Below are positions 1 through 64,000 of a stretch of DNA of 64,000 bases, piece by piece; the first letter of the stretch is position 1; each line of letters begins with the position of its first letter. The stretch comes from Turritopsis dohrnii (taxonomy: Eukaryota > Cnidaria > Hydrozoa > Anthoathecata > Oceaniidae), in contig BQMF02000004.1 of the NCBI GenBank assembly GCA_027922465.2, positions 2,108,001 to 2,172,000 of the forward strand, written 5' to 3'. The translations under genes were made by a program, and so were the position numbers. The notes beneath the pieces are model-generated. The model ran no database searches. It had not been told where the DNA came from and was given only the letters and a program-made list of their open reading frames with translations.

Positions 1-2113
1 TGCAAACGCTGGATTTTTAATTTTCGTGCACAATGTTTTTTTATTTTCAGGACATTAATCTTCTTGAAATTTCTATTACTGCTATATTTGCTACAAGTAT
101 CTTGTATCAGTTTTTCTGGTGATGATTTATTGCAACCTCTTCATTGGTTGTAGCTATTCTTGTCATTTTGACGAAAGTCCACCGTCAAAGTCTCAGGTAG
201 AAGCCCGACAGCACGAGGACTAACATCAACGATCCATCATGCTAATGAAGGTTTAAATCTCCTCTCTTTGTTTCTATAGAGTCAAGAGGAATTCTATTTG
301 AAACTCTCATACAGAGAGAATCGATTTAATCAAGAAAAATTGGGTTCTTTAAACTTGTATCTTTGTCGTCTTGATTAATACTTCTCCAGTATTCAACATC
401 TTATACTAAGGATGGACGTCTTCTCAGTCTCTGTGTGGTCGATCGTGGTTGCTTTAAGTTCGTAACTTAAATTACAATCATTAGAATTTTTAACTACAGA
501 ACTGCAAAATATAAAAACAAAACGCAACATTGTAGGCCATGACTTTGAGGTCATTTATAGACCACATTACTAATAGACCACATTACTTATAGAAATTGTG
601 TCGGGACAAACGTTGGAGGAAAACAGTTCAAAAAAGTATCATAAGATAATTTGTGTAATCAACATAATTGGAAAAAATGCATGATGATTTCCAGGGTCGT
701 TGAACTTTAATGGCTATGGAGACCTTTTCGATGATATTCCATATAAACAAGCTGTTGCCCTAGATCTACAAAGATATTGTAGTGGTAAATAACTTTGAGT
801 AAATACCTTTAAGTACGACAGCTGATTTTAGACCCAGTTCTGTTGTAATATTCGATTACTCTAACCCTCTGCGCTAATAACGGTGTTCGACACGTTAGAA
901 TCTAGCGACGAGTGGCAGTCTTCACCTTAAAGACGAAAATGCCGCTCATAGAAACAAGGCCATCATGGATATTTTAGTTGAACGCTATTCCAATTTTGAA
1001 ATATTTTCGAGATGTCGAAAAGGAAACTGAATATAAAAACAGTAAATGAAAGAAGTAAAGCACTTAAAGAGATCGAAAATAGGTTCTCAAATAAATAAGG
1101 AGTCCTTCCCAACACAACTTCGACTTGAAAAAAAATTTTTCTTTAGAAGACAATAGTTCCAGCAAAAAGCAAAAATTAAGAAAGAGATAGAGAGTAACTA
1201 TGAAAAACCAAGTGTTGTGTTCCGACGTTTTTTGTCAAGACAGAAGAGTAAGACATTCTAATTAATGTTAAAAATTTGAAACCACACTATCTGGAATTTT
1301 TTCCTGGTGCAACTTGTTATCTCGAAATCTCGAACTTTTTATCCGCTCCGTTGAGAGTTGGACCGAGCGAGATTCGAAGGTATTTTTAGTAACTATGTTT
1401 TTTTCCTTTAAGATCTTTCAACTTATCTCGTGACGGTAGAAAAAATAAATTTATAGGTTTTATTTGATTGTTTGTATCTTGAAGATTCGATACCTTACTC
1501 ATTTGTTTAAACCATTCCATTCCAGCAACAACAACAACCACAACAAATATGGCTACATGGAGAAAATTCCATGTTGGTCATAAACCATGCTTTAGGTCTC
1601 TGGACATTTTGAACAATTGAGAAATGAATTATAAGTAAGTTACTTTACAAATTGTAAAGCCTTTCACACGAGGGATAAGCAAGAATAATTAGGCAAGGCA
1701 TGAAAAAATATTGTTCCCCACAAATATTTGTGTGGTTTTCGGAAATGTTTTTGTTTTGAATCGCTATAATTGTGATGTTGTTTTCCTTGATGTCACTAAT
1801 TTAGTTAAAATGCATGTTTTTGGATTGACACACAAAAACCATAATCTAACCGTTCCTACGCAGTTCTCACAGTTTCTGTCCAACTGCGGTTGAGATAAAA
1901 ATTCCAAAAAAATCTCGGAGCTAGATTGATGGTTCCTAGAAAACTTACTTTCCGATATTCCGTATTCATCAATTTCGCATTATATCTACAGTTACCCCCC
2001 ACTAACTCGACCTCTCGCTATATCTCAACACCCGCCTAACTCGACATATTTCCTTCAGTCCCGCCAGAATCGACGTTTTTTAATGTTTTCACTAAACTAT
2101 ATGTTAATAAATC
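1..2113. other. Intergenic DNA, no gene recognised
   Basis: AT-rich sequence without a convincing coding exon. Open frames are short and have no recognisable domain. A short CAA-rich run lies near 1527-1548. I see no clear transposon terminus here, although old decayed repeats cannot be excluded. Confidence 0.5.
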
Positions 2114-2117
2114 TTAA

Positions 2118-2459
2118 GGCCGACCTCAACTTGTGCGATTTTGCCCTACGTACGTACACGGCCAGTTTTGCGCATGCTCAGTAGCAACTATTGCTCAACT
2201 TTGTTAGCCGTTGATGTCCATATTCATTGCGCTTGGAAGTAGGATTCGATTCTACTTTTTCAGGCGGCCGCTCGGTTATGTAGCATGTGAGCCAATCAAA
2301 TTTCAAGAAAAATGTAAACATTGCAAAAAATTGTAAGCATTGCGAATAAAAGAAATGCTCAACTTCACGAATTTCTTTATTAACTGGAGATTCAAATTGA
2401 TTGGCCGCACGGCGCCGAGCGGACGTTCGTTCGTACGTACACACAAGTGGAGGTTGACC
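2118..2459. mobile_element. 342-bp MITE with TTAA target duplication
   Basis: The left end reads GGCCGACCTCAACTTGTG. The complement of the right end reads GGTCAACCTCCACTTGTG, so the terminal inverted repeats match with three substitutions in 18. Both ends abut TTAA (2114-2117 and 2460-2463), the target of piggyBac and Kolobok superfamilies. The interior has no credible protein, so this is a non-autonomous element. The choice between piggyBac and Kolobok is open. Confidence 0.72.
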
Positions 2460-2742
2460 TTAAACTAAATTAAACTACGCGTTAATCAATCATTAAAAAT
2501 TTAATTACATTTTTCCAAGACATTTTCCTTATTTTTTCAAAAACCACTTTTTCATTTTTTACAAAAATATACTATCCGAAAGAACTTGAAAATGGCTTTC
2601 CATCGATGTAAAAATTATTTTGAAATTCGGTATATTCATTTAAAAAAAAAGCTTTAAAATTTCCATTTCCAACATTAGGAAACACACTGTACAAAAGGTA
2701 CAGGTAGTTCTCATAGTTATATTCTGCAATCTAAAGAGTTTC

Positions 2743-2910
2743 TACGATGGCCCTGAAGGTTCATTGATGCGCGCACAAAAATATCCTGCGCACGAAATTT
2801 TTTCAGTTGCGCGCGCATAAAAAATAAAATTTTTACGCACGCACAAAAATTTTTATGCACGCGCACAAAAATTTTTACGCACGCACCAAATTTTATCATA
2901 CGCGCGCAAA
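2743..2910 (+). repeat. Left terminal inverted repeat of the 7.8-kb transposon
   Basis: After the unique first ~20 bases it consists of short repeats of the form gcgcgcacaaaaattttta, about four copies. The matching right arm lies at about 10345-10528 in inverted orientation. The internal iterations may be transposase-binding repeats; that is inference. Confidence 0.85.
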
Positions 2911-3050
2911 TATAGAAATCACCGCTTGTTAATTGAAGTTAATAGAAGCCTCGAATTTCGGTCTTGATTTTACACAGATTTCGTGAAAAGATTAATAAAT
3001 ATATTTGCATTACTATAATACATGCCAATATTATACTAATAGGTAGTGAC

Positions 3051-4340
3051 ATGACAAATACGAGTGATTTACCTTGCTTAAAGTCCAGTGGGAATTTAAA
3101 TAGAGATTCTTTGATAACCTCCTACTTTTCCCAGGGATATCACAATGTAGAAATATTATCTTTTCTGGCAGTTCATCATGATATCTATATAAGTTTGTCA
3201 ACGTTAAAGAGGACTTTGTCTCGACTTGGCCTTTACAGAAGACCTCCTGCTGGTACAGAAGATAGGGAAGAAGTTAAAAGGCTGGTTTTAGAAGAACTAT
3301 CTAACAGTGGAGGTGCTTTGGGTAAGCCTTCAAACCTTCATTTCGTAGTTATTGTTTGAAATTCTTATCTCTGTATCTTGATGTTGCTAGGCTATCGAAA
3401 AATATGGAGTATAATCAGAAATATGGGAGTACCTGTTAAACGAGCTTCCGTGATGGAAATCCTCAGAGAATTAGACCCAGAAGGTGTGAATGGTCGCAGG
3501 AAAAGAAGGCTTAAAAGAAGAGTGTACTCAGTGCCCGGACCTGATCATCTTTGGCACATTGATGGGTATGACAAGCTCAAACCCTTTGGATTTAGCATCC
3601 ATGGATGCATCGACGGCTTTTCAAGGAGAGTTATTTGGTTAGAAGTCGGGGTGTCTAACAAACAACCTGAAGTAATAGCACATTACTATATTCAAGCAGT
3701 AAAACAACTCAAAGGTGTGCCCACGCGAATCCGTTCTGATGATGGTACGGAAAACAGTATTGTTGAAGCAATACAAATTGCTTTGCGTTCCTCTCACACA
3801 GATGAATTTCAGGGATTGGGGAGTTATATAATTGGCACATCAACTGCAAACCAACGCATCGAGTCTTTTTGGTCTCAATTCAGGTTTGATCGGATTATTT
3901 GGTGGCGGAATTTCTTTATAGAGATGGTTAATATGTCAATCCTTGATGGTGGTAATCCAGTAATTGTAGAATGTGTTCGCTACTGTTTTATTACTTTAAT
4001 TAGAAATGACCTGACTGAATTTGCACGACGATGGAACAGGCACATTTTAGCTCCAAGTAACAATTGTATTTTACCACGTGGACGCCCAGATGTCTTATAT
4101 TTTGTTCCACAACTTTATAGTAGTCAACCATTTAAAAAGAACATTGACATGGATGAAGTTGAGGAATTTGAAGATCCCAGGTTTTCTATTTGCTTGGAAG
4201 ATAACTCGCCACAATTCTTAGAGTTCGCAGAGATAGTTTTGGGAATGAACAACATAGATGGGACTTCACGACCAAAAACATTGAAAGATGCATTTAAAGT
4301 TTATTTCATTTTGATAGAAGCAGTAAATGAATATATATAA
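3051..4340 (+). CDS. Integrase-type DDE transposase (IS3EU-like), two exons
   Basis: Predicted CDS join(3051..3321,3391..4340), 406 residues. The donor is G|GTAAGC at 3322 and the acceptor TTGCTAG at 3390; splicing restores one frame across a glycine codon. The start is the first ATG in the open frame, at 3051. Residues about 20-65 look like a helix-turn-helix. A retroviral-integrase-like core follows, with catalytic candidates D148 (HIDGYDKL), D207/D208 (RSDDGTEN) and E248 (NQRIESFW). It should cut and join transposon ends in the nucleus. It sits just inside the left TIR and converges on the HECT gene. No internal stop or frameshift is visible, so it may still be active. Assignment to IS3EU rather than Ginger-like integrases is tentative. 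Confidence 0.83.
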
Positions 4341-4927
4341 CAACCTGTGTCTGCACAATAAGGAAACCAAACCAAAAAGGAAAAAACAAATTCTAACTGA
4401 CCCAATGAACGTATGAAATGACCCAAACAATAATAAGCAATAAAAAAACGGAACCCTAAAAGCTATATATAATAAATGAACCAATGATATTTAGTAATGA
4501 ATATATAGAACAAAAACACAGCGCAGCTAACAAGAAAGCTCGCAAAAAAGAAACGAAAATAACAGCAATAATTAAAGTTCTTTAAATAAAAAACATTTGT
4601 GAAAAAACAACAACAGATAAACAGTTTGGTTCTAACAAAACATTTGGTCTCTATCCTTAAAGGAGGAAGCATCAAAGTTTTTTTCCACAAAATTTTATTC
4701 CTTTAAATCTTAGATAATAAAACAACAACAAAAGAAAGCAAATAGTCTCTGAACTGAAACTTTCTTAAGAAAAACTAGCATACTTTAAAGAAGTTATGAA
4801 AGGGCTCGTTACTGGTATTGATGTATATATCATTAGAATGACATTCACATGTTAACTGAAAAACAAAAAATGCATAAAAAAGGGAACATTTTTTCAGTTT
4901 TTTAAGGGTGAAGTTAGATAAAAAAAT
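4341..4927. other. Spacer between the convergent integrase and HECT genes
   Basis: A-rich, non-coding sequence of 587 bp, expected to hold both 3' UTRs. AATAAA-type signals are present on the plus strand near 4438 and 4468. No other feature is recognised. Confidence 0.5.
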
Positions 4928-7098
4928 TTAAACTTTCCCAAAACCAGGTGAATTCAATATGTCTTCTATAATGTTCTGAGAAAAAAATTCACCAGCATAT
5001 CGTCTTGATGCAGGGAAATTAATTTTAAACTGACAAGTATTCACTTTCACACGCTCGTTTTCCAAAAAGTCATGATCAAAGAGCAATTCAATTTTGCTTG
5101 TGGGCAAGTACTTTGACCCAGTAAGGAATACTAAAAAATCTTCTAATGAAATGCTTTTCTCTGACCATCTTTCATTTATACCATCTTCTAAATCAACCAA
5201 GTCTATATATACCATGCTTTTTACTTTCCCAAAGCCAACTTCGTCAATAAAATTATGTAAGTTGTAAAGAATATCTTCCTCTATTTCGATCTTTTGATCT
5301 TCATTTGAATGGACTGAACTGAAGAGTCCCTTTACATCTTCAGAAGATACGCTTTCATACAAAAACAATTTCATAGATTCTTCTGGGAATTTTCTGAGAA
5401 CATCTAGAACTCCTCCACACGAAAGTCCATTCATAAATTTTTGAATTTCTTCAAGTTTCGATGATATGATACAATGATGAGCAATGGTTTTCAAAAGTTT
5501 TTCCTTTTCATCAAAGGATGGCTTAAATTTAGTGTAGCCAAGATCGTAACGTTCATTGAAATCTGTCATGCATTGATTAAATGCAGCTTCATTAGAACAA
5601 TTGCTGACTTCTACCAACTTTTCTCGCAAGTCTACATCAGGAACATCACTTATTGTGCAGTAGCAAGCTTCAGCACCTTCATATTAAAATATGTATTTTT
5701 TGTAATTTAATGGGTATATTTGAATAAGATAAACATTATAAGTCAATCAAAATCACAATACAAAATTTCCTTACCTGTTATATAACCACTTAGCCCTTTG
5801 CTTAATTGATGTGGAGTGTCATATCCATGTAACAAAGCCAGAGCAACAAACTGACCAAAGCAATAGTAGTCACCACTTCCAACCTTTAACAAATCATGCA
5901 CAAAAACTTCATTTTTAACTGCTCCATGAAGAAGTTGGCCAGTAACAGATCTGTAAAATAGTGTCACAAGTTCACGTCCTGGACCACCTGTGTCAACAGC
6001 TGATTCTTTAGTACCAACACTTGTGAACTCAACCTTAAACTTTGAAAGTGGTGTTTCAGAAAAAAATATTTTCAATTTTCTGATTGTGTCAGAAAATATA
6101 TGTCGACGTCTGACATTAAATGTAACACATTTGTTGACATTCATGCATAAGAATTCTTGAGAAAGCCTTTTAATTTCTTCTGATAAAGAACTTTCTTGTT
6201 GTTGTTTGGTTAATGCATTGATCCGCAACTTTCTCAAAGTATTCTGATCAGGCCTATCATCTGGTATTTGTTCATTATCTGAAAAAAGTTCATCATCATT
6301 TGCAGCTGCACGGTCATTGCCATCCAAAGCAATGCTTCCTTTTTCTTGATCAATTCTTAGTGATTCTTGAAATTGTTTATCCTGCTCACATGGGAGGCAT
6401 TGATACATATAGGTTCTTCCACAAACAGCACATATTTTTGTTTGAGAGAAAGTTTCTAGAGTTTGATCAAAGCAACTATTCTCCAAGTTAAAATCATCAT
6501 TGTCCAACTCAAAGTAGCGTTCAGTCTGAAGAACAAAGTAAGTTCTTGATGGTGTTAATCCATGCTTTTGTAAGTATTCATTTATTGATTGTGTTAGATC
6601 CATTTTTACTCCACATGAATCGCACAAGTGTATACTCAACTCTAAAACATTTTCTTCAAAACAGTTTTCATTATTGTCTGGGAAAAAATATGTAAGAGCC
6701 AATGACTTTAAATCCTGAAATGTGGGGTCATCTGTGTCTTCAAAAAAAGCAAAGCGATGACCACCTCCTTCAGATTGTTTAACTATTTTGAAGTGACCTT
6801 TATCTTTTCGTTGCCACCTTACTTGGATTTTCATTCCTTTTCCAGCTTTTCTCTTACTACTTTGACTTGCACAGCCACTCTTTTTATTGATTTGAGTCAG
6901 TAGTTTATTTAATCTAACTGCAGTTTTTTCATTTTTTGATGGTTTGTGACAGCCAGTACTGAAACTAGTGTTAGGCCTTTTTCTATCTCCTGTCAATACA
7001 ACTGAGCCCAGTGATGTTGGTGTTGCTGTTTCATTTTTTCTTTCTTCAATTGCAGCTTTCACTTCATCTTTGACTATTTGTCTTATAAGGGAATCCAT
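4928..7098 (-). CDS. HECT-domain E3 ubiquitin ligase carried by the transposon
   Basis: Predicted CDS complement(join(4928..5676,5775..7098)), 690 residues. The intron runs from GTAAGG (ending at 5774) to an AG before 5676. The N-terminal half is charged and contains two cysteine-pair motifs (C159/C162 and C223/C226 with C234/C237) that could bind zinc. The HECT domain starts near residue 325. Diagnostic features are DTGGPGRELVTLF near 370 and a C-terminal NTCQFKINFP segment, where C656 is the expected ubiquitin-thioester cysteine. It resembles the G2/M-phase-specific E3 ligase-like (G2E3-like) HECT proteins common in aquatic animals. A transposon-borne ligase could alter turnover of transposase or host repair factors; this is inference. 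The frame is intact. Confidence 0.85.
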
Positions 7099-7612
7099 AA
7101 CAGAAATTCAGGCGCCGAAATTCATATACATATCAACTAAACAAAAAACAATCAAAATTAGGAAGTAGAAACTGTTTGTTTCTTGACCATCACCACAATT
7201 GTGAGAAAAGGAAAGAGTTGTATAGACAATATAAAAACATTTCAGTTCAAAAGGTTTATAAGAATTTTATAAGAATTTACATTGCAGCTAAAATTTAAGA
7301 ATTACAGAATATAAAATAATTTCTCCATCACAGCAGGGGTGTTGAAGAGAGTTATACAATAACAGTCACAGAAAGACTCCAAAAACACAAAAATCAAAAC
7401 CTTAGGCATAATATATACATTTAGGTGAATTCCTATTACCTTTTAATATATCTCCAATGGTCAATTAAAAAGGCCTATTCTCCGATCCGACTTGCGCGCG
7501 CATCTTTTTTTTTTCGGCGCCCGATAAATAGCTGCAGGGAATACAAATCTATCTTTCGCAGGGAAGTCATCTTGAAAGAACAAGATATAGTAGATATTTT
7601 GCCTATAAGTTA

Positions 7613-9443
7613 ATGAAAATGGTTTTAAACTGTGCTGCTTTCGGCTGTACGAATCACAACAGAATGGAGAACAAACCGAGGTTTTTCAGGTTTCCTAATA
7701 ATAATCCTGAACTTCGTCAGAAGTGGATACAAGCTTGTAAGAGAAAGAATAGAGATGGCACTAACTGGAATCCAACAACAAAGCATCTTTACATATGCAG
7801 CGATCATTTTGTAGGAGGTAAGCTTTTTTGATATTTTTTGAAGATATTAAAGTTTATTTTTAAGTTTATTTTTATGCTGTTTCCAGTGTGGCTTTTGAAT
7901 AATTACTTAGCATAAAGTACACTTTTCATTGTATGTCTGTCTTCTCTTTTTACTGCTGAATTTTATGACAACTTTTCTTATTTATGTTTCAGGTGAACCA
8001 AAAAGGGATGACCCTACACATCCAGCACATATACCAACAATATTTTCATTTACGCAGAAGACAAAATGTAAAGAAGATAGCTTACTTCGTCGACATAATT
8101 CAGTCAAAATGAGAGAACAAAACAAACAAGTTAGAAGCAGTTCAAAAGTACAGTCATTACCGCAACCTGTGTTTAAAGAAAATACAGTACTGTCAGATGA
8201 TAACAACACAATTTTTTCAGGAGCAGAAGATATGTTTATATCAGATCCATCATCTCTGACTAATGATTTTACACTGTTTGTATCACCACCTCCATCAAAG
8301 AAAACTAAGACTGAGTTTCATTGCAGTACACCATTGCATGCATCAAGTGAAGTGACATTACAAAATGTAAATAACAAAATGGAGTTCGACAAAATGAAAA
8401 ATGATAGAGATGCTGCCCAAAAGTTACAACAGTTGTATTTAAAAGAAATTCAAAATTTACGTGAAGAAAGAGACGCTTCTCGGAAAGAAATAAATGCATT
8501 AAAAGCTCGCTTTCTATCATATACAACACTTAAGGACAATGGAACAAAGTTTAAGTATTACACTGGGATCACAGTTGAAACTTTTAATGTTGTATTTCAA
8601 CATATAGAGCCACATTTACCGAAAATCAACAGATCCAAACTTAATCCAAGGGACCAATTGTTGTGTACACTGGTGAAGTTACGATTAGACAATCAATTTG
8701 AAAATTTAGCTGACCAATTTAATTGCAGCAAAAGTTCTCTCAACAATATTTTCAAACGTTGGATTACTCTGATTTATGAAAAACTTTTGTTTGTTATACG
8801 TTGGCCCGACCATGATGCTAATCTCCAAACCATACCAAATGTCTTTCGTCAATACTTTCCAAGGCTTACATCTATTATCGACTGTTCAGAAATATTTATT
8901 CAAAGACCTCGGAAATTGGATGCTAGAGCTCAAGTTTATTCCAACTACAAAAAACACTCCACTGTGAAGTTTTTGATAGCCTGCACTCCACATGGTTCTA
9001 TCTCATTTGTATCACAAGCATGGGGTGGTAGAGTTTCTGATGTAGAACTTGTCAGAAATAGCAACCTAATGAATTTAAAGGACCATCACCCAGGTGATCA
9101 AATTTTAGCTGACCGCGGATTTACACTCCAAGATGAATTTGCAGCAAACTGTGGAGTAGAGTTGATTATACCAGCATTTACAAAGGGTAAGAAGCAGTTG
9201 AGTGCCAAAGAAGTTGAAACCTCAAGACAGATAGCATCCATTCGAATACATATTGAGCGGGTAATTGGTTTGGTGAAGAATCGATTCAAGATATTGGAAG
9301 GAGTTATTCCTATTCAGATGATCAAGTCGTTATCGGATGAAGCATCTACTAATCCGGTCTCTGGCATTGATAGACTCTTCAGTGTGTGTTGTATTTTGTG
9401 CAATCTTGGAGATGGAATAGTTTATATTGAACAAAATAAGTAA
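7613..9443 (+). CDS. THAP-domain transposase with DDE_4 catalytic domain
   Basis: Predicted CDS join(7613..7817,7993..9443), 551 residues. The donor is GGAG|GTAAGC and the acceptor TTTATGTTTCAG; the join restores VGGEPKRDD, the usual end of a THAP domain. The N-terminal THAP zinc finger (C2CH) shows NCAAFGC near the start and ICSDHF near residue 63. A coiled-coil-like stretch lies about 200-245. A helix-turn-helix follows (LNPRDQLLCTLVKL), then a DDE_Tnp_4 domain with candidates D365 (IIDCSEIF), D442 (ILADRGF) and E490 (RIHIERVIG). It would bind element ends through THAP and catalyse transposition. The reading frame is intact. Many host THAP proteins descend from such genes, but the flanking inverted repeats favour a mobile element here. 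Confidence 0.85.
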
Positions 9444-9535
9444 TTCTTTTGTATATTTTGTTATATTTTTGTGCATGCATTTTGTATATATGACAGTATT
9501 GAATAAAAATTGAACAAACTACCATAGTTAGTGGT

Positions 9536-9588
9536 CTAAATTTAATTTGGGTTCGATTCCCAACTATGGTCTTATGAAACATCAGCCA
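9536..9588 (+). repeat. tRNA-like hairpin with B-box-like sequence
   Basis: ACCATAGTT at the left pairs with AACTATGGT at the right, and GGGTTCGATTCCC just before the right arm matches a pol III B box and T-arm. The piece is shorter than a tRNA and lacks a full anticodon arm. It is probably a tRNA-derived SINE fragment in the tail of the THAP element. Confidence 0.4.
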
Positions 9589-9631
9589 ATGACTCTCATC
9601 ACATATCTCTAATCTTGACTCCCAAATAGTT

Positions 9632-9633
<2 letters not shown>

Positions 9634-9669
<36 letters not shown>
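9634..9669 (+). repeat. Poly-C tract of 36 bases
   Basis: An uninterrupted run of C. Homopolymers of this length are prone to replication slippage and sequencing error, so the exact length should not be trusted. Confidence 0.9.
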
Positions 9670-10534
9670 AGGACATCGATCGAATAAGACATGGTGATGT
9701 AGCGTAGCTTTTAAAAATACTTTTTTAACTTGTGATGAACATAATTTAGCAGTTACTTTAGTAAGAATACGTCTGTCGTCGTTGAAATCTACTGCTAAAA
9801 TGCTGTACGCTGTGATTTGTTTTCCCTGCAACAGTTTCGCGCATGCGCAAAAGTTGACTTTTCGAGCCTCGTTACGTCACGCCGAATCGGAGAATATTTA
9901 TTTTTTTGTGCACCCCTGGCTGGCTTATTTTTGCACCATTAGAAACAGCCTTCATTTTGCAATAAAGAATTCAGGGCAGGAGAACCTCCCTGCAAGGGTT
10001 CATTTCAAGTCGTAGAGTCATGACCAATAATGGGATGCCTTTTTATTTGCTAGTTAAGAGAACACACATGGATGATCCCTCCCTCCTGCTCGATGAAATG
10101 ATGTAAATGGCCATTCTTTTTAGGGTAAGAATAGTTTATGAATAAAGCAGTGTTATAGTCGGTTATAGTCGAAGATAACTTGAGTATCAAACAAAAATTA
10201 AGTTAAAAAGTTGGCCGCAGAAAGTTTCACTTCACACTACCCACTTCACCATCATGTCGCTTGAACTGTCACCATGCTAACTGAGGCACGAAACGAGTTA
10301 TATAATCCAGACCAGATGCAATATAAGAAGCCAATATTTACGTGCGCGCGCAAAGCACATTTTTGTGCGTGCGTAAAAATTTTTGTGCGCGTGCATAAAA
10401 ATTTTTGTGCGGGCGTAGAAATTTTTGTGCGTGAATAAAGATTTTATTTTTTATGCGCGCACAACTGAAAAAATCTCGTGCGCAGGATATTTTTGTGCGC
10501 GCATCGATGAACCTTCAGGGCCATCGTAAGTTTC

Positions 10535-11996
10535 AATTAAAAAACACTACCATTGCGCCAGCAATTTACAAATTTAAGGTAGTTTGTCGGAATTTGTTTG
10601 TTAATGAATTGTGCAAACAAAAACGACCTTACCTTATCGGGAAAAAAAAACTCTGGGACCAATTTTTTTTCGAAATACAGTCCGAAATATCAAATGTTCA
10701 AATTATCAGACAAAACTTCATTGAAAGATTGCTCCTAGGAAAAATAATTTGTTTGAATTAAGCGAATGTTCGAATTATCAGGAATTCGAATGATCAGATG
10801 TGGACTATGACTTTTTTATGACTGTGTGGTGTATTAGGAATAAACTAATTTAAATGCACAAATCTATGGCATATAAGGGTTCCAATTTGTTACCGTATTT
10901 ATTCAATTAAACGCACTGGGCGTTTATTAAATGTACATTGTACGGTTGTAAAGTTACGATAATCCCCAAAATGTCCCACTAAAAGCTGAAAGATATTTAA
11001 ACATATTGTATGGTCCACGACATCACTGGTTAAGCATGGCTAAAAAAAAGCTGAATTTAATCCAAAGTTTTTAGACAAAAAAAGAACAGAAAAAGCCCCA
11101 CAGTTTTGAGATGAAATAAACTTATCGTTCGTTTCTTTAAATAGAAATTCAATTTGAAATGCATTTCTCAAAACATGTGAACAATTTCGCATTTACATTA
11201 ATGATCATTAAATAAAGTGTGGGTGATCTGTTTTGGTCGTAAATTACCTGTGTCATTTCAACTACATGTTAAAATAATGTCTTATGGAGTTGACAGTATT
11301 TACCGAAAGATAAAGTGCTGTTCATGAGGAACATCGTGTTATTCGCAAAATGGCTTCCCATGAGACTTTTGTGTTATTCAAAGGTACAATTAATGGTTAG
11401 CTTTGAAATTCTCAGAATTGAAAGACGAGATTTACATCCTTCTTTAACCAGAAAAGAATGCAATGTAATGTAGTGCTTTTTCCTAAATATTTGACCTTGA
11501 AATGGAAACAAATAAACAGATAAACAGATAAACTATTGAAACGTAATAGAGGATATCTACATGACTGCAAGGAGGCATGCTCACTGTTAAGTGATTTTTA
11601 TTCTGAAGCACCATTTTCTTGTGACTATGGAAGCACCTATTATCAAGAAAAAGCATACCTATGCTTTGATAAATTTAAAAGTCATATCTATAGTGCCAAT
11701 GAATTTATTTTCCCATCATTTACAATAACTCATCATCATTTATGACATAGGATAAAAAGAACTCATTTCTTTACTGAAATTGTAATTGCATCATTATTTG
11801 CCTTATGATTATTTGGTTAGACGATTTGACGTTTGCTTGGCAAGGAATGACGTAAAAGGCTATTATACAGTCTCATAATGGTTACGAATTGTGGCTATAG
11901 TCTATTATACTATACGATTTCTCTGTAAATACTGCAATCCCTAGATTTCAACAAGACAAATTTGAGATAAAAGGAACTGCAAATTCAAAGATAAAC
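10535..11996. other. Intergenic DNA, no gene recognised
   Basis: AT-rich sequence between the big transposon and the small secreted-protein gene. A cysteine-containing open frame at 11536-11745 has no ATG-supported gene structure that I can defend, and no known domain. No transposon ends were recognised. Confidence 0.45.
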
Positions 11997-12450
11997 ATGA
12001 AGGTAATGTTTATTTCACTTTGATGTTGAGATGACGTGACTGGCAATCAATTGAATGTATCATGATGAAGTCTATTTTATGATTTTGCAGGTTATATTAC
12101 TTCTTTCACTCTTATCTTTGGTTGCTGTGGTGAAATTGGCACCGGCGAAACGTACATTATCTGAGAACATTAAAGTGATCGAATCACCGAAAAAGAAACT
12201 CATCAACAATGGTAGACCAGCAGCCAATGAGAATACTACATATGTGGATACAACGCAACTTGAACCAAAACCTCAATCGATATTCGAAGATAAGGAGTTT
12301 CAGAAAGCGATATTTCCATTGGCAAATTACTTTTACCTACATATAAACTTATTGAAAAAAAACAAAGAAACACACGCTAAGAATCGTGCTGAGAATGTGG
12401 CGAGACTACATATTGAAGGTCATGACGAAATTTGTATACCGCTCGGATAA
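11997..12450 (+). CDS. Small secreted protein, function unknown, two exons
   Basis: Predicted CDS join(11997..12002,12091..12450), 121 residues. Exon 1 codes only Met-Lys before a GTAATG donor; exon 2 follows TTTATGATTTTGCAG. The join yields a typical signal peptide, MKVILLLSLLSLVAVV, with cleavage likely just after the hydrophobic run. The rest is lysine- and asparagine-rich, with basic pairs (AKRT, KKK) that could be prohormone-processing sites, an NTT glycosylation sequon, one cysteine near the C-terminus, and no recognised domain. A TATA-like stretch (TATTATACTATA) lies about 95 bases upstream of the ATG. It could be a secreted peptide precursor or a rapidly evolving extracellular protein. 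The signal peptide formed across the splice junction is the main support. Confidence 0.6.
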
Positions 12451-14560
12451 TCTTTCTGTAATTGTATTTTTTCCTAAACTACATACTACTAAATGTCGTA
12501 AAAATTATAGGTGAAACTATCAAAAAGTCGCTTTGAAAAACATTTCGTCTACAACGACACCATTTTTTTTGAATGAAAGGCTTACTTATACATAAACAAG
12601 AAGCCATGTGCTATAAAGGATCCAGAGCATGTGATAATTGAACTTTCAACATCGCAGTTGTTATGTTATCATGAGTTGAATCTTCCTTGTGTTTTTATAC
12701 ACATTTTCTGTGGAACAATTCAGGTTTATATGAAGCTTTAGCATTATAATCTTCAATCTATAAACCTATTTTCTTATTGTAATAGTATTTTAGTCTAACT
12801 TTTACCATCTACTTATACTAATTCGCAATCGTGTGCAACACATTTAATTTAGAGAGTGTTTTGTTTTTGTTTTTTTAATGGTCAAAATCTTCTTAATCGT
12901 GGTCATATAGCGGCAGTGCGACCAGTGAAGAAACTCTTCCACTGCAATCCAACGATCATTTGTTTTGACACGTGATCGTCTTTTCGCCGTTTTCATTGGT
13001 TGCCGAAATCGTACAAACTATAGCGACAATGTTCGTTGATAAGAAATCCATTTTCATTAATCGTTTGACGAACGAACAGGTCTGTACGAAGGTATTATTA
13101 TAAAACGTTTATTGTTTAACTTTTTGATTTTCTTTTGTTGCTTTTCTGTTTTAGAACGTAAGTAGATGTATTATGTTTATTATGTATGTATTATATAAAA
13201 TCATACTGAAATGGTTTTTATGTGGAAAACGAATAACAAATAACAAGTATACATCCAGCACATGTTTCAACGTTTTATTTACTTTGTTTTAGATTAATAA
13301 AATAACAGGTAACCAATGTGTATGTATTTAAATGTTTGTTTACGTTTTATATACAGAAGAAAGTGCAGTGAAGAAATGCAGAAAAAAATGATGTTCCTTT
13401 ACACAGTAACGAATGGTTTTCACTTTAATTTAGTTTTGAAAGATTAATTAATTGAGTTTTGAATTATGAATAATGAGTTATTCTATCATTTAGTATGTAT
13501 CTTCGCTGGATGAAAACTGGATGCTGGATGAAAGGAACGCGGAACGAACGAAATTTGTTTTGGTAACGCGCGCTGTAATTTATTTATTTACAAATCAATT
13601 AAAAATGGTTCTCATGGCTGTGGAAATGGGGGAATGTCTTATGCTGGCTCATTTCACCTAACCATGTCTGCCTTTTATTAGATTTTCTATACAATTTAAG
13701 ATGCTTGGTACTTTGTCTATCTGGCTGTCTTCCAGCCAACTTTATGTCTTTTGTTTTTGTTTGCTTCAATATGGTTGCAATGAATGTGATTATTTTAGCT
13801 GTTCTTCAACTGAAATCTTTTCTTTTATTAGGTCAGAAAAGAAAAAGTGTATATATAACCATTAAAGAAATGAAGCACATGGTTAAATTATGAATTATGT
13901 CCTACAAAAAATGGATGGATTTTTTTTCAGTTTATATTTTATCAAATTTATGCATTATTTTGTGTTATGGTATTTGATTGTTTACGTACTATGCCTGTGG
14001 GTGTATAAGTTTGGCATTATGTTTTTTTTTGTTACTTTTTATCTTCTAGGTAAATTTGTGTTTTTAGTTATTGTTTTTAGGATAAATGCGTACTTGAATT
14101 TCCTTTTTGTTTTTTGTTTCTTTTTGTTGTTTTTTTTATTTTCGGTATTACAATTGAAATATTATTATTCTTTCAGGCAATAATAAAAAAGCATAAAGAA
14201 ATGAAACTCATGGTCATGGTTTTAATCATGATGTTGATGGTTTTGGGAAGAACAGACTATATATCATTTCCAAATTCATTAATGATTGCAGTCCAGTAGT
14301 AACTTTGGAACAAAAGAAAAAAGTTGGAAGGTATCAATTTGTTTTGAATTAACATTTTTGTAATGTTATTCAATGTTTGGTTTTGTATGTCTGGGTAAAC
14401 AGTTCTGTGTTATATATTGCCATTTTTTTACGTTAAAGTTACTTCTCTTCTGCGTATAAATATATATTCTGAGACGTATTGCTGTTTGTTTCTGTTTTAA
14501 ATCTTCTGAATGTTAGAAATGAATTAAAAAATAAAAAAATCTTTTACACAAGTTAAATTC

Positions 14561-14615
14561 TGCCACACAAGGCAAGCTGAACATGGGTGGCGAGCGACGC
14601 CGCCCTGGCGGCTAG
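14561..14615 (+). mobile_element. Helitron 3' end fragment
   Basis: Matches the last ~55 bp of the Helitrons at 45-47 kb: GCTGAACATGGG, then the hairpin GGCGAGCGACGCC, then GGCGGCTAG followed by T at 14616. CTAG fits the Helitron CTRR end, with insertion before T. The rest of the element is missing or unrecognisable. Confidence 0.72.
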
Positions 14616-14919
14616 TCTAGTTTTCTATGACCGGAAAACATCACTACTTGTTTTGTTTCATATGATCAGTTCTTGTTTCACCTCTTCTAAACATTCAGTC
14701 AGCAGAACTCACATCCGCTTCGCATATCAAACTCTACTGGAGCTAGATATCGCATCATGTGTCATAGACATAGCTCGGTGATATTCCAACCAACTTTTTG
14801 ATTGTGAAGAACTGCATAGTTCGTTTTTCCTATATGCTTTTCCTTCACAACTAAACTACTTGCTCCAGCTTTTCTATTGGTCAACAATGATGTCATTTTG
14901 CTCCTTCTAAAGTTTCTAT

Positions 14920-14970
14920 TGGCCGATTACGACTGATTTGTCAGCAGTAAATCCCTCTCCGAGGCTGAAT
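14920..14970 (-). pseudogene. Relic of the OGFOD2 C-terminal codons
   Basis: On the minus strand the sequence reads G-E-G-F-T-A-D-K-S-V, nearly identical to GDGFTADKSV near the C-terminus of the real OGFOD2 last exon (20623-20874). The 21 bases TTACTGCTGACAAATCAGTCG are shared exactly in two shorter blocks' worth of sequence. The rest of the exon is absent, and a stop follows a few codons later. It marks one edge of the duplicated segment. Confidence 0.6.
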
Positions 14971-15554
14971 GTTTCCAGACGTGAGCATTTTTAGGGTTTT
15001 TCTTTTCATACGTAGAATGCAGAACACTTTTTTGTTGCAAGAGGAGGAAAATAATCTTTGATCCTTCAACCAAAAAACGCTTAACACCGATCATGTTCTT
15101 AAGAGATTTTAATGAAATTTGAAATTTGAAAATTGATTGACATTTTCAAGAAATACAAGTTTTGTCTCTGTGAGTTTTAAGATTCTACATCCGATCTTAA
15201 ATGAGGGAAAAAATTGATAATGGGTAAATCAATTGTTGAAAAGGTTGAAGACTTGAGACTTGAAATTCTGACCTCCTCGATCGGAAAAATATTATTGTTA
15301 GATGCCCATTCCTTTTCGAAATATTTTATAAACTAATCAATTGATCTAGCCTGATATCATGCTTAAAATCGTGAGACAGCCTGGGGACGATGTTCACGTT
15401 TTACGGGATGTATTCATGCCGGTATATAAGCCTTAAAGAACTTTTAATTTGAATCAAAAATTGGATGGTTTCTAAAATGGATGAAACTTCTGAACTACTG
15501 GACATTATGAAACAGCATCACTCAAAAATCTGAGGTTTTTTAACATTTAAGAAT

Positions 15555-15670
15555 TATATGAGGGCGCAAAGGCTCAGAAATGTAATTCCGATTATATGGG
15601 TAAAATCGGAGCCAACGACCTAACTCTGGATTCCGCCCTTTCTCACTGAAAGCTAGAGGTCATGCTTCAA
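15555..15670 (+). repeat. Diverged relative of the DIRS-associated inverted repeat
   Basis: Similar in order to 56140-56260: GAGGGCGCAAAGG, then TGTAATTCCGATTATATGGGTAAAATCGGAGCC, then AACGACCTAACTCTGGAT (quoted here in parts). The matching part at 56 kb reads ATCCCGATTTTATAAATAAAATCGAAGCC in shorter blocks. It is an isolated old fragment with no coding sequence. Confidence 0.4.
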
Positions 15671-15788
15671 TTTCGCTCTCTTCAAAGCATAACTCTGAAA
15701 ACAGTATTTTGAAATGTTATGCTGGGATCTGGAATTTTTTTCATGTTAAACTTTCTGAAGGTGGATGACCATTGACCTTGTTTAATAA

Positions 15789-16236
15789 GGGATTGTTCAC
15801 AAATGACGTCAACCAATTTTTAAAACTTACCCCCCCCCCCCCCCCCCCCCCCTCCCCCCTCTGTCAACCTGCGTCAACTTTGCGTTGCCCCCTCCCCCTC
15901 AGTTGACGTCATCGTTTGAGAAGAGACCCCCCCAATAAAAACAAAACCCAAAACAGCCTTCACCCCACTGGTCTTTTTGTATCTTAGTTTCTTACGCATT
16001 TTTAATTAGACGTATTTGCAATGATCTTCGTGTAATTCTCTGATCAATCTCCACGTGAGCGAAAAACGGTGGAACGGAACGAAGCCAACAAAAGCAATAT
16101 GGATGGACTTTCCCACGCCACTACGGACCACATCAAAGTAAACATTCATTCACATTTTCATAAAAAACTTTTACTTAATTGGAAAAATCAAGGTTCTGAA
16201 AATTGTGAAGGTTGACGTCAACAGTAGTATCACCTC
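15789..16236 (+). mobile_element. Partial copy of the GGGATTGTTCACAAA MITE family
   Basis: Begins GGGATTGTTCACAAATGACG, followed by a poly-C tract and GTCAACCTGCGTCAACTTTG. It stays closely similar, in inverse orientation, to 45874-46346 through GTTGACGTCAACAGTAGTAT. The complete copy at 35138-35917 shows both ends. The right terminus is missing here. No protein is encoded. Confidence 0.75.
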
Positions 16237-16436
16237 TTCTCATGACACTTATATGGCTTACCAATAACTGGGATTGAAGGAGTGTGTCCATTGTGGTACA
16301 CACGCAGAGCTTTTTGGCATCCAGAAAGCTATAAAACTTCAATGGTAACCGAGCTCCTTCTTCTGTGCTTTATTAAGTTTATTAATGGAAAACAAGAAAC
16401 CGCTTGGCTTAGACTTCAGGACGTAACACAACGATA

Positions 16437-16800
16437 CATATCTAGTCTCAAAAATACAACATTGCCGAATTGTCAAATTACGTCAAATCTAACAAAATGA
16501 CTGGTAAAGTCAAAATCTACATCTTCCATTTTCATCTTCCATTTTCTAAATTTGGTCCAAATTTGGCCCAAATTGTCCAATTTGACAGTCAAATCTCACA
16601 AAATGACTGTCAAATCAGCACCATTCAAATGTAATCCATGCAAAATTTCATGAAATTGAAGAAATTTCGACATTTGGTCCAAATTTGCTCTAATTTGCCC
16701 AATTTTAGTCAAACCTGTCAACATAAAAAATCAAAATCAGCACCTTTCAATTGTGCTTTGTGCAAATTTTTTATGAAAATTGGTCAACTGAAAGTCCAAA
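16437..16800 (+). repeat. About three imperfect tandem copies of a ~123-bp unit
   Basis: TTTGGTCCAAATTTG recurs at about 16551 and 16674. Around each copy the order is a GTCAAAT-rich stretch, TCAGCACC and TTTCATGAAATTG-like sequence. A more diverged unit precedes them (AACAAAATGACTGGT). Copies differ by many substitutions. Probably a satellite-like or transposon-internal array. Confidence 0.5.
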
Positions 16801-16922
16801 TTTTGCCGAAAATGCGAATTCGGCAACAAAACATAACTTGGAGTAGGAGGAGGAGGAAGAGAAACCACGGGTATTTTAAATACTTTACTCCACCAGGGGT
16901 GTCCCAAAGTCGATAAATACAC

Positions 16923-18790
16923 AGTGGGGAGTCTTTGGGGATATAACTAAATTTGTTATTTCTGAAGCTCTGGCTGCTGAAGTTATCTGAAGTAACTTGT
17001 CTGATTATTTTCTGGAAGATTTATTCAATATTTTAAAACTAATGCAACATTCCAAATAAAAGAATACTTAGGTGTAGGGGCTCTATTGTTGAAAATTCTT
17101 GAAAATTCACTCTAGGATGTTCCCCGACTGAAATCCCATCAATTGGTGCATGTTAAGCCGATATTGCTGACCTGTTAGATCCTATTGTGTATTGTTTTTT
17201 GATTTTTTTGATACTTCTTTTACTTTTCATGATTGAAAACAATCACGGATTTTGAGCCAATCAGGAATTTTCTCTCAAATCGTGGACACACTTTTCGTTA
17301 ACAGGCTTTTATCTACCGTGTGCAAAGTTTTTAAGGAAATGAAACACTCGCTGGGAAGATGGAGCTCAAACAAGCTTTAAAGATTGAAAAAGCTATGAAT
17401 CAATCAATTGCAATAATTTCAGTGTTTCCTGTCTGATATTTGAAAGATCAGCATTCGATGCTTTTGAAGAAGACGAACCTTAAATTCTTTATTAAGCAGC
17501 CATGTTAAACTGCTTAGATTTCTTGTTTTGCTTTAAGGGCAGAAAGTTCCCCGCGTGTCTGAAAAAACGCAAAATTTATGGAATAAACTTTCGCGTTTCG
17601 CAGATTTTGGAACAAATTTCGCGGAAAAGACTTCTGCAAATTGAAGAAAAAAGTTTATTTTCGCGTGAAAAACTGTCGGGAATTACCAGTAGTAATTTCT
17701 ACTTTTTAGAATTTTTTCCTTTGTTTAAAGTAAAAGTAAAAAACTTTTCTTTAACTTCCCATTCAGAATCGGTTTCTCCATCTCCACCAATGTACCGCTG
17801 AAGTTTGCTTGGAAAAAAAAGTTTTTTTTCGCGTGAAAAATCTTTCGCGTTTCGCTGTTTTGAAATTTCCAAAGGCATAAACTTTAGCGAAAAAGGGCCA
17901 AAATCGCGCAAGTATCTGCCCGCAAAAGTATAATTTGTTCGTAATTTACTGAAAAAAACAGTTCGAATATTTTTTGGTAAAAGTGGCTATTTGCGCAAAT
18001 CAGCGAATTTGTGGAAGACACAGCTTTAAATACTTTTGACTCAGACCTCAGCTTTCCGTTTGAGAAAGTGTGACCACATTAGCCACATTCCTGACATCAA
18101 CCAGCCTGTTACACGAAAAAATATAATTACTGATGAGACTCAATAATTACTTCTGAGATGTAAAACTTTACTTGTATCAAAAGAAACATCATAACTTGTC
18201 ACGTTTTTTTCGAATGTTCACGTAAAGTTTCTAATGACTTTGTAGGGACATATTCAAGAACAACTCTACCAAGTTATACAAACATCCCTACAGATACATA
18301 GCGAATATAGTTTCGTGTAAACAAAACATGATTTTCCGGAATGTGGCTAATACACTGATTCCGTCTTATCGTCATCCCGAGCCCTTCAAATTAATCTCTA
18401 GAGAAAAATCGGGATGATATGATTTGAAGACTGGATATATAAGAGGTCAAGTAAACCATAATGGCAGATGAAAATTCATCACACATTCTACAGCAATGTT
18501 GTTAGCTCTATCGGATGAAAGCCTCGAAACTTAACAAATAGCTGTTGTATCAAAAATCGAAAATAAAACAACAACAAAGAACGCATGAAATATTTCGACA
18601 TCTTTCGAATCCTCTTTATACCGGGAGGAAAATGTTGCCCGTACAAAACATTACAAAAGAACGGAAATGCCTCAATAAAGTTTGTTTACTATCATCGGCA
18701 GCCGTATAGTTAGTAACATTTCTTAAAGTCCGATTTACACCATCCGTTGGACTGATTTGTTATTCATCGAATCGTAAAACCCTGTGTATA
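16923..18790. other. Intergenic DNA with TTCGCG-rich repeats, no gene recognised
   Basis: Most of this stretch lacks identifiable features. About 17535-17935 is dense in TTTCGCG/TTCGCGTGAAAAA motifs in direct and inverted arrangement (for example 17585 and 17830), suggesting an old foldback or MITE copy. Near 18510 the sequence CGGATGAAAGCCTCGAAAC resembles the 3' portion of many invertebrate retroelements, but no coding sequence adjoins it. Confidence 0.4.
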
Positions 18791-19375
18791 TCACTTCATT
18801 TTCTGTTTTTCCCATTGATCCACAGTCCACGTTTTCATCTCGAAAGCATGTATGTCGGGTAAGACATCTTTGAGAATGTCATTGACCTGTCTGTGTCGCT
18901 TCAGTAACGGTTTACCTTCAAACTCTGCAGATACTATCACGACTGCATACATGGAACCACACCCACCGGATTTATCTTCAATCTCCTGTAGAAGACAGAA
19001 CAATATGATCAATGAGACTGGATATTAACAATAAAATTGGTCTTTGAGTAAATAATGAAAATTTTAAGATGAAATCACAAAATCAGCAATACAGATACCC
19101 TCTTAACGTGATACCTGGTCACTTGACCGATTTAACCACGTGATACCTGGTCATTTGACCGATTTAACCACGTGATACCTGGTCACTTGACCGATTTAAC
19201 CGAATTTCATGTCATACATGAACTATATTTTGTTACTTTGCCATAACAACTACGAATGGTTTTCATAAATGGGTTTCGAAAATTGCACGAAAGGACTTTA
19301 CAAGCGAAAACTTACGAAGTGAACTGGTTTTAGATGTTCTCGTATTAACTGCTCGATTTTTTCTTGAGATCCCAT
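18791..19375 (-). CDS. BOLA2: BolA-like protein 2, two exons
   Basis: CDS complement(join(18791..18985,19316..19375)), 84 residues, close to the ~86 of animal BOLA2. Exon 1 codes 20 residues from the ATG at 19375 and ends in TTC|GTAAGT; exon 2 follows TTCTACAG and ends in TGA. The BolA fold signature is clear: FEGKPLLKRHRQVN, then LPDIHAFEMKT. An invariant cysteine (SGGCGS) and histidine (RHRQVN) are the expected [2Fe-2S] ligands shared with a monothiol glutaredoxin (GLRX3-type). It acts in cytosolic and nuclear iron-sulfur trafficking. The single 330-bp intron contains a 3 x 32-bp minisatellite. It lies just downstream of OGFOD2 on the same strand. The reading frame is intact and the product should be functional. 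Confidence 0.92.
19107..19202 (+). repeat. Minisatellite, three copies of a 32-bp unit, in the BOLA2 intron
   Basis: The units begin CGTGATACCTGGTCA at 19107, 19139 and 19171 and differ by only a few bases (for example C to T in the second). Near-identity implies recent expansion. Confidence 0.92.
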
Positions 19376-19914
19376 GTCTGTATCACCTTCAATAGTATTT
19401 TTTTCTTTACTAAACAATAGAAAAGCGTTACTAAACATCAAGTAGTAGGAACTGAAATCATTTTCCCATTAGGAAATCAAGAATCATTTTATTCGTTAGG
19501 TATTACAACAAACTGAAGTAACAAACATTTAAAGGCGATACGACACTATGATGTTTAAAAATATTCTATTTGTGGGATCTGTATAGCGGACCCTTTAAAA
19601 ATACGATCATAATGTTTGAGTAGCAAATAATTATATATCTATCGAATATGAAGCATTATGATTTCTTTTGTCTTTCCACAATCTGCACATGAAGACGTCT
19701 ATGAACAACTTATCACACTCCACATTTAGAATATTTCGATTGCAAGGCGGGTGTAACAATGCACGATTTCAATGAAAACAATAGAACAACGGAACACAGG
19801 CTAATGTTCAAATTCTTTCCACAGTTTTTCATACAGGTTCTCTGTTGAAACAACTCAGGTTTATATGAAACTGTATTATTGTAATCCAAGATATTTTATT
19901 TCATAGCCAGTCTT
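19376..19914. other. Upstream region of BOLA2
   Basis: Non-coding sequence of about 540 bp that should include the BOLA2 promoter and 5' UTR. No TATA box or strong motif was seen. The part from about 19830 belongs to the segment duplicated at 12.7 kb. Confidence 0.45.
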
Positions 19915-20255
19915 CAGTCTTCTCCTTTTAAAAATGACATGCGTGTGGTAAAGCGCACTCCTAAAGTTTCCTACGCGTGCCATCGTACGCATCATTGTAC
20001 CTCACCAGTGTGATCACAAGTTGTTTGAAATTTACGTGTGCGATCTGATATTTTACGTGATTGGAAAATATACCTCCTTTTGATAATTGTGAAAACGAAA
20101 TAAGTAATACCATTGCGTAATAATCATACGCTTTGCCCACGAACAAAGGATTTCTTCACACGATGATGACAAATTGACGCGTGCGATTAAATGTACGCTT
20201 AGGACTTTTGACGCGTGTGACGCGTACGATCATACTCGTCAAAAGGAGAAGACTG
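19915..20255. mobile_element. 341-bp MITE, ends CAGTCTTCTCCTTTT
   Basis: The left end CAGTCTTCTCCTTTT is matched by the right end AAAAGGAGAAGACTG. Inside, GACGCGTGTGACGCGT-like motifs recur. Flanks AGTCTT and GTTCTT are only loosely alike, so the TSD is uncertain. It interrupts the segment duplicated at 12.7-15.0 kb. The same CAGTCTTCTC end occurs on the 804-bp element at 39163-39966. Confidence 0.68.
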
Positions 20256-20622
20256 GTTCTTGGTTCACCCTTCTAAACTTTCAGACACCAACAACTAAGA
20301 AATCACATCAGCTTCGCATAGCAAACTATACTGGGGTTGGATAGATTATATCGTGCGTGGTAAACATGGCTCGGTGATACATATCTTCCATTTAACTTTT
20401 TAATCGCGAAGTACCGAATGGATCGTTATCCTATTATGTAATTTCCTGTATTTTCCAGAACTCAAGTTCGAAATTTTATCTATTTCTTCCAGCTTTTTTA
20501 TTGGCCAATTATGATGTCATCTAACTTCTTCCCATTTTTCTATTGGTCAACAATGATGTCATCTTGTTCACTTCCCATTTTGCTATTGGCCGATTACGAT
20601 TCTTTCGTAATCTTTCCATACA

Positions 20623-23600
20623 TCAAACGACGTTGCATACATCGACTGATTTGTCAGCAGTAAAGCCGTCTCCGTCGCCGTCAGTTTCGACTAGTGTGGG
20701 GACGTCATCACACATGGGGCAGAGGATGTTACGAATACTGGACGAACGCATCCAAATGATTAAGTTGTATCTTTCACCAGATTCCAGCGGCATAGCTCCA
20801 TGGAACTGCTGACCACGGTGAAATATTCCGTGGCCAAGTTGATGAACCACTTGTTTGAACGCTCCTTGTGTTTCCTAAAGAAAGGGTGAAGACAACGTGT
20901 GTACAATATCAGCGTCTACATTCATAACATCATTAGGAAATTTTCAAGTTCGCGTAAAAAAAGTATACCAGATATAATATATAGATACAATATCAGATAT
21001 TATCGGAGCCGTACTGAAAACCAAGACAGGAATGTAGTACATTTTGTATCGATTTTATTTCGAGTTAGCATCGATTTTATTTCGAGCACAGATCAAAAAG
21101 AAATCCCTTGCGATTTTCTTTGAAACATCCGTGGATCAATCTCACGTTGCTTCTTCTGCTCCATCTCCAAAGTGGAGGGGCCATTATAATATAATGAGCA
21201 AGAAGGCCCCATCATGGATGGGGTAGATAAACCTAGAATTATTTTTAAAATTGAACCCCATAGATTGGGCCGGCTGCATCCGTGTTACTGATCATAGCAG
21301 AATTATTACTGTTCCTGTTCGTTTGAGATGATGTGATGGTGATGTGTCACTTGAAGAAGAAAGAGGCAGAAAGTAAGATCGTTCAACACTGACAGCAGGA
21401 AAACCTTACTGTTCTCATGCCGCCGAAAAACAGCTCGCCACAAGTAAACGTGTCGCAGAGGGATATATTAAGCGTAACTTCCGCATTATCGAAATGTAGA
21501 TTTAAATCAGTGTCATCCTTGTTGTTGTCATAGTGATAAGAAACAACAAAAGCACGCTGCGAATCCAGTCCTCCTTTTCCAACCCAGTCCGGATACAGTA
21601 ACGAAGCAATCGGTGATAGATATTCCTCACGTAGCGGATTCACGAATTTTGAATAGAAACCAAGTTCCTCTAGAAGAATCTAAGCGGAACTGTTGCATAT
21701 TATTCATCAAGGGAAAATTTATCAAGGAAATACTGTTGATAACTTCAGGTAATGGCATTTAAACAGATTACATTACTAACGATCACATCTTGTGAATGAG
21801 TGATAAAACAAAACTCACGCCAGTGTCATTCATGGAGTTCGGTCTTCCCTTGGGTAGATTCGACCCTTCAAAGTGTTTCAGCTCTTCAATGAAACTCTCA
21901 CAGAATGATGAAGTGAAGATCGGTAGTCTGAACACTTCACAAGCTATAAAATAACAATTTAAAGAATTTAAACTTTCATCATTTCATACCATTCATATAC
22001 AGTCCAAAATGGTTCCAACCAGTTGAAAAATATTTTCAATTGAATATTGCCCCTCCAAAAGGTAAAACATATGTCTCTCTCTGTATATCTTTTACCACAG
22101 AGATATCTTTTACCACAGAGATATCTTTGATGTCAGTACCATTCAACAATCCCCTTTAAAATGTTTTCCTGCAAAATGGTGAGAAGGCCTTTGCAGAGGA
22201 TTTACCATAACTTGATCTCATTTAAAAATTATGTGCATTTACAAAAACAATAAAAAAATTATAGTATCATTGAGATTGTTGAATCATACAGTTCACCTTC
22301 TGTAGCATGCAGTAACTGCAACAAACCATCCCTGTTTGATGTTGGTGTTTTCACATATTCTACGATATTAACAAAATCTGGATGAAGATATGATTTCTAT
22401 AATAAATAAAAACAGAGTACGTTTGTCAAAGATGTCTCTATGTTCCAGTTAATTTTGTTTGAAAGAAAATAAGGCAAAGTTTTAACGGCTAATTATTAAT
22501 GATGGCATCTTCATATACAATATATTATTACTTAATTAAGAAACACAACACTTTTTTCAATTCGATGGATGTTATCCAATAGTGATGTACATTCTACCGT
22601 AACAGGAATTAGGAAACATTGTCCTGGCGAAAATCCTAACAGGGTCTTGTAGGCTCCTGGCATGAAAACGATTTTGCAATGATCGTCGTACAACGCAGAC
22701 AGAAAACGACGCAGATCCTGACAGAAAATCATGGAAACAGGATTGACTTAAGATCCTGCTAGAAAATTTGAATGTTGATATGATCTTACTAGGATCCTAA
22801 CAGGAACTTTTCCCAGGAAACTTGCATGATTCTCACAGGTTCTTAGTAGGATCTTTGTAGGATCGACTTAAAGGTGTATTAGTTCACTTGGTAAGGTGGT
22901 GGACTTGCAACACAAAGGTGATAGTTTGTAGTGGTTCAAATCCCGGCACTGAATGCTACTGTGATATGAACACTTATAGAATAATAATGTACACAGCAAA
23001 GAGCTATATGAGATTGTGCATGATGTGATGTAATGAACAAGTGCCAAAAACTACATAAGACCACAATCACCTATCAGTCTAGTATGTGCAAGTACTCTGC
23101 CTTAAAATCTAAGGTATGAATTCCTGGTGGAACCCCACATCAGTGAATTACACTCCCATTTCCCTCTGACCTCCGTAAATTAAAAATAATATATACATAT
23201 TTATATATGAAAATTCCTGAATATTAATTTAGGATCCAAGTATCTTTCATAGGATACTATTTAGGATACCTAGCCAGAATTCCAACTTTCACTTTCAAGG
23301 TTTTTTATTGTTATGAAATAAGTGTCAAAATGTTTTTATAAAATACTGTTTATTATGATAAATCAGCACCTTCAATCAATAGTTATAAATTTCCCTTTCT
23401 ACTAAAATTTTGTGCATGCATATTTCATTCTTGCAAGCTCTTTTGAGATTTCTTGTGGATTTACCTTTGTGAATTTGTTCTTTGTAGATTTTGAGGAAAA
23501 TATATTTCTGCAACATTTGATTTATCCTTAAACTTCCTTCAATCTCTCAGATCTCAAATTTATTGCTTAAAATTGTAAATTTGATAAGTAATTGCAGCAT

Positions 23601-26600
23601 AATACCTGGAGTGTATACAAATTCTCATGGCAGGGAAAGTACTCTTTTTGAATAATATTTTTTCGATTTTGCGACTCAATGCCATTTCCTTTTCTTCTAT
23701 TAATTTCTTGTTTAATCTAAACAAAAAAGACAACAAGATGCCCTTACAGGCATAAGGATTTCTGCAAAGTCAGCTGAAACATGAAAAATGAAATGTTTTA
23801 CGACATTTTTGAAATTGATTAAAAAAAATAGATCTGGGTGGGCCAAACCACCAACCTTGCGGTTAGCAGCCAAACACGCTAACCAACTGTACCACGGAAA
23901 CCACATATGTATTATATATATTATATAAATAAACAAATGTCCAGTGCGTATGTTGTATTTGAATTATGTACAAGCAAACAAAATGAATAAAGATATTTTG
24001 TTTATAAAAAAATGTATATATTATACTTTTTTTACTCTTCCATTTACAAAACAGTGACAAGTTCTTTTTAGTTAGAAAAGAATGATCACAGATAATTATA
24101 AGTTTATTCTATATATTTTCTTTTTTCATCTTAAAATTTATATTATCTTCTTTAAAATCAATTTAATATCGATCAAGGAAATCATTTGCTGACATTCAAT
24201 GCACTGGGTTTTGATTTCATGTAAATGCACACACAAAATTTCAATAAAACGCTATGTTAGGACAGTAAGAAAATGAAGAGAACAAACAAAACAAGATGCC
24301 CTTACAGGCATAAGGATTTCTGCAAAATCAGCTGAAGCATAAAAAAAGAAAGACCATGATATTCTTGAAATTTTCTGAATGACATAATGTTCCTAATTTT
24401 GTTGGTACAAAATGCTATTAAGGATACAGTGATCCATTCAGATAAGACAATGATGATGCATGTCAATGTAAATATTATGAATTTATGAATTCAAAATGTC
24501 TTGTCAATCTTCCTAACAGAATTATTAAATCACAAGCACAAAAAGGAAAACATATATGTATTTAGATCATGCAAAGTACATCCATATATACCTACAAAAT
24601 CAACATACATAACTGAAAACAAAAATTCGTACTAAATCATTGCCATCTCTTTAATTTACAAACATGCATTACGTGAAGTAAATTTCATGAAAAGATTATA
24701 AAGATACAGAAACTTAAAAAAACATTAAATTTTTTAACTACACATACTCCCCAGGGCATTATGGAAGCATAACTGACACGAAACTTATGTTAACTGCCAG
24801 TAAACTTACTAAACAAAATTAAATTAAAATAGATGTTTTCAGATATCACAGCGATTACATTATGTAAGTCTTTTAACGAAATGTACGGTCAATCATCCTA
24901 ATTACGAAAAGACTTGACATAAAAAGTAAACAAAGATTTGGATTTGAAAATATGCGATTTAAATTTCCTAAAATTAGCAAACATATATAACTGAAAGCCA
25001 GAATTTTGTGTAAAAGATGTCCAGCTAGTATTTAAAATTAACAGACAGAAAATATCATAAATAGGAAGTCCCCATTCCTAATTAAGGACATTGATAACAC
25101 AGCCAAGAACTTTACAAGTAAATATGCTAAAGTAGACATCGAACATGAAATGATGCAGACACAGAGGGGTAGACAGACATTCAGCCCTCTGAATTAGGAA
25201 AATAGACTGACAGCGAAAAAATGCCGTCGTATTTGAAAATTGCGACGGCAGATCATCATTTACGACGGCAAAAAAATGCCGCCGTGTAAGATGTTGATTG
25301 GTTTATTCCAGTAAGAATATTGATGTAGAATAATGGCTAATAAAACAGAAACTTTATAGTTTATAAATCAATAGTTTTATCTGGAACAAGAAGGTATATA
25401 CAAGATTTAAAATTGTAAACCGCAGGGGGTCTAATGTGAACTTGTCCTGTTAATTGTTTGATTATTCATAGTTTAATAAAAACAACGACTATGCGTTAGC
25501 GTTTCTTTACTAATTTGGCGGCAGGCGAAAAGAAAAATCACAAATCAATCTGTATTGAAATCTAAACCCAAACTGACTTGAATAGGATATGAACTTATCG
25601 GAAAAAAAATGCATCCAATAACAAAACCCAAACTGACTTCATCATACTTTATAATAAACATTCCTGCGTGAGGGCTTTCTATTTAGCATTATGTGAATAT
25701 CGTTGAAAGATTTTTGAAAGGAAGATTATGTTCGTCTTACTCTTATTCACATTTTATAAATTGATGACGTGACGTAAACAAATGTTCTATGGAAAGAAAA
25801 TTTTTGAGAATAAACGGAAGAATTCCCAAGAATAGCCCTACATTCAATATTTGTATTCAAAACACATTGTTGGCAAAATTTTGCCGTCATAATTTTGATT
25901 TACGGCAGCTTCACGACGGCAAAAGCTGAATGCCGTCGTAAATTCAGAGGGCTGGACATTATTGTTGTTGGAGCTGAAGAGGAAACTGAGCTGAGCTGTA
26001 CATATCCAGAGCTTAAAAAGCATTACAGCCCACACATGAAATAAACGATTTGTTGTATTTAGAAAGGCTTAAAAGAATCTTAGACATTTTTCAAAAAAGA
26101 AAAGAAAAGAAAATAGAAAAGAATGAAAACAGTAGAATCATTGCAAGATAATTATAAATTTCTACCCTTTACTTTCGGTTTTGAATGTGTAAATCTTCTT
26201 TACATTGATCAATAAACTTTTGGAAATCTAATCATGGGTGTCTTCGGTCACCATTATACGAACGGCGTGCAAATGTAAAGTAGAAAAATACCCGGATGAT
26301 CACATGGCGGAAATCAAGCCAATAAACAAGCGCTATTAAGTTAATTAGCACCCTTTCAAAATAGTGGCGCTTTATGCACCAATGAACATTAAGACAGCTT
26401 TTTATGAACCAATGAAATTGGAGAAACAAATATGCCTAGGTTTGGGCAGTAAGATGAAAAAAAAAACAATGATCGTAAAGTATTTCTTACTACGCAGAAA
26501 TAAAAAAAAAAACAAAGCTGGTTGTAATGTATTTCTTGCTTACGCAGGAATCCAATTAAGAGAAACAATGCTCCAGTTTTTTGGGAAAAGTCTTATCACT

Positions 26601-29600
26601 TATTTTTATTTCCACAATTTGAAAACTGCTATCTAAAACCACCTTCTGTTATTGTAAACAGAATGCAAAGCCATTCTTTGTGTACTGCTTGTCTCATCAT
26701 TAACAAGCTTTGGTCTCATTGATTGAGTGAAAGTCTCTTGACACAAACAAAAAGTCTTACCTTTTCCTTGACACCATTGACTTCATCATCTGAAACACAG
26801 CCATGCTTATACAAGATCTAGAAAAGACAATTACATTAATGACATAACTGTCATAATTCAATTTATTTAAAGTTGTATTATGTGCAAAGATCGAGCGAAT
26901 TTGATCATGTAACAACAGAAGGGTATATCGTTTGTTATGTTACAATATATGTTATTGTATCGTTGTTTTGAGGAAAGTTGGAAGAATTACAAAGTAAATA
27001 ATCTGAACTTTTTTACAAAAAGTTTCAGCATTTCTCTTATTAACATTTTATGACTATGGTTCACACATGCCATATTTGCATATGTAGATTTGAAAGTCTC
27101 AAGGGACTCAATATTCACATGAACTGGTACAAAGGAAAACAAAATCATTATATCAGAGTGTTAATAGCAGTTTGAACGTTAATGATGCATGTGATTAAAG
27201 CGAAGACGTGGAAACCATCAACTGCATTGAAACCTTACGTCCCGTGGAAGATATGTCAACTGGAATAACCAGCCAAGCAATTTTATCCAACATTCTGAAA
27301 TTCACCGAGCAAGAGCACTTAACATCCAAGACCATTATAAACAATCTTACAGGCGATGTATTTACCAACCTAGTGGACAATTGTTATAGCGAAACCATTT
27401 TTTGGATGAAAAATCTATATTTCTTACCATCAGGGAAAGCAGATAAGTTATTTATCAATGAACTTTCTTTCTGGATCGATCAATTTAATTGTGACACAAA
27501 ATTCCATCGAATTGCATTAAAAGTATTTATGATTTTACCAGAAAGCAAAGCAAAAGAACATAACTCAAAGTTATCTGAACAACTTCAACATTGGAAAGAC
27601 GGTAAGATTGAAGTACTACTAAAAACAGGATGCATTATTCAAAAACGGTTGTACCTTAGCAAAAATCGGTACAAACAAGACACATCAAAAACTTTTGCAA
27701 AGCTAATGATGCAGGGAAAGGTCTCTGCTGCACTGAAAATGTTATCCATTGATGATAATCAAGGGGTCTTATCTCCAACAGACCAAATGATTCACGAATT
27801 GAAAAATAAACATCCAGAGCCAGCATCTATTCAAGAATAAACATTGCTTCATGGCCCAGTACGAGAAGTTGACAATTTCTATTTTGATAACATCAATGCT
27901 GACATGATAAAGAAAGCTGCTCACCTGACCAAGGGTGCCCCAGGTCCCACAAAATTCGATGCAGAACAATTTAGAAACATTCTATGTAGCAATTAATACA
28001 AGCATGAAGGACGGCACTTACGCAAACACATTGCTTCCATGGCAAAAAAGTTAGCCACTGAAATCATCGATCTGAAATCCTTAGAAGCGTACGTTGCTTG
28101 CAACCTTATTCCATTAGACAAAAATCCCGGGATTCGTCCAATAGGGATTGGTGAAATCTTACGTAGAATTATTGGCAAAGCCTTAAGCTGGGTACTAAAA
28201 AGCGATATCCAAATAGCTGCTGGGCCGTTACAAGTGGCAACTCGGCTTAAAAGTGGTGCCGAAGCAGCAATAAACTCTATGCGTGAGATCTTTGAACATC
28301 AAGATTGCAATGCTGTTATTTTAGTCGACGCAAAAAATGCCTTTAACTCTTTGAATAGACGAGTTGCACTACACAAAAGGTGGAGAGTAGCTTCAGGGAC
28401 GTATCCAGGGAGGATTTGATACCGGTAGGACCCGTATTGGCGCCCAAACTCTTGCACCCAAAAAAAGAAATTTTGAAAATTTTAAACTTTGAATATTTTA
28501 AGTAAAAACAATCTTATAACGGTTATTTAACCTTATTTCTTACAAACCTTCACATATAAGTCGTTTTATGCTATGATTTACTCCCAAAAACCTCTACAAG
28601 GCAGTCAACCCTACGTCCCATTTTGCTGTTGGATTGACGTATCAACTTTTGTTTTTCGCTCATTACTTCGTGCCCCATCTTCCGCGCTTGCAAAAAATAA
28701 ATTTTGTTTACTCTTTTCAGTAGATGCAAGAACAAAAATTAGTAATAATGCATGGTTTCTATGCGAAGGATGTAATGGGGTACAGTACTTATATTCCAAA
28801 GAAGACTATTTAACTAATTTTTCTGACGAATAAAAATATTTACTAGCGCATTCCTCCCTTCCTCTTGAAACACTTCCAGGTTTGAGTGTTCATTATGAAA
28901 ATTCCGCCATAGAAACCGGGTGACTTCTTGAAATTATCATTTCCCGCGTTGTGATAACACCTGGTCGTTCAAATTGAATTGAAAAGTCTCTTGTTTGGAT
29001 TTTATTAGCTTTTTGAATACACTTTTGTTTGGTCGCATATCACCTGAGGAAACAATAACAGGGTGATCCAGGGTTCAAACTTGCGTGGGAGAAATATTGA
29101 TGTTTTCTTGTAACAAGGATTAAAAACAAAAAATATGACATGTCATATGCTAATTCTTAATGTCATTGTATGTCTGGGGACTGCATTTTTAGATCACCTG
29201 GAGGTACAAATTTCCAAACTTTTCCCGCTCAGCGCCAACCATGGTGGCACCTTTGTGGGCCACTGCACTCCAATGTATGTAACGGTATACCAAAAAAAAC
29301 TCTGGATATGTCACTGAGCTTGTAATATCTGATTTGCAGAAATCTTTGGTGTTCTATTGTCAGCAAAAGTTATTTATTTAGTTATTTATTTTTTATTTAT
29401 TTTAAGGATAGTATTGTAGTTTTGTTATATTTTTTAGCACATGTCTTGAGTTCGTATGGTGTGCGATCATCGTACCGCATATTTAAAAATACAGAAAATG
29501 GCGTGCGATGGCCGCACTCCAAGCATTTTATTCATGACCAGGCCTGCACAACATACAATATATGTATGTTATGTACAATTATGTACAATTCTCAATTGTT

Positions 29601-31285
29601 CTCATCAATGCATAACGTATTCCTGCACGTCTGATCTTTGGGGATGGAAAGGAGATCTTGTCGCAGGAAGGGAAAACCCAGGGTGATAACCTGGCCATGT
29701 TCTTCTACGCTTTAAGCACCGTCATGTTACAAGAACGTTTGAAGTCTGCTGCAGATGTTGAACAGGTATGGCTGGCAGATGACGCGATTGATGCTGGTAA
29801 AATTAACGCCCTGACAGAGTGGTGGGATTAAAGATTGAAGAAGTTACGTAAACGAAAGCAAGTCATGGATGATTTGTAAAAGCGAAGCAACAGAACTTGA
29901 AGCCAGGGAAACTTTCAGGAACTGCTTGATACCGTTTACTATCACAGGAAAATAATATCTGGGAGCTTCAATTGGAAGCAAAGAGTTCCGTGATGATTAT
30001 GCAACTAAAAAAACTAGTCAATGGTGCAAAGAATTGAAAAAACTTTCGTTGACAGAACCGCAAGCAGCATTTGGAGCTTTCATGCCATGCCATGTGCTGT
30101 AAAAAAGGTGGTGACAAACCGTCAACGCAAGTGATTTTGAGGCCAATTTATTGCAAAAAGTTTGTAATGATGTGGAAATCGAGCCAAAGCTTACACCAGT
30201 CAACAACAATGGAGATTGCAAATTGAAACACTGATCAATAAGATATATAAGAAGCAAGAAGCAGAAAAGAAACATAGGTACAATCAGCGTGTATTAGGTA
30301 ACTAACATGGTACATTCACCCCACTTGTTTTTTCCATGAACAGGGGAATGAGCAAAGAGTGTTCCGTATATCATAAATTTCTTGCAGAGAAAATTTCACA
30401 AAAATCTGGTGAACAATATGATAATGACCAGATGAGATGCAAGCTATCTTTTGTTAAAATGAGATCGGTATTGCTTTGCATTAGAGGTTCTAGAACCTTG
30501 AACATCAAATTCAACAGAGGTGGTCAATGATTTTGACCTTGCCTGTGTAGATGTCGGAATATAAAGTGTGTTTTTTCTTTTTTCTTTTTCTTTCTTGACT
30601 TGTGGCTCCCTATCCTTTTTGTATGGTTAACAACTGCTTTGTTTTTTTGTTTTAGTTTCCTTCTTCGTTAACCTTAAATTTTTAATCAAATTGTATTTAT
30701 TTTAACGTGTATTATGAAATATAACATGATAATATTACATTAATGTAATTCAATGTAATTAAATTTATGTATTCTCAAGTGCCTGTGTGTAAATCATTAT
30801 TACTGATGACTGAATAGGGCTGGAGGCGGAAGGAATCTGGCAGGGAAGTGTGTTATGTTCGTGCAATGTATTATTATTATTATTATTCAGGAAATACAGA
30901 TTCGCAGGCCCATTAGTGCCTCTATAAATCGCTCGTAATTATATCGTATTGTCTTCACGCGAGCGAAAATACTTTCGAATGAAAAAGCCAGCAAGATAAT
31001 AAGATAACAAGATGCTCATAACAAGATGCTTTTATAATTTGAAACATGATCAAGCACATAAAACAAATCAAAATATTTACAACACACAACATTACGAAAG
31101 CATTACACTTTAAATTGGAAATGAAATACATGTGGTTAATCATATATTTAAATAATATCTCATACCGTCTTGTAATCTTGAATAAACTGTAGGTCATCTT
31201 TGTAGACTACATGTAAATTATACTTCTTTAGAAAGATATTTCTTGTAAAGAAACAAGCACAGATGAAATTTTTCTTGTCCACCAT
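20623..31285 (-). CDS. OGFOD2: 2-oxoglutarate and iron-dependent oxygenase OGFOD2, seven exons
   Basis: CDS complement(join(20623..20874,21410..21679,21819..21943,22297..22396,23606..23716,26761..26817,31166..31285)), 344 residues against ~350 in human. All junctions are GT/AG and in phase. Exon 1 gives a cysteine-containing start (FICACFFTRN); exons 2-3 a charged helical region; exon 5 contains PKGRPNSMND; exon 6 YPDW and LDSQRAFVVSYH. Iron ligands should be H233 and D235 (LHFDNAEVTL) and H286 (FHGAMPL); R296 (GERYNL) should bind 2-oxoglutarate. The C-terminus keeps RNILCPMC and DGDGFT. The family is thought to hydroxylate an as yet poorly defined substrate. Introns carry a dead RT, a SINE, a tRNA pseudogene and a MITE without disturbing the frame. 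This is a complete and probably functional host gene. Confidence 0.93.
22540..22870. repeat. AGGATCCT/GTAGGATC-rich repeat in OGFOD2 intron 3
   Basis: Short related motifs (CCTAACAGG, AGGATCCTAACAGG, GTAGGATC, GATCCTGCTAG) recur in both orientations over ~330 bp, some of them close to palindromic. The open frame across it (22532-22732, minus) lacks splice sites in phase with OGFOD2 and is not an exon. Confidence 0.5.
22873..23195 (+). mobile_element. tRNA-derived SINE
   Basis: The head resembles a tRNA: A box TTAGTTCACTTGGTAAGG, an anticodon-like loop ACTTGCAACA, and B box GGTTCAAATCCCGG at about 22933-22946. A ~240-bp unrelated body follows and ends in an AT-rich tail (AAATTAAAAATAATATATAC). 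It lies in OGFOD2 intron 3. The 3' boundary is approximate. Confidence 0.75.
23735..23780. repeat. Dispersed ~45-bp repeat, copy 1
   Basis: ACAAGATGCCCTTACAGGC and ATAAGGATTTCTGCAAAGTC, followed by AGCTGAA. A second copy about 550 bp away (24288-24345) differs by few bases. On the minus strand this follows the tRNA-Asn-like head, so it could be a SINE tail. Confidence 0.6.
23828..23901 (-). pseudogene. tRNA-Asn-derived pseudogene (anticodon position GCT)
   Basis: The minus strand matches the eukaryotic tRNA-Asn pattern from D-arm to T-arm: GTGGTACAGTTGGTTAGCG, TTGGCTGCTAACCG, AGGTTGGTGG and CCCACCCAG. The anticodon position reads GCT instead of GTT, the T loop is one base short, and the 3' acceptor strand (AGATCT) no longer pairs with the 5' strand (GTTTCCG). 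A T8 run follows directly, as expected for a pol III terminator. It may be a lone pseudogene or the head of a SINE whose tail is at 23735-23780. Confidence 0.7.
24288..24345. repeat. Dispersed ~45-bp repeat, copy 2
   Basis: Same orientation as the copy at 23735 (AAGATGCCCTTACAGGC, GGATTTCTGCAAAATCAGC), but without the tRNA-like head. The next ~800 bp of OGFOD2 intron 2 shows nothing recognisable. Confidence 0.6.
25182..25954. mobile_element. 773-bp non-autonomous transposon, ends CAGCCCTCTGAATT
   Basis: CAGCCCTCTGAATT at the left is matched by AATTCAGAGGGCTG at the right. The perfect 6-bp sequence GACATT flanks it (25176-25181 and 25955-25960). Subterminal repeats of GACGGCA/TGCCGTCGT occur at both ends, possible transposase-binding sites. 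No protein is encoded. It lies in OGFOD2 intron 2. CAG/CTG ends with a 6-bp TSD are shared with the element at 39163. Confidence 0.85.
27190..30530 (+). pseudogene. Dead reverse transcriptase of a non-LTR-type retroelement
   Basis: Fragments in order: an N-terminal region (27208-27840); KNPGIRPIGIGEILRRIIGK and VILVDAKNAFNSLNRR, the catalytic-aspartate motif A (28039-28375); then after an insertion SQEGKTQGDNLAM (motif B) and VWLADDAIDAG (ADD box, motif C) near 29650-29810; and a conserved C-terminal block RGMSKECSVYHKFLAE ... LCIRGSRT (30336-30530). Stop codons (for example near 27838, 27995 and 29829) and frameshifts break it. Similar proteins with this RT are frequent in cnidarian-type genomes; I do not assign a clade. 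It lies in intron 1 of OGFOD2, antisense to the gene. Confidence 0.78.
28375..29541. mobile_element. Insertion splitting the reverse transcriptase pseudogene
   Basis: The RT frame stops matching after RRVALH (28375) and resumes at LHNIQ (about 29541), with CTACACAA and CTGCACAA at the two edges, possibly a decayed 8-bp duplication. CAGGGACGTATCCAGGGAGG at ~28394 resembles hAT-type termini, but no inverted partner was found at the right. The interior has no recognised protein. Confidence 0.5.
30805..30995 (+). repeat. Dispersed repeat shared with 35288-35403
   Basis: ACTGAATAGGGCTGGA, GGCAGGGAAGTGTGTTA, TTCGTGCAATGTATT and GCGAGCGAAAATA...TTCGAATGAAAAAGCCAGCAA recur in the same order at 35288-35403. 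This copy has an extra ~70 bp including an (ATT)n run. Family unknown. Confidence 0.7.
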
Positions 31286-31680
31286 AATGGTACAGCAATT
31301 TTTCTATTATATATATACATAGCTAATTTCGAGACATGAAAGTCACTACATGAAATATGCTAAGATGTTATATATATACCTTGTTATTTGCTCTTACGTA
31401 AAAGCTTGTTTTTTCAAAATTTTTTTTAATTATACTAGCTAGTAGCTTTCACTATTTTTATGATTTATTAATGATAATACATCGAAAAAAAAGACAAAAC
31501 CTTCCACGGATGAAAATTAGTTCTGTCACATTATTAGCCGCCATTAAGTTGAATTTTAAGAAAGAATCAACAGAAATGAAATTAATTTTTGAAGGAGAAT
31601 TAATTTTTAAAGGAGAACGGAGGTCAAAAACGTCTTTTGCATAAATCTTCGCCATGTCACATAAAAAATCATTAAATCAA

Positions 31681-34122
31681 GGTTCGAATTAAGATTTCAA
31701 AAGTGTATCGCAATTTTATAGCGAGCGAAGCGAGCTGAAAAGCCCGCCGAAGGCGCGAAAATTTTTGCACTTTTGCGATGCGTTTTTATGAATTTGCCAT
31801 GTATTTTTTGTTGTAGTAAGAATGAACTATTGCATATATATTAAGGCCAGCACTCCGTCTACATGCTAACACTCAAAGCCCTGACGTTATTCCTTCTTTA
31901 CCTAACAAATACATTACAAGCCGTATGTACTATGTACCGATCTTGATCAACATACAGGCAAAAAAACTCACTGCGGCCGGCCTGTAAATAAGCATCGGAT
32001 ATTGTCCGGCAAGAAATACGCTACGTCCGACCTGAGATCCTGTACTGCCGGACATGATGTCCGACAGAAATTTGTGACGTTCCAGGGGATTTTGATAACA
32101 AACGATATTAACGTTAATATCGTTAATATCGTTATTATCGTTAATGGAACTACAGAGTAACGTTATTATCGTTAATATCGCTAATATCGTTAATATCGTT
32201 AATATGGTAAGAGCACAGATTACCCTTACTATCGTCAAAAAGTTTTGTTCAAGACGTTTGTTTATACATTTCACATACGTGTGTCGTTTTATGAAGTTCT
32301 AAAATAACCGTGATTTAATTATTATTTCGCCAAATAGCAATCAATTCAAAACAAACTCGCTTGTTCATGACATGATAAACTCTGATTCATTCAATTATGA
32401 CACGCGGACATATATTTTTCTAGAAATAACAAAGCACTTTTTTTTCATTTGTTATTCCTGTACCTTCAGCACAAATTTGAAAAGCCACTTTAAAATACCG
32501 TGTCATTCGATTTGGTAATGTATTATTTTGAAATGTACATTTGCAGGTAGCACGCGTTTGTGTATTAAATTGAACTTAATTAGCTGGTTCTTATATTCAT
32601 TTGGAGATTAAAGATACAGAAGTAAGTTCGAAAGCAGGCACAAGTAGAAACCGTCTGCTATAATTCTTTTTTCTGAATTGTTCGACGGGTTGCCATTCTA
32701 TAAGCTCTTGGGAAAAAAACTTTACATTATTAAAGACACGTTACATTAAAGTTTTTTTCAATAGCAAAACTTTTATTATTATTCTTTCGAAAGACATTTC
32801 ACTTGCACTGGGTGAAGATGTACCCTTAATTAAATTGATCGCAACGTTTTCAGTGATCATTATTGATTTTTGTCATTTCGTCGATAATGTTTTCAGGTTC
32901 AACATTGGGATGAAGGACGAATGTAGGAAGGGACGAATGAAAACATTTTAACGTCGGCTTGACGAGTTGCAAAAGTTCTCTTTTGAAATACTCACCTTCG
33001 TTTAAAAATAACATTACCTGTTTCCTTCAGTTTGTTGTGAAGTTTATGTGAAAGGTTGTCTGAAAGTTGTGTTTACACAGGGCTCTAAAACTTTACTTGA
33101 AGGTAATTCTAAAATTGAATTTCTTACGCCGTAATCAAGCGAAAGAAAGATTAATATACACGAAATGGTTTCCTTGTCACAAATAAAATGATCACATGTT
33201 TAATATTAATGTTATTATCGTTAATATCAAAAATATAGTTATTTTCTTACTATAATTTCGTAATTATAGTATATATAATATATAACGATAATAGCGATAA
33301 TAACGATATTAACGATATTAACGATAATAGCGCTATTAACTATAATAACGCAACGATAATTATTAGCGATAATATCGCTAATTCTATTGTTTTATTAACG
33401 ATATTATCGTTAATAATTATCGTTAATATCGTTTGTTATCAAATTCCCCTGGAACGTCACATTTATCGCCGTTTCTATCGACCATTTTGAACTCTAACAT
33501 CCTGCGAATAAAAAGTGTGCAGAACATGCTAGGAATAAAAAGTGTGCAGAATGAATATCATAAGATACAGGATATAAACTCGTTAATTATTAATTTTGTT
33601 TACTGTTTAAAATTTTCAGGTAAGTTACAGGTAACATATTAATCAGAAAGATTAAGCTATATTTGAATAGCTAAAAGATTCATCAATGAAACAATTGTTT
33701 GTTTTCTTTTTATAATTTGAGGAATTGAAAAAGCAAGTTGCTCTCCTCCTGATTTTATATAAAAAGTGTAGAAAGTGTGAAACGAGATGATATTATGAGA
33801 CAAACAAAACCAATCGTGTCTGGCAAGGGAAAAAACTTATTTACAGCCTGCTGCGGGTGAGTGCACATCTGTGCTGGGGTCAGATAAATCCGCAGCTCAC
33901 AGAAGGGCTGGAGTGCTTCATTATAGATTTTGAATTTCAGGCGAGTATACACACTATGATGATATGATTTCAATGAAACCTGACGAAATAAGAATTACTA
34001 GACATAAAAATTAAAGAAATGTTGCATCGCAATTTTAATGAATTTTGAGATTTTTGCTTCGTGGTTTTTCAAAAACGCATCACGAATCGCGAAATGCGAT
34101 ACGTTAATTCGAACCCTGTAAA
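31681..34122. mobile_element. Possible transposon with GGTTCGAATTAA ends, split by a 1.39-kb element
   Basis: GGTTCGAATTAA at 31681 is mirrored by TTAATTCGAACC ending at about 34122. TATCGCAATTTT/GCGATAC motifs lie just inside both. Removing the nested element at 32074-33460 leaves ~1.05 kb. No TSD was established and no protein is encoded, so this is a candidate only. Confidence 0.42.
32074..33460 (-). mobile_element. GTGACGTTCCAGG element, copy 1 (1387 bp)
   Basis: The ends GTGACGTTCCAGGGGA and the inverse match over more than 30 bp. ATTT is duplicated at both flanks (32070-32073 and 33461-33464). The subterminal regions are built from 9-bp periods such as TTAATATCG and TTATTATCG in both orientations, able to form long hairpins. 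The central part is unique and non-coding. The interior is inverted relative to copy 2. Confidence 0.88.
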
Positions 34123-35137
34123 TAACAATAAAACTTCCCAAAATGTATGAACAATGGGAAAGAACTAATTTTTTCCTTGAAATGGTACAACGGTCGCAGC
34201 CATTCACATTTCGCAATGACTTCACATGGTGAATGGAGAAAGTTAAGTGTGAACTCTTAGTTTAAATAAAATTGTTTTTAACACAGCCTTCCTTCAGTAT
34301 CGTTGGTACAAAATAAAATTCAAGCTTGTCAAGGAAATGAGTATAACATCATTTTCCTATCTACATTATGTTATTTTTTTATTAAATATGTTGAATATTT
34401 CTTTCGTAGTTCACATACATGTGGCTGCTTAATATTCATAACAAGATGCTTTTATTCCAAATAAAGAGTTGCAAAAAAAGTGTTCTCCTTCATTGTAAAG
34501 ATGGATCAAAACTAAATTGGCATTGTCTATTAAAATATAAAGATACAGCAGAGAGAGACTCTCTTGACCTCATTAATTTATTCATAAGATATAACACATG
34601 TTTCGGATAGTACTACACAGAGATAAAAGAGAAACGTGGGGTCAAATAACTATTTAAAGGTTATGTCTGATAAAAAACATATTTGTATATTGATGCTAAA
34701 TAACTCACTAAATCACAAAATCACATTGATATTGAAAGATTTGATCACAGAGGTTACGTATTCAATTATTTATTTTCATAATCATAGCTAAAAGCGCTTT
34801 CTTCGGCAGCCATTTTTTGAGTATGATGAAAATAGCGAAAGCGCCAGCATTACTCTGGAAGATACCTCATCACGTAACAACGTCTAAAGATGAAGACCAA
34901 CGAAAGAGGAAAAACATAGCAAAACAAATATTTTCAAGACCTTCATTAAAAATAATGTTCGGCCCCCGTTTATTTACTTTAACTAATCCTTAATAAATAG
35001 TGTACACAATATTTAATATCTATTTCCGATCAAAAGTTCTTTTAAACATCAATAATGTTCTGGTTATGGTATTTTTTTTAAGATTTTCATGATCTTGGGA
35101 AATGAATTCCTGCTCGCGAATCATCCATTTGAGCTTG
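34123..35137. other. Non-coding DNA
   Basis: AT-rich sequence with no recognisable gene or transposon end. A short piece, CATAACAAGATGCTTTTAT (34438), recurs near 31018, hinting at a dispersed repeat. Confidence 0.4.
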
Positions 35138-35917
35138 GGGATTGTTCACAAATGACATCAACCATTTTTTCAAGATCAACTTCGCTTTACCCCCTCCCCA
35201 AGTTGACGTCATCTTTTGGAAAGAGACCCCCTTTCCCTGTTTGAAACAGAGAAACACATTTTCCTTCCTTTACCTCTAGCCGCTCTGGCGATGACTGAAT
35301 AGGGCTGGATCCTGAAGGAATCTTGCAGGGAAGTGTGTTACGTTCGTGCAATGTATTGTCTTCACGAGAGCGAAAATAGTTTCGAATGAAAAAGCCAGCA
35401 ATAGCAACACCAAACAACTTTCATACTCTACCAATCACATTCAGACCAGAATTCAGTGTAAACATTTCCTGCGAAACGTTTGCTTAATTAGAAAAATCAA
35501 GGGTTTGAGAATTGTGAAGGTTGACGTCAACAGTATGTAGTACTAAAAACATGTTTTGAGAGAGTAATTAGGCCAGTATTCATCAATTATTCTTTTGCTA
35601 GGGAGAAAGACCACCCACCGTTGCTAAGGTAATTTTGAAATTTCCTTTGTTACACACATTGATTTCTTCACCTTACGAAATAATATGAAAACGAAAGTGG
35701 CACCAGACTCATTTTCATGTTATTCAATAAGTTAAAAAGCAACTTAGTTTCCAACTGCCTTCGTATGCCTCTGATGACAAGGCCTGTTTGTGGAGATTGA
35801 AATCTCTGAAATTGTGGAGCTTCCTGGACTGTAAAACTAATCTCCCCCCTCCCCCGTCAAGCAGCGTCAACTTCAGCATAACCCCCTTAACTGTTGACGT
35901 CGTTTGTGAACAATCCC
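35138..35917. mobile_element. Complete 780-bp MITE of the GGGATTGTTCACAAA family
   Basis: GGGATTGTTCACAAATGACA at the left is matched by the complement of GTCGTTTGTGAACAATCCC at the right. TTG is duplicated outside (35135-35137 and 35918-35920). TGACGTCA-like motifs recur inside. It contains the 30.8-kb dispersed repeat (35288-35403). Its segment 35570-35760 also matches, inverted, part of the 804-bp element at 39163. Other copies: 15789-16236 and 45820-46346. Confidence 0.8.
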
Positions 35918-36549
35918 TTGCAATGGAAACGATGAAGATTTAACAGAGAGGTTCCTGTCCTCTATCCATCACTGTGGAAATCGTCCACAGGAAACATGTT
36001 TTATTATGTTCCTGTGATATGATAAGGGTAGTGAACATGAACGCGTCTTGAAGTATTTCACTTCCTCAAAATTTGGTACTTGCCGAAACAGACTTTTTTA
36101 GCATGAAAAAACGGTATCTAGTGTAGAACTGACAGCCCCTTGTTCACAATCCCAATAAGTCGGAGGCAGGTATCAAATACCGTGAGTTGGGGCGAGATTC
36201 AACTCTGTAGGGCGAGATTCAATAGCACCATTATCCAGACCACAACATTCAACAAAATAATTTGAAATTTCAAATTATAGTCAATAATGATAAGACATCA
36301 AAATAATTTTTTGTTATCTGGAAAGAACATTGTTAGAAGTGTTTTAGAACCAAACATCAAGTTTCAAAAATTTACCCCTTTAACATTATGCGGTTTCAAA
36401 AAGATCGAAAATTTCTGGTTTTCTGGCTAGACCAGATTTTCCGCCCCTATACACTGGGAACAAAAAGCTCAAATATGGCTAAAAATCTACACACAGATAG
36501 TGTTCCACCCTAGGATAAAGTTGCAAGTAAATTTCTTTGGTTTGGATAT

Positions 36550-37943
36550 GTGACGTTCCAGGGGATTTTGATAACAAACGATATTAACGATAATTATTAA
36601 CGATAATATCGTTAATAAAACAATAGAATTAGCGATATTATCGCTAATAATTATCGTTGCGTTATTATAGTTAATAGCGCTATTATCGTTAATATCGTTA
36701 TTATCGTTAATATCGTTATTATCGCTATTATCGTTATATATATTATATATACTATAATTACGAAATTATAGTAAGAAAATAACTATATTTTTGATATTAA
36801 CGATAATAACATTAATATTAAACATGTGATCATTTTATTTGTGACAAGAAAACCATTTCGTGTATATTAATCTTTCTTTCGCTTGATTACGGCGTAAGAA
36901 ATTCAATATTTTTAGAATTACCCTCAAGTAAAGTTTTAGAGCCCTGTGTAAACACAACTTTCAGACAACCTTTCACATAAACTTCATAACAAACTGAAGT
37001 AAACAGGTAATATTATATTTAAACGAAGGTGAGTATTTCAAAAGAGAACTTTTGCAACTCGTCAAGCCGACGTTAAAATGTTTTCATTCGTCCCTCATCC
37101 CAATGTTGAACCTGAAAACATTATCGACGAAATGACAAAAATCAATAATGATCACTGAAAACGTTGCGATCAATTTAATTAAGGGTACATCTTCACCCAG
37201 TGCAGGTGAAATGTCTTTCGAAAGAATAATAATATAGGTTTTGCTATCGAAAAAAACTTTAATGTAACGTGTCTTTAATAATGTAAAGTTTTTTTCCCAA
37301 GAGCTTATAGAATGGCAACCCGTCGAACAATTCAGAAAAAAGAATTATAGCAGACGGTTTCTACTCGTGCCTGCTTTCGAACTTACTTCTGTATCTTTAA
37401 TCTCCAAATGAATATAAGAACCAGCTAATTAAGTTCAATTTAATACACAAACGCGTGCTACCTGCAAATGTACATTTCAAAATAATACATTACCAAATCG
37501 AATGAAACGGTATTTTAAAGTGGCTTTTCAAATTTGTGCTGAAGTTACAGGAATAACAAATGAAAAAAAAGTGCTTTGTTATTTCTAGAAAAATATATAT
37601 GTCCGTGTGTCATAATTGAATGAATCAGGTTTATCATGTCATAAACAAGCGAGTTTGTTTTGAATTGATTGCTATTTGGCGAAATAATAATTAAATCACG
37701 GTTATTTTAGAACTTCATAAAACGACACACGTATGTGAAATGTACAAACAAACGTCTTGAACAAAACTTTTTGACGATAGTAACAGTAATCTGTGCTCTT
37801 ACATATTAACGATATTAATGATATTAGCGATATTAACGATAATAGCGATACTCTGTAGTTCCATTAACGATATTAACGATAATAACCATATTAACGATAT
37901 TAACGTTAATATCGTTTGTTATCAAAATCCCCTGGAACGTCAC
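36550..37943 (+). mobile_element. GTGACGTTCCAGG element, copy 2 (1394 bp)
   Basis: Same termini and internal sequence as copies 1 and 3. ATAT is duplicated at 36546-36549 and 37944-37947. Inverted relative to copy 1 and parallel to copy 3. Small differences include a single base change in the internal ORF-like stretch near 37818. Confidence 0.9.
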
Positions 37944-38975
37944 ATATCTGTAAATTTAGATAGTGCCACACAAAATAGTCATTTCGTTTTGAAATTTAGA
38001 ATTTTGTTCCACTTTCAGGCCGTCATTACGGATTTCCAAAAGAAGGGGAGGTTACAGAAATGATGTAATATTCTCCCTTTTCCCAGGCCACAAAACACCC
38101 TCCGAAAATTTGAAGAGATACCTACAAATACATTTCGAATAACAGCCATTTGAAAAGTGCTTTTTATACTAAGCAGCCATCAACTATATAAAAATTACAG
38201 CGAAGCAGCTAACTTAAGCAGCTATATCTTCTGAACGAAACAACATCTTGTCCTGAAATTTTCAGGATTTTCTAATTAGATATATAGAGAAGAATCACCA
38301 GCCTGTTGCTAGGTAAAAACAAATTGTTGCTAGGGAAAATTTCAAAGCAAAATTTCAGCTAACCAAACCTACTTCAAAGGCTTCTGTAGCTTTATTATCA
38401 CTTGGCCACATGGATTTTTGTTTCAATACTGTTGGTGTAAATGTTTAGAGAAACCAAAAATTGTAGCCACATCATGTATGACCTAAGGCCGACGCCATTA
38501 TGGACATTATTTTAAAGTGTTTTTTGAAAAAAAATCATTTTCGGATGGCTACCTGCCCCAGGCCCTAGCTTCCACATGAATTTTTTTCATAAAATGAAAA
38601 TAGGGTCAATAAGCTTTCAAAAGATCTAAATAAACTTATGTGGAAGCTACAGCCAAGGGAGATATTTGGGCCTAAACTTGGGAAAAATTGTGCGAAATTA
38701 TGGTTTCAGGGCATGATTTCTAGCCAACCCAAAGTTCAAAAGTGTCATTTTCTTGATATTGGTACAACTTCTCTCATATTTTAGCAAAATGCCAAAAACA
38801 TCCTCTGATTTTGTTTAATGCTCCTATTTTGCCCTTCAAAGTTGCTGTTCCATTTGGTTTGGCAATTTTTGCCCAAAATGTGACAAACTTTGGGGCCCGA
38901 TTCCTCGAGAACCGGTAAGAATTTTCAAAAAAAAATTTAACTAGGTTTTTTTTCATTATTTTGAGCAAAATATAT

Positions 38976-41168
38976 GTGACGTTCCAGGGGATTTTGATAA
39001 CAAACGATATTAACGATAATTATTAACGATAATATCGTTAATAAAACAATAGAATTAGCGATATTATCGCTAATAATTATCGTTGCGTTATTATAGTTAA
39101 TAGCGCTATTATCGTTTAATATCGCTATTATCGTTAATATCGTTATTATCGCTATTATCGTTCAGTCTTCTCAATATGTAAATCAGTAGCAGCGTGACAG
39201 ATTGCGCTGCTAAACTATCCCAAGGCGCGCGATGTCACGCACCTACTTTTTTTCGACCTTCCACTCGAAAACATTTTTGAACAGTTGTTTTAACTTACGC
39301 AAGTTTCTCTTTGTGGAAATCCCCCGGTTAAAGGGTAAAGGGAGCTGGAAACTAAGATGCTTTTTAATTTCACTGAATAACACGAAAACGAGTCCTACTG
39401 GTACCACTTACGTTTTCATATTCTTTCGTTAGCTGTAGAAATGAATTCGTTTAACGAAGGATATTTCAAAATTACCTTAGCAACGGTGGTCGTTCTCCCT
39501 AGCAACAGCAATTTGGTAAATGATCACTTAATATACCTATGTTATGTTTCGTTATCAATTGAGCATGAAAACTAATATAATAGGTTGAGCATGATTTTTA
39601 CGGTTCCTCCCCCTTACCAGCAAAAATGATTTTTCTTTTTCCAGTTCTATTGAAAAGCCGCATGGTTTCTCCATCGTTGATGCTTCAAGCAGTTCATTCA
39701 TTTAAACAAGATGATTATGCAATACCACCTGCACGTTTCAAACTAGAAACATGTAGTTCATTATTATTTTCATTACACATTATTAGACTCGTTTTAAACG
39801 GAGACGAAAGGAACAAAAAAATATTCAGTGATAAAGGCTTTTTTAAAAAGTTTTAAAAGTTTTAACAATGACTATTTACATGCGCGATTAAAAGCGCGTC
39901 TGAGCTAGCTCTAGGAGCGCTATTGCGAGCGCTAGCGCGATCGCGCGCCTCATAATGAGAAGACTGATCGTTATATATATTATGTTTCCTTTAATTACGA
40001 AATTATAGTAAGAAAATAACTATATTTTTGATATTAACGATAATAACATTAATATTAAACATGTGATCATTTTATTTGTGACAAGGAAACCATTTCGTGT
40101 ATATTAATCTTTCTTTCGCTTGATTACGGCGTAAGAAATTCAATTTTAGAATTACCCTCAAGTAAAGTTTTAGAGCCCTGTGTAAACACAACTTTCAGAC
40201 AACCTTTCACATAGACATCATAACAAACTGAAGGAAACAGGTAATATTATATTTAAACGAAAGTGAGTATTTCAAAAGAGAACTTTTGCAACTCGTCAAG
40301 CCGACGTTAAAATGTTTTCATTCGTCCCTCATCCCAATGTTGAACCTGAAAACATTATCGACGAAATGACAAAAATCAATAATGATCACTGAAAACGTTG
40401 TGATCAATTTAATTAAGGGTACATCTTCACCCAGTGCAGGTGAAATGTCTTTCGAAAGAATAATAATAAAAGTTTTGCTATCGAAAAAAACTTTAATGTA
40501 ACATGTCTTTAATAATGTAAAGTTTTTTTCCCAAGAGCTTATAGAATGGCAACCCGTCGAACAATTCAGAAAAAAGAATTATAGCAGACGGTTTCTACTC
40601 GTGCTTGCTTTCGAACTTACTTCTGTATCTTTAATCTCCAAATGAATATAAGAACCAGCTAATTAAGTTCAATTTAATACACAAATGTGTGCTACCTGCA
40701 AATGTACATTTCAAAATAATACATTACCAAATCGAATGACACGGTATTTTAAAGTGGCTTTTCAAATTTGTGCTGAAGTTACAGGAATAACAAATGAAAA
40801 AAAAGTGCTTTGTTATTTCTAGAAAAATATATGTCCGCGTGTCATAATTGAATGAATCAGAGTTTATCATGTCATGAACAAGCGAGTTTGTTTTGAATTG
40901 ATTGCTATTTGGCAAAATAATAATTAAATCACGGTTATTTTAGAACTTCATAAAACGACACACATATGTGAAATGTATAAACAAAAGTCCTGAACAAAAC
41001 TTTTTGACGATAGTAACAGTAATCTGTGCTCTTACCATATTAACGATATTAACAATATTAGCGATATTAACGATAATAACGTTACTCTGTAGTTCCATTA
41101 ACGATATTAACGATATTAACGATATTAACGTTAATATCGTTTGTTATCAAAATCCCCTGGAACGTCAC
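38976..41168 (+). mobile_element. GTGACGTTCCAGG element, copy 3, split by an 804-bp insertion
   Basis: Identical ends to copies 1-2, with ATAT duplicated at 38972-38975 and 41169-41172. The element at 39163-39966 interrupts its left palindromic region; without it the copy is ~1.39 kb. A 69-residue frame at 40968-41177 (ILTILTILA...INDINDIND) is a translation of the 9-bp periods and crosses the element end, so it is not called a gene. Confidence 0.88.
39163..39966. mobile_element. 804-bp non-autonomous transposon, ends CAGTCTTCTCAATATG
   Basis: CAGTCTTCTCAATATG at the left matches the complement of the right end (CAGTCTTCTCATTATG). ATCGTT is duplicated exactly at 39157-39162 and 39967-39972, and the uninterrupted site is seen in sibling copy 2. 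GC-rich GCGCGCGAT motifs lie near both ends. The middle shares sequence with the MITE at 35138-35917 (ACCTTAGCAACGGTGG). No protein is encoded. Confidence 0.9.
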
Positions 41169-41565
41169 ATATTATGAAAATGAGCAAAATCTGAGGATAC
41201 CACTTCTTGACACTGCCCATATTTCTCAGAAAATGGCTCTTAATTATCAAATTGGGCTAGAATCATCTTGCTTTCTGACTTTTGATCTCCCTCTTCTCCT
41301 CTACTTATTGATTATACTTTCTTTCTTTTATTTTGTAAAATTCCTCCTAAACCTTGCCTTTTAATATACAGCACCAGCAGGGTCTCTCAACTAAATGGTA
41401 ATCATTCATGATTGTTTTGATTGCTTTAAATCTTTTTTGTGTTGTATAACTTGGTTTAGTTTTAAAAATGTAATGTATTTAAATTATTGACCAGATGCAG
41501 CTTGATTTTGGCATGTTGAATCTCATCACCACACAACAGAGTTGAATCTCGCCCCCAACTCACGG

Positions 41566-43154
41566 CATGATTCGTGGCATTTTGCTGACAAATAAATAAA
41601 CACTTATACTACATGCTATGGGAAAAACGCTTAAAACAATCCCATTTATTGAACACAAATTGGCTTTTTAACTTTTAAATAAAGGCAATTTATTTTTCTG
41701 TGCTGGAAACAAAAAAACATCAAAAAACATATATATAAATTTTGGCATCCAAACACAGCACAGATTTTCAAGCTTTTGCGTATAGAGTAGATAGTTACTT
41801 CTTAATTCTAATTCCAAAAACCAGTGACTAATAGTTGTGGGTGCGATAGAAATCCACAAAAATTATGAGTGCAACACGTTCCTTTCGCAGCTGTGGACAC
41901 CATATTGGAATGTTTCGGTTGTGCATGCAGGGCGCAACGTTTTCATGATGAGGCGGAAAATTTCTATCTAACTTGGGTCACAGATAGAAGTTTAAAATTA
42001 AGGTGTGAGTAAGGGAAAAAAACGTGTTTTTGTTTTTTAATTAATTCCTTTGACAGGAATATGTTTATATCAAGTATGATACATTTTTGGAAAGCTTATT
42101 TACATCTCTAAAAGCCCATGTTAAAAATTTTAAGGTAAACTAAAAATGTAAGATTTTAGAACGAGTCAAAGAAAACGAACCTTGTTGTAAAAACGTAGCT
42201 CCATTTACAAAACGAGTTAAGTTTAACTTATGTTTTTTACACTTTTGTAATCACAAGAGATAGAGTAAAAAACGGTTTTTTCTTTTTTTACTCAAATAAA
42301 TTATTTTCAGAGTTATTTTCAATTTCTCAAAAGTATCGTTTTCTGTTTTCATTTTTTTTGCTTTCAAGACTATAACTCATATTCTGTTCAAATTAAAAAG
42401 ATAAAAAAAAAACCGTTTTTAGATCTACCCTTCAGCTTTTCAGTAAGCCAAGTCTCACTGTCAGAGCTTTTTTAGTTTTGTAAATGGAACATCAAACGTA
42501 AGTGGCTCTGACACGAAATGTGAACACTGAAAAAAAACAGCTTTAAAGATTTTTCTTTATTGCGTGAACTAATTAATTATTTATGAAACGGAATTTTGAA
42601 ACAAAAGGATCAATACGCAACATGATCAATATGTTTTATTTTTTCATGGTCTTTAATGTACACAAATTAGCCGCTAATACAACAGTTTTGGAAAATAAAC
42701 GGACTTCCCATCCACTTCCTGAAAAAATAGTTTCACCATTGGAAAATTCAGAGTTCCTTTCATCCTGATGTGCAAAAAAACTTTTTTTCAAAAAAGTCAA
42801 TGATTTTTCCCTTACTCACACCTTAAAATTAAACTCTATCTTCCGTCAGGACATCTTGCCTTTTCCAATTTCTGAATGACGTCAAAGAAAGTCCTGATGC
42901 TGAAATGCTGGTACTTTTAATTTATGTAACATTGGCGCCATTTATCTCCTTGTTTTTTGTTTCTTTACCCAGGGCTTTCTTCGCCGTCATCATTCAGTAT
43001 AATAAGTCCTCCTGGGGTGAGATGTATCATTCTTACGTAATTTATTACGTAAAGGCGAATATCCACTTCGGAAAATTGTCCGCAGACGGGACCAGATCGC
43101 TTCGCTAAACAATAGAGCACGTGTCACGATACAATCACGACTTATTCACGAGCT
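41566..43154. other. Non-coding DNA
   Basis: No gene or complete transposon recognised. Contains A/T-rich homopolymer runs around 42240-42420. Open frames are short and without domains. Confidence 0.4.
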
Positions 43155-43222
43155 CAACCTCGAACCCAGGGTCTCTTGCCTTCCGTATATCGAAAAGGCA
43201 AGAGACCCTGGGTTCGAGGTTG
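43155..43222. repeat. Perfect 28-bp inverted repeat with 12-base loop
   Basis: The left arm CAACCTCGAACCCAGGGTCT... (43155-43182) is perfectly complementary to 43195-43222. The perfection implies a recent origin. It may be a foldback MITE remnant. Confidence 0.92.
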
Positions 43223-44650
43223 TCACGAACTGTGTAAGGTATGAAACAGTAAACTGTGTCAATCAAGCAAACCGGATCTGACAACTACTCCCAAAAATAG
43301 TATGCGTAACACATTTTTTATGCTCGAGCCTTCACAAACATCGTAGTACTAAAATTTGAATTCCAACTATGATCGGACATGGTTGTTTTTTTACTCGTCG
43401 TTTTGCAGGCGAGCAAACTTACTTCCAGCGTCGTTACACATGTTTGGGAAGTGGAAGTGGAATCATGTGTGGGATTTGTACATTTTCTAAGTTATGTAAG
43501 TTCGAAGGGCGGAAGGATAGAATATCCAAGTACATCCGCGACTGGAAATCAGACAGTTTGCAAAGTCAGTAACTAATCATCTCCAAGATGAAAAAATTCC
43601 AGTTTGAAATTAATTCCTAGTTCATTCGGTAGGTTATCCACCTAAGAGATAAAGGTTTTATATTTCTTTGAAAACAGATTAAAGACATAAATTTATTTCA
43701 ACGAAGCTTTTCGTGATACAGTTACATTTTCAAGTCTCTTGCAACATGGAGGTTGTGGCACGTGGTTAATGCCTCTACGATCATTTTTACTATTTCTTTC
43801 AGGACGATGTTGGATGTGCTCATCAAACATGTTGAACCAACATTTTATTGCAGCTAGAACGTTATAAGGATAAGCAATGAAAAGGAAGCCCAAAAAACTG
43901 CATCGACAAATTAAAAATACAAAAAATGTAAACAATAAGACACTGAAAATCAATGTTTATAAATGCTGAAATACTTGAGCAAACGAATCCAACATATTGT
44001 ATCTACCATAAAAACTTTATATCAACATGTGGAGCTCATCATTTCAGACATTTATGCAGAACTCAAAATTCAAATCTCTTAATGAAGTAATCGTAAGTGC
44101 AAGTATTGAGCTTTACCATGAACATTCAGCAGTTAGCAACCATTTACAACCTTAAATTGGCACGGGTCCTTTTTATCAACAATACAACCTTCAAAAGATT
44201 GGTCAAAAGGTCCCAAACAATCAACACCTTGTGTTACAATGTACATAAACTATATATATATTGTAAGAAAGCAATCAAAATAGAATGATCATATTAAATA
44301 GCATCTTATTTTTATTGGTCTGTTTGTTTTTTAAGTGCTTCTACACGAGCCTTACAAATACCAATGATTGTTATTATATAGCAACCAATATATTCAACCA
44401 TAATGTATTACGTCATTTGCATCGAACAATCAAGGTCCACAAAGATAGGCAATTAAATATTATTGGTGCATATATCCTCATCAATCGTTTGTAACGAGTG
44501 CAAAACATGAAAGTTTTGTAGGTGCTCAGTCGCTTCGATTTAGACACATGTAAATACAATTTTTCGATACTTTAACAAAAAGTATATTTCCTCAAAAGTC
44601 AAACAAAAAAAATTTCCCTTTTTCTTCTTTTCCGAGTCTTAACCACCACA
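43223..44650. other. Non-coding DNA
   Basis: AT-rich. Two overlapping frames at 43369-43576 contain several cysteines, but no domain is recognised and no splice context supports them. Confidence 0.4.
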
Positions 44651-45237
44651 GTGTTGCATTGTACTTGGACCAAGCCAAGGTAGATATGGCTAGTCTTCAG
44701 CCACGCCTTTTTGTGGTAAGTTGCGGTAAGTTTGCGGTAACAAAATTTCTTGGAATACAGATAGATGAAAACTTGACTTGGAAAAACCAAATAGAGTCCG
44801 TCATATCAAAAGTTTCAAAAAATATTGGTATTCTCTATAAATCTAGAGCGGTTTTAACGAAGAAGCAGATGACTGAATTATATTTTTCATTCATACATAG
44901 TCACTTGACATATGGTAATATATAATGAGCAAGCACACACAGAACCAAATTACAAAAACTGTACAGGAAACAAAAGCATGCCATCCGAGTAATAAATAAC
45001 AAGGATAAATTTACACATTCAAAACCACTGTTCAACGAAATGAATATCTTGAATGTTTTTGAGATAAATTTGTTTCAAGTACTATTATTTACATTCAAAT
45101 GTAAACTTGGTGTAGCACCTGTAATATTTCACGATATTTATACAATAAAACCTTCCGGGAAATATACAACAAGAACAAACATGTTATTGCAGCCAAAAGT
45201 TGAAAACAAATCTCAAGAATTCGGTATTCGCTATCGC

Positions 45238-45473
45238 TCACCACATTTGGGTCTAATTTTTTGAGGGGACGGGTGTGTGACGTCATCAAAATTTTGATCG
45301 GCGATATCTCCGTCACGGTTGGTCGTAGCAAAACGACCCCATACATTTTTTTGATCAGTTTTTTGTGCTCTTCGACATGGACACACCTATCATTGCGAAT
45401 TCCTATATTTTATTTTTCGTGAACTGGACGCAGGCTGAACATGGGCGGCGAGCGACGCCGCCTTGGCGGCTAG
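45238..45473 (+). mobile_element. Helitron 1 of array, 5'-truncated
   Basis: Begins mid-element (TTTGGGTCTAATTTTTTG) and runs to the canonical end: hairpin GGCGGCGAGCGACGCCGCC, TTGGCGG, CTAG (45470-45473). The left junction with the LINE shares the microhomology ATTTGG. Confidence 0.82.
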
Positions 45474-46370
45474 TCTATATATTAATAGCCGATTCTCTGT
45501 TTGTTTGTTTGTAAGTCACGCAAAATGGTAGATGTGAACTGCGAAAGAAATCGGGGAGTCAGCAATGTAATATCACACATAAATTATTTCTCTTCTTGTA
45601 CGCGACGTCAGTGTGAAACCATTGCATTGAGACCTTAATCGAATGCGACGTTTAGGGAAAATTATCTCAATAACCAATAGGGATAACTGACGTTTTTTGG
45701 GGTCCGCGATACAGGCGATGGGGTGAGGAAAAATTTGGGTCTAATTTTTTTGGGGAGGGGTCTGTGACGTCATCAAAATCTTTGAACGATGATATCTCTG
45801 TAACGGTTGATCGTAGCGGAAGTTGACGCTAGTTGACGGGGTGGGGGGGGGGGGGGGGGGGGGGGGGGAGGGGGGAGGTGATACTACTGTTGACGTCAAC
45901 CTTCACAATTTTCAGAACCTTGATTTTTCCAATTAAGTAAAAGTTTTTTATGAAAATGTGAATGAATGTTTACTTTGATGTGGTCCGTAGTGGCGTGGGA
46001 AAGTCCTTCCATATTGCTTTTGTTGGCTTCGTTCCGTTCCACCGTTATTCGCTCACGTGGAGATTGATCAGAGAATTACACGAAGATCATTGCAAATATT
46101 TTTACGTCTAATTAAAAATGCGTAAGAAACTAAGATACAAAAGGAGCAGTGGGGTGAAGGCTTTTTTTTTTTTGAGGCGGGGGGGATGGGGGGAGGGGGG
46201 GGGGGGGGTCTCTTCTCAAACGATGACGTCAACTGAGGGGGACGGGGCAACGCAAAGTTGACGCAGGTTGACAGAGGGGGGAGGGAGGGGGGGGGGGGGG
46301 GTCAAAAAGTTTGAAAAATTGGTTGACGTCATTTGTGAACAATCCCAACGGTTGGCGGCTTGGTGGCTAG
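45474..46370 (+). mobile_element. Helitron 2 of array, carrying a MITE insertion
   Basis: Starts TCTATATATTAATAGCCGAT directly after the CTAG of copy 1 and ends CTAG at 46370. A fragment of the GGGATTGTTCACAAA MITE (about 45820-46346) replaces part of its 3' half, so the terminal hairpin is lost. Confidence 0.8.
45820..46346 (-). mobile_element. Partial GGGATTGTTCACAAA MITE inside Helitron 2
   Basis: Inverse copy of 15789-16236, including both poly-G/C tracts (45843-45868 and around 46190 and 46290) and ending TTTGTGAACAATCCC. One terminus is missing. AACGGTTG appears on both sides (45803 region and 46347-46354); this could be a target duplication or original Helitron sequence. Confidence 0.72.
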
Positions 46371-46837
46371 TCTATATATTAATAGCCGATTCTCTGTCTG
46401 TTTGTCTGTAAGTCACGCAAAATGGTAGATTAAGTTGTGAGAGTAATTACTTTATTTTATTTTATGCGACGTCAGTGTGAAACCATTGCATTGAGACCCT
46501 AATCGAATGCGACGTTTAGGGAAAATTATCTCCCTGACGAGTAGGGATAACTGACGTTTTTTGGGGTCCGCGATACAGGCGATAGGTGACGAGAAATTTG
46601 GGTCTAATTTTTTGGGGCGACGGGTCTATGACGTCATCAAATTCTTTGATCAACAATATCTCTGTAATGGTTGGTTGTAGCAAAACGATCCCATACATTT
46701 TTTTGATCAGTTTTTCGAGCTCTACAACATGGACACACTTATTATTGCCAATTACTTAGTTTTATTTTTCGTGAAATCTGAAGATGACACAACGCATGCT
46801 GAACATGGGCGGCGAGCGACGCCGCCTTAGCGGCTTG
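46371..46837 (+). mobile_element. Helitron 3 of array, 467 bp
   Basis: Complete unit from TCTATATATTAATAG to the hairpin and a mutated terminus CTTG (for CTAG). No coding capacity, so it depends on a Rep/helicase elsewhere. Confidence 0.87.
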
Positions 46838-47309
46838 TCTATATATTAATAGCCCATTTTCCGTTTTTCTGTTTGTTTGTCTGTCACGCAAAATGGTAGA
46901 TCAAGTTGTAGAGTGATTATTTCATTTTATTTTGTGCGACGTCAGTGTGAAACCATTGCATTGAGAACCTAATCGAATGCGACGTTTAGGGAAAATTATC
47001 TCAATAACCAACAGGGATAACTGACGTTTTTTGGGGTCCGCGATACAGGCGATGGGTTGACGAAAAATTTGGGTCTAATGTTTTACGGGGACGGGTCTTT
47101 GACGTCATCAAAGTTTTGATCGACGATATCTCCGAAACGGTGCGTGATAGAAATATGATCCCATACATTTTCTTGCTCAGAATTTCGAGCTCTTTGGACG
47201 GTAACATTTTCCATTGTAAATTCCTTAATTCCATTTTTCGTGAACTCTTTGGGAGGTGACACAACGCAGGCTGAACATGGGCGGCGAGTGACGCCGCCTT
47301 GGCGGCTAG
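46838..47309 (+). mobile_element. Helitron 4 of array, 472 bp
   Basis: Complete unit from TCTATATATTAATAGCCCAT to CTAG (47306-47309). It is followed by T and the resumed LINE frame (TTTGGAATAAAATG). The 7-bp stem hairpin with loop AGTGA lies 11 bases before the end. Confidence 0.87.
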
Positions 47310-47680
47310 TTTGGAATAAAATGTATACACACTTAACACAACAGAATTACGAAAACATTACTATCCCTGTCTTTAAAACAAAAGTTAAGACAATCCTTAA
47401 AAACCTCGAAAATGTTTCTGATTATTTCTAATAAAAAAAAAACAAAAACAAACAAAAAATCTATCAAGCAAAATGAACTTGATATTTTGAAGTCTGTACA
47501 GATAACATAGCAAATAAGCAGACGGTTCTCGATGATAAGACCAACAAAGGTCTTCTACGAGTTCTCCGAACTCTATAGTATTTTAACATTATTCTCTTAC
47601 GACTATTTGTCACGGAAAATAATTGTATTATCTTAGAGTTGAAAATATATGTATCTTATCTTATCTTGTCTTATCTTAAG

Positions 47681-48209
47681 GTTCAGCTAATTTAGTTGAA
47701 GTTTAGTTTTGGTGTTTTGCTAAAACGTTTTGTACAATATTTTAGATGAGCGTGTGAAAAATAAAAGCATTTGCCCAACCAAGAGTGCCTATACACCATA
47801 AAGTGGAAGTAAAAAGCGATTTATTACAACTATAAATCATCGAGAGAATAAAACCAATGCATATCTATGATAAATTTGTTATACAGTAGCTACATAATTC
47901 TTGATGTGGTGGTGTCAAATGAAAACTTAACAGTCAAACCATTGTGTTTTTGATTGCATTTGATAGTTAGTTACTTCTCTCCTTCGGCAAAGGATTTTAT
48001 GGAGTGCTATTAAATAATTGGTATTTTGCAAATTCTGCGTTTCAAGCTAACGGAGAAAAAAACTGTTATAATGGTTATAACGAATTTCTTTGCTCACACA
48101 GAAATCTAATTTCATTTTTGAGAAGGGAAGAAAAACTGTAGTAGATAAGATGTTTTATTTGTAAACATTAGTGTCTTTTGCTCGTTATTTGCCACAATAA
48201 TAAATATCA
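47681..48209. other. Non-coding DNA between two Helitron clusters
   Basis: AT-rich. No gene or transposon end recognised. Confidence 0.4.
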
Positions 48210-48654
48210 CTAGTCGTCAAGGCGGCGTCGCTCACTGCCCTTGTTCAGCCTGCGTTTAGTTCACAAAAAGTAAAATTAAGGAATTGCCAACGGAAAGTGT
48301 AACTATGTTGTAGAGCTCGAAAAACTGAGCAAAAAAATGTATGGGACCATTTTGCTATGACCAACCGTTATAGAGATGTCGTTGATCAAAGACTTTGACG
48401 ACGTCACAGAGCCTCCCACAAAAATAATTAGACACAAATTTTTCGTGACCCCATCGCCTGTATTTTATTTATTTATTTATTCTTTCTTTAATGTTGACAA
48501 AAGTGGTATATATACAATAAAACTAAAATAAACTCCTTAGAAAATAAAATAGCAATAATGCTAATTGAAGACAACAGTCGGTTAAAATAGCACAACTTTC
48601 CAAAACAAAAATTGAATTTGTAAACTCGGCCCATCCCAAGGTCTCTTGGATAAG

Positions 48655-49248
48655 GTTACTGTTACTGCCGTGTGGCAGTAGCTTTCTTTGTGTTGTAATA
48701 TAGGTTGACGTTAATTATGTTTTGTTTGTTTTATAGTAGTTAAATGATTATAGCATTGTATGCATTGTATATATTATCATGAGTTCCTGTATTATTTAGT
48801 GGTATTGTTAAGCGTGTATGTCTCATGTGTATTAATTTGCATATTGTCTTGTAAACGTCTTATAATTTGGTCTATTATTTCGTTGTTAATCGTTTGTCTC
48901 GCGAGAGTTTGTATCGGATGATTTGAATGTTATAAGTGTTGGTGAACTCCTGTGTCCGTCAGTATGTTACAGTAAGCTGCCTGTGCAAGTGTTTATGTGT
49001 TCGCCCACAGTGTTTTAGTAAGTGTTTATGATTGTGATTTTGTTAATCTTTTGCTTGGTTTATGTCTACATTTATTGGTTTAGTTCTTGTATATTTCTTG
49101 TGTTATTTCACTCTAGTTAAATATGTACTTGTATTTTATTTGTAGTCGTCATTCTATGTGAAGACGCGTCAAAACCATAAGGGGAACAATACTGTCGTTG
49201 TTTCTGTGTCGCCATAAGTTTGGCCAGCGGCAGTAACAGTTACCGCTT
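48655..49248. mobile_element. Probable 594-bp MITE in the LINE 3' region
   Basis: GGTTACTGTTACTGCCG near 48655 is mirrored by CGGCAGTAACAGTTACCG near 49230-49248, extending with GTGTGGC/GCCAGCG-like ends. The interior (48720-49200) is T/G-rich and unlike the LINE. No clear target duplication. Confidence 0.55.
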
Positions 49249-49406
49249 AGTGAGAAATTGAAATCTTAATTATATCTCCAATTACGCTAAGGAATAATAA
49301 TAATGAATAATAATGATTAAAATACAAAATACTTAAAATATACACAACAATAAATATTAATAAAAACAGCAGGCAGATATTAGACCACATGGAAAGGTTT
49401 CTGAAG

Positions 49407-51247
49407 CTAGACATATCCCACGTTTTGGATGTATGTTTTGCATAACCTGCAGGGACAGTTTGTCGGTACCCAATTTTTGATTTTCTGCTTAAATTCATTG
49501 ATACTAGAGGATTCCTGTATTTCTAATGGCACTAAAGACCATATTTTAGGGGCTAAGTATGATACGGTTTCTGTTCCCCACTGAACAGTTTTTGGATTAA
49601 TGTTATTATTCTCGCGGGTTCCTCTTAACTCGTAAGTGGGAACACGAAAGTCAAAAATCTCTGTAACGATTTCAGGAGAAAGGCCTTTTTTAGCCTTGTA
49701 CACTTCAGTAGCTAAAAATTGAAGGTTTTTATGATGTATTGTTACAGAATTATTTCTTTGCAACAGTTCTTGAAAATTAGTCTCAAAATCGTTATAGATA
49801 ATCCTCAATGACCTTTCTTGGATCCTATTAATGCGGTTATTTAGACCTCTGCTGTGATTCATCCAAATCAGGGGGCAGTAGCTGAACTGAGAAGAAACGT
49901 ACGAGGTCATGAGTAATTGCTTTTTCTCAAGGTCCATATAGGGAGCAACTCTACTAAGTGCGTGTAATTTCCGTGAAGCTGCATCACAAAGATTAGAAAC
50001 ATGTTTCTCAAAAGTTAACTTTTTGTCGATTGTCACTTCCAATAACTTTTGAGAATCACTGTTACGAATCAAGCTGTCTTTAACAAGAAGAGACGCATCT
50101 TCATTTGCGTTTGATAAAAAGCTGCATTTATCAGAGTTAAATTTCATGCCATTATCTAAACACCACTGGGATATGACATCAGCTGTTTTTTCTAACTTTT
50201 GAAAAATATCTGTGTCATTTTTACCGCAAATATATGGTGTATTGTCGTCAGCGTAGCTTGCTATGTCTACCTTATCAGTGAAAAGAAACAAATCTGCAAG
50301 AAAAATATTGAAAAGGAGAGGACCTAAAATTGATCCTTGTGGTACTCCGCTTTCTACCTCTATCCAATCACTGTAAGCGAAGTTTATTTTCACTCTTTGT
50401 TTTCTTCCCTTAAGGTAACTACGCAATAGTTTCAATGATTTAGTGTCACATCCATAGGCATGAAGCTTTGCGATTAACAAATCGTAATTTAACACGTCAG
50501 AAGCTTTGGATAAATCTGTTAGTAGGGCTGCGTAATGTCCCTTATTATCAAGGCTTTTCTTACATTTTTCAAGCATTGCTAATAAACAATGCTGAGTATT
50601 AAAGCCTTTTCTGAACCCACATTGATATTTCGAGAAAAGCAAATTGAAATAATCTTCAAGTTGTTCGTGCATGCTCCCCTCGTGAATCTTCGATAAATTA
50701 GGCAAAATGCTCACAGGTCGATAATTTTGAACATTTGATCTGTCACCTTTTTTGAAAGCAGGAGTGACATTACTAGGTTTTAGTCTGGGTGGAAAATTAC
50801 ACATATCATACATAAAATTGACACTGTTTAACAAGACACTATCAAAAATATCACAGTTTTCTTTTATCAGTTTCGTAGGTATATCAGAATCCTGTGAAGC
50901 CTTTTGCGGATTTAACCTCTCTATTGCTTTTCGAATTTTCTCTAAGGAAGTTTGAAAGAAAACGTTTCGCCCGTTGAATGAAATTCTTTTATTTTCTTTA
51001 TGCTAGGGTGGTTTTGGTATAATTTTAGAAATTTCGTCATGGGCTCCTTCGCAATCCTCTGTAAGAAGCTTTTCATTCAAAGAAATTCCTAGATTAGGCA
51101 CAATACTTGTAAAATAAACATTAAATTTATTGGCAACATCTCTTTCATTGCGCACAATCTCACCATTTTCCACAAGTGTAAAGTTTTCTTTTATCAGAGC
51201 TTTATCCGAAAAAAGAGGTTTAATGGTTTTCCAAAATTTTTTAGTGT
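49407..51247 (-). pseudogene. LINE reverse transcriptase, truncated, one nonsense codon
   Basis: The open frame runs from the truncation point (51247) leftward to a stop at 49407, broken only by TAG at 51003-51005. RT landmarks: NYRPVSILP, GFRKGFNTQHCL, LLTDLSKASD (motif A, usually DLSKAFD), SGVPQGSILGPLLFNIF (motif B) and SYADDNTPY (catalytic YADD, motif C). A conserved C-terminal domain follows: SYCPLIWMNHSR, RALR-like RSLRIIYND, and a cysteine-containing end NCPCRLCKTYIQNVG. The upstream endonuclease is absent through 5' truncation. The low damage suggests a comparatively recent insertion. Confidence 0.87.
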
Positions 51248-51772
51248 CTGTATCATGAGCTCAAAAATACATCAATTATCCCCTTTGGTTTCCGAGATAA
51301 TTTTCCCTAAACGTTGCATTCGATTTGGGTCTCAATGGAATGGCTTCACGCTGACGTCGCGCAAAAAGATAAGAAATAATTTCTCTCACCACAAGTCAAT
51401 CTACCATTTTGCGTGACATACAGACAAACAAACAAACAGACGGAGAATCGGGTATTTATATAGATTATGTCATTTTCATGTAATCATCATCGCTGGTAAT
51501 TGGATACTCTCTGTGGTAGGAGGACTGTATATTAAATAGATAAACGTCGATTTAACAGGTAAGCATGTAGATTAGTCGAAGCTAGTCGGTAGCCATCTTT
51601 TCCAGTAAACATAATAAGTATTTTTACAAGGGCCGAACCACAGATATATATAAAACCGCTAGATGTGCGACTCGCCCGTGGGCGTTGAGGCAAAAAAAAT
51701 TTCGGCAGCCATCTTTAATTAGGGCAAAAAAAATTTTTTCGCGAATCAATCAGTTACTTTTCCAGCATAATC

Positions 51773-53429
51773 ATGGTGAATTCCTGCAGTGCTTATGGCT
51801 GTACAAATCGCTATAATAAAGATTCTAACATTCATTTTCACAAATTTCCCATCAATAATCCTTCCTTAAACAAGTCTTGGATTGTGGCACTTAAACGAGA
51901 AAAGTTCACTCCAAATAAATATTCTGCCATTTGTAGTCAACATTTTAAACCATCTGACTATGTTACAAATATAAGTGATCTAAAGCCTCGCCTAAAAGCA
52001 GATTCTGTTCCCTGGATATTTCAATTTCCTGAACATCTACAAAGCAAGAACAAAAAGAAAAGAAAATCTCCTACTAAAAGAAAATTTGAACAACTAAATG
52101 AAAATGGTCCCAGTTGTAGTCATGATAGTAATAATCAACATGAATCAACCCAATCACCACCTGCATCAAAAAAGTTAAAAACTACCCCATCCCCAACTAA
52201 AGTTAAATTAAGAAGAAAAATTAAAACTCTCAAACAAAAATTGAAACGAAAAGAGACAAAAATTGAATCATTACAAAGCATTATAAAAACACTTAAAGAT
52301 AAAAAGCTTCTTACAGAAGACAGTGGTGCTATAATTGAAGAAAACTTTACTGGGATGACGAAAGAATTAATTTCATCGGAATTAAAAAATAAAGACAGAA
52401 ATGTACATGGTAAAAGATACAGTGATGAAATCAAAAAATTTGCTTTAACTCTTCATTTCTATTCACCTCGCACTTATGAATTTTTGAGAAACATGTTTTC
52501 ATTGCCTGCTCAATCCTCCATTTCTAATTGGACTAACAGCATTGAATGTCAGCCTGGATTTTTTTCAGATATTTTTGCTTATTTAAAAGAAAAAGCAGCT
52601 ACAGATAATAATTACAAAGACTGTACGTTAATGTTCGATGCTATTCATATAAAATCAGGAAAAAACGGCTTTAACAATAACCCAGATGTTAGACAATTAA
52701 AATCCAGTCTAAAACGAATTCTTCTTCGCAATGCCATAGTTGGGTCTAAACATTCAAATTGCACAATGTTCGAACCACAGTCAATTGGATCAGTATTTTC
52801 AATCAAATGGGGCAGAAGATCGTCTCCAATTCAACATGTCAATAACAATCAAGATGAACAACTTCCAATAATTCAATTTGATTCATCTTCATTTTCTTTT
52901 TACAAGGAATCAATCTTGGGTTACATTTACTGGATTTATTGTTCGAAGATTACTTGTAAAAATGTCATGTGTAACATGTGCCAGTGTGCTCACATACGTA
53001 TCTTTAACAAATCATGATGATCACTCTTCATACTCAAAGTGTATTGTACCATCTATGTCTTTGATTTCGTCTAAAGATCGAGGTGGCCTTGTCAAACCAT
53101 CTGCTGCTGTTTGCAAAATTGTTCATGCATCGGAAAGTTGTATTAAATCTTTAATATCTACTCCTTCAAAATTAAATAAAAATGTTATATTACATTCAAT
53201 TAATTCATCACTTTCAAGACCATTCCCTGAGTTAGATGAACACGATAAAGAGAATGAATCTATAACGGAAGATATGCACTCTACTCAAATCACAAAACAA
53301 ATTATTTCAATGTACATTAAAATAAGACTTCACGCTTATCAAAAGCAATATAACAAAGAAAAACTTCATAAAAATAATATTGGTTTACGACAGCAATCTA
53401 CAAAACTTCTTACTTTCAAAGGAATTTGA
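51773..53429 (+). pseudogene. P-element THAP transposase, internally deleted and frameshifted
   Basis: ATG at 51773 starts an N-terminal THAP zinc finger (C5, C10 in NSCSAYGCTN; ICSQHF near 58; KPRLK). A lysine-rich linker and coiled coil follow (LRRKIKTLKQKLKRKETK), then the P-transposase region YSDEIKKFALTLHFYSPRTYEFL and LMFDAIHIK. The protein then jumps to NNPDVRQLKSSLKRILLRN, which belongs near the C-terminus, so most of the RNase H-like catalytic and GTP-binding core is deleted. A one-base insertion at about 52927 shifts the frame; the C-terminal part (GFIVRRLLVKMSCVTC onward) continues to 53429. It resembles THAP9/P transposase. An N-terminal product of this type could still bind element ends, as truncated P proteins do. 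Confidence 0.86.
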
Positions 53430-53934
53430 ATTTTAGTTCTTTTATAAATATTGTTTGAAATTACTTTTACTAAATTTTACTGTTTTGACACTTTAGAAGG
53501 TAATAACTCTTTTGTTTTTGAAATCTTTTCATTTGTATACATTTTAAATTTTATCATAATAAAAAAAAACAACAGCCAAATCAATTAATTTATACACTAG
53601 TGAGCTTTTTTTAAAGATTAATGAACAGAACATAAATATTTTAAGTATCATAGAACACCAAAAGTGAAAAAAAGTAGCTAAAAAATTGTATAAACTATCA
53701 ACTACCTATATAATAACTTATATATTTCATTTATGAAACTTTTTAAACTGTTATCTTCTTTTTATTTTATATACGTGTAACGTTACATACAGTTCATGAT
53801 TGAAAGAAAAACACAAAAAGCCTTTAATTAAATAGAATAGAACAAATCTTAGACATATGGCTCGAATACTCTCTTAAACTCCTATGAAAAAACAGAGAAA
53901 ACCTCTCAAACCTCTACGTTTTATTTTGTTTTGC
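53430..53934. other. 3' non-coding part of the P element
   Basis: AT-rich sequence between the transposase relic and the right inverted repeat. Nothing else was seen. Confidence 0.5.
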
Positions 53935-54282
53935 CCTAATTAAAGATGGCTACCGACTCAAGAATTTGCCTCACTTTTTTTGTTTCAGCTTCAGGCGAGT
54001 CGCGCATCTAGCGGTTTTATATATATCTGTGGGCCGAACCGGCTGTATACAAAGAAGAAGCGCTCCGGCTTCGACAGCCGCATAACATAAAATAAAATAT
54101 AAACATAAATAATCAACGCTCTCTACACTGTTTTTTTAGAATTAAGAAGACTATCTTGAAAAATGTAATTAGAATTTTAAAGACTATTAAAATGTGAATG
54201 AAAACAAAGATGCATTCAAACGATGGACAGTAATTTGAAAAATACTTTGCAAGCTAAACAAGTATTTAATTTGAGTGTTTAA

Positions 54283-54551
54283 AGCCCAGTTCAGACCTAA
54301 AAATATAATGTAAATCGTCATAATCGTCTAATGTGAACACTTTTGGGGTTTAGGACGACAAAATATCAGAAAAATTAATATTGTATCGCTGCAGTCGCTC
54401 TTTCTACGTTAATTCTATTGTTTTAAGAACGTGATGGCACACGTACTTCAAATTTTACAAGAAACTTAACAAGGGAAAGAAGTATCGTTTGTTTGAAACA
54501 ATTTTGTTTTTGATCGTCATAATCGTCGTAATCGTCAGGTTTGAACCAGGC
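54283..54551. mobile_element. Possible ~270-bp MITE with TTAA flanks
   Basis: AGCCCAGTTCAGACCT at the left resembles the complement of the right end (GCCTGGTTCAAACCT). TTAA lies at 54279-54282 and 54552-54555. TCGTCATAATCGTC motifs occur just inside both ends. Confidence 0.6.
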
Positions 54552-54555
54552 TTAA

Positions 54556-56132
54556 GTGTTCACAAAATAGTATTTTGAAAATCAATTTGAGGGTCTCAAA
54601 GCATTTAGCGCTTAGAAATAATAACTTTGATGTTATTAACCCTTTTCATTAGTATTGAGTTAAATGACTTTTACAAAACTGCTAGCGGAAATCGCCGATA
54701 AAAATTACCCTTTGCTTTTTCCTGCTTTATCCTGATTGTTCCTTCGAAAACTACATTACAATAACTAACAAGGTATCTACATTCTAAATTTGATCGTGTA
54801 ACTCACTCCATAGAACAATAAATAATCAAACTGAACTGTCTCTTGAGGATTCATCGTACGTCAATTTCGTGAATTTACGATATGTTTTTATGATAGCAAT
54901 TATATAGCCTAATTAAAGTTCATATCCGTTTTAGAGAATTTTTTTTACTATAAATATATGGTATGTGATCGACGATTTTTAACTACTCAATCAATACAAA
55001 TTATGGCTCTGATTTTAAATGTTATGGTATGTGACTTTGAAAGATTATAATGTAAATGAACAAGTTTCTCCAAAATTCATTGATGACTCAATAGTGAAGC
55101 TCTTTTTTTTTTAATGGAAGAAGCCAGGGACGAGGAAGTTCTACGAAAGGTAATTCGATAATACGATTCCAAACGAGAAATTGTTTTATTGATATTTCCA
55201 AACATTCAACAAAGTTTTTAACATTTTATTCTTGCTTGAACGTAAATTTTATTGCTGTGTTTGTTGTTGTTGGAATTGTGCTGTTTTGGATGTTGGGATT
55301 CTGTAATAGAAAATAATGCCGCAATATATGAAAGAAGTAACATTGATTCAGCAATTAATAATAATAATTAAGCCGAAGAATGAACAATGAAAAAGACAAC
55401 ATCTTTTTAAACGCAGTCCGGCATTATTTTCTAATGTGATATTATTGTTCAGCGCGATTGGCAGCTGATCTTTCACCACCATTTTGTTCGTCTGTGTCTT
55501 CCGGTAAGTCCACACATTTTTGTCCCCAGTTGTATATGAAGTTAATTCGATGCCAAAATCTCGTTTATCAAGTCGTCTATAGACGTTTTAGATAAACATT
55601 CATTTTTCAATTTGAGGAGCTTTGGATCTTGGGGTCACCAGATGATGTGTAAACACGAAAACAGCAGTTTATGTCGTTTACATGCTACGAATATGTTCAA
55701 GTTCAGTAGTGCAGAACACACTATATCACCTGATTTCAAGTAAGGGACTCACCATACACGAATAGTGTCATTCGGAATAAACAGATCATGAAATTTTGAT
55801 AGCTCTTGATATGAAAGACCGGTAAATTTTGAACAATGGTTCATCTTCTCAAACGAACAAACTTCTAAAACACCTTCATTTGAAAAGCGAGTGTTCATCT
55901 AAAACGACTTGACGACTAGACTTTATTGTGAATCACACGTTAACTTCTATAACGATTCGACGACTAGACGTTATAAAATGAGATTTTGGCGCCGAAAACT
56001 TCATAGTTGTAGGCTGATACCACTTGGAATAGAGGCTATTTGTTGGTCGTGGCTTAATTTAGAGTTGGTTATTGATTGATAATAACAACTAATTTATCAG
56101 GGTCAGTGCGGCCTCCTTAAATTAAAGAGAAG
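54556..56132. other. Non-coding DNA
   Basis: No gene recognised. ATCTAAAACG/CGTTTTAGAT and GACGACTAGAC motifs recur around 55575-55610 and 55895-55970, hinting at an unrecognised inverted-repeat element. Confidence 0.4.
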
Positions 56133-56893
56133 TTGAGGATTGTGCAAGGGCGCGAAGCGCCCGCAGTGCAATCCCGATTTTATAAATAAAATCGAAGCCA
56201 ACGATCTAATACTGGTGTATACGCCCATTCACGCCTTTAGGATTAAAGTCATTCGAATACGAGCTCCGATTTCATTTATATCTCTACTTATAACTATTTA
56301 CACAATAAATGAAATCCAAAGATTTAGTCAATTCGAGTTGAGGAAGTTCCACAATAATTTTTTTTTATTTCCCATTTTATTTACCGTTGGTTTTACATAG
56401 TTTTTATCTAATTTACACCAACAAAATAGATTAAAAACGTGAACAAATTCTGCAATTATAAAGATCAATTGCTTTGAGGGATGTCTTGAGAGAGTTTAGA
56501 GACACTGATGATTTCAAACTGTCTGGGATACTATTCCAGAGCAAGCTTCCACGAAACAAAAAGGATTGGGTAAAAACGAACGGATTTTGCAGGTGGTATG
56601 ACAAGGAGATTACGGTTTCGCAAAGAGTATTGTACCGGTTTAAGAGCATAAAGTGTTTGCATGAAAGGAGGATTTAATGAATTTAGAGTCTTGTATATCT
56701 CACTCCCACGTGCACGAAAACTACCAGTACCACCACGTGATCCACGACCTAAAATATAAGGATAACTTTTGGTTTACTCTTGGTTGTAGAAGGGGTCTTG
56801 GTGGGTAGGCAGTATTAGATCGTTGGCTTCGATTTTATTTATAAAATCGGGATTGCACTGCGGGCGCTTCTCGCCCTTGCACAATCCTCAATT
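56133..56893. mobile_element. Inverted-repeat element related to DIRS ends, containing a LINE fragment
   Basis: TTGAGGATTGTGCAAGGGCG and the following ~80 bp (56133-56218) recur inverted at 56813-56893, including AATCCCGATTTTATAAATAA. The left arm continues into the same CTAATACTGGTGTATACGCC sequence found in the ITRs of the adjacent DIRS element. On the minus strand about 56431-56800 encodes a LINE C-terminal remnant (RGSLLWNSIPDSLKSS). The right arm abuts the DIRS left ITR. Confidence 0.65.
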
Positions 56894-56968
56894 TCATTTC
56901 ATAAAATCTCCGCCCGATCTAATACTGGTGTATACGCCCATTCACGCCTTCAGGCTGAAAGTCATTCT

Positions 56969-57748
56969 TCACGACCTCTGTTCAAAGCGTAAAACTGAGG
57001 ATTCGTATGCATCATTCTCTCTCACCCTCACATCTCTGTAATAATACTTTTCAAAAGTACTAGCCGACGACCAATGACCTCTTTTAAAATTTCTGCTATA
57101 GGAACCCCTTGACATTTTGCCTTTGATGAAGATGCAGACCTTGTAGAATGTGCCTTAAATGTTGAAGTATCTTCGCCTGCCAGGGAAAGAATTTCTAAGA
57201 TCCACCTAGAAACTGTACATGACTTTACATGCTTGTGAGGTTTAACTATACCTAACAACAAAAAACTCTCATTCCCTCTTCATAATCTGGTTCTTTCCAA
57301 ATAAATATCTATATAGTGACAGACACATATATAACTCTTTATTCTCCTTAAAATGGGAAAACTTTATAATACGAGATCTCAACTTTCCTTTTCTTGCCGT
57401 TTTAGTTATCTCTCCGAAATGAAAAGTATAACCTGTATGATGTTTAATCAAGTACTTGGTGTCTAGAGAACAAATTTCGTGTGCCCTGGCTATAGAGGTT
57501 AAAGCAAGAAGCATTGTTAGTTTCAAAGTCAACATTTTATCAGAAATATTCTCAGTCTTAATAGTACCCAGGTAAGAAATAACTTTGTCAACATCCCATA
57601 TAAAAATATATCTTGGGATAGGACATCTTTTATTAAAAACACCTGCCAGTAAAGCTGACACTAATGGGTGCTTTCCCACGGAAACACCCTCTACTGGTTC
57701 ATGAAATGCTGACAAAGCTGATCGATAACCTGCAATTGTTTGGTATTC
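56969..57748 (-). pseudogene. DIRS tyrosine recombinase, broken
   Basis: Continues in frame from the RT polyprotein after TAA (57746-57748). Landmarks: TSIARAHEICSLD with the first catalytic arginine, AHSTRSASSSKAK with the H-x-x-R pair, and a GHWSSASTFEKYYY stretch with the expected nucleophilic tyrosine. Two single-base frameshifts interrupt it, near 57265 and near 57083, so no complete recombinase is made. The frame would end at 56969 inside the left ITR. Confidence 0.83.
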
Positions 57749-60700
57749 TTATCCCTTTTCAAACAAATCTGAAAGAAACTCGATAACTAATGCTATAGAG
57801 CATCGAATTAGATCAACCTGTTTCCCAGAACACCAGCTAGCCCACTTACACCAGGCCGATTCGTAATGAGAAACTGTTCCTTCTCTCCTAGCTGCAGTGA
57901 TAAGGTTGACAGCCTTTTCTGATAAGCCTCCTGCTTGCAACTTTCCCCTGATATATACTGTCCAAACCACTAGTTGAAGGGTTTGATTTTGAATGAGAGG
58001 ATGTCTTTCCCCTTGAGGATTCAGTAACAGGTCTGGGAAAGTTGGAATCAGAATGGGATTCTGTACTGATAATTGAAGCAACTGAGGGTACCATGACTGA
58101 GTCTGCCATGCAGGAGTTACTATCAAAACTGTCGCCTTGTCTGATCTGACTTTCCATAAGACCCTGCCTATTAGGGAAAAGGGTGGAAAAGCATAACCTC
58201 GCAGATGTGTCCAACTTGTTTGAAATGCATCTTGCCCCTTGCTGTAAGGATCTACCTTCCAAGAAAAATAAATGGGTACTTGATGTCTTGATGCAAACAG
58301 GTCTGTACAAGGCGTCCACCTTGCGCGACATATATTGTGAAACACCTGTTGACTCATTTTCCACTCGCTTGAGTCCTTCACGCTGCGAGACATCCTGTCT
58401 GCTTCCACATTTAAAATCCCTGGAAGGTACTCGACAGTAATTGTGATCTGATGATCCAACAGATATTTCCAAATTTCTTTGCTTAACCCAGACAGGACTT
58501 CGCTCTTGGTTCCCCCCATCTTCATAAGATCTGTTAGAGCCACTATATTGTCCATTTGAATGTGTATTGAGGAACTCTGAGGAAATCTGAGATGAAAAGA
58601 CAATATTGCCAGTTTTGCTGCTTTTAATTCTAGATAATTGATGTGGTACTCCTTCTCCCGCCGTGACCACTGTCCCCCGGTGTTGAGTCGCTTGCAGGAT
58701 GCCCCCCAACCTTGTAGAGATGCATCTGATGAAATCACTAGTTGGGGTTGTGTCAACACTATTCCCACCCCATTGTGAAGATGGAGATTCTCTATCCACC
58801 ATTTTAGTTCCTCCCTTGTCTCTTGATTCAAAACTATTTGTACATCGTAATTCTGATTTTTCGCAAACTCTAGAATTTGTTGTCTTTGCATAGCTCTGTA
58901 TTGAAGTGGAGCGGGAAATACCGCAATAGCCGAGGACGAGAGGCGACCCACAACTTTCATTAAATCCCTTACAGACACCTTTTCTGCTGCTAGAAGATCC
59001 TGACTATGAGACACAATCCTCTCCATTTTTCCCTGGGGAAGAAATAATTTTAAATTGTTCGAATCTATCTCTATACCCAGAAACTGAATAAGATGACATG
59101 GTTGAAGAACTGATTTTTGAAAATTGATAGTAAAGCCCAGATGTTGAAGAATAAAGATGAGAGTGTCTCTTGCCATCTCCACTTCCTCCTGAGTTGATGC
59201 TAAAATCAAGCAATCGTCCAGATAAATTATCAGACAAACATTTAACCTCCTTAATATTGCTACTGGAATTTTCAGTAGTTTCGTAAAGATTCGTGGGGCT
59301 GGACCCAGGCCAAAACACAGGCAGAGAAACTGATAAATGTTTCCCTCCCATAAACAACTCACATATCTTTGAGAGCTTTTGCTCAGAGGCACTGAGAAGT
59401 AAGCATCCTTGAGATCAATCTTTATCATATAATCCCCTTTTTGTAACAGTTCCTTCAAAAGGGATAAACCTTCCATCTTGAAGTGCTGATACGAAATGTG
59501 CCTGTTCAAATTCCTCAGATTTATTACTGGTCTGTAACCCGACTCCTTCTTTGGGATAACGAAGATGGAGCTGAGGAAATGGCGCTGTGAAGGACTTTCC
59601 ACCATCTCTATAGCTTGTTTGCGTAACATTTCCTGAATTTCCTTGTTCACTATATTTTTCTCCTCTAACTTGAAATTTGCACTGTGAGGAGGCTGAAGTT
59701 GAGACCGGGGGAGGGACTGAAAAGGAATTTGATACCCTTTTACAAACCCTAAAATCTGAGGATCTTGAGTCAGAACTTCCCAATTTCGAATGTACCACTT
59801 CAGTCTCCCTGCTTGAGGCAGATTGGGGATTAGATCTTGTGGAAACATTTCCTTTACTAATGGGTGAATTTTTGAAAGAATAAACTCCGAGTTTCTTACT
59901 GGCTTTAACAAAGGAATAGGAATAATTCTTACCCCTCTGTGAATTAAACTGGTATCTTCCTCTCGTGTTGAATAGCCTCTCCCACGAAACAAGGGGCCTT
60001 TTCGAAAGGGCGGATTGGATGTCGACCTACTTGATGTTGACTGGAAATTTGTAGATTTCTGTTTCAACCCAGTAAACAAACTTTCAGATTGTTTTAAAGC
60101 CTTTGCTTCCTTAGTCAACTGTGATTCGAACTCTTTCCCAAACAAAACAGTATTTGAGGCTACATCCAGAGACTTTGACTGATTCTTTAGAATGTCCTTC
60201 ACTCTTGATTGTGACTCCATCAGAGCAGACAAGATATTTTCTCTTCTTTGATATGATATAGAGTTGAATACTTGTGTAAACAACATAATAGATTGATCAA
60301 ACAAGGTTGATATTTGATCCAAGCCTTCATCTGGCGAAGAATCCTCTCTTTTCCCCTCCATAGTTGCCCAGAGCTGGGACACTGGACCAAACACTCTCCA
60401 CAATTTTTCTTGAATCAATTTAAGATTTCGTTCATGCTTCAACGTGGAAAACTTTGAATTGGATTGCAATAAATTCTTGATGTAGTTATCCAGTTCAGGT
60501 ACCTTTCGTAGATTACTCGGAACTGGGGAACTTTGCAAAATCTGTTCCTCTATGTCCTTATCAGCAATATGTATGCTCATATATTTATGAACATACTCCA
60601 ATAAACCATTGGGAAATTCCCAAGAGTTCTCATTGCTCTCTGGCCCCAGCTCGAATCTTGGTCGTTTAGCTGGAGGCTCATGTATTTCTTCCTCTCCTTC

Positions 60701-60829
60701 ACCGGACGTAATCTCGATATCAGGTGGGTTATTTTCATCAATGCTGACCTGCGCCTGGGGCTGAACAGAATCAGATTGATGTTTACTGGTTGCTGTCTGA
60801 GTCAACCTATGAAAGAGACGTTTGAACAT
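57749..60829 (-). CDS. DIRS gag-like region, reverse transcriptase and RNase H
   Basis: 1026 residues from the ATG at 60829. Residues 1-300 are gag-like: acidic then basic, low complexity, with FRKGPLFRGRGYS. RT spans about 390-600 with KIDLKDAYFSVPL (motif A), FGLGPAPRIF (motif B) and IYLDD (residues 535-539). RNase H follows at about 697-815: SDASLQGWGA, YLELKAA, QMDN and ADRMSR. The last ~55 residues (ARREGTVSHYESAWCKWASW) are the start of the tyrosine recombinase; a TAA at 57746 ends the frame prematurely. The RT region has no other visible damage and could supply RT in trans. Confidence 0.88.
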   Translation of the reverse strand: MFKRLFHRLTQTATSKHQSDSVQPQAQVSIDENNPPDIEITSGEGEEEIHEPPAKRPRFELGPESNENSWEFPNGLLEYVHKYMSIHIADKDIEEQILQSSPVPSNLRKVPELDNYIKNLLQSNSKFSTLKHERNLKLIQEKLWRVFGPVSQLWATMEGKREDSSPDEGLDQISTLFDQSIMLFTQVFNSISYQRRENILSALMESQSRVKDILKNQSKSLDVASNTVLFGKEFESQLTKEAKALKQSESLFTGLKQKSTNFQSTSSRSTSNPPFRKGPLFRGRGYSTREEDTSLIHRGVRIIPIPLLKPVRNSEFILSKIHPLVKEMFPQDLIPNLPQAGRLKWYIRNWEVLTQDPQILGFVKGYQIPFQSLPRSQLQPPHSANFKLEEKNIVNKEIQEMLRKQAIEMVESPSQRHFLSSIFVIPKKESGYRPVINLRNLNRHISYQHFKMEGLSLLKELLQKGDYMIKIDLKDAYFSVPLSKSSQRYVSCLWEGNIYQFLCLCFGLGPAPRIFTKLLKIPVAILRRLNVCLIIYLDDCLILASTQEEVEMARDTLIFILQHLGFTINFQKSVLQPCHLIQFLGIEIDSNNLKLFLPQGKMERIVSHSQDLLAAEKVSVRDLMKVVGRLSSSAIAVFPAPLQYRAMQRQQILEFAKNQNYDVQIVLNQETREELKWWIENLHLHNGVGIVLTQPQLVISSDASLQGWGASCKRLNTGGQWSRREKEYHINYLELKAAKLAILSFHLRFPQSSSIHIQMDNIVALTDLMKMGGTKSEVLSGLSKEIWKYLLDHQITITVEYLPGILNVEADRMSRSVKDSSEWKMSQQVFHNICRARWTPCTDLFASRHQVPIYFSWKVDPYSKGQDAFQTSWTHLRGYAFPPFSLIGRVLWKVRSDKATVLIVTPAWQTQSWYPQLLQLSVQNPILIPTFPDLLLNPQGERHPLIQNQTLQLVVWTVYIRGKLQAGGLSEKAVNLITAARREGTVSHYESAWCKWASWCSGKQVDLIRCSIALVIEFLSDLFEKG

Positions 60830-61092
60830 AGTCTCATTAGCATCAATTTCTTGCTAGAGTATGAGTGTAACTCGGAAGCACACTTTACAGTAAATCTTAT
60901 CCTTAATCACGGAATGATTACTCAGATAATTGGCGAATTAAATACCTAAACTTATCCAATTACTTACTGTGCGTCCATTTTGTTTGGCGAGAATTGACGA
61001 AAAAGAGGTCGTGAAGAATGACATTCAGCCTGAAGGCGTGAATGGGCGTATACACCAGTATTAGATCGGGCCGAGATTTTATGAAATGAAAT

Positions 61093-63483
61093 TTACGTTT
61101 CTGGAAACACGGATTATAATCCTGCTTATCAGAGAGCTCGAACATTATGGCCATCATAAGTGATAGTGTGAGTATATACTGACTGAGTTTCCTTGCTAGC
61201 TACTTAGGGCTTACTTTGAGTTGTTTTGTGTTATTAAATTGGTAGATATGAGAGCTCTGCTACCTCCAAGCCAAGGGCCTATATTACATATTGATGATGC
61301 ATTACGAATGTTATTTTTGTATAATTAAAATCCATCAATTTAGAGGAGTTTACAATGTCTACTCTAAAGGCCAAATAAATGCACACAAAAATAGGATGTG
61401 TGTAGAAATCTAGTCACCCAAACAGACAACATCTCAAAGTAGTGTAAAGGCATTTTAGTTACCTCTCTGTGAAAAGGTGCATTATTGTGTGCTACTCACA
61501 AAATTGAGTTAATCAACAATATTCTGTTTTTGTCGTAATGCACTTATTAAAAGTTATTTTATTAAAAAATAAAAAATAAAAAATAAAAAAGTCTTTTTTT
61601 ATTTTTATTACATAGCCTTGTCTTGTTTGCCTACACTCTCATTTTTCGTATAATGTATTATTTTTTGATACTCTGTGTCTCAGCATGGCCAGCAACCTCT
61701 TTTATTTTCTTAATCTCAAATAATTAGCAGCTGTTTTGCTTACATTTTTATTTTCAAAGAAGAAAGACAAAAATGTGTGAAAGCCACATTTTCACACATA
61801 TGAGCGCAGTATTTTTGATATTGTCATAATATTTTTAATGCTCAATAGTCATTCCTTTTCGGAATTCATCTGCATAAGGAGAGGTTTACTTTTGAACTTT
61901 ATGTGATCACGAAGAACAAGGTCTTCAAAACCTTTTGCAGTATAACTCAAAAATAGCTCTTTTAAAGACTTGGTAACTTCTTTTGACTCTAATACAAACT
62001 TTTTTTATTGGAATCAGATTTGTGTTCAATTCAATTGAGAAACAATATTTGTTACATTGGAAAAGATGTCCTAAGTTAGTATATTATATAATAGAGAAAA
62101 CTACACATGAAAGTCTTTTTTATATTAATTGATTTTACGTATATATACTCAGGTATATAAAAATAAGGCATTAATAAATATTTGAGTGAATGTGCTTTGT
62201 ATATACCTTTAATTTTCTTTGATAAAAATTTTATTGAATTAAGTTTTGTTCCAATGATACTGGTATATATATATGCAATCAACTTTGAGGGGGCACATCT
62301 GCTTTTTTTAACTGGAATTTGTTATGTTTTATGTGTAGACAGGTAATGATGCATTCATAAGTATTTGAATGAATGTTTTGTGTATAAATATCTATGATTG
62401 TCTTGAAATAAATTTTACTACAATGATATACATTGCTTTATGAACTCAACATCTGTTTTGATTTCAACTGGGATTTCTTATTCCCTTAATCACTGTCACT
62501 CTATTTGTATCTCAAAAATTCCTATTTCGAGCTTCCTTTGAGCACACATGTTTTCGATTTTGCTTTACAGTCCATCATCTTTCAACTTTCCTGAAAGTAC
62601 TGACCTTCAGGCCTCAGAGCCTCTTGTTTTCTATTACAGATCAAGCATACTGGCATATCAATTAGTTTCCAATTGTGTGGTTCAAGATTGGTTCCTTAAC
62701 AAGCTTATGTGCATTGAACCTCATCTTTATGTCAATTTGGAGCAAAGATTGTTTAGCTCAAGAACTTGACAAGAAGATCAAATGGTTCGGTATGACTTTA
62801 CTTTTGTTTGGAAGTCTGGTTCTGTTGGGGTTAAGGTTAGGGTCAGGGTCTGGAAATCTGAATTTTGTGGCTGGTTGATGTCTGGAACTGTTTCTATACC
62901 GTAATAGGGAGCTCCTAACATAATCAACCCAATACACTTGAGCTCTTACCATGCTAAACATTTTCATGGATAAATAACGCTGATATCCCTCTTGGACTCC
63001 TCGTTCAGTAAATCTGTCTCACTCCAGCTCATTACATGTGAAATGCCAAACAAAATAATAGCCTTACTTAAATGTTATTCATATATATTTTCATGACAAT
63101 TCTTTTTTTCACGTGTTATATGAGGTATATGCTTTTGTTTTACCAAAACAACAATACCTATTGGGACAGGGAATGAAATTCACATCGGCAAAACTAACAG
63201 CATAACGCAAGTTGTTACTGAGGATATTTCATGAAGATCTACTTAGAAAACTGGAAAAGTCCTTCAATTTATCAAAATATCTAATACTAAAAGTATGTAC
63301 AAAATGGTGAAAGGATGAATGCCAAACAGCAGATTGAATGTGCATAGGATGATGTGGATGCGCATTTACTTAAAGCGCAATCCACTGATTAGTCTTGTTG
63401 ACATGTATTACATAGATTATCGTGATGATTTCCGTTGCATGTGTTGTAAGAGTCACATGATTTCGTTTTTCATTCGTTTTTCA
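61093..63483. other. Non-coding or unassigned DNA
   Basis: Mostly AT-rich, with a (TAAAAAA)n run at about 61565-61592. An open stretch after GATTTTGCTTTACAG (62570) and a TGACAGGGAATGAAATTC-like block at 63168 that recurs at 63499 suggest possible exons, but no domain is recognised. Confidence 0.35.
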
Positions 63484-63615
63484 GATCAACAATATCCAGT
63501 GACAGGGAATGAAATTCTACCAACCCCAGTAGTTGTCGCTACTGATGATATTTCCATCAGACTTTCCACCCGTTCTTACACGAAATTGTCTTTGAGCTAT
63601 CAAATATCAAGTTAA
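63484..63615 (+). CDS. Possible terminal exon, gene unknown
   Basis: Follows a good acceptor (CATTCGTTTTTCAG) and stays open for 43 codons to TAA: DQQYPVTGNEILPTP and ATDDISIRLSTRSYTK. A related block at 63168-63230 (GTGNEIH, VVTEDIS) suggests an exon duplication or repeat. No family is recognised and no upstream exon is secured. Confidence 0.25.
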   Translation, partial: DQQYPVTGNEILPTPVVVATDDISIRLSTRSYTKLSLSYQISS

Positions 63616-63744
63616 CATCTCTTTTCTTTGTGAGGCAGAAAGGCCTTTGAAATACCCTTGGTTTTTCTTTGAATCGATATTATAAACAGAATAACCAGAA
63701 GCTTCATTTTTAATATGAAAGAGTCGAATTTTCATAAAATATCT

Positions 63745-63790
63745 ATATATTCGACCACACTAACAAGTGGTCATCATCAGAGTGTACGTT
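63745..63790 (-). other. Hammerhead-ribozyme-like half motif downstream of the Penelope-like frame
   Basis: On the minus strand CTGATGA (63774-63780) is followed by a 6-bp stem GACCAC/GTGGTC with loop TTGTTAGT and then GAA. This recalls CUGAUGA-stem II-GAA of the hammerheads reported in Penelope-like elements. One extra U lies before stem II, and no stem I partner for GUACACU was found downstream, so it is at best a degenerate or incomplete ribozyme. Confidence 0.4.
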
Positions 63791-63890
63791 TATTTACAGA
63801 TCAAAGGTTAAAATAGTTAAAAGATGGTTACTATGGAAACATATAAACAATAAAAGAAAGTCATAAATGACAATATACAATAAAAGAACA

Positions 63891-64000
63891 TCAGTTAAAA
63901 AGCTTTAATGGCCGAGATTTCTCTTGACAATTAAGTGAAGGTTTTTCTCTTTTAATCAAAAGAGATTCTGTTGTTGTTCTAATATAATAATTGTTTAATT
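63891..64000 (-). CDS. C-terminal end of a Penelope-like element protein (GIY-YIG region), partial
   Basis: Runs off the right edge of the window. The visible end reads TTESLLIKREKPSLNCQEKS..., then a stop at 63891-63893. The ESLLIKREKPSLN pattern is the usual last helix of GIY-YIG endonuclease domains fused to Penelope-like reverse transcriptases. Only ~36 residues are visible, so LINE-type alternatives cannot be ruled out. The GIY-YIG nuclease would nick target DNA for reverse transcription. Confidence 0.6.
   Translation of the reverse strand, partial: LNNYYIRTTTESLLIKREKPSLNCQEKSRPLKLFN

Follow-up and report, generated by a model that had tools for sequence, protein, structure and literature searches.

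A predicted HECT-type ubiquitin ligase gene within an IS3EU-type DNA transposon of Turritopsis dohrnii

The window, which is the whole 64,000-nucleotide stretch of Turritopsis dohrnii DNA analyzed here, contains a transposon at positions 2743 to 10528 (7,786 bp, including a second transposon nested within it). The outer element carries a transposase gene and, on the opposite strand, a gene for a predicted HECT-type ubiquitin ligase (Table 1). The arms of its terminal inverted repeats (TIRs) at 2743-2894 and 10377-10528 (152 nt) are 88% complementary, and BLAST lengthened them to 166 and 163 nt. Together with the perfect 6-bp target site duplication (TSD) AGTTTC at both ends, they define the element as the first-pass annotation had proposed. 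That annotation had taken the interval for one element; its outer boundaries stood, but the nested 2,415-bp transposon had been overlooked.

Table 1. Features of the outer element and of the transposon nested in it
Feature	Position	Strand	Remarks
5' TSD AGTTTC	2737..2742	.	perfect match to 3' TSD
5' TIR	2743..2908	+	starts TACGATGGCCCTGAAGG
Transposase exon 1	3051..3321	+	ATG at 3051; modelled splice donor GT at 3322
Transposase exon 2	3391..4340	+	rva_4 integrase core PF24764, 1.6e-37
HECT gene exon 2	4928..5676	-	remaining HECT N-lobe and C-lobe; stop at 4928-4930
Predicted catalytic cysteine C656	5033..5035	-	codon TGT
HECT gene modelled intron	5677..5774	-	
HECT gene exon 1	5775..7098	-	N-terminal helix, possible ubiquitin-like fold, CxxC-CxxC motif, first part of HECT N-lobe
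CxxC-x7-CxxC motif	6385..6444	-	probably zinc-binding; also in relatives
Region modelled as ubiquitin-like beta-grasp fold	6508..6840	-	model residues 90-200; moderate support
Nested ISL2EU-type transposon	7479..9893	+	TIR TCTCCGATYCG; TSD AT; 2,415 bp
Nested element THAP exon	in 7532-7831	+	THAP 9.5e-15
Nested element DDE_Tnp_4 transposase frame	7911..9443	+	DDE_Tnp_4 3.2e-50
3' TIR	10366..10528	-	CCTTCAGGGCCATCGTA at its end
3' TSD AGTTTC	10529..10534	.	perfect match to 5' TSD

The nested element was absent from all nine loci L009 to L017 (L009 and L010 being a duplicate pair), where query position 4736 was joined directly to 7152. Since it is missing from these other copies, the original outer element was about 5,367 bp. 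ISL2EU elements have a YqaJ gene as partner of the transposase. The nested element resembles them in its THAP and DDE_Tnp_4 domains, in the YqaJ gene of its full copy L026 (2e-18), and in its 2-bp TSD, ISL2EU TSDs being 0 to 4 bp long (PMC10045372). The window copy differs in having lost the YqaJ gene, which is missing along with an internal deletion. A single composite 7.8-kb element with two transposases was ruled out, as the THAP/DDE_Tnp_4 part occurs apart on C40, C717, and C284.

The transposase of the outer element has 406 aa over its two modelled exons. Its D-D-E residues lie in WHIDGYD, RSDDGTE, and QRIES, with 39 residues between the second D and the E. IS3EU/GingerRoot elements are described as having usually 6-bp TSDs, TA..TA termini, and an integrase-type DDE transposase (PMC10045372). 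The window element is like them in all three respects, with 6-bp TSDs, TACGATGG..CCATCGTA termini in nine complete copies, and the PF24764 integrase core. The narrower fungal termini TAYGG..CCRTA (PMC12730594) are absent from the window element, and that form is present in L038 (TACGG). Membership in Ginger1 was ruled out by the 6-bp TSDs, compared with 4 bp in Ginger1 (PMC10045372). Judged by its sequence features, the outer element is an IS3EU-type cut-and-paste DNA transposon.

The genome holds further copies of the outer element, whose main blocks are 98.6 to 100% identical; the 3' block is 93 to 100% identical, and one 5' block is at 86%. With these further copies in the genome, the outer element is not a chance pattern. 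A perfect 6-bp TSD was found in 9 of the 12 copies with both ends set, representing eight independent insertions, with C128a and C128b counted as one for their common flanks and TSD. The other three copies were L012, truncated at one end, L018, with one mismatch, and L021, whose end had been misplaced and, when placed anew, gave a TSD with one mismatch. Both HECT exons were matched in seven of the nine copies with both ends and a perfect TSD; one of the seven has a stop in exon 2 and another an insertion in exon 1. The remaining two are internally deleted and have also lost the transposase end. The boundaries and the further copies bear out the earlier claim that the HECT gene is internal to the transposon, and the gene moves with it. 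Full-length copies without the HECT gene were sought in the family of the outer element, and none was found among these nine copies, the two without matches to both HECT exons being internally deleted.

The frame of the HECT gene is open across its two modelled exons (690 aa) and C656 is present, in agreement with the first annotation. The single window protein had no Pfam HECT match and no phmmer match of note. The Pfam HECT cutoff was passed by four of eight relatives tested and missed by the other four. A profile built from window exon 2 and seven relatives matched 55 distinct PDB sequences, with HECT-family names only. In HECT E3 ligases, the catalytic cysteine lies about 35 residues from the C terminus; C656 of 690 has this position, aligns with the catalytic cysteine of E6AP, and belongs to a TC pair invariant in all eight alignment rows. 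The HECT structure model had a mean pLDDT of 60. The HECT identity first assigned to the second gene holds by homology, resting on the relatives and profiles and not on the window protein by itself. The predicted protein is like E6AP and HUWE1 in its HECT domain (by profile and model) and in the TC near the C terminus. It is unlike them in being transposon-borne and divergent, and in having a possible ubiquitin-like fold and the CxxC-CxxC motif N-terminal to HECT. Homologues were found in Hydractinia symbiolongicarpus and Mytilus trossulus.

The dN/dS of the HECT gene was 0.27 and 0.19 in comparisons of the window element with two older copies, and that of the transposase was 0.25 in both. Exon 2, which holds C656, was the most constrained part measured (0.11 and 0.12). 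For the L020 fragment, covering 140 codons of HECT exon 1, the value was 0.39 (0.23 to 0.61). These figures depend on two decayed relatives and the short L020 piece; all are well below 1. The HECT gene is no recent passenger.

Across the host genome, a HECT match lay within 10 kb of the transposase in 93 of 123 scored loci (about 1.3 expected), and the two genes were arranged tail-to-tail in 88. In the other 30 loci, no HECT match fell inside this distance. Two of these were inspected: L040 showed only an N-terminal HECT exon, and in L031 a weak HECT-like gene lay upstream in the same orientation. Three bounded families contain both genes, and the HECT gene is present in distant families of the same transposon kind. 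Transposase and HECT identities over eight families were weakly concordant (Spearman 0.34; 141 of 2,000 permutations as high), and strict co-inheritance of the two genes was not supported.

The probable explanation is that the HECT gene encodes a long-standing, selected accessory E3 that helps the IS3EU-type element to transpose. The gene set of the element is an integrase-type DDE transposase gene and a HECT-type ligase gene arranged tail-to-tail, and the HECT protein would be an active E3 kept for its benefit to the element. Its most likely target would be the complex of transposase and DNA or the host proteins attached to that complex; ubiquitination would allow the strand-transfer product to be cleared and repaired, or would overcome host resistance. 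That DNA transposons can capture genes favors the reading of the HECT gene as a captured host gene or neighbor riding as a useless passenger, as does the lack of a listed transposase near 13 of 51 HECT loci. We reject this reading as very improbable because of the element boundaries, the distribution of the gene (distant families, fixed orientation, 93 loci near a transposase against 1.3 expected), and the constraint. It is also quite unlikely that the protein is ligase-dead and assists the transposase in a structural or DNA-binding role. The strong divergence of the HECT sequence and the missing Pfam match of the window protein would fit such a role, but the TC pair is invariant and the exon bearing it is the most constrained.

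Two other functions for an active ligase are possible, although neither is likely. As a dose control on its own transposase, it would limit harm to the host and be kept by selection between element lineages. The adjoining, mostly tail-to-tail genes would couple their dose, and constraint is similar for the two; a trans-acting inhibitor, however, should be difficult to maintain, because copies that lack it would be at an advantage. With much the same low probability, the ligase may remove a host defense or silencing factor without a direct part in the transposition reaction. The TET/JBP genes of fungal IS3EU elements are thought to aid escape from methylation (PMC12730594), and in some family pairs HECT is less similar than the transposase (identities of 0.20 versus 0.45 between the window element and L034), which resembles an arms race. 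This pattern is missing in other pairs (0.89 versus 0.81 for L018; 0.35 versus 0.35 for L038), and exon 2 is strongly constrained. The accessory-E3 reading could be widened, tentatively and with considerable doubt, to a whole branch of animal IS3EU transposons. A dedicated ubiquitin ligase would then be standard in the transposition machinery, for example for taking apart the complex of transposase and DNA once strand transfer is complete. The second, opposite-strand gene position of IS3EU would hold different protein-modifying enzymes depending on the host (alpha-kinase in fungi, HECT here), and the ligase module would have been swapped between lineages.

Accessory genes in fungal IS3EU elements and ubiquitin-type proteases in Ginger1 are already known. 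In TET-bearing fungal IS3EU elements, the TET/JBP gene has the transposase gene on one side and, on the other, an alpha-kinase gene on the opposite strand, whereas the opposite-strand gene of the window element is the predicted HECT ligase; the available text of that report does not mention HECT (PMC12730594). Styx of Zymoseptoria shares an IS3EU-related transposase and a 6-bp TSD with the window element and has four coding sequences, and HECT is not mentioned in the main text of its description (PMC10853768). Neither HECT nor ubiquitin appears in the main text available for the IS3EU/GingerRoot paper (PMC10045372). Literature searches, which did not extend to Repbase, turned up no description of an IS3EU-type element with a HECT ligase; two papers that name IS3EU also mention ubiquitin, once each. 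In animals such as Hydra, the integrase-like transposase of Ginger1 is fused to OTU and Ulp1 proteases (PMC2836005), a similar link to an enzyme of the ubiquitin pathway. Ginger1 has fused proteases that remove modifiers and a 4-bp TSD, whereas the window element has a separate gene for a predicted ligase and a 6-bp TSD; the available text of the Ginger1 paper contains no mention of HECT.

In 2010, the Ginger1 authors proposed a role of ubiquitin in transposition from the fused ubiquitin-pathway proteases (PMC2836005). In the outer element, the enzyme resembles a ligase, has its own conserved gene, and is found in young elements. Because a young two-gene element has a separate conserved ligase-like gene, a direct test of this idea is possible. 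The findings suggest that ubiquitin tagging is part of how these transposons live or move and that some of the HECT genes regarded as orphans in genomes of this kind belong to transposons.

The outer element, which carries a transposase gene and a HECT-type ubiquitin ligase gene tail-to-tail, has the termini TACGATGGCCC..GGGCCATCGTA. The first-pass annotation had bounded it by its terminal inverted repeats (TIRs) and target site duplication (TSD), and these limits held: the TIRs are 152-166 bp at 88%, and the TSD is perfect. A search of the genome (436 Mb, 891 contigs) detected near-identical copies, two each on contigs C128 and C1 and others on C595, C67, C182, C3 and C15, as well as older relatives (76-86%) on C2, C732 and C351. 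Perfect 6-bp TSDs flanked 9 of the 12 copies with both ends set. The two full copies on C128, around 11 kb apart, have flanks and TSD in common, indicating one insertion that was duplicated afterwards as part of a segmental duplication.

In all nine copy loci compared (L009-L017), query position 4736 directly adjoins position 7152, and the DNA between them is present in the window copy only. The absence of a counterpart to the nested insertion in these loci indicates that the outer element is about 5.37 kb long with two genes. The nested DNA encodes THAP and DDE_Tnp_4 domains and is also present elsewhere, without the outer element, on C40, C717 and C284. A longer copy, in locus L026, has a YqaJ/PHD gene that is oriented towards its THAP-DDE_Tnp_4 gene; the window copy has lost the YqaJ gene. 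A run of 36 C marks the site of the internal deletion in that copy.

Coordinates of the elements and loci described
Feature	Position	Length	TSD	Remark
Outer IS3EU-type element	window 2743-10528		AGTTTC	
Nested ISL2EU-type transposon	window 7479-9893		AT	
36-C run in nested copy	window ~9634-9669			
Longer copy of nested element	L026:1039-5553			
Segmental duplication (L009/L010)	C128:274212-290739		ATATAC	
L034 element		4,503 bp	GTTTTC	
L038 element		4,432 bp	GATTTA	
HECT remnant locus	L033:412-7266			
HECT-like gene	L031:519-1733			
HECT upstream, same strand	C282			
HECT downstream, same strand	C102:746985, C335:399443, C376:306521, C452:42111 (L033)			short HECT C-terminal match
CxxC motif group	L038:1783-3117, L039:5354-6136, L039:2000-2518, P0005			

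Twelve more loci around related transposases were read (L018, L019, L023-L025, L030-L036; matched pieces 41-92% identical), as were two around HECT matches without a listed transposase (L038, L039). HECT-type sequence and a transposase occurred together in L018, L019, L024, L025 (similar to L024), L032 (truncated), L034, L035, L036, L038 and L039. Only the N- and C-terminal gene parts are left in L033, the one locus read of the four with a short HECT C-terminal match downstream of the transposase, and L020, a deleted relative, retains the first part. In L031, a weakly matching HECT-like gene lies upstream of an IS3EU-type transposase on the same strand, an unusual order. No HECT sequence was found within the stretches read at L030 and L023; the genome HECT search placed matches about 9 and 5 kb from the transposase, respectively, tail-to-tail. 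The deleted copies L016 and L017 have lost parts of both genes, like non-autonomous derivatives. Both genes lie inside bounded elements in three families with distinct TIRs (the window family, L034 and L038), confirming the earlier proposal that the HECT gene is within the element. A scripted end search yielded no bounded element at L035, L036, L031, L025 or L040. The L036 family, another IS3EU family (C117, C478, C598, C829 and others), has at least 10 full-length HECT matches at 99-100% identity, indicating that it is young too.

Genome-wide, a HECT match (at least 215 merged loci from three queries) was located within 10 kb of at least 93 of 123 transposase loci, with 1.3 expected under uniform placement. 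These 123 are the loci scored among 1,685 candidates and, as the closest relatives, a non-random sample. At least 88 pairs are tail-to-tail, four have HECT downstream on the same strand and one upstream. Among the matches listed, 30 loci had no HECT match within 10 kb; one of them, C696 (L040), has the N-terminal HECT exon only. Conversely, a transposase was found within 10.5 kb of at least 38 of 51 HECT loci, using 26 of the 123 loci chosen by eye on shared contigs, the further listed rows except C149:866508, and two other places. All these counts are lower bounds among the matches listed. The association of the HECT gene with the transposase is old.

Sequence identities of the two genes agree only weakly. 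Across eight families, transposase and HECT identities correlated with a Spearman coefficient of 0.34, a value reached in 141 of 2000 permutations. The window HECT protein has higher identity to L038/L039 (0.35-0.37) than to L034/L035 (0.20), whereas the transposase shows the opposite (0.35 versus 0.45-0.48). This counts against a simple story for the two genes. Possible causes of the mismatch are the exchange of genes among lineages, rates that differ, and HECT rows that are unevenly covered.

Purifying selection on the HECT gene, a check proposed in the first-pass annotation, was supported by dN/dS values (NG86, 60-100 codon bootstraps) of 0.27 (0.21-0.36) against L018 and 0.19 (0.14-0.26) against L019; decay of the relatives should raise such values. 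The respective values were 0.11 and 0.12 for exon 2 alone, 0.31 and 0.13 for residues 300-690, and 0.25 and 0.25 for the transposase, which gave 0.10 against L020. The HECT exon 1 piece in L020 (140 codons) gave 0.39 (0.23-0.61), and HECT exon 1 against L031 gave 0.51 at a dS of 1.8. Comparisons with L024 and L030 were saturated.

The window element fits the account of IS3EU by Kojima and Bao (PMC10045372) in TSD, ends and core. Other reports describe TET/JBP and opposite-strand alpha-kinase genes in fungal IS3EU (PMC12730594), four coding sequences in Styx (PMC10853768), and OTU or Ulp1 in Ginger1 transposases (PMC2836005). Among the open-access papers listed by the literature searches, none was seen to describe a transposon of this kind with a HECT ligase, Repbase being outside their scope.

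In the L038/L039 group, the transposase starts with CxxC zinc-ribbon-like motifs and so does the HECT protein, as though the two had a common target, either a partner or DNA. A homologous protein, P0010, combines a RING finger (PF13639, precomputed) with a HECT domain.

Constraint and wide presence suggest that the HECT gene benefits the element. The putative ligase may control the dose of transposase, or it may remove a host defence factor. Active removal of transposase-DNA complexes can be needed, as in phage Mu with ClpX. Most likely, the putative ligase would mark the transposase-DNA complex or the host proteins bound to it.
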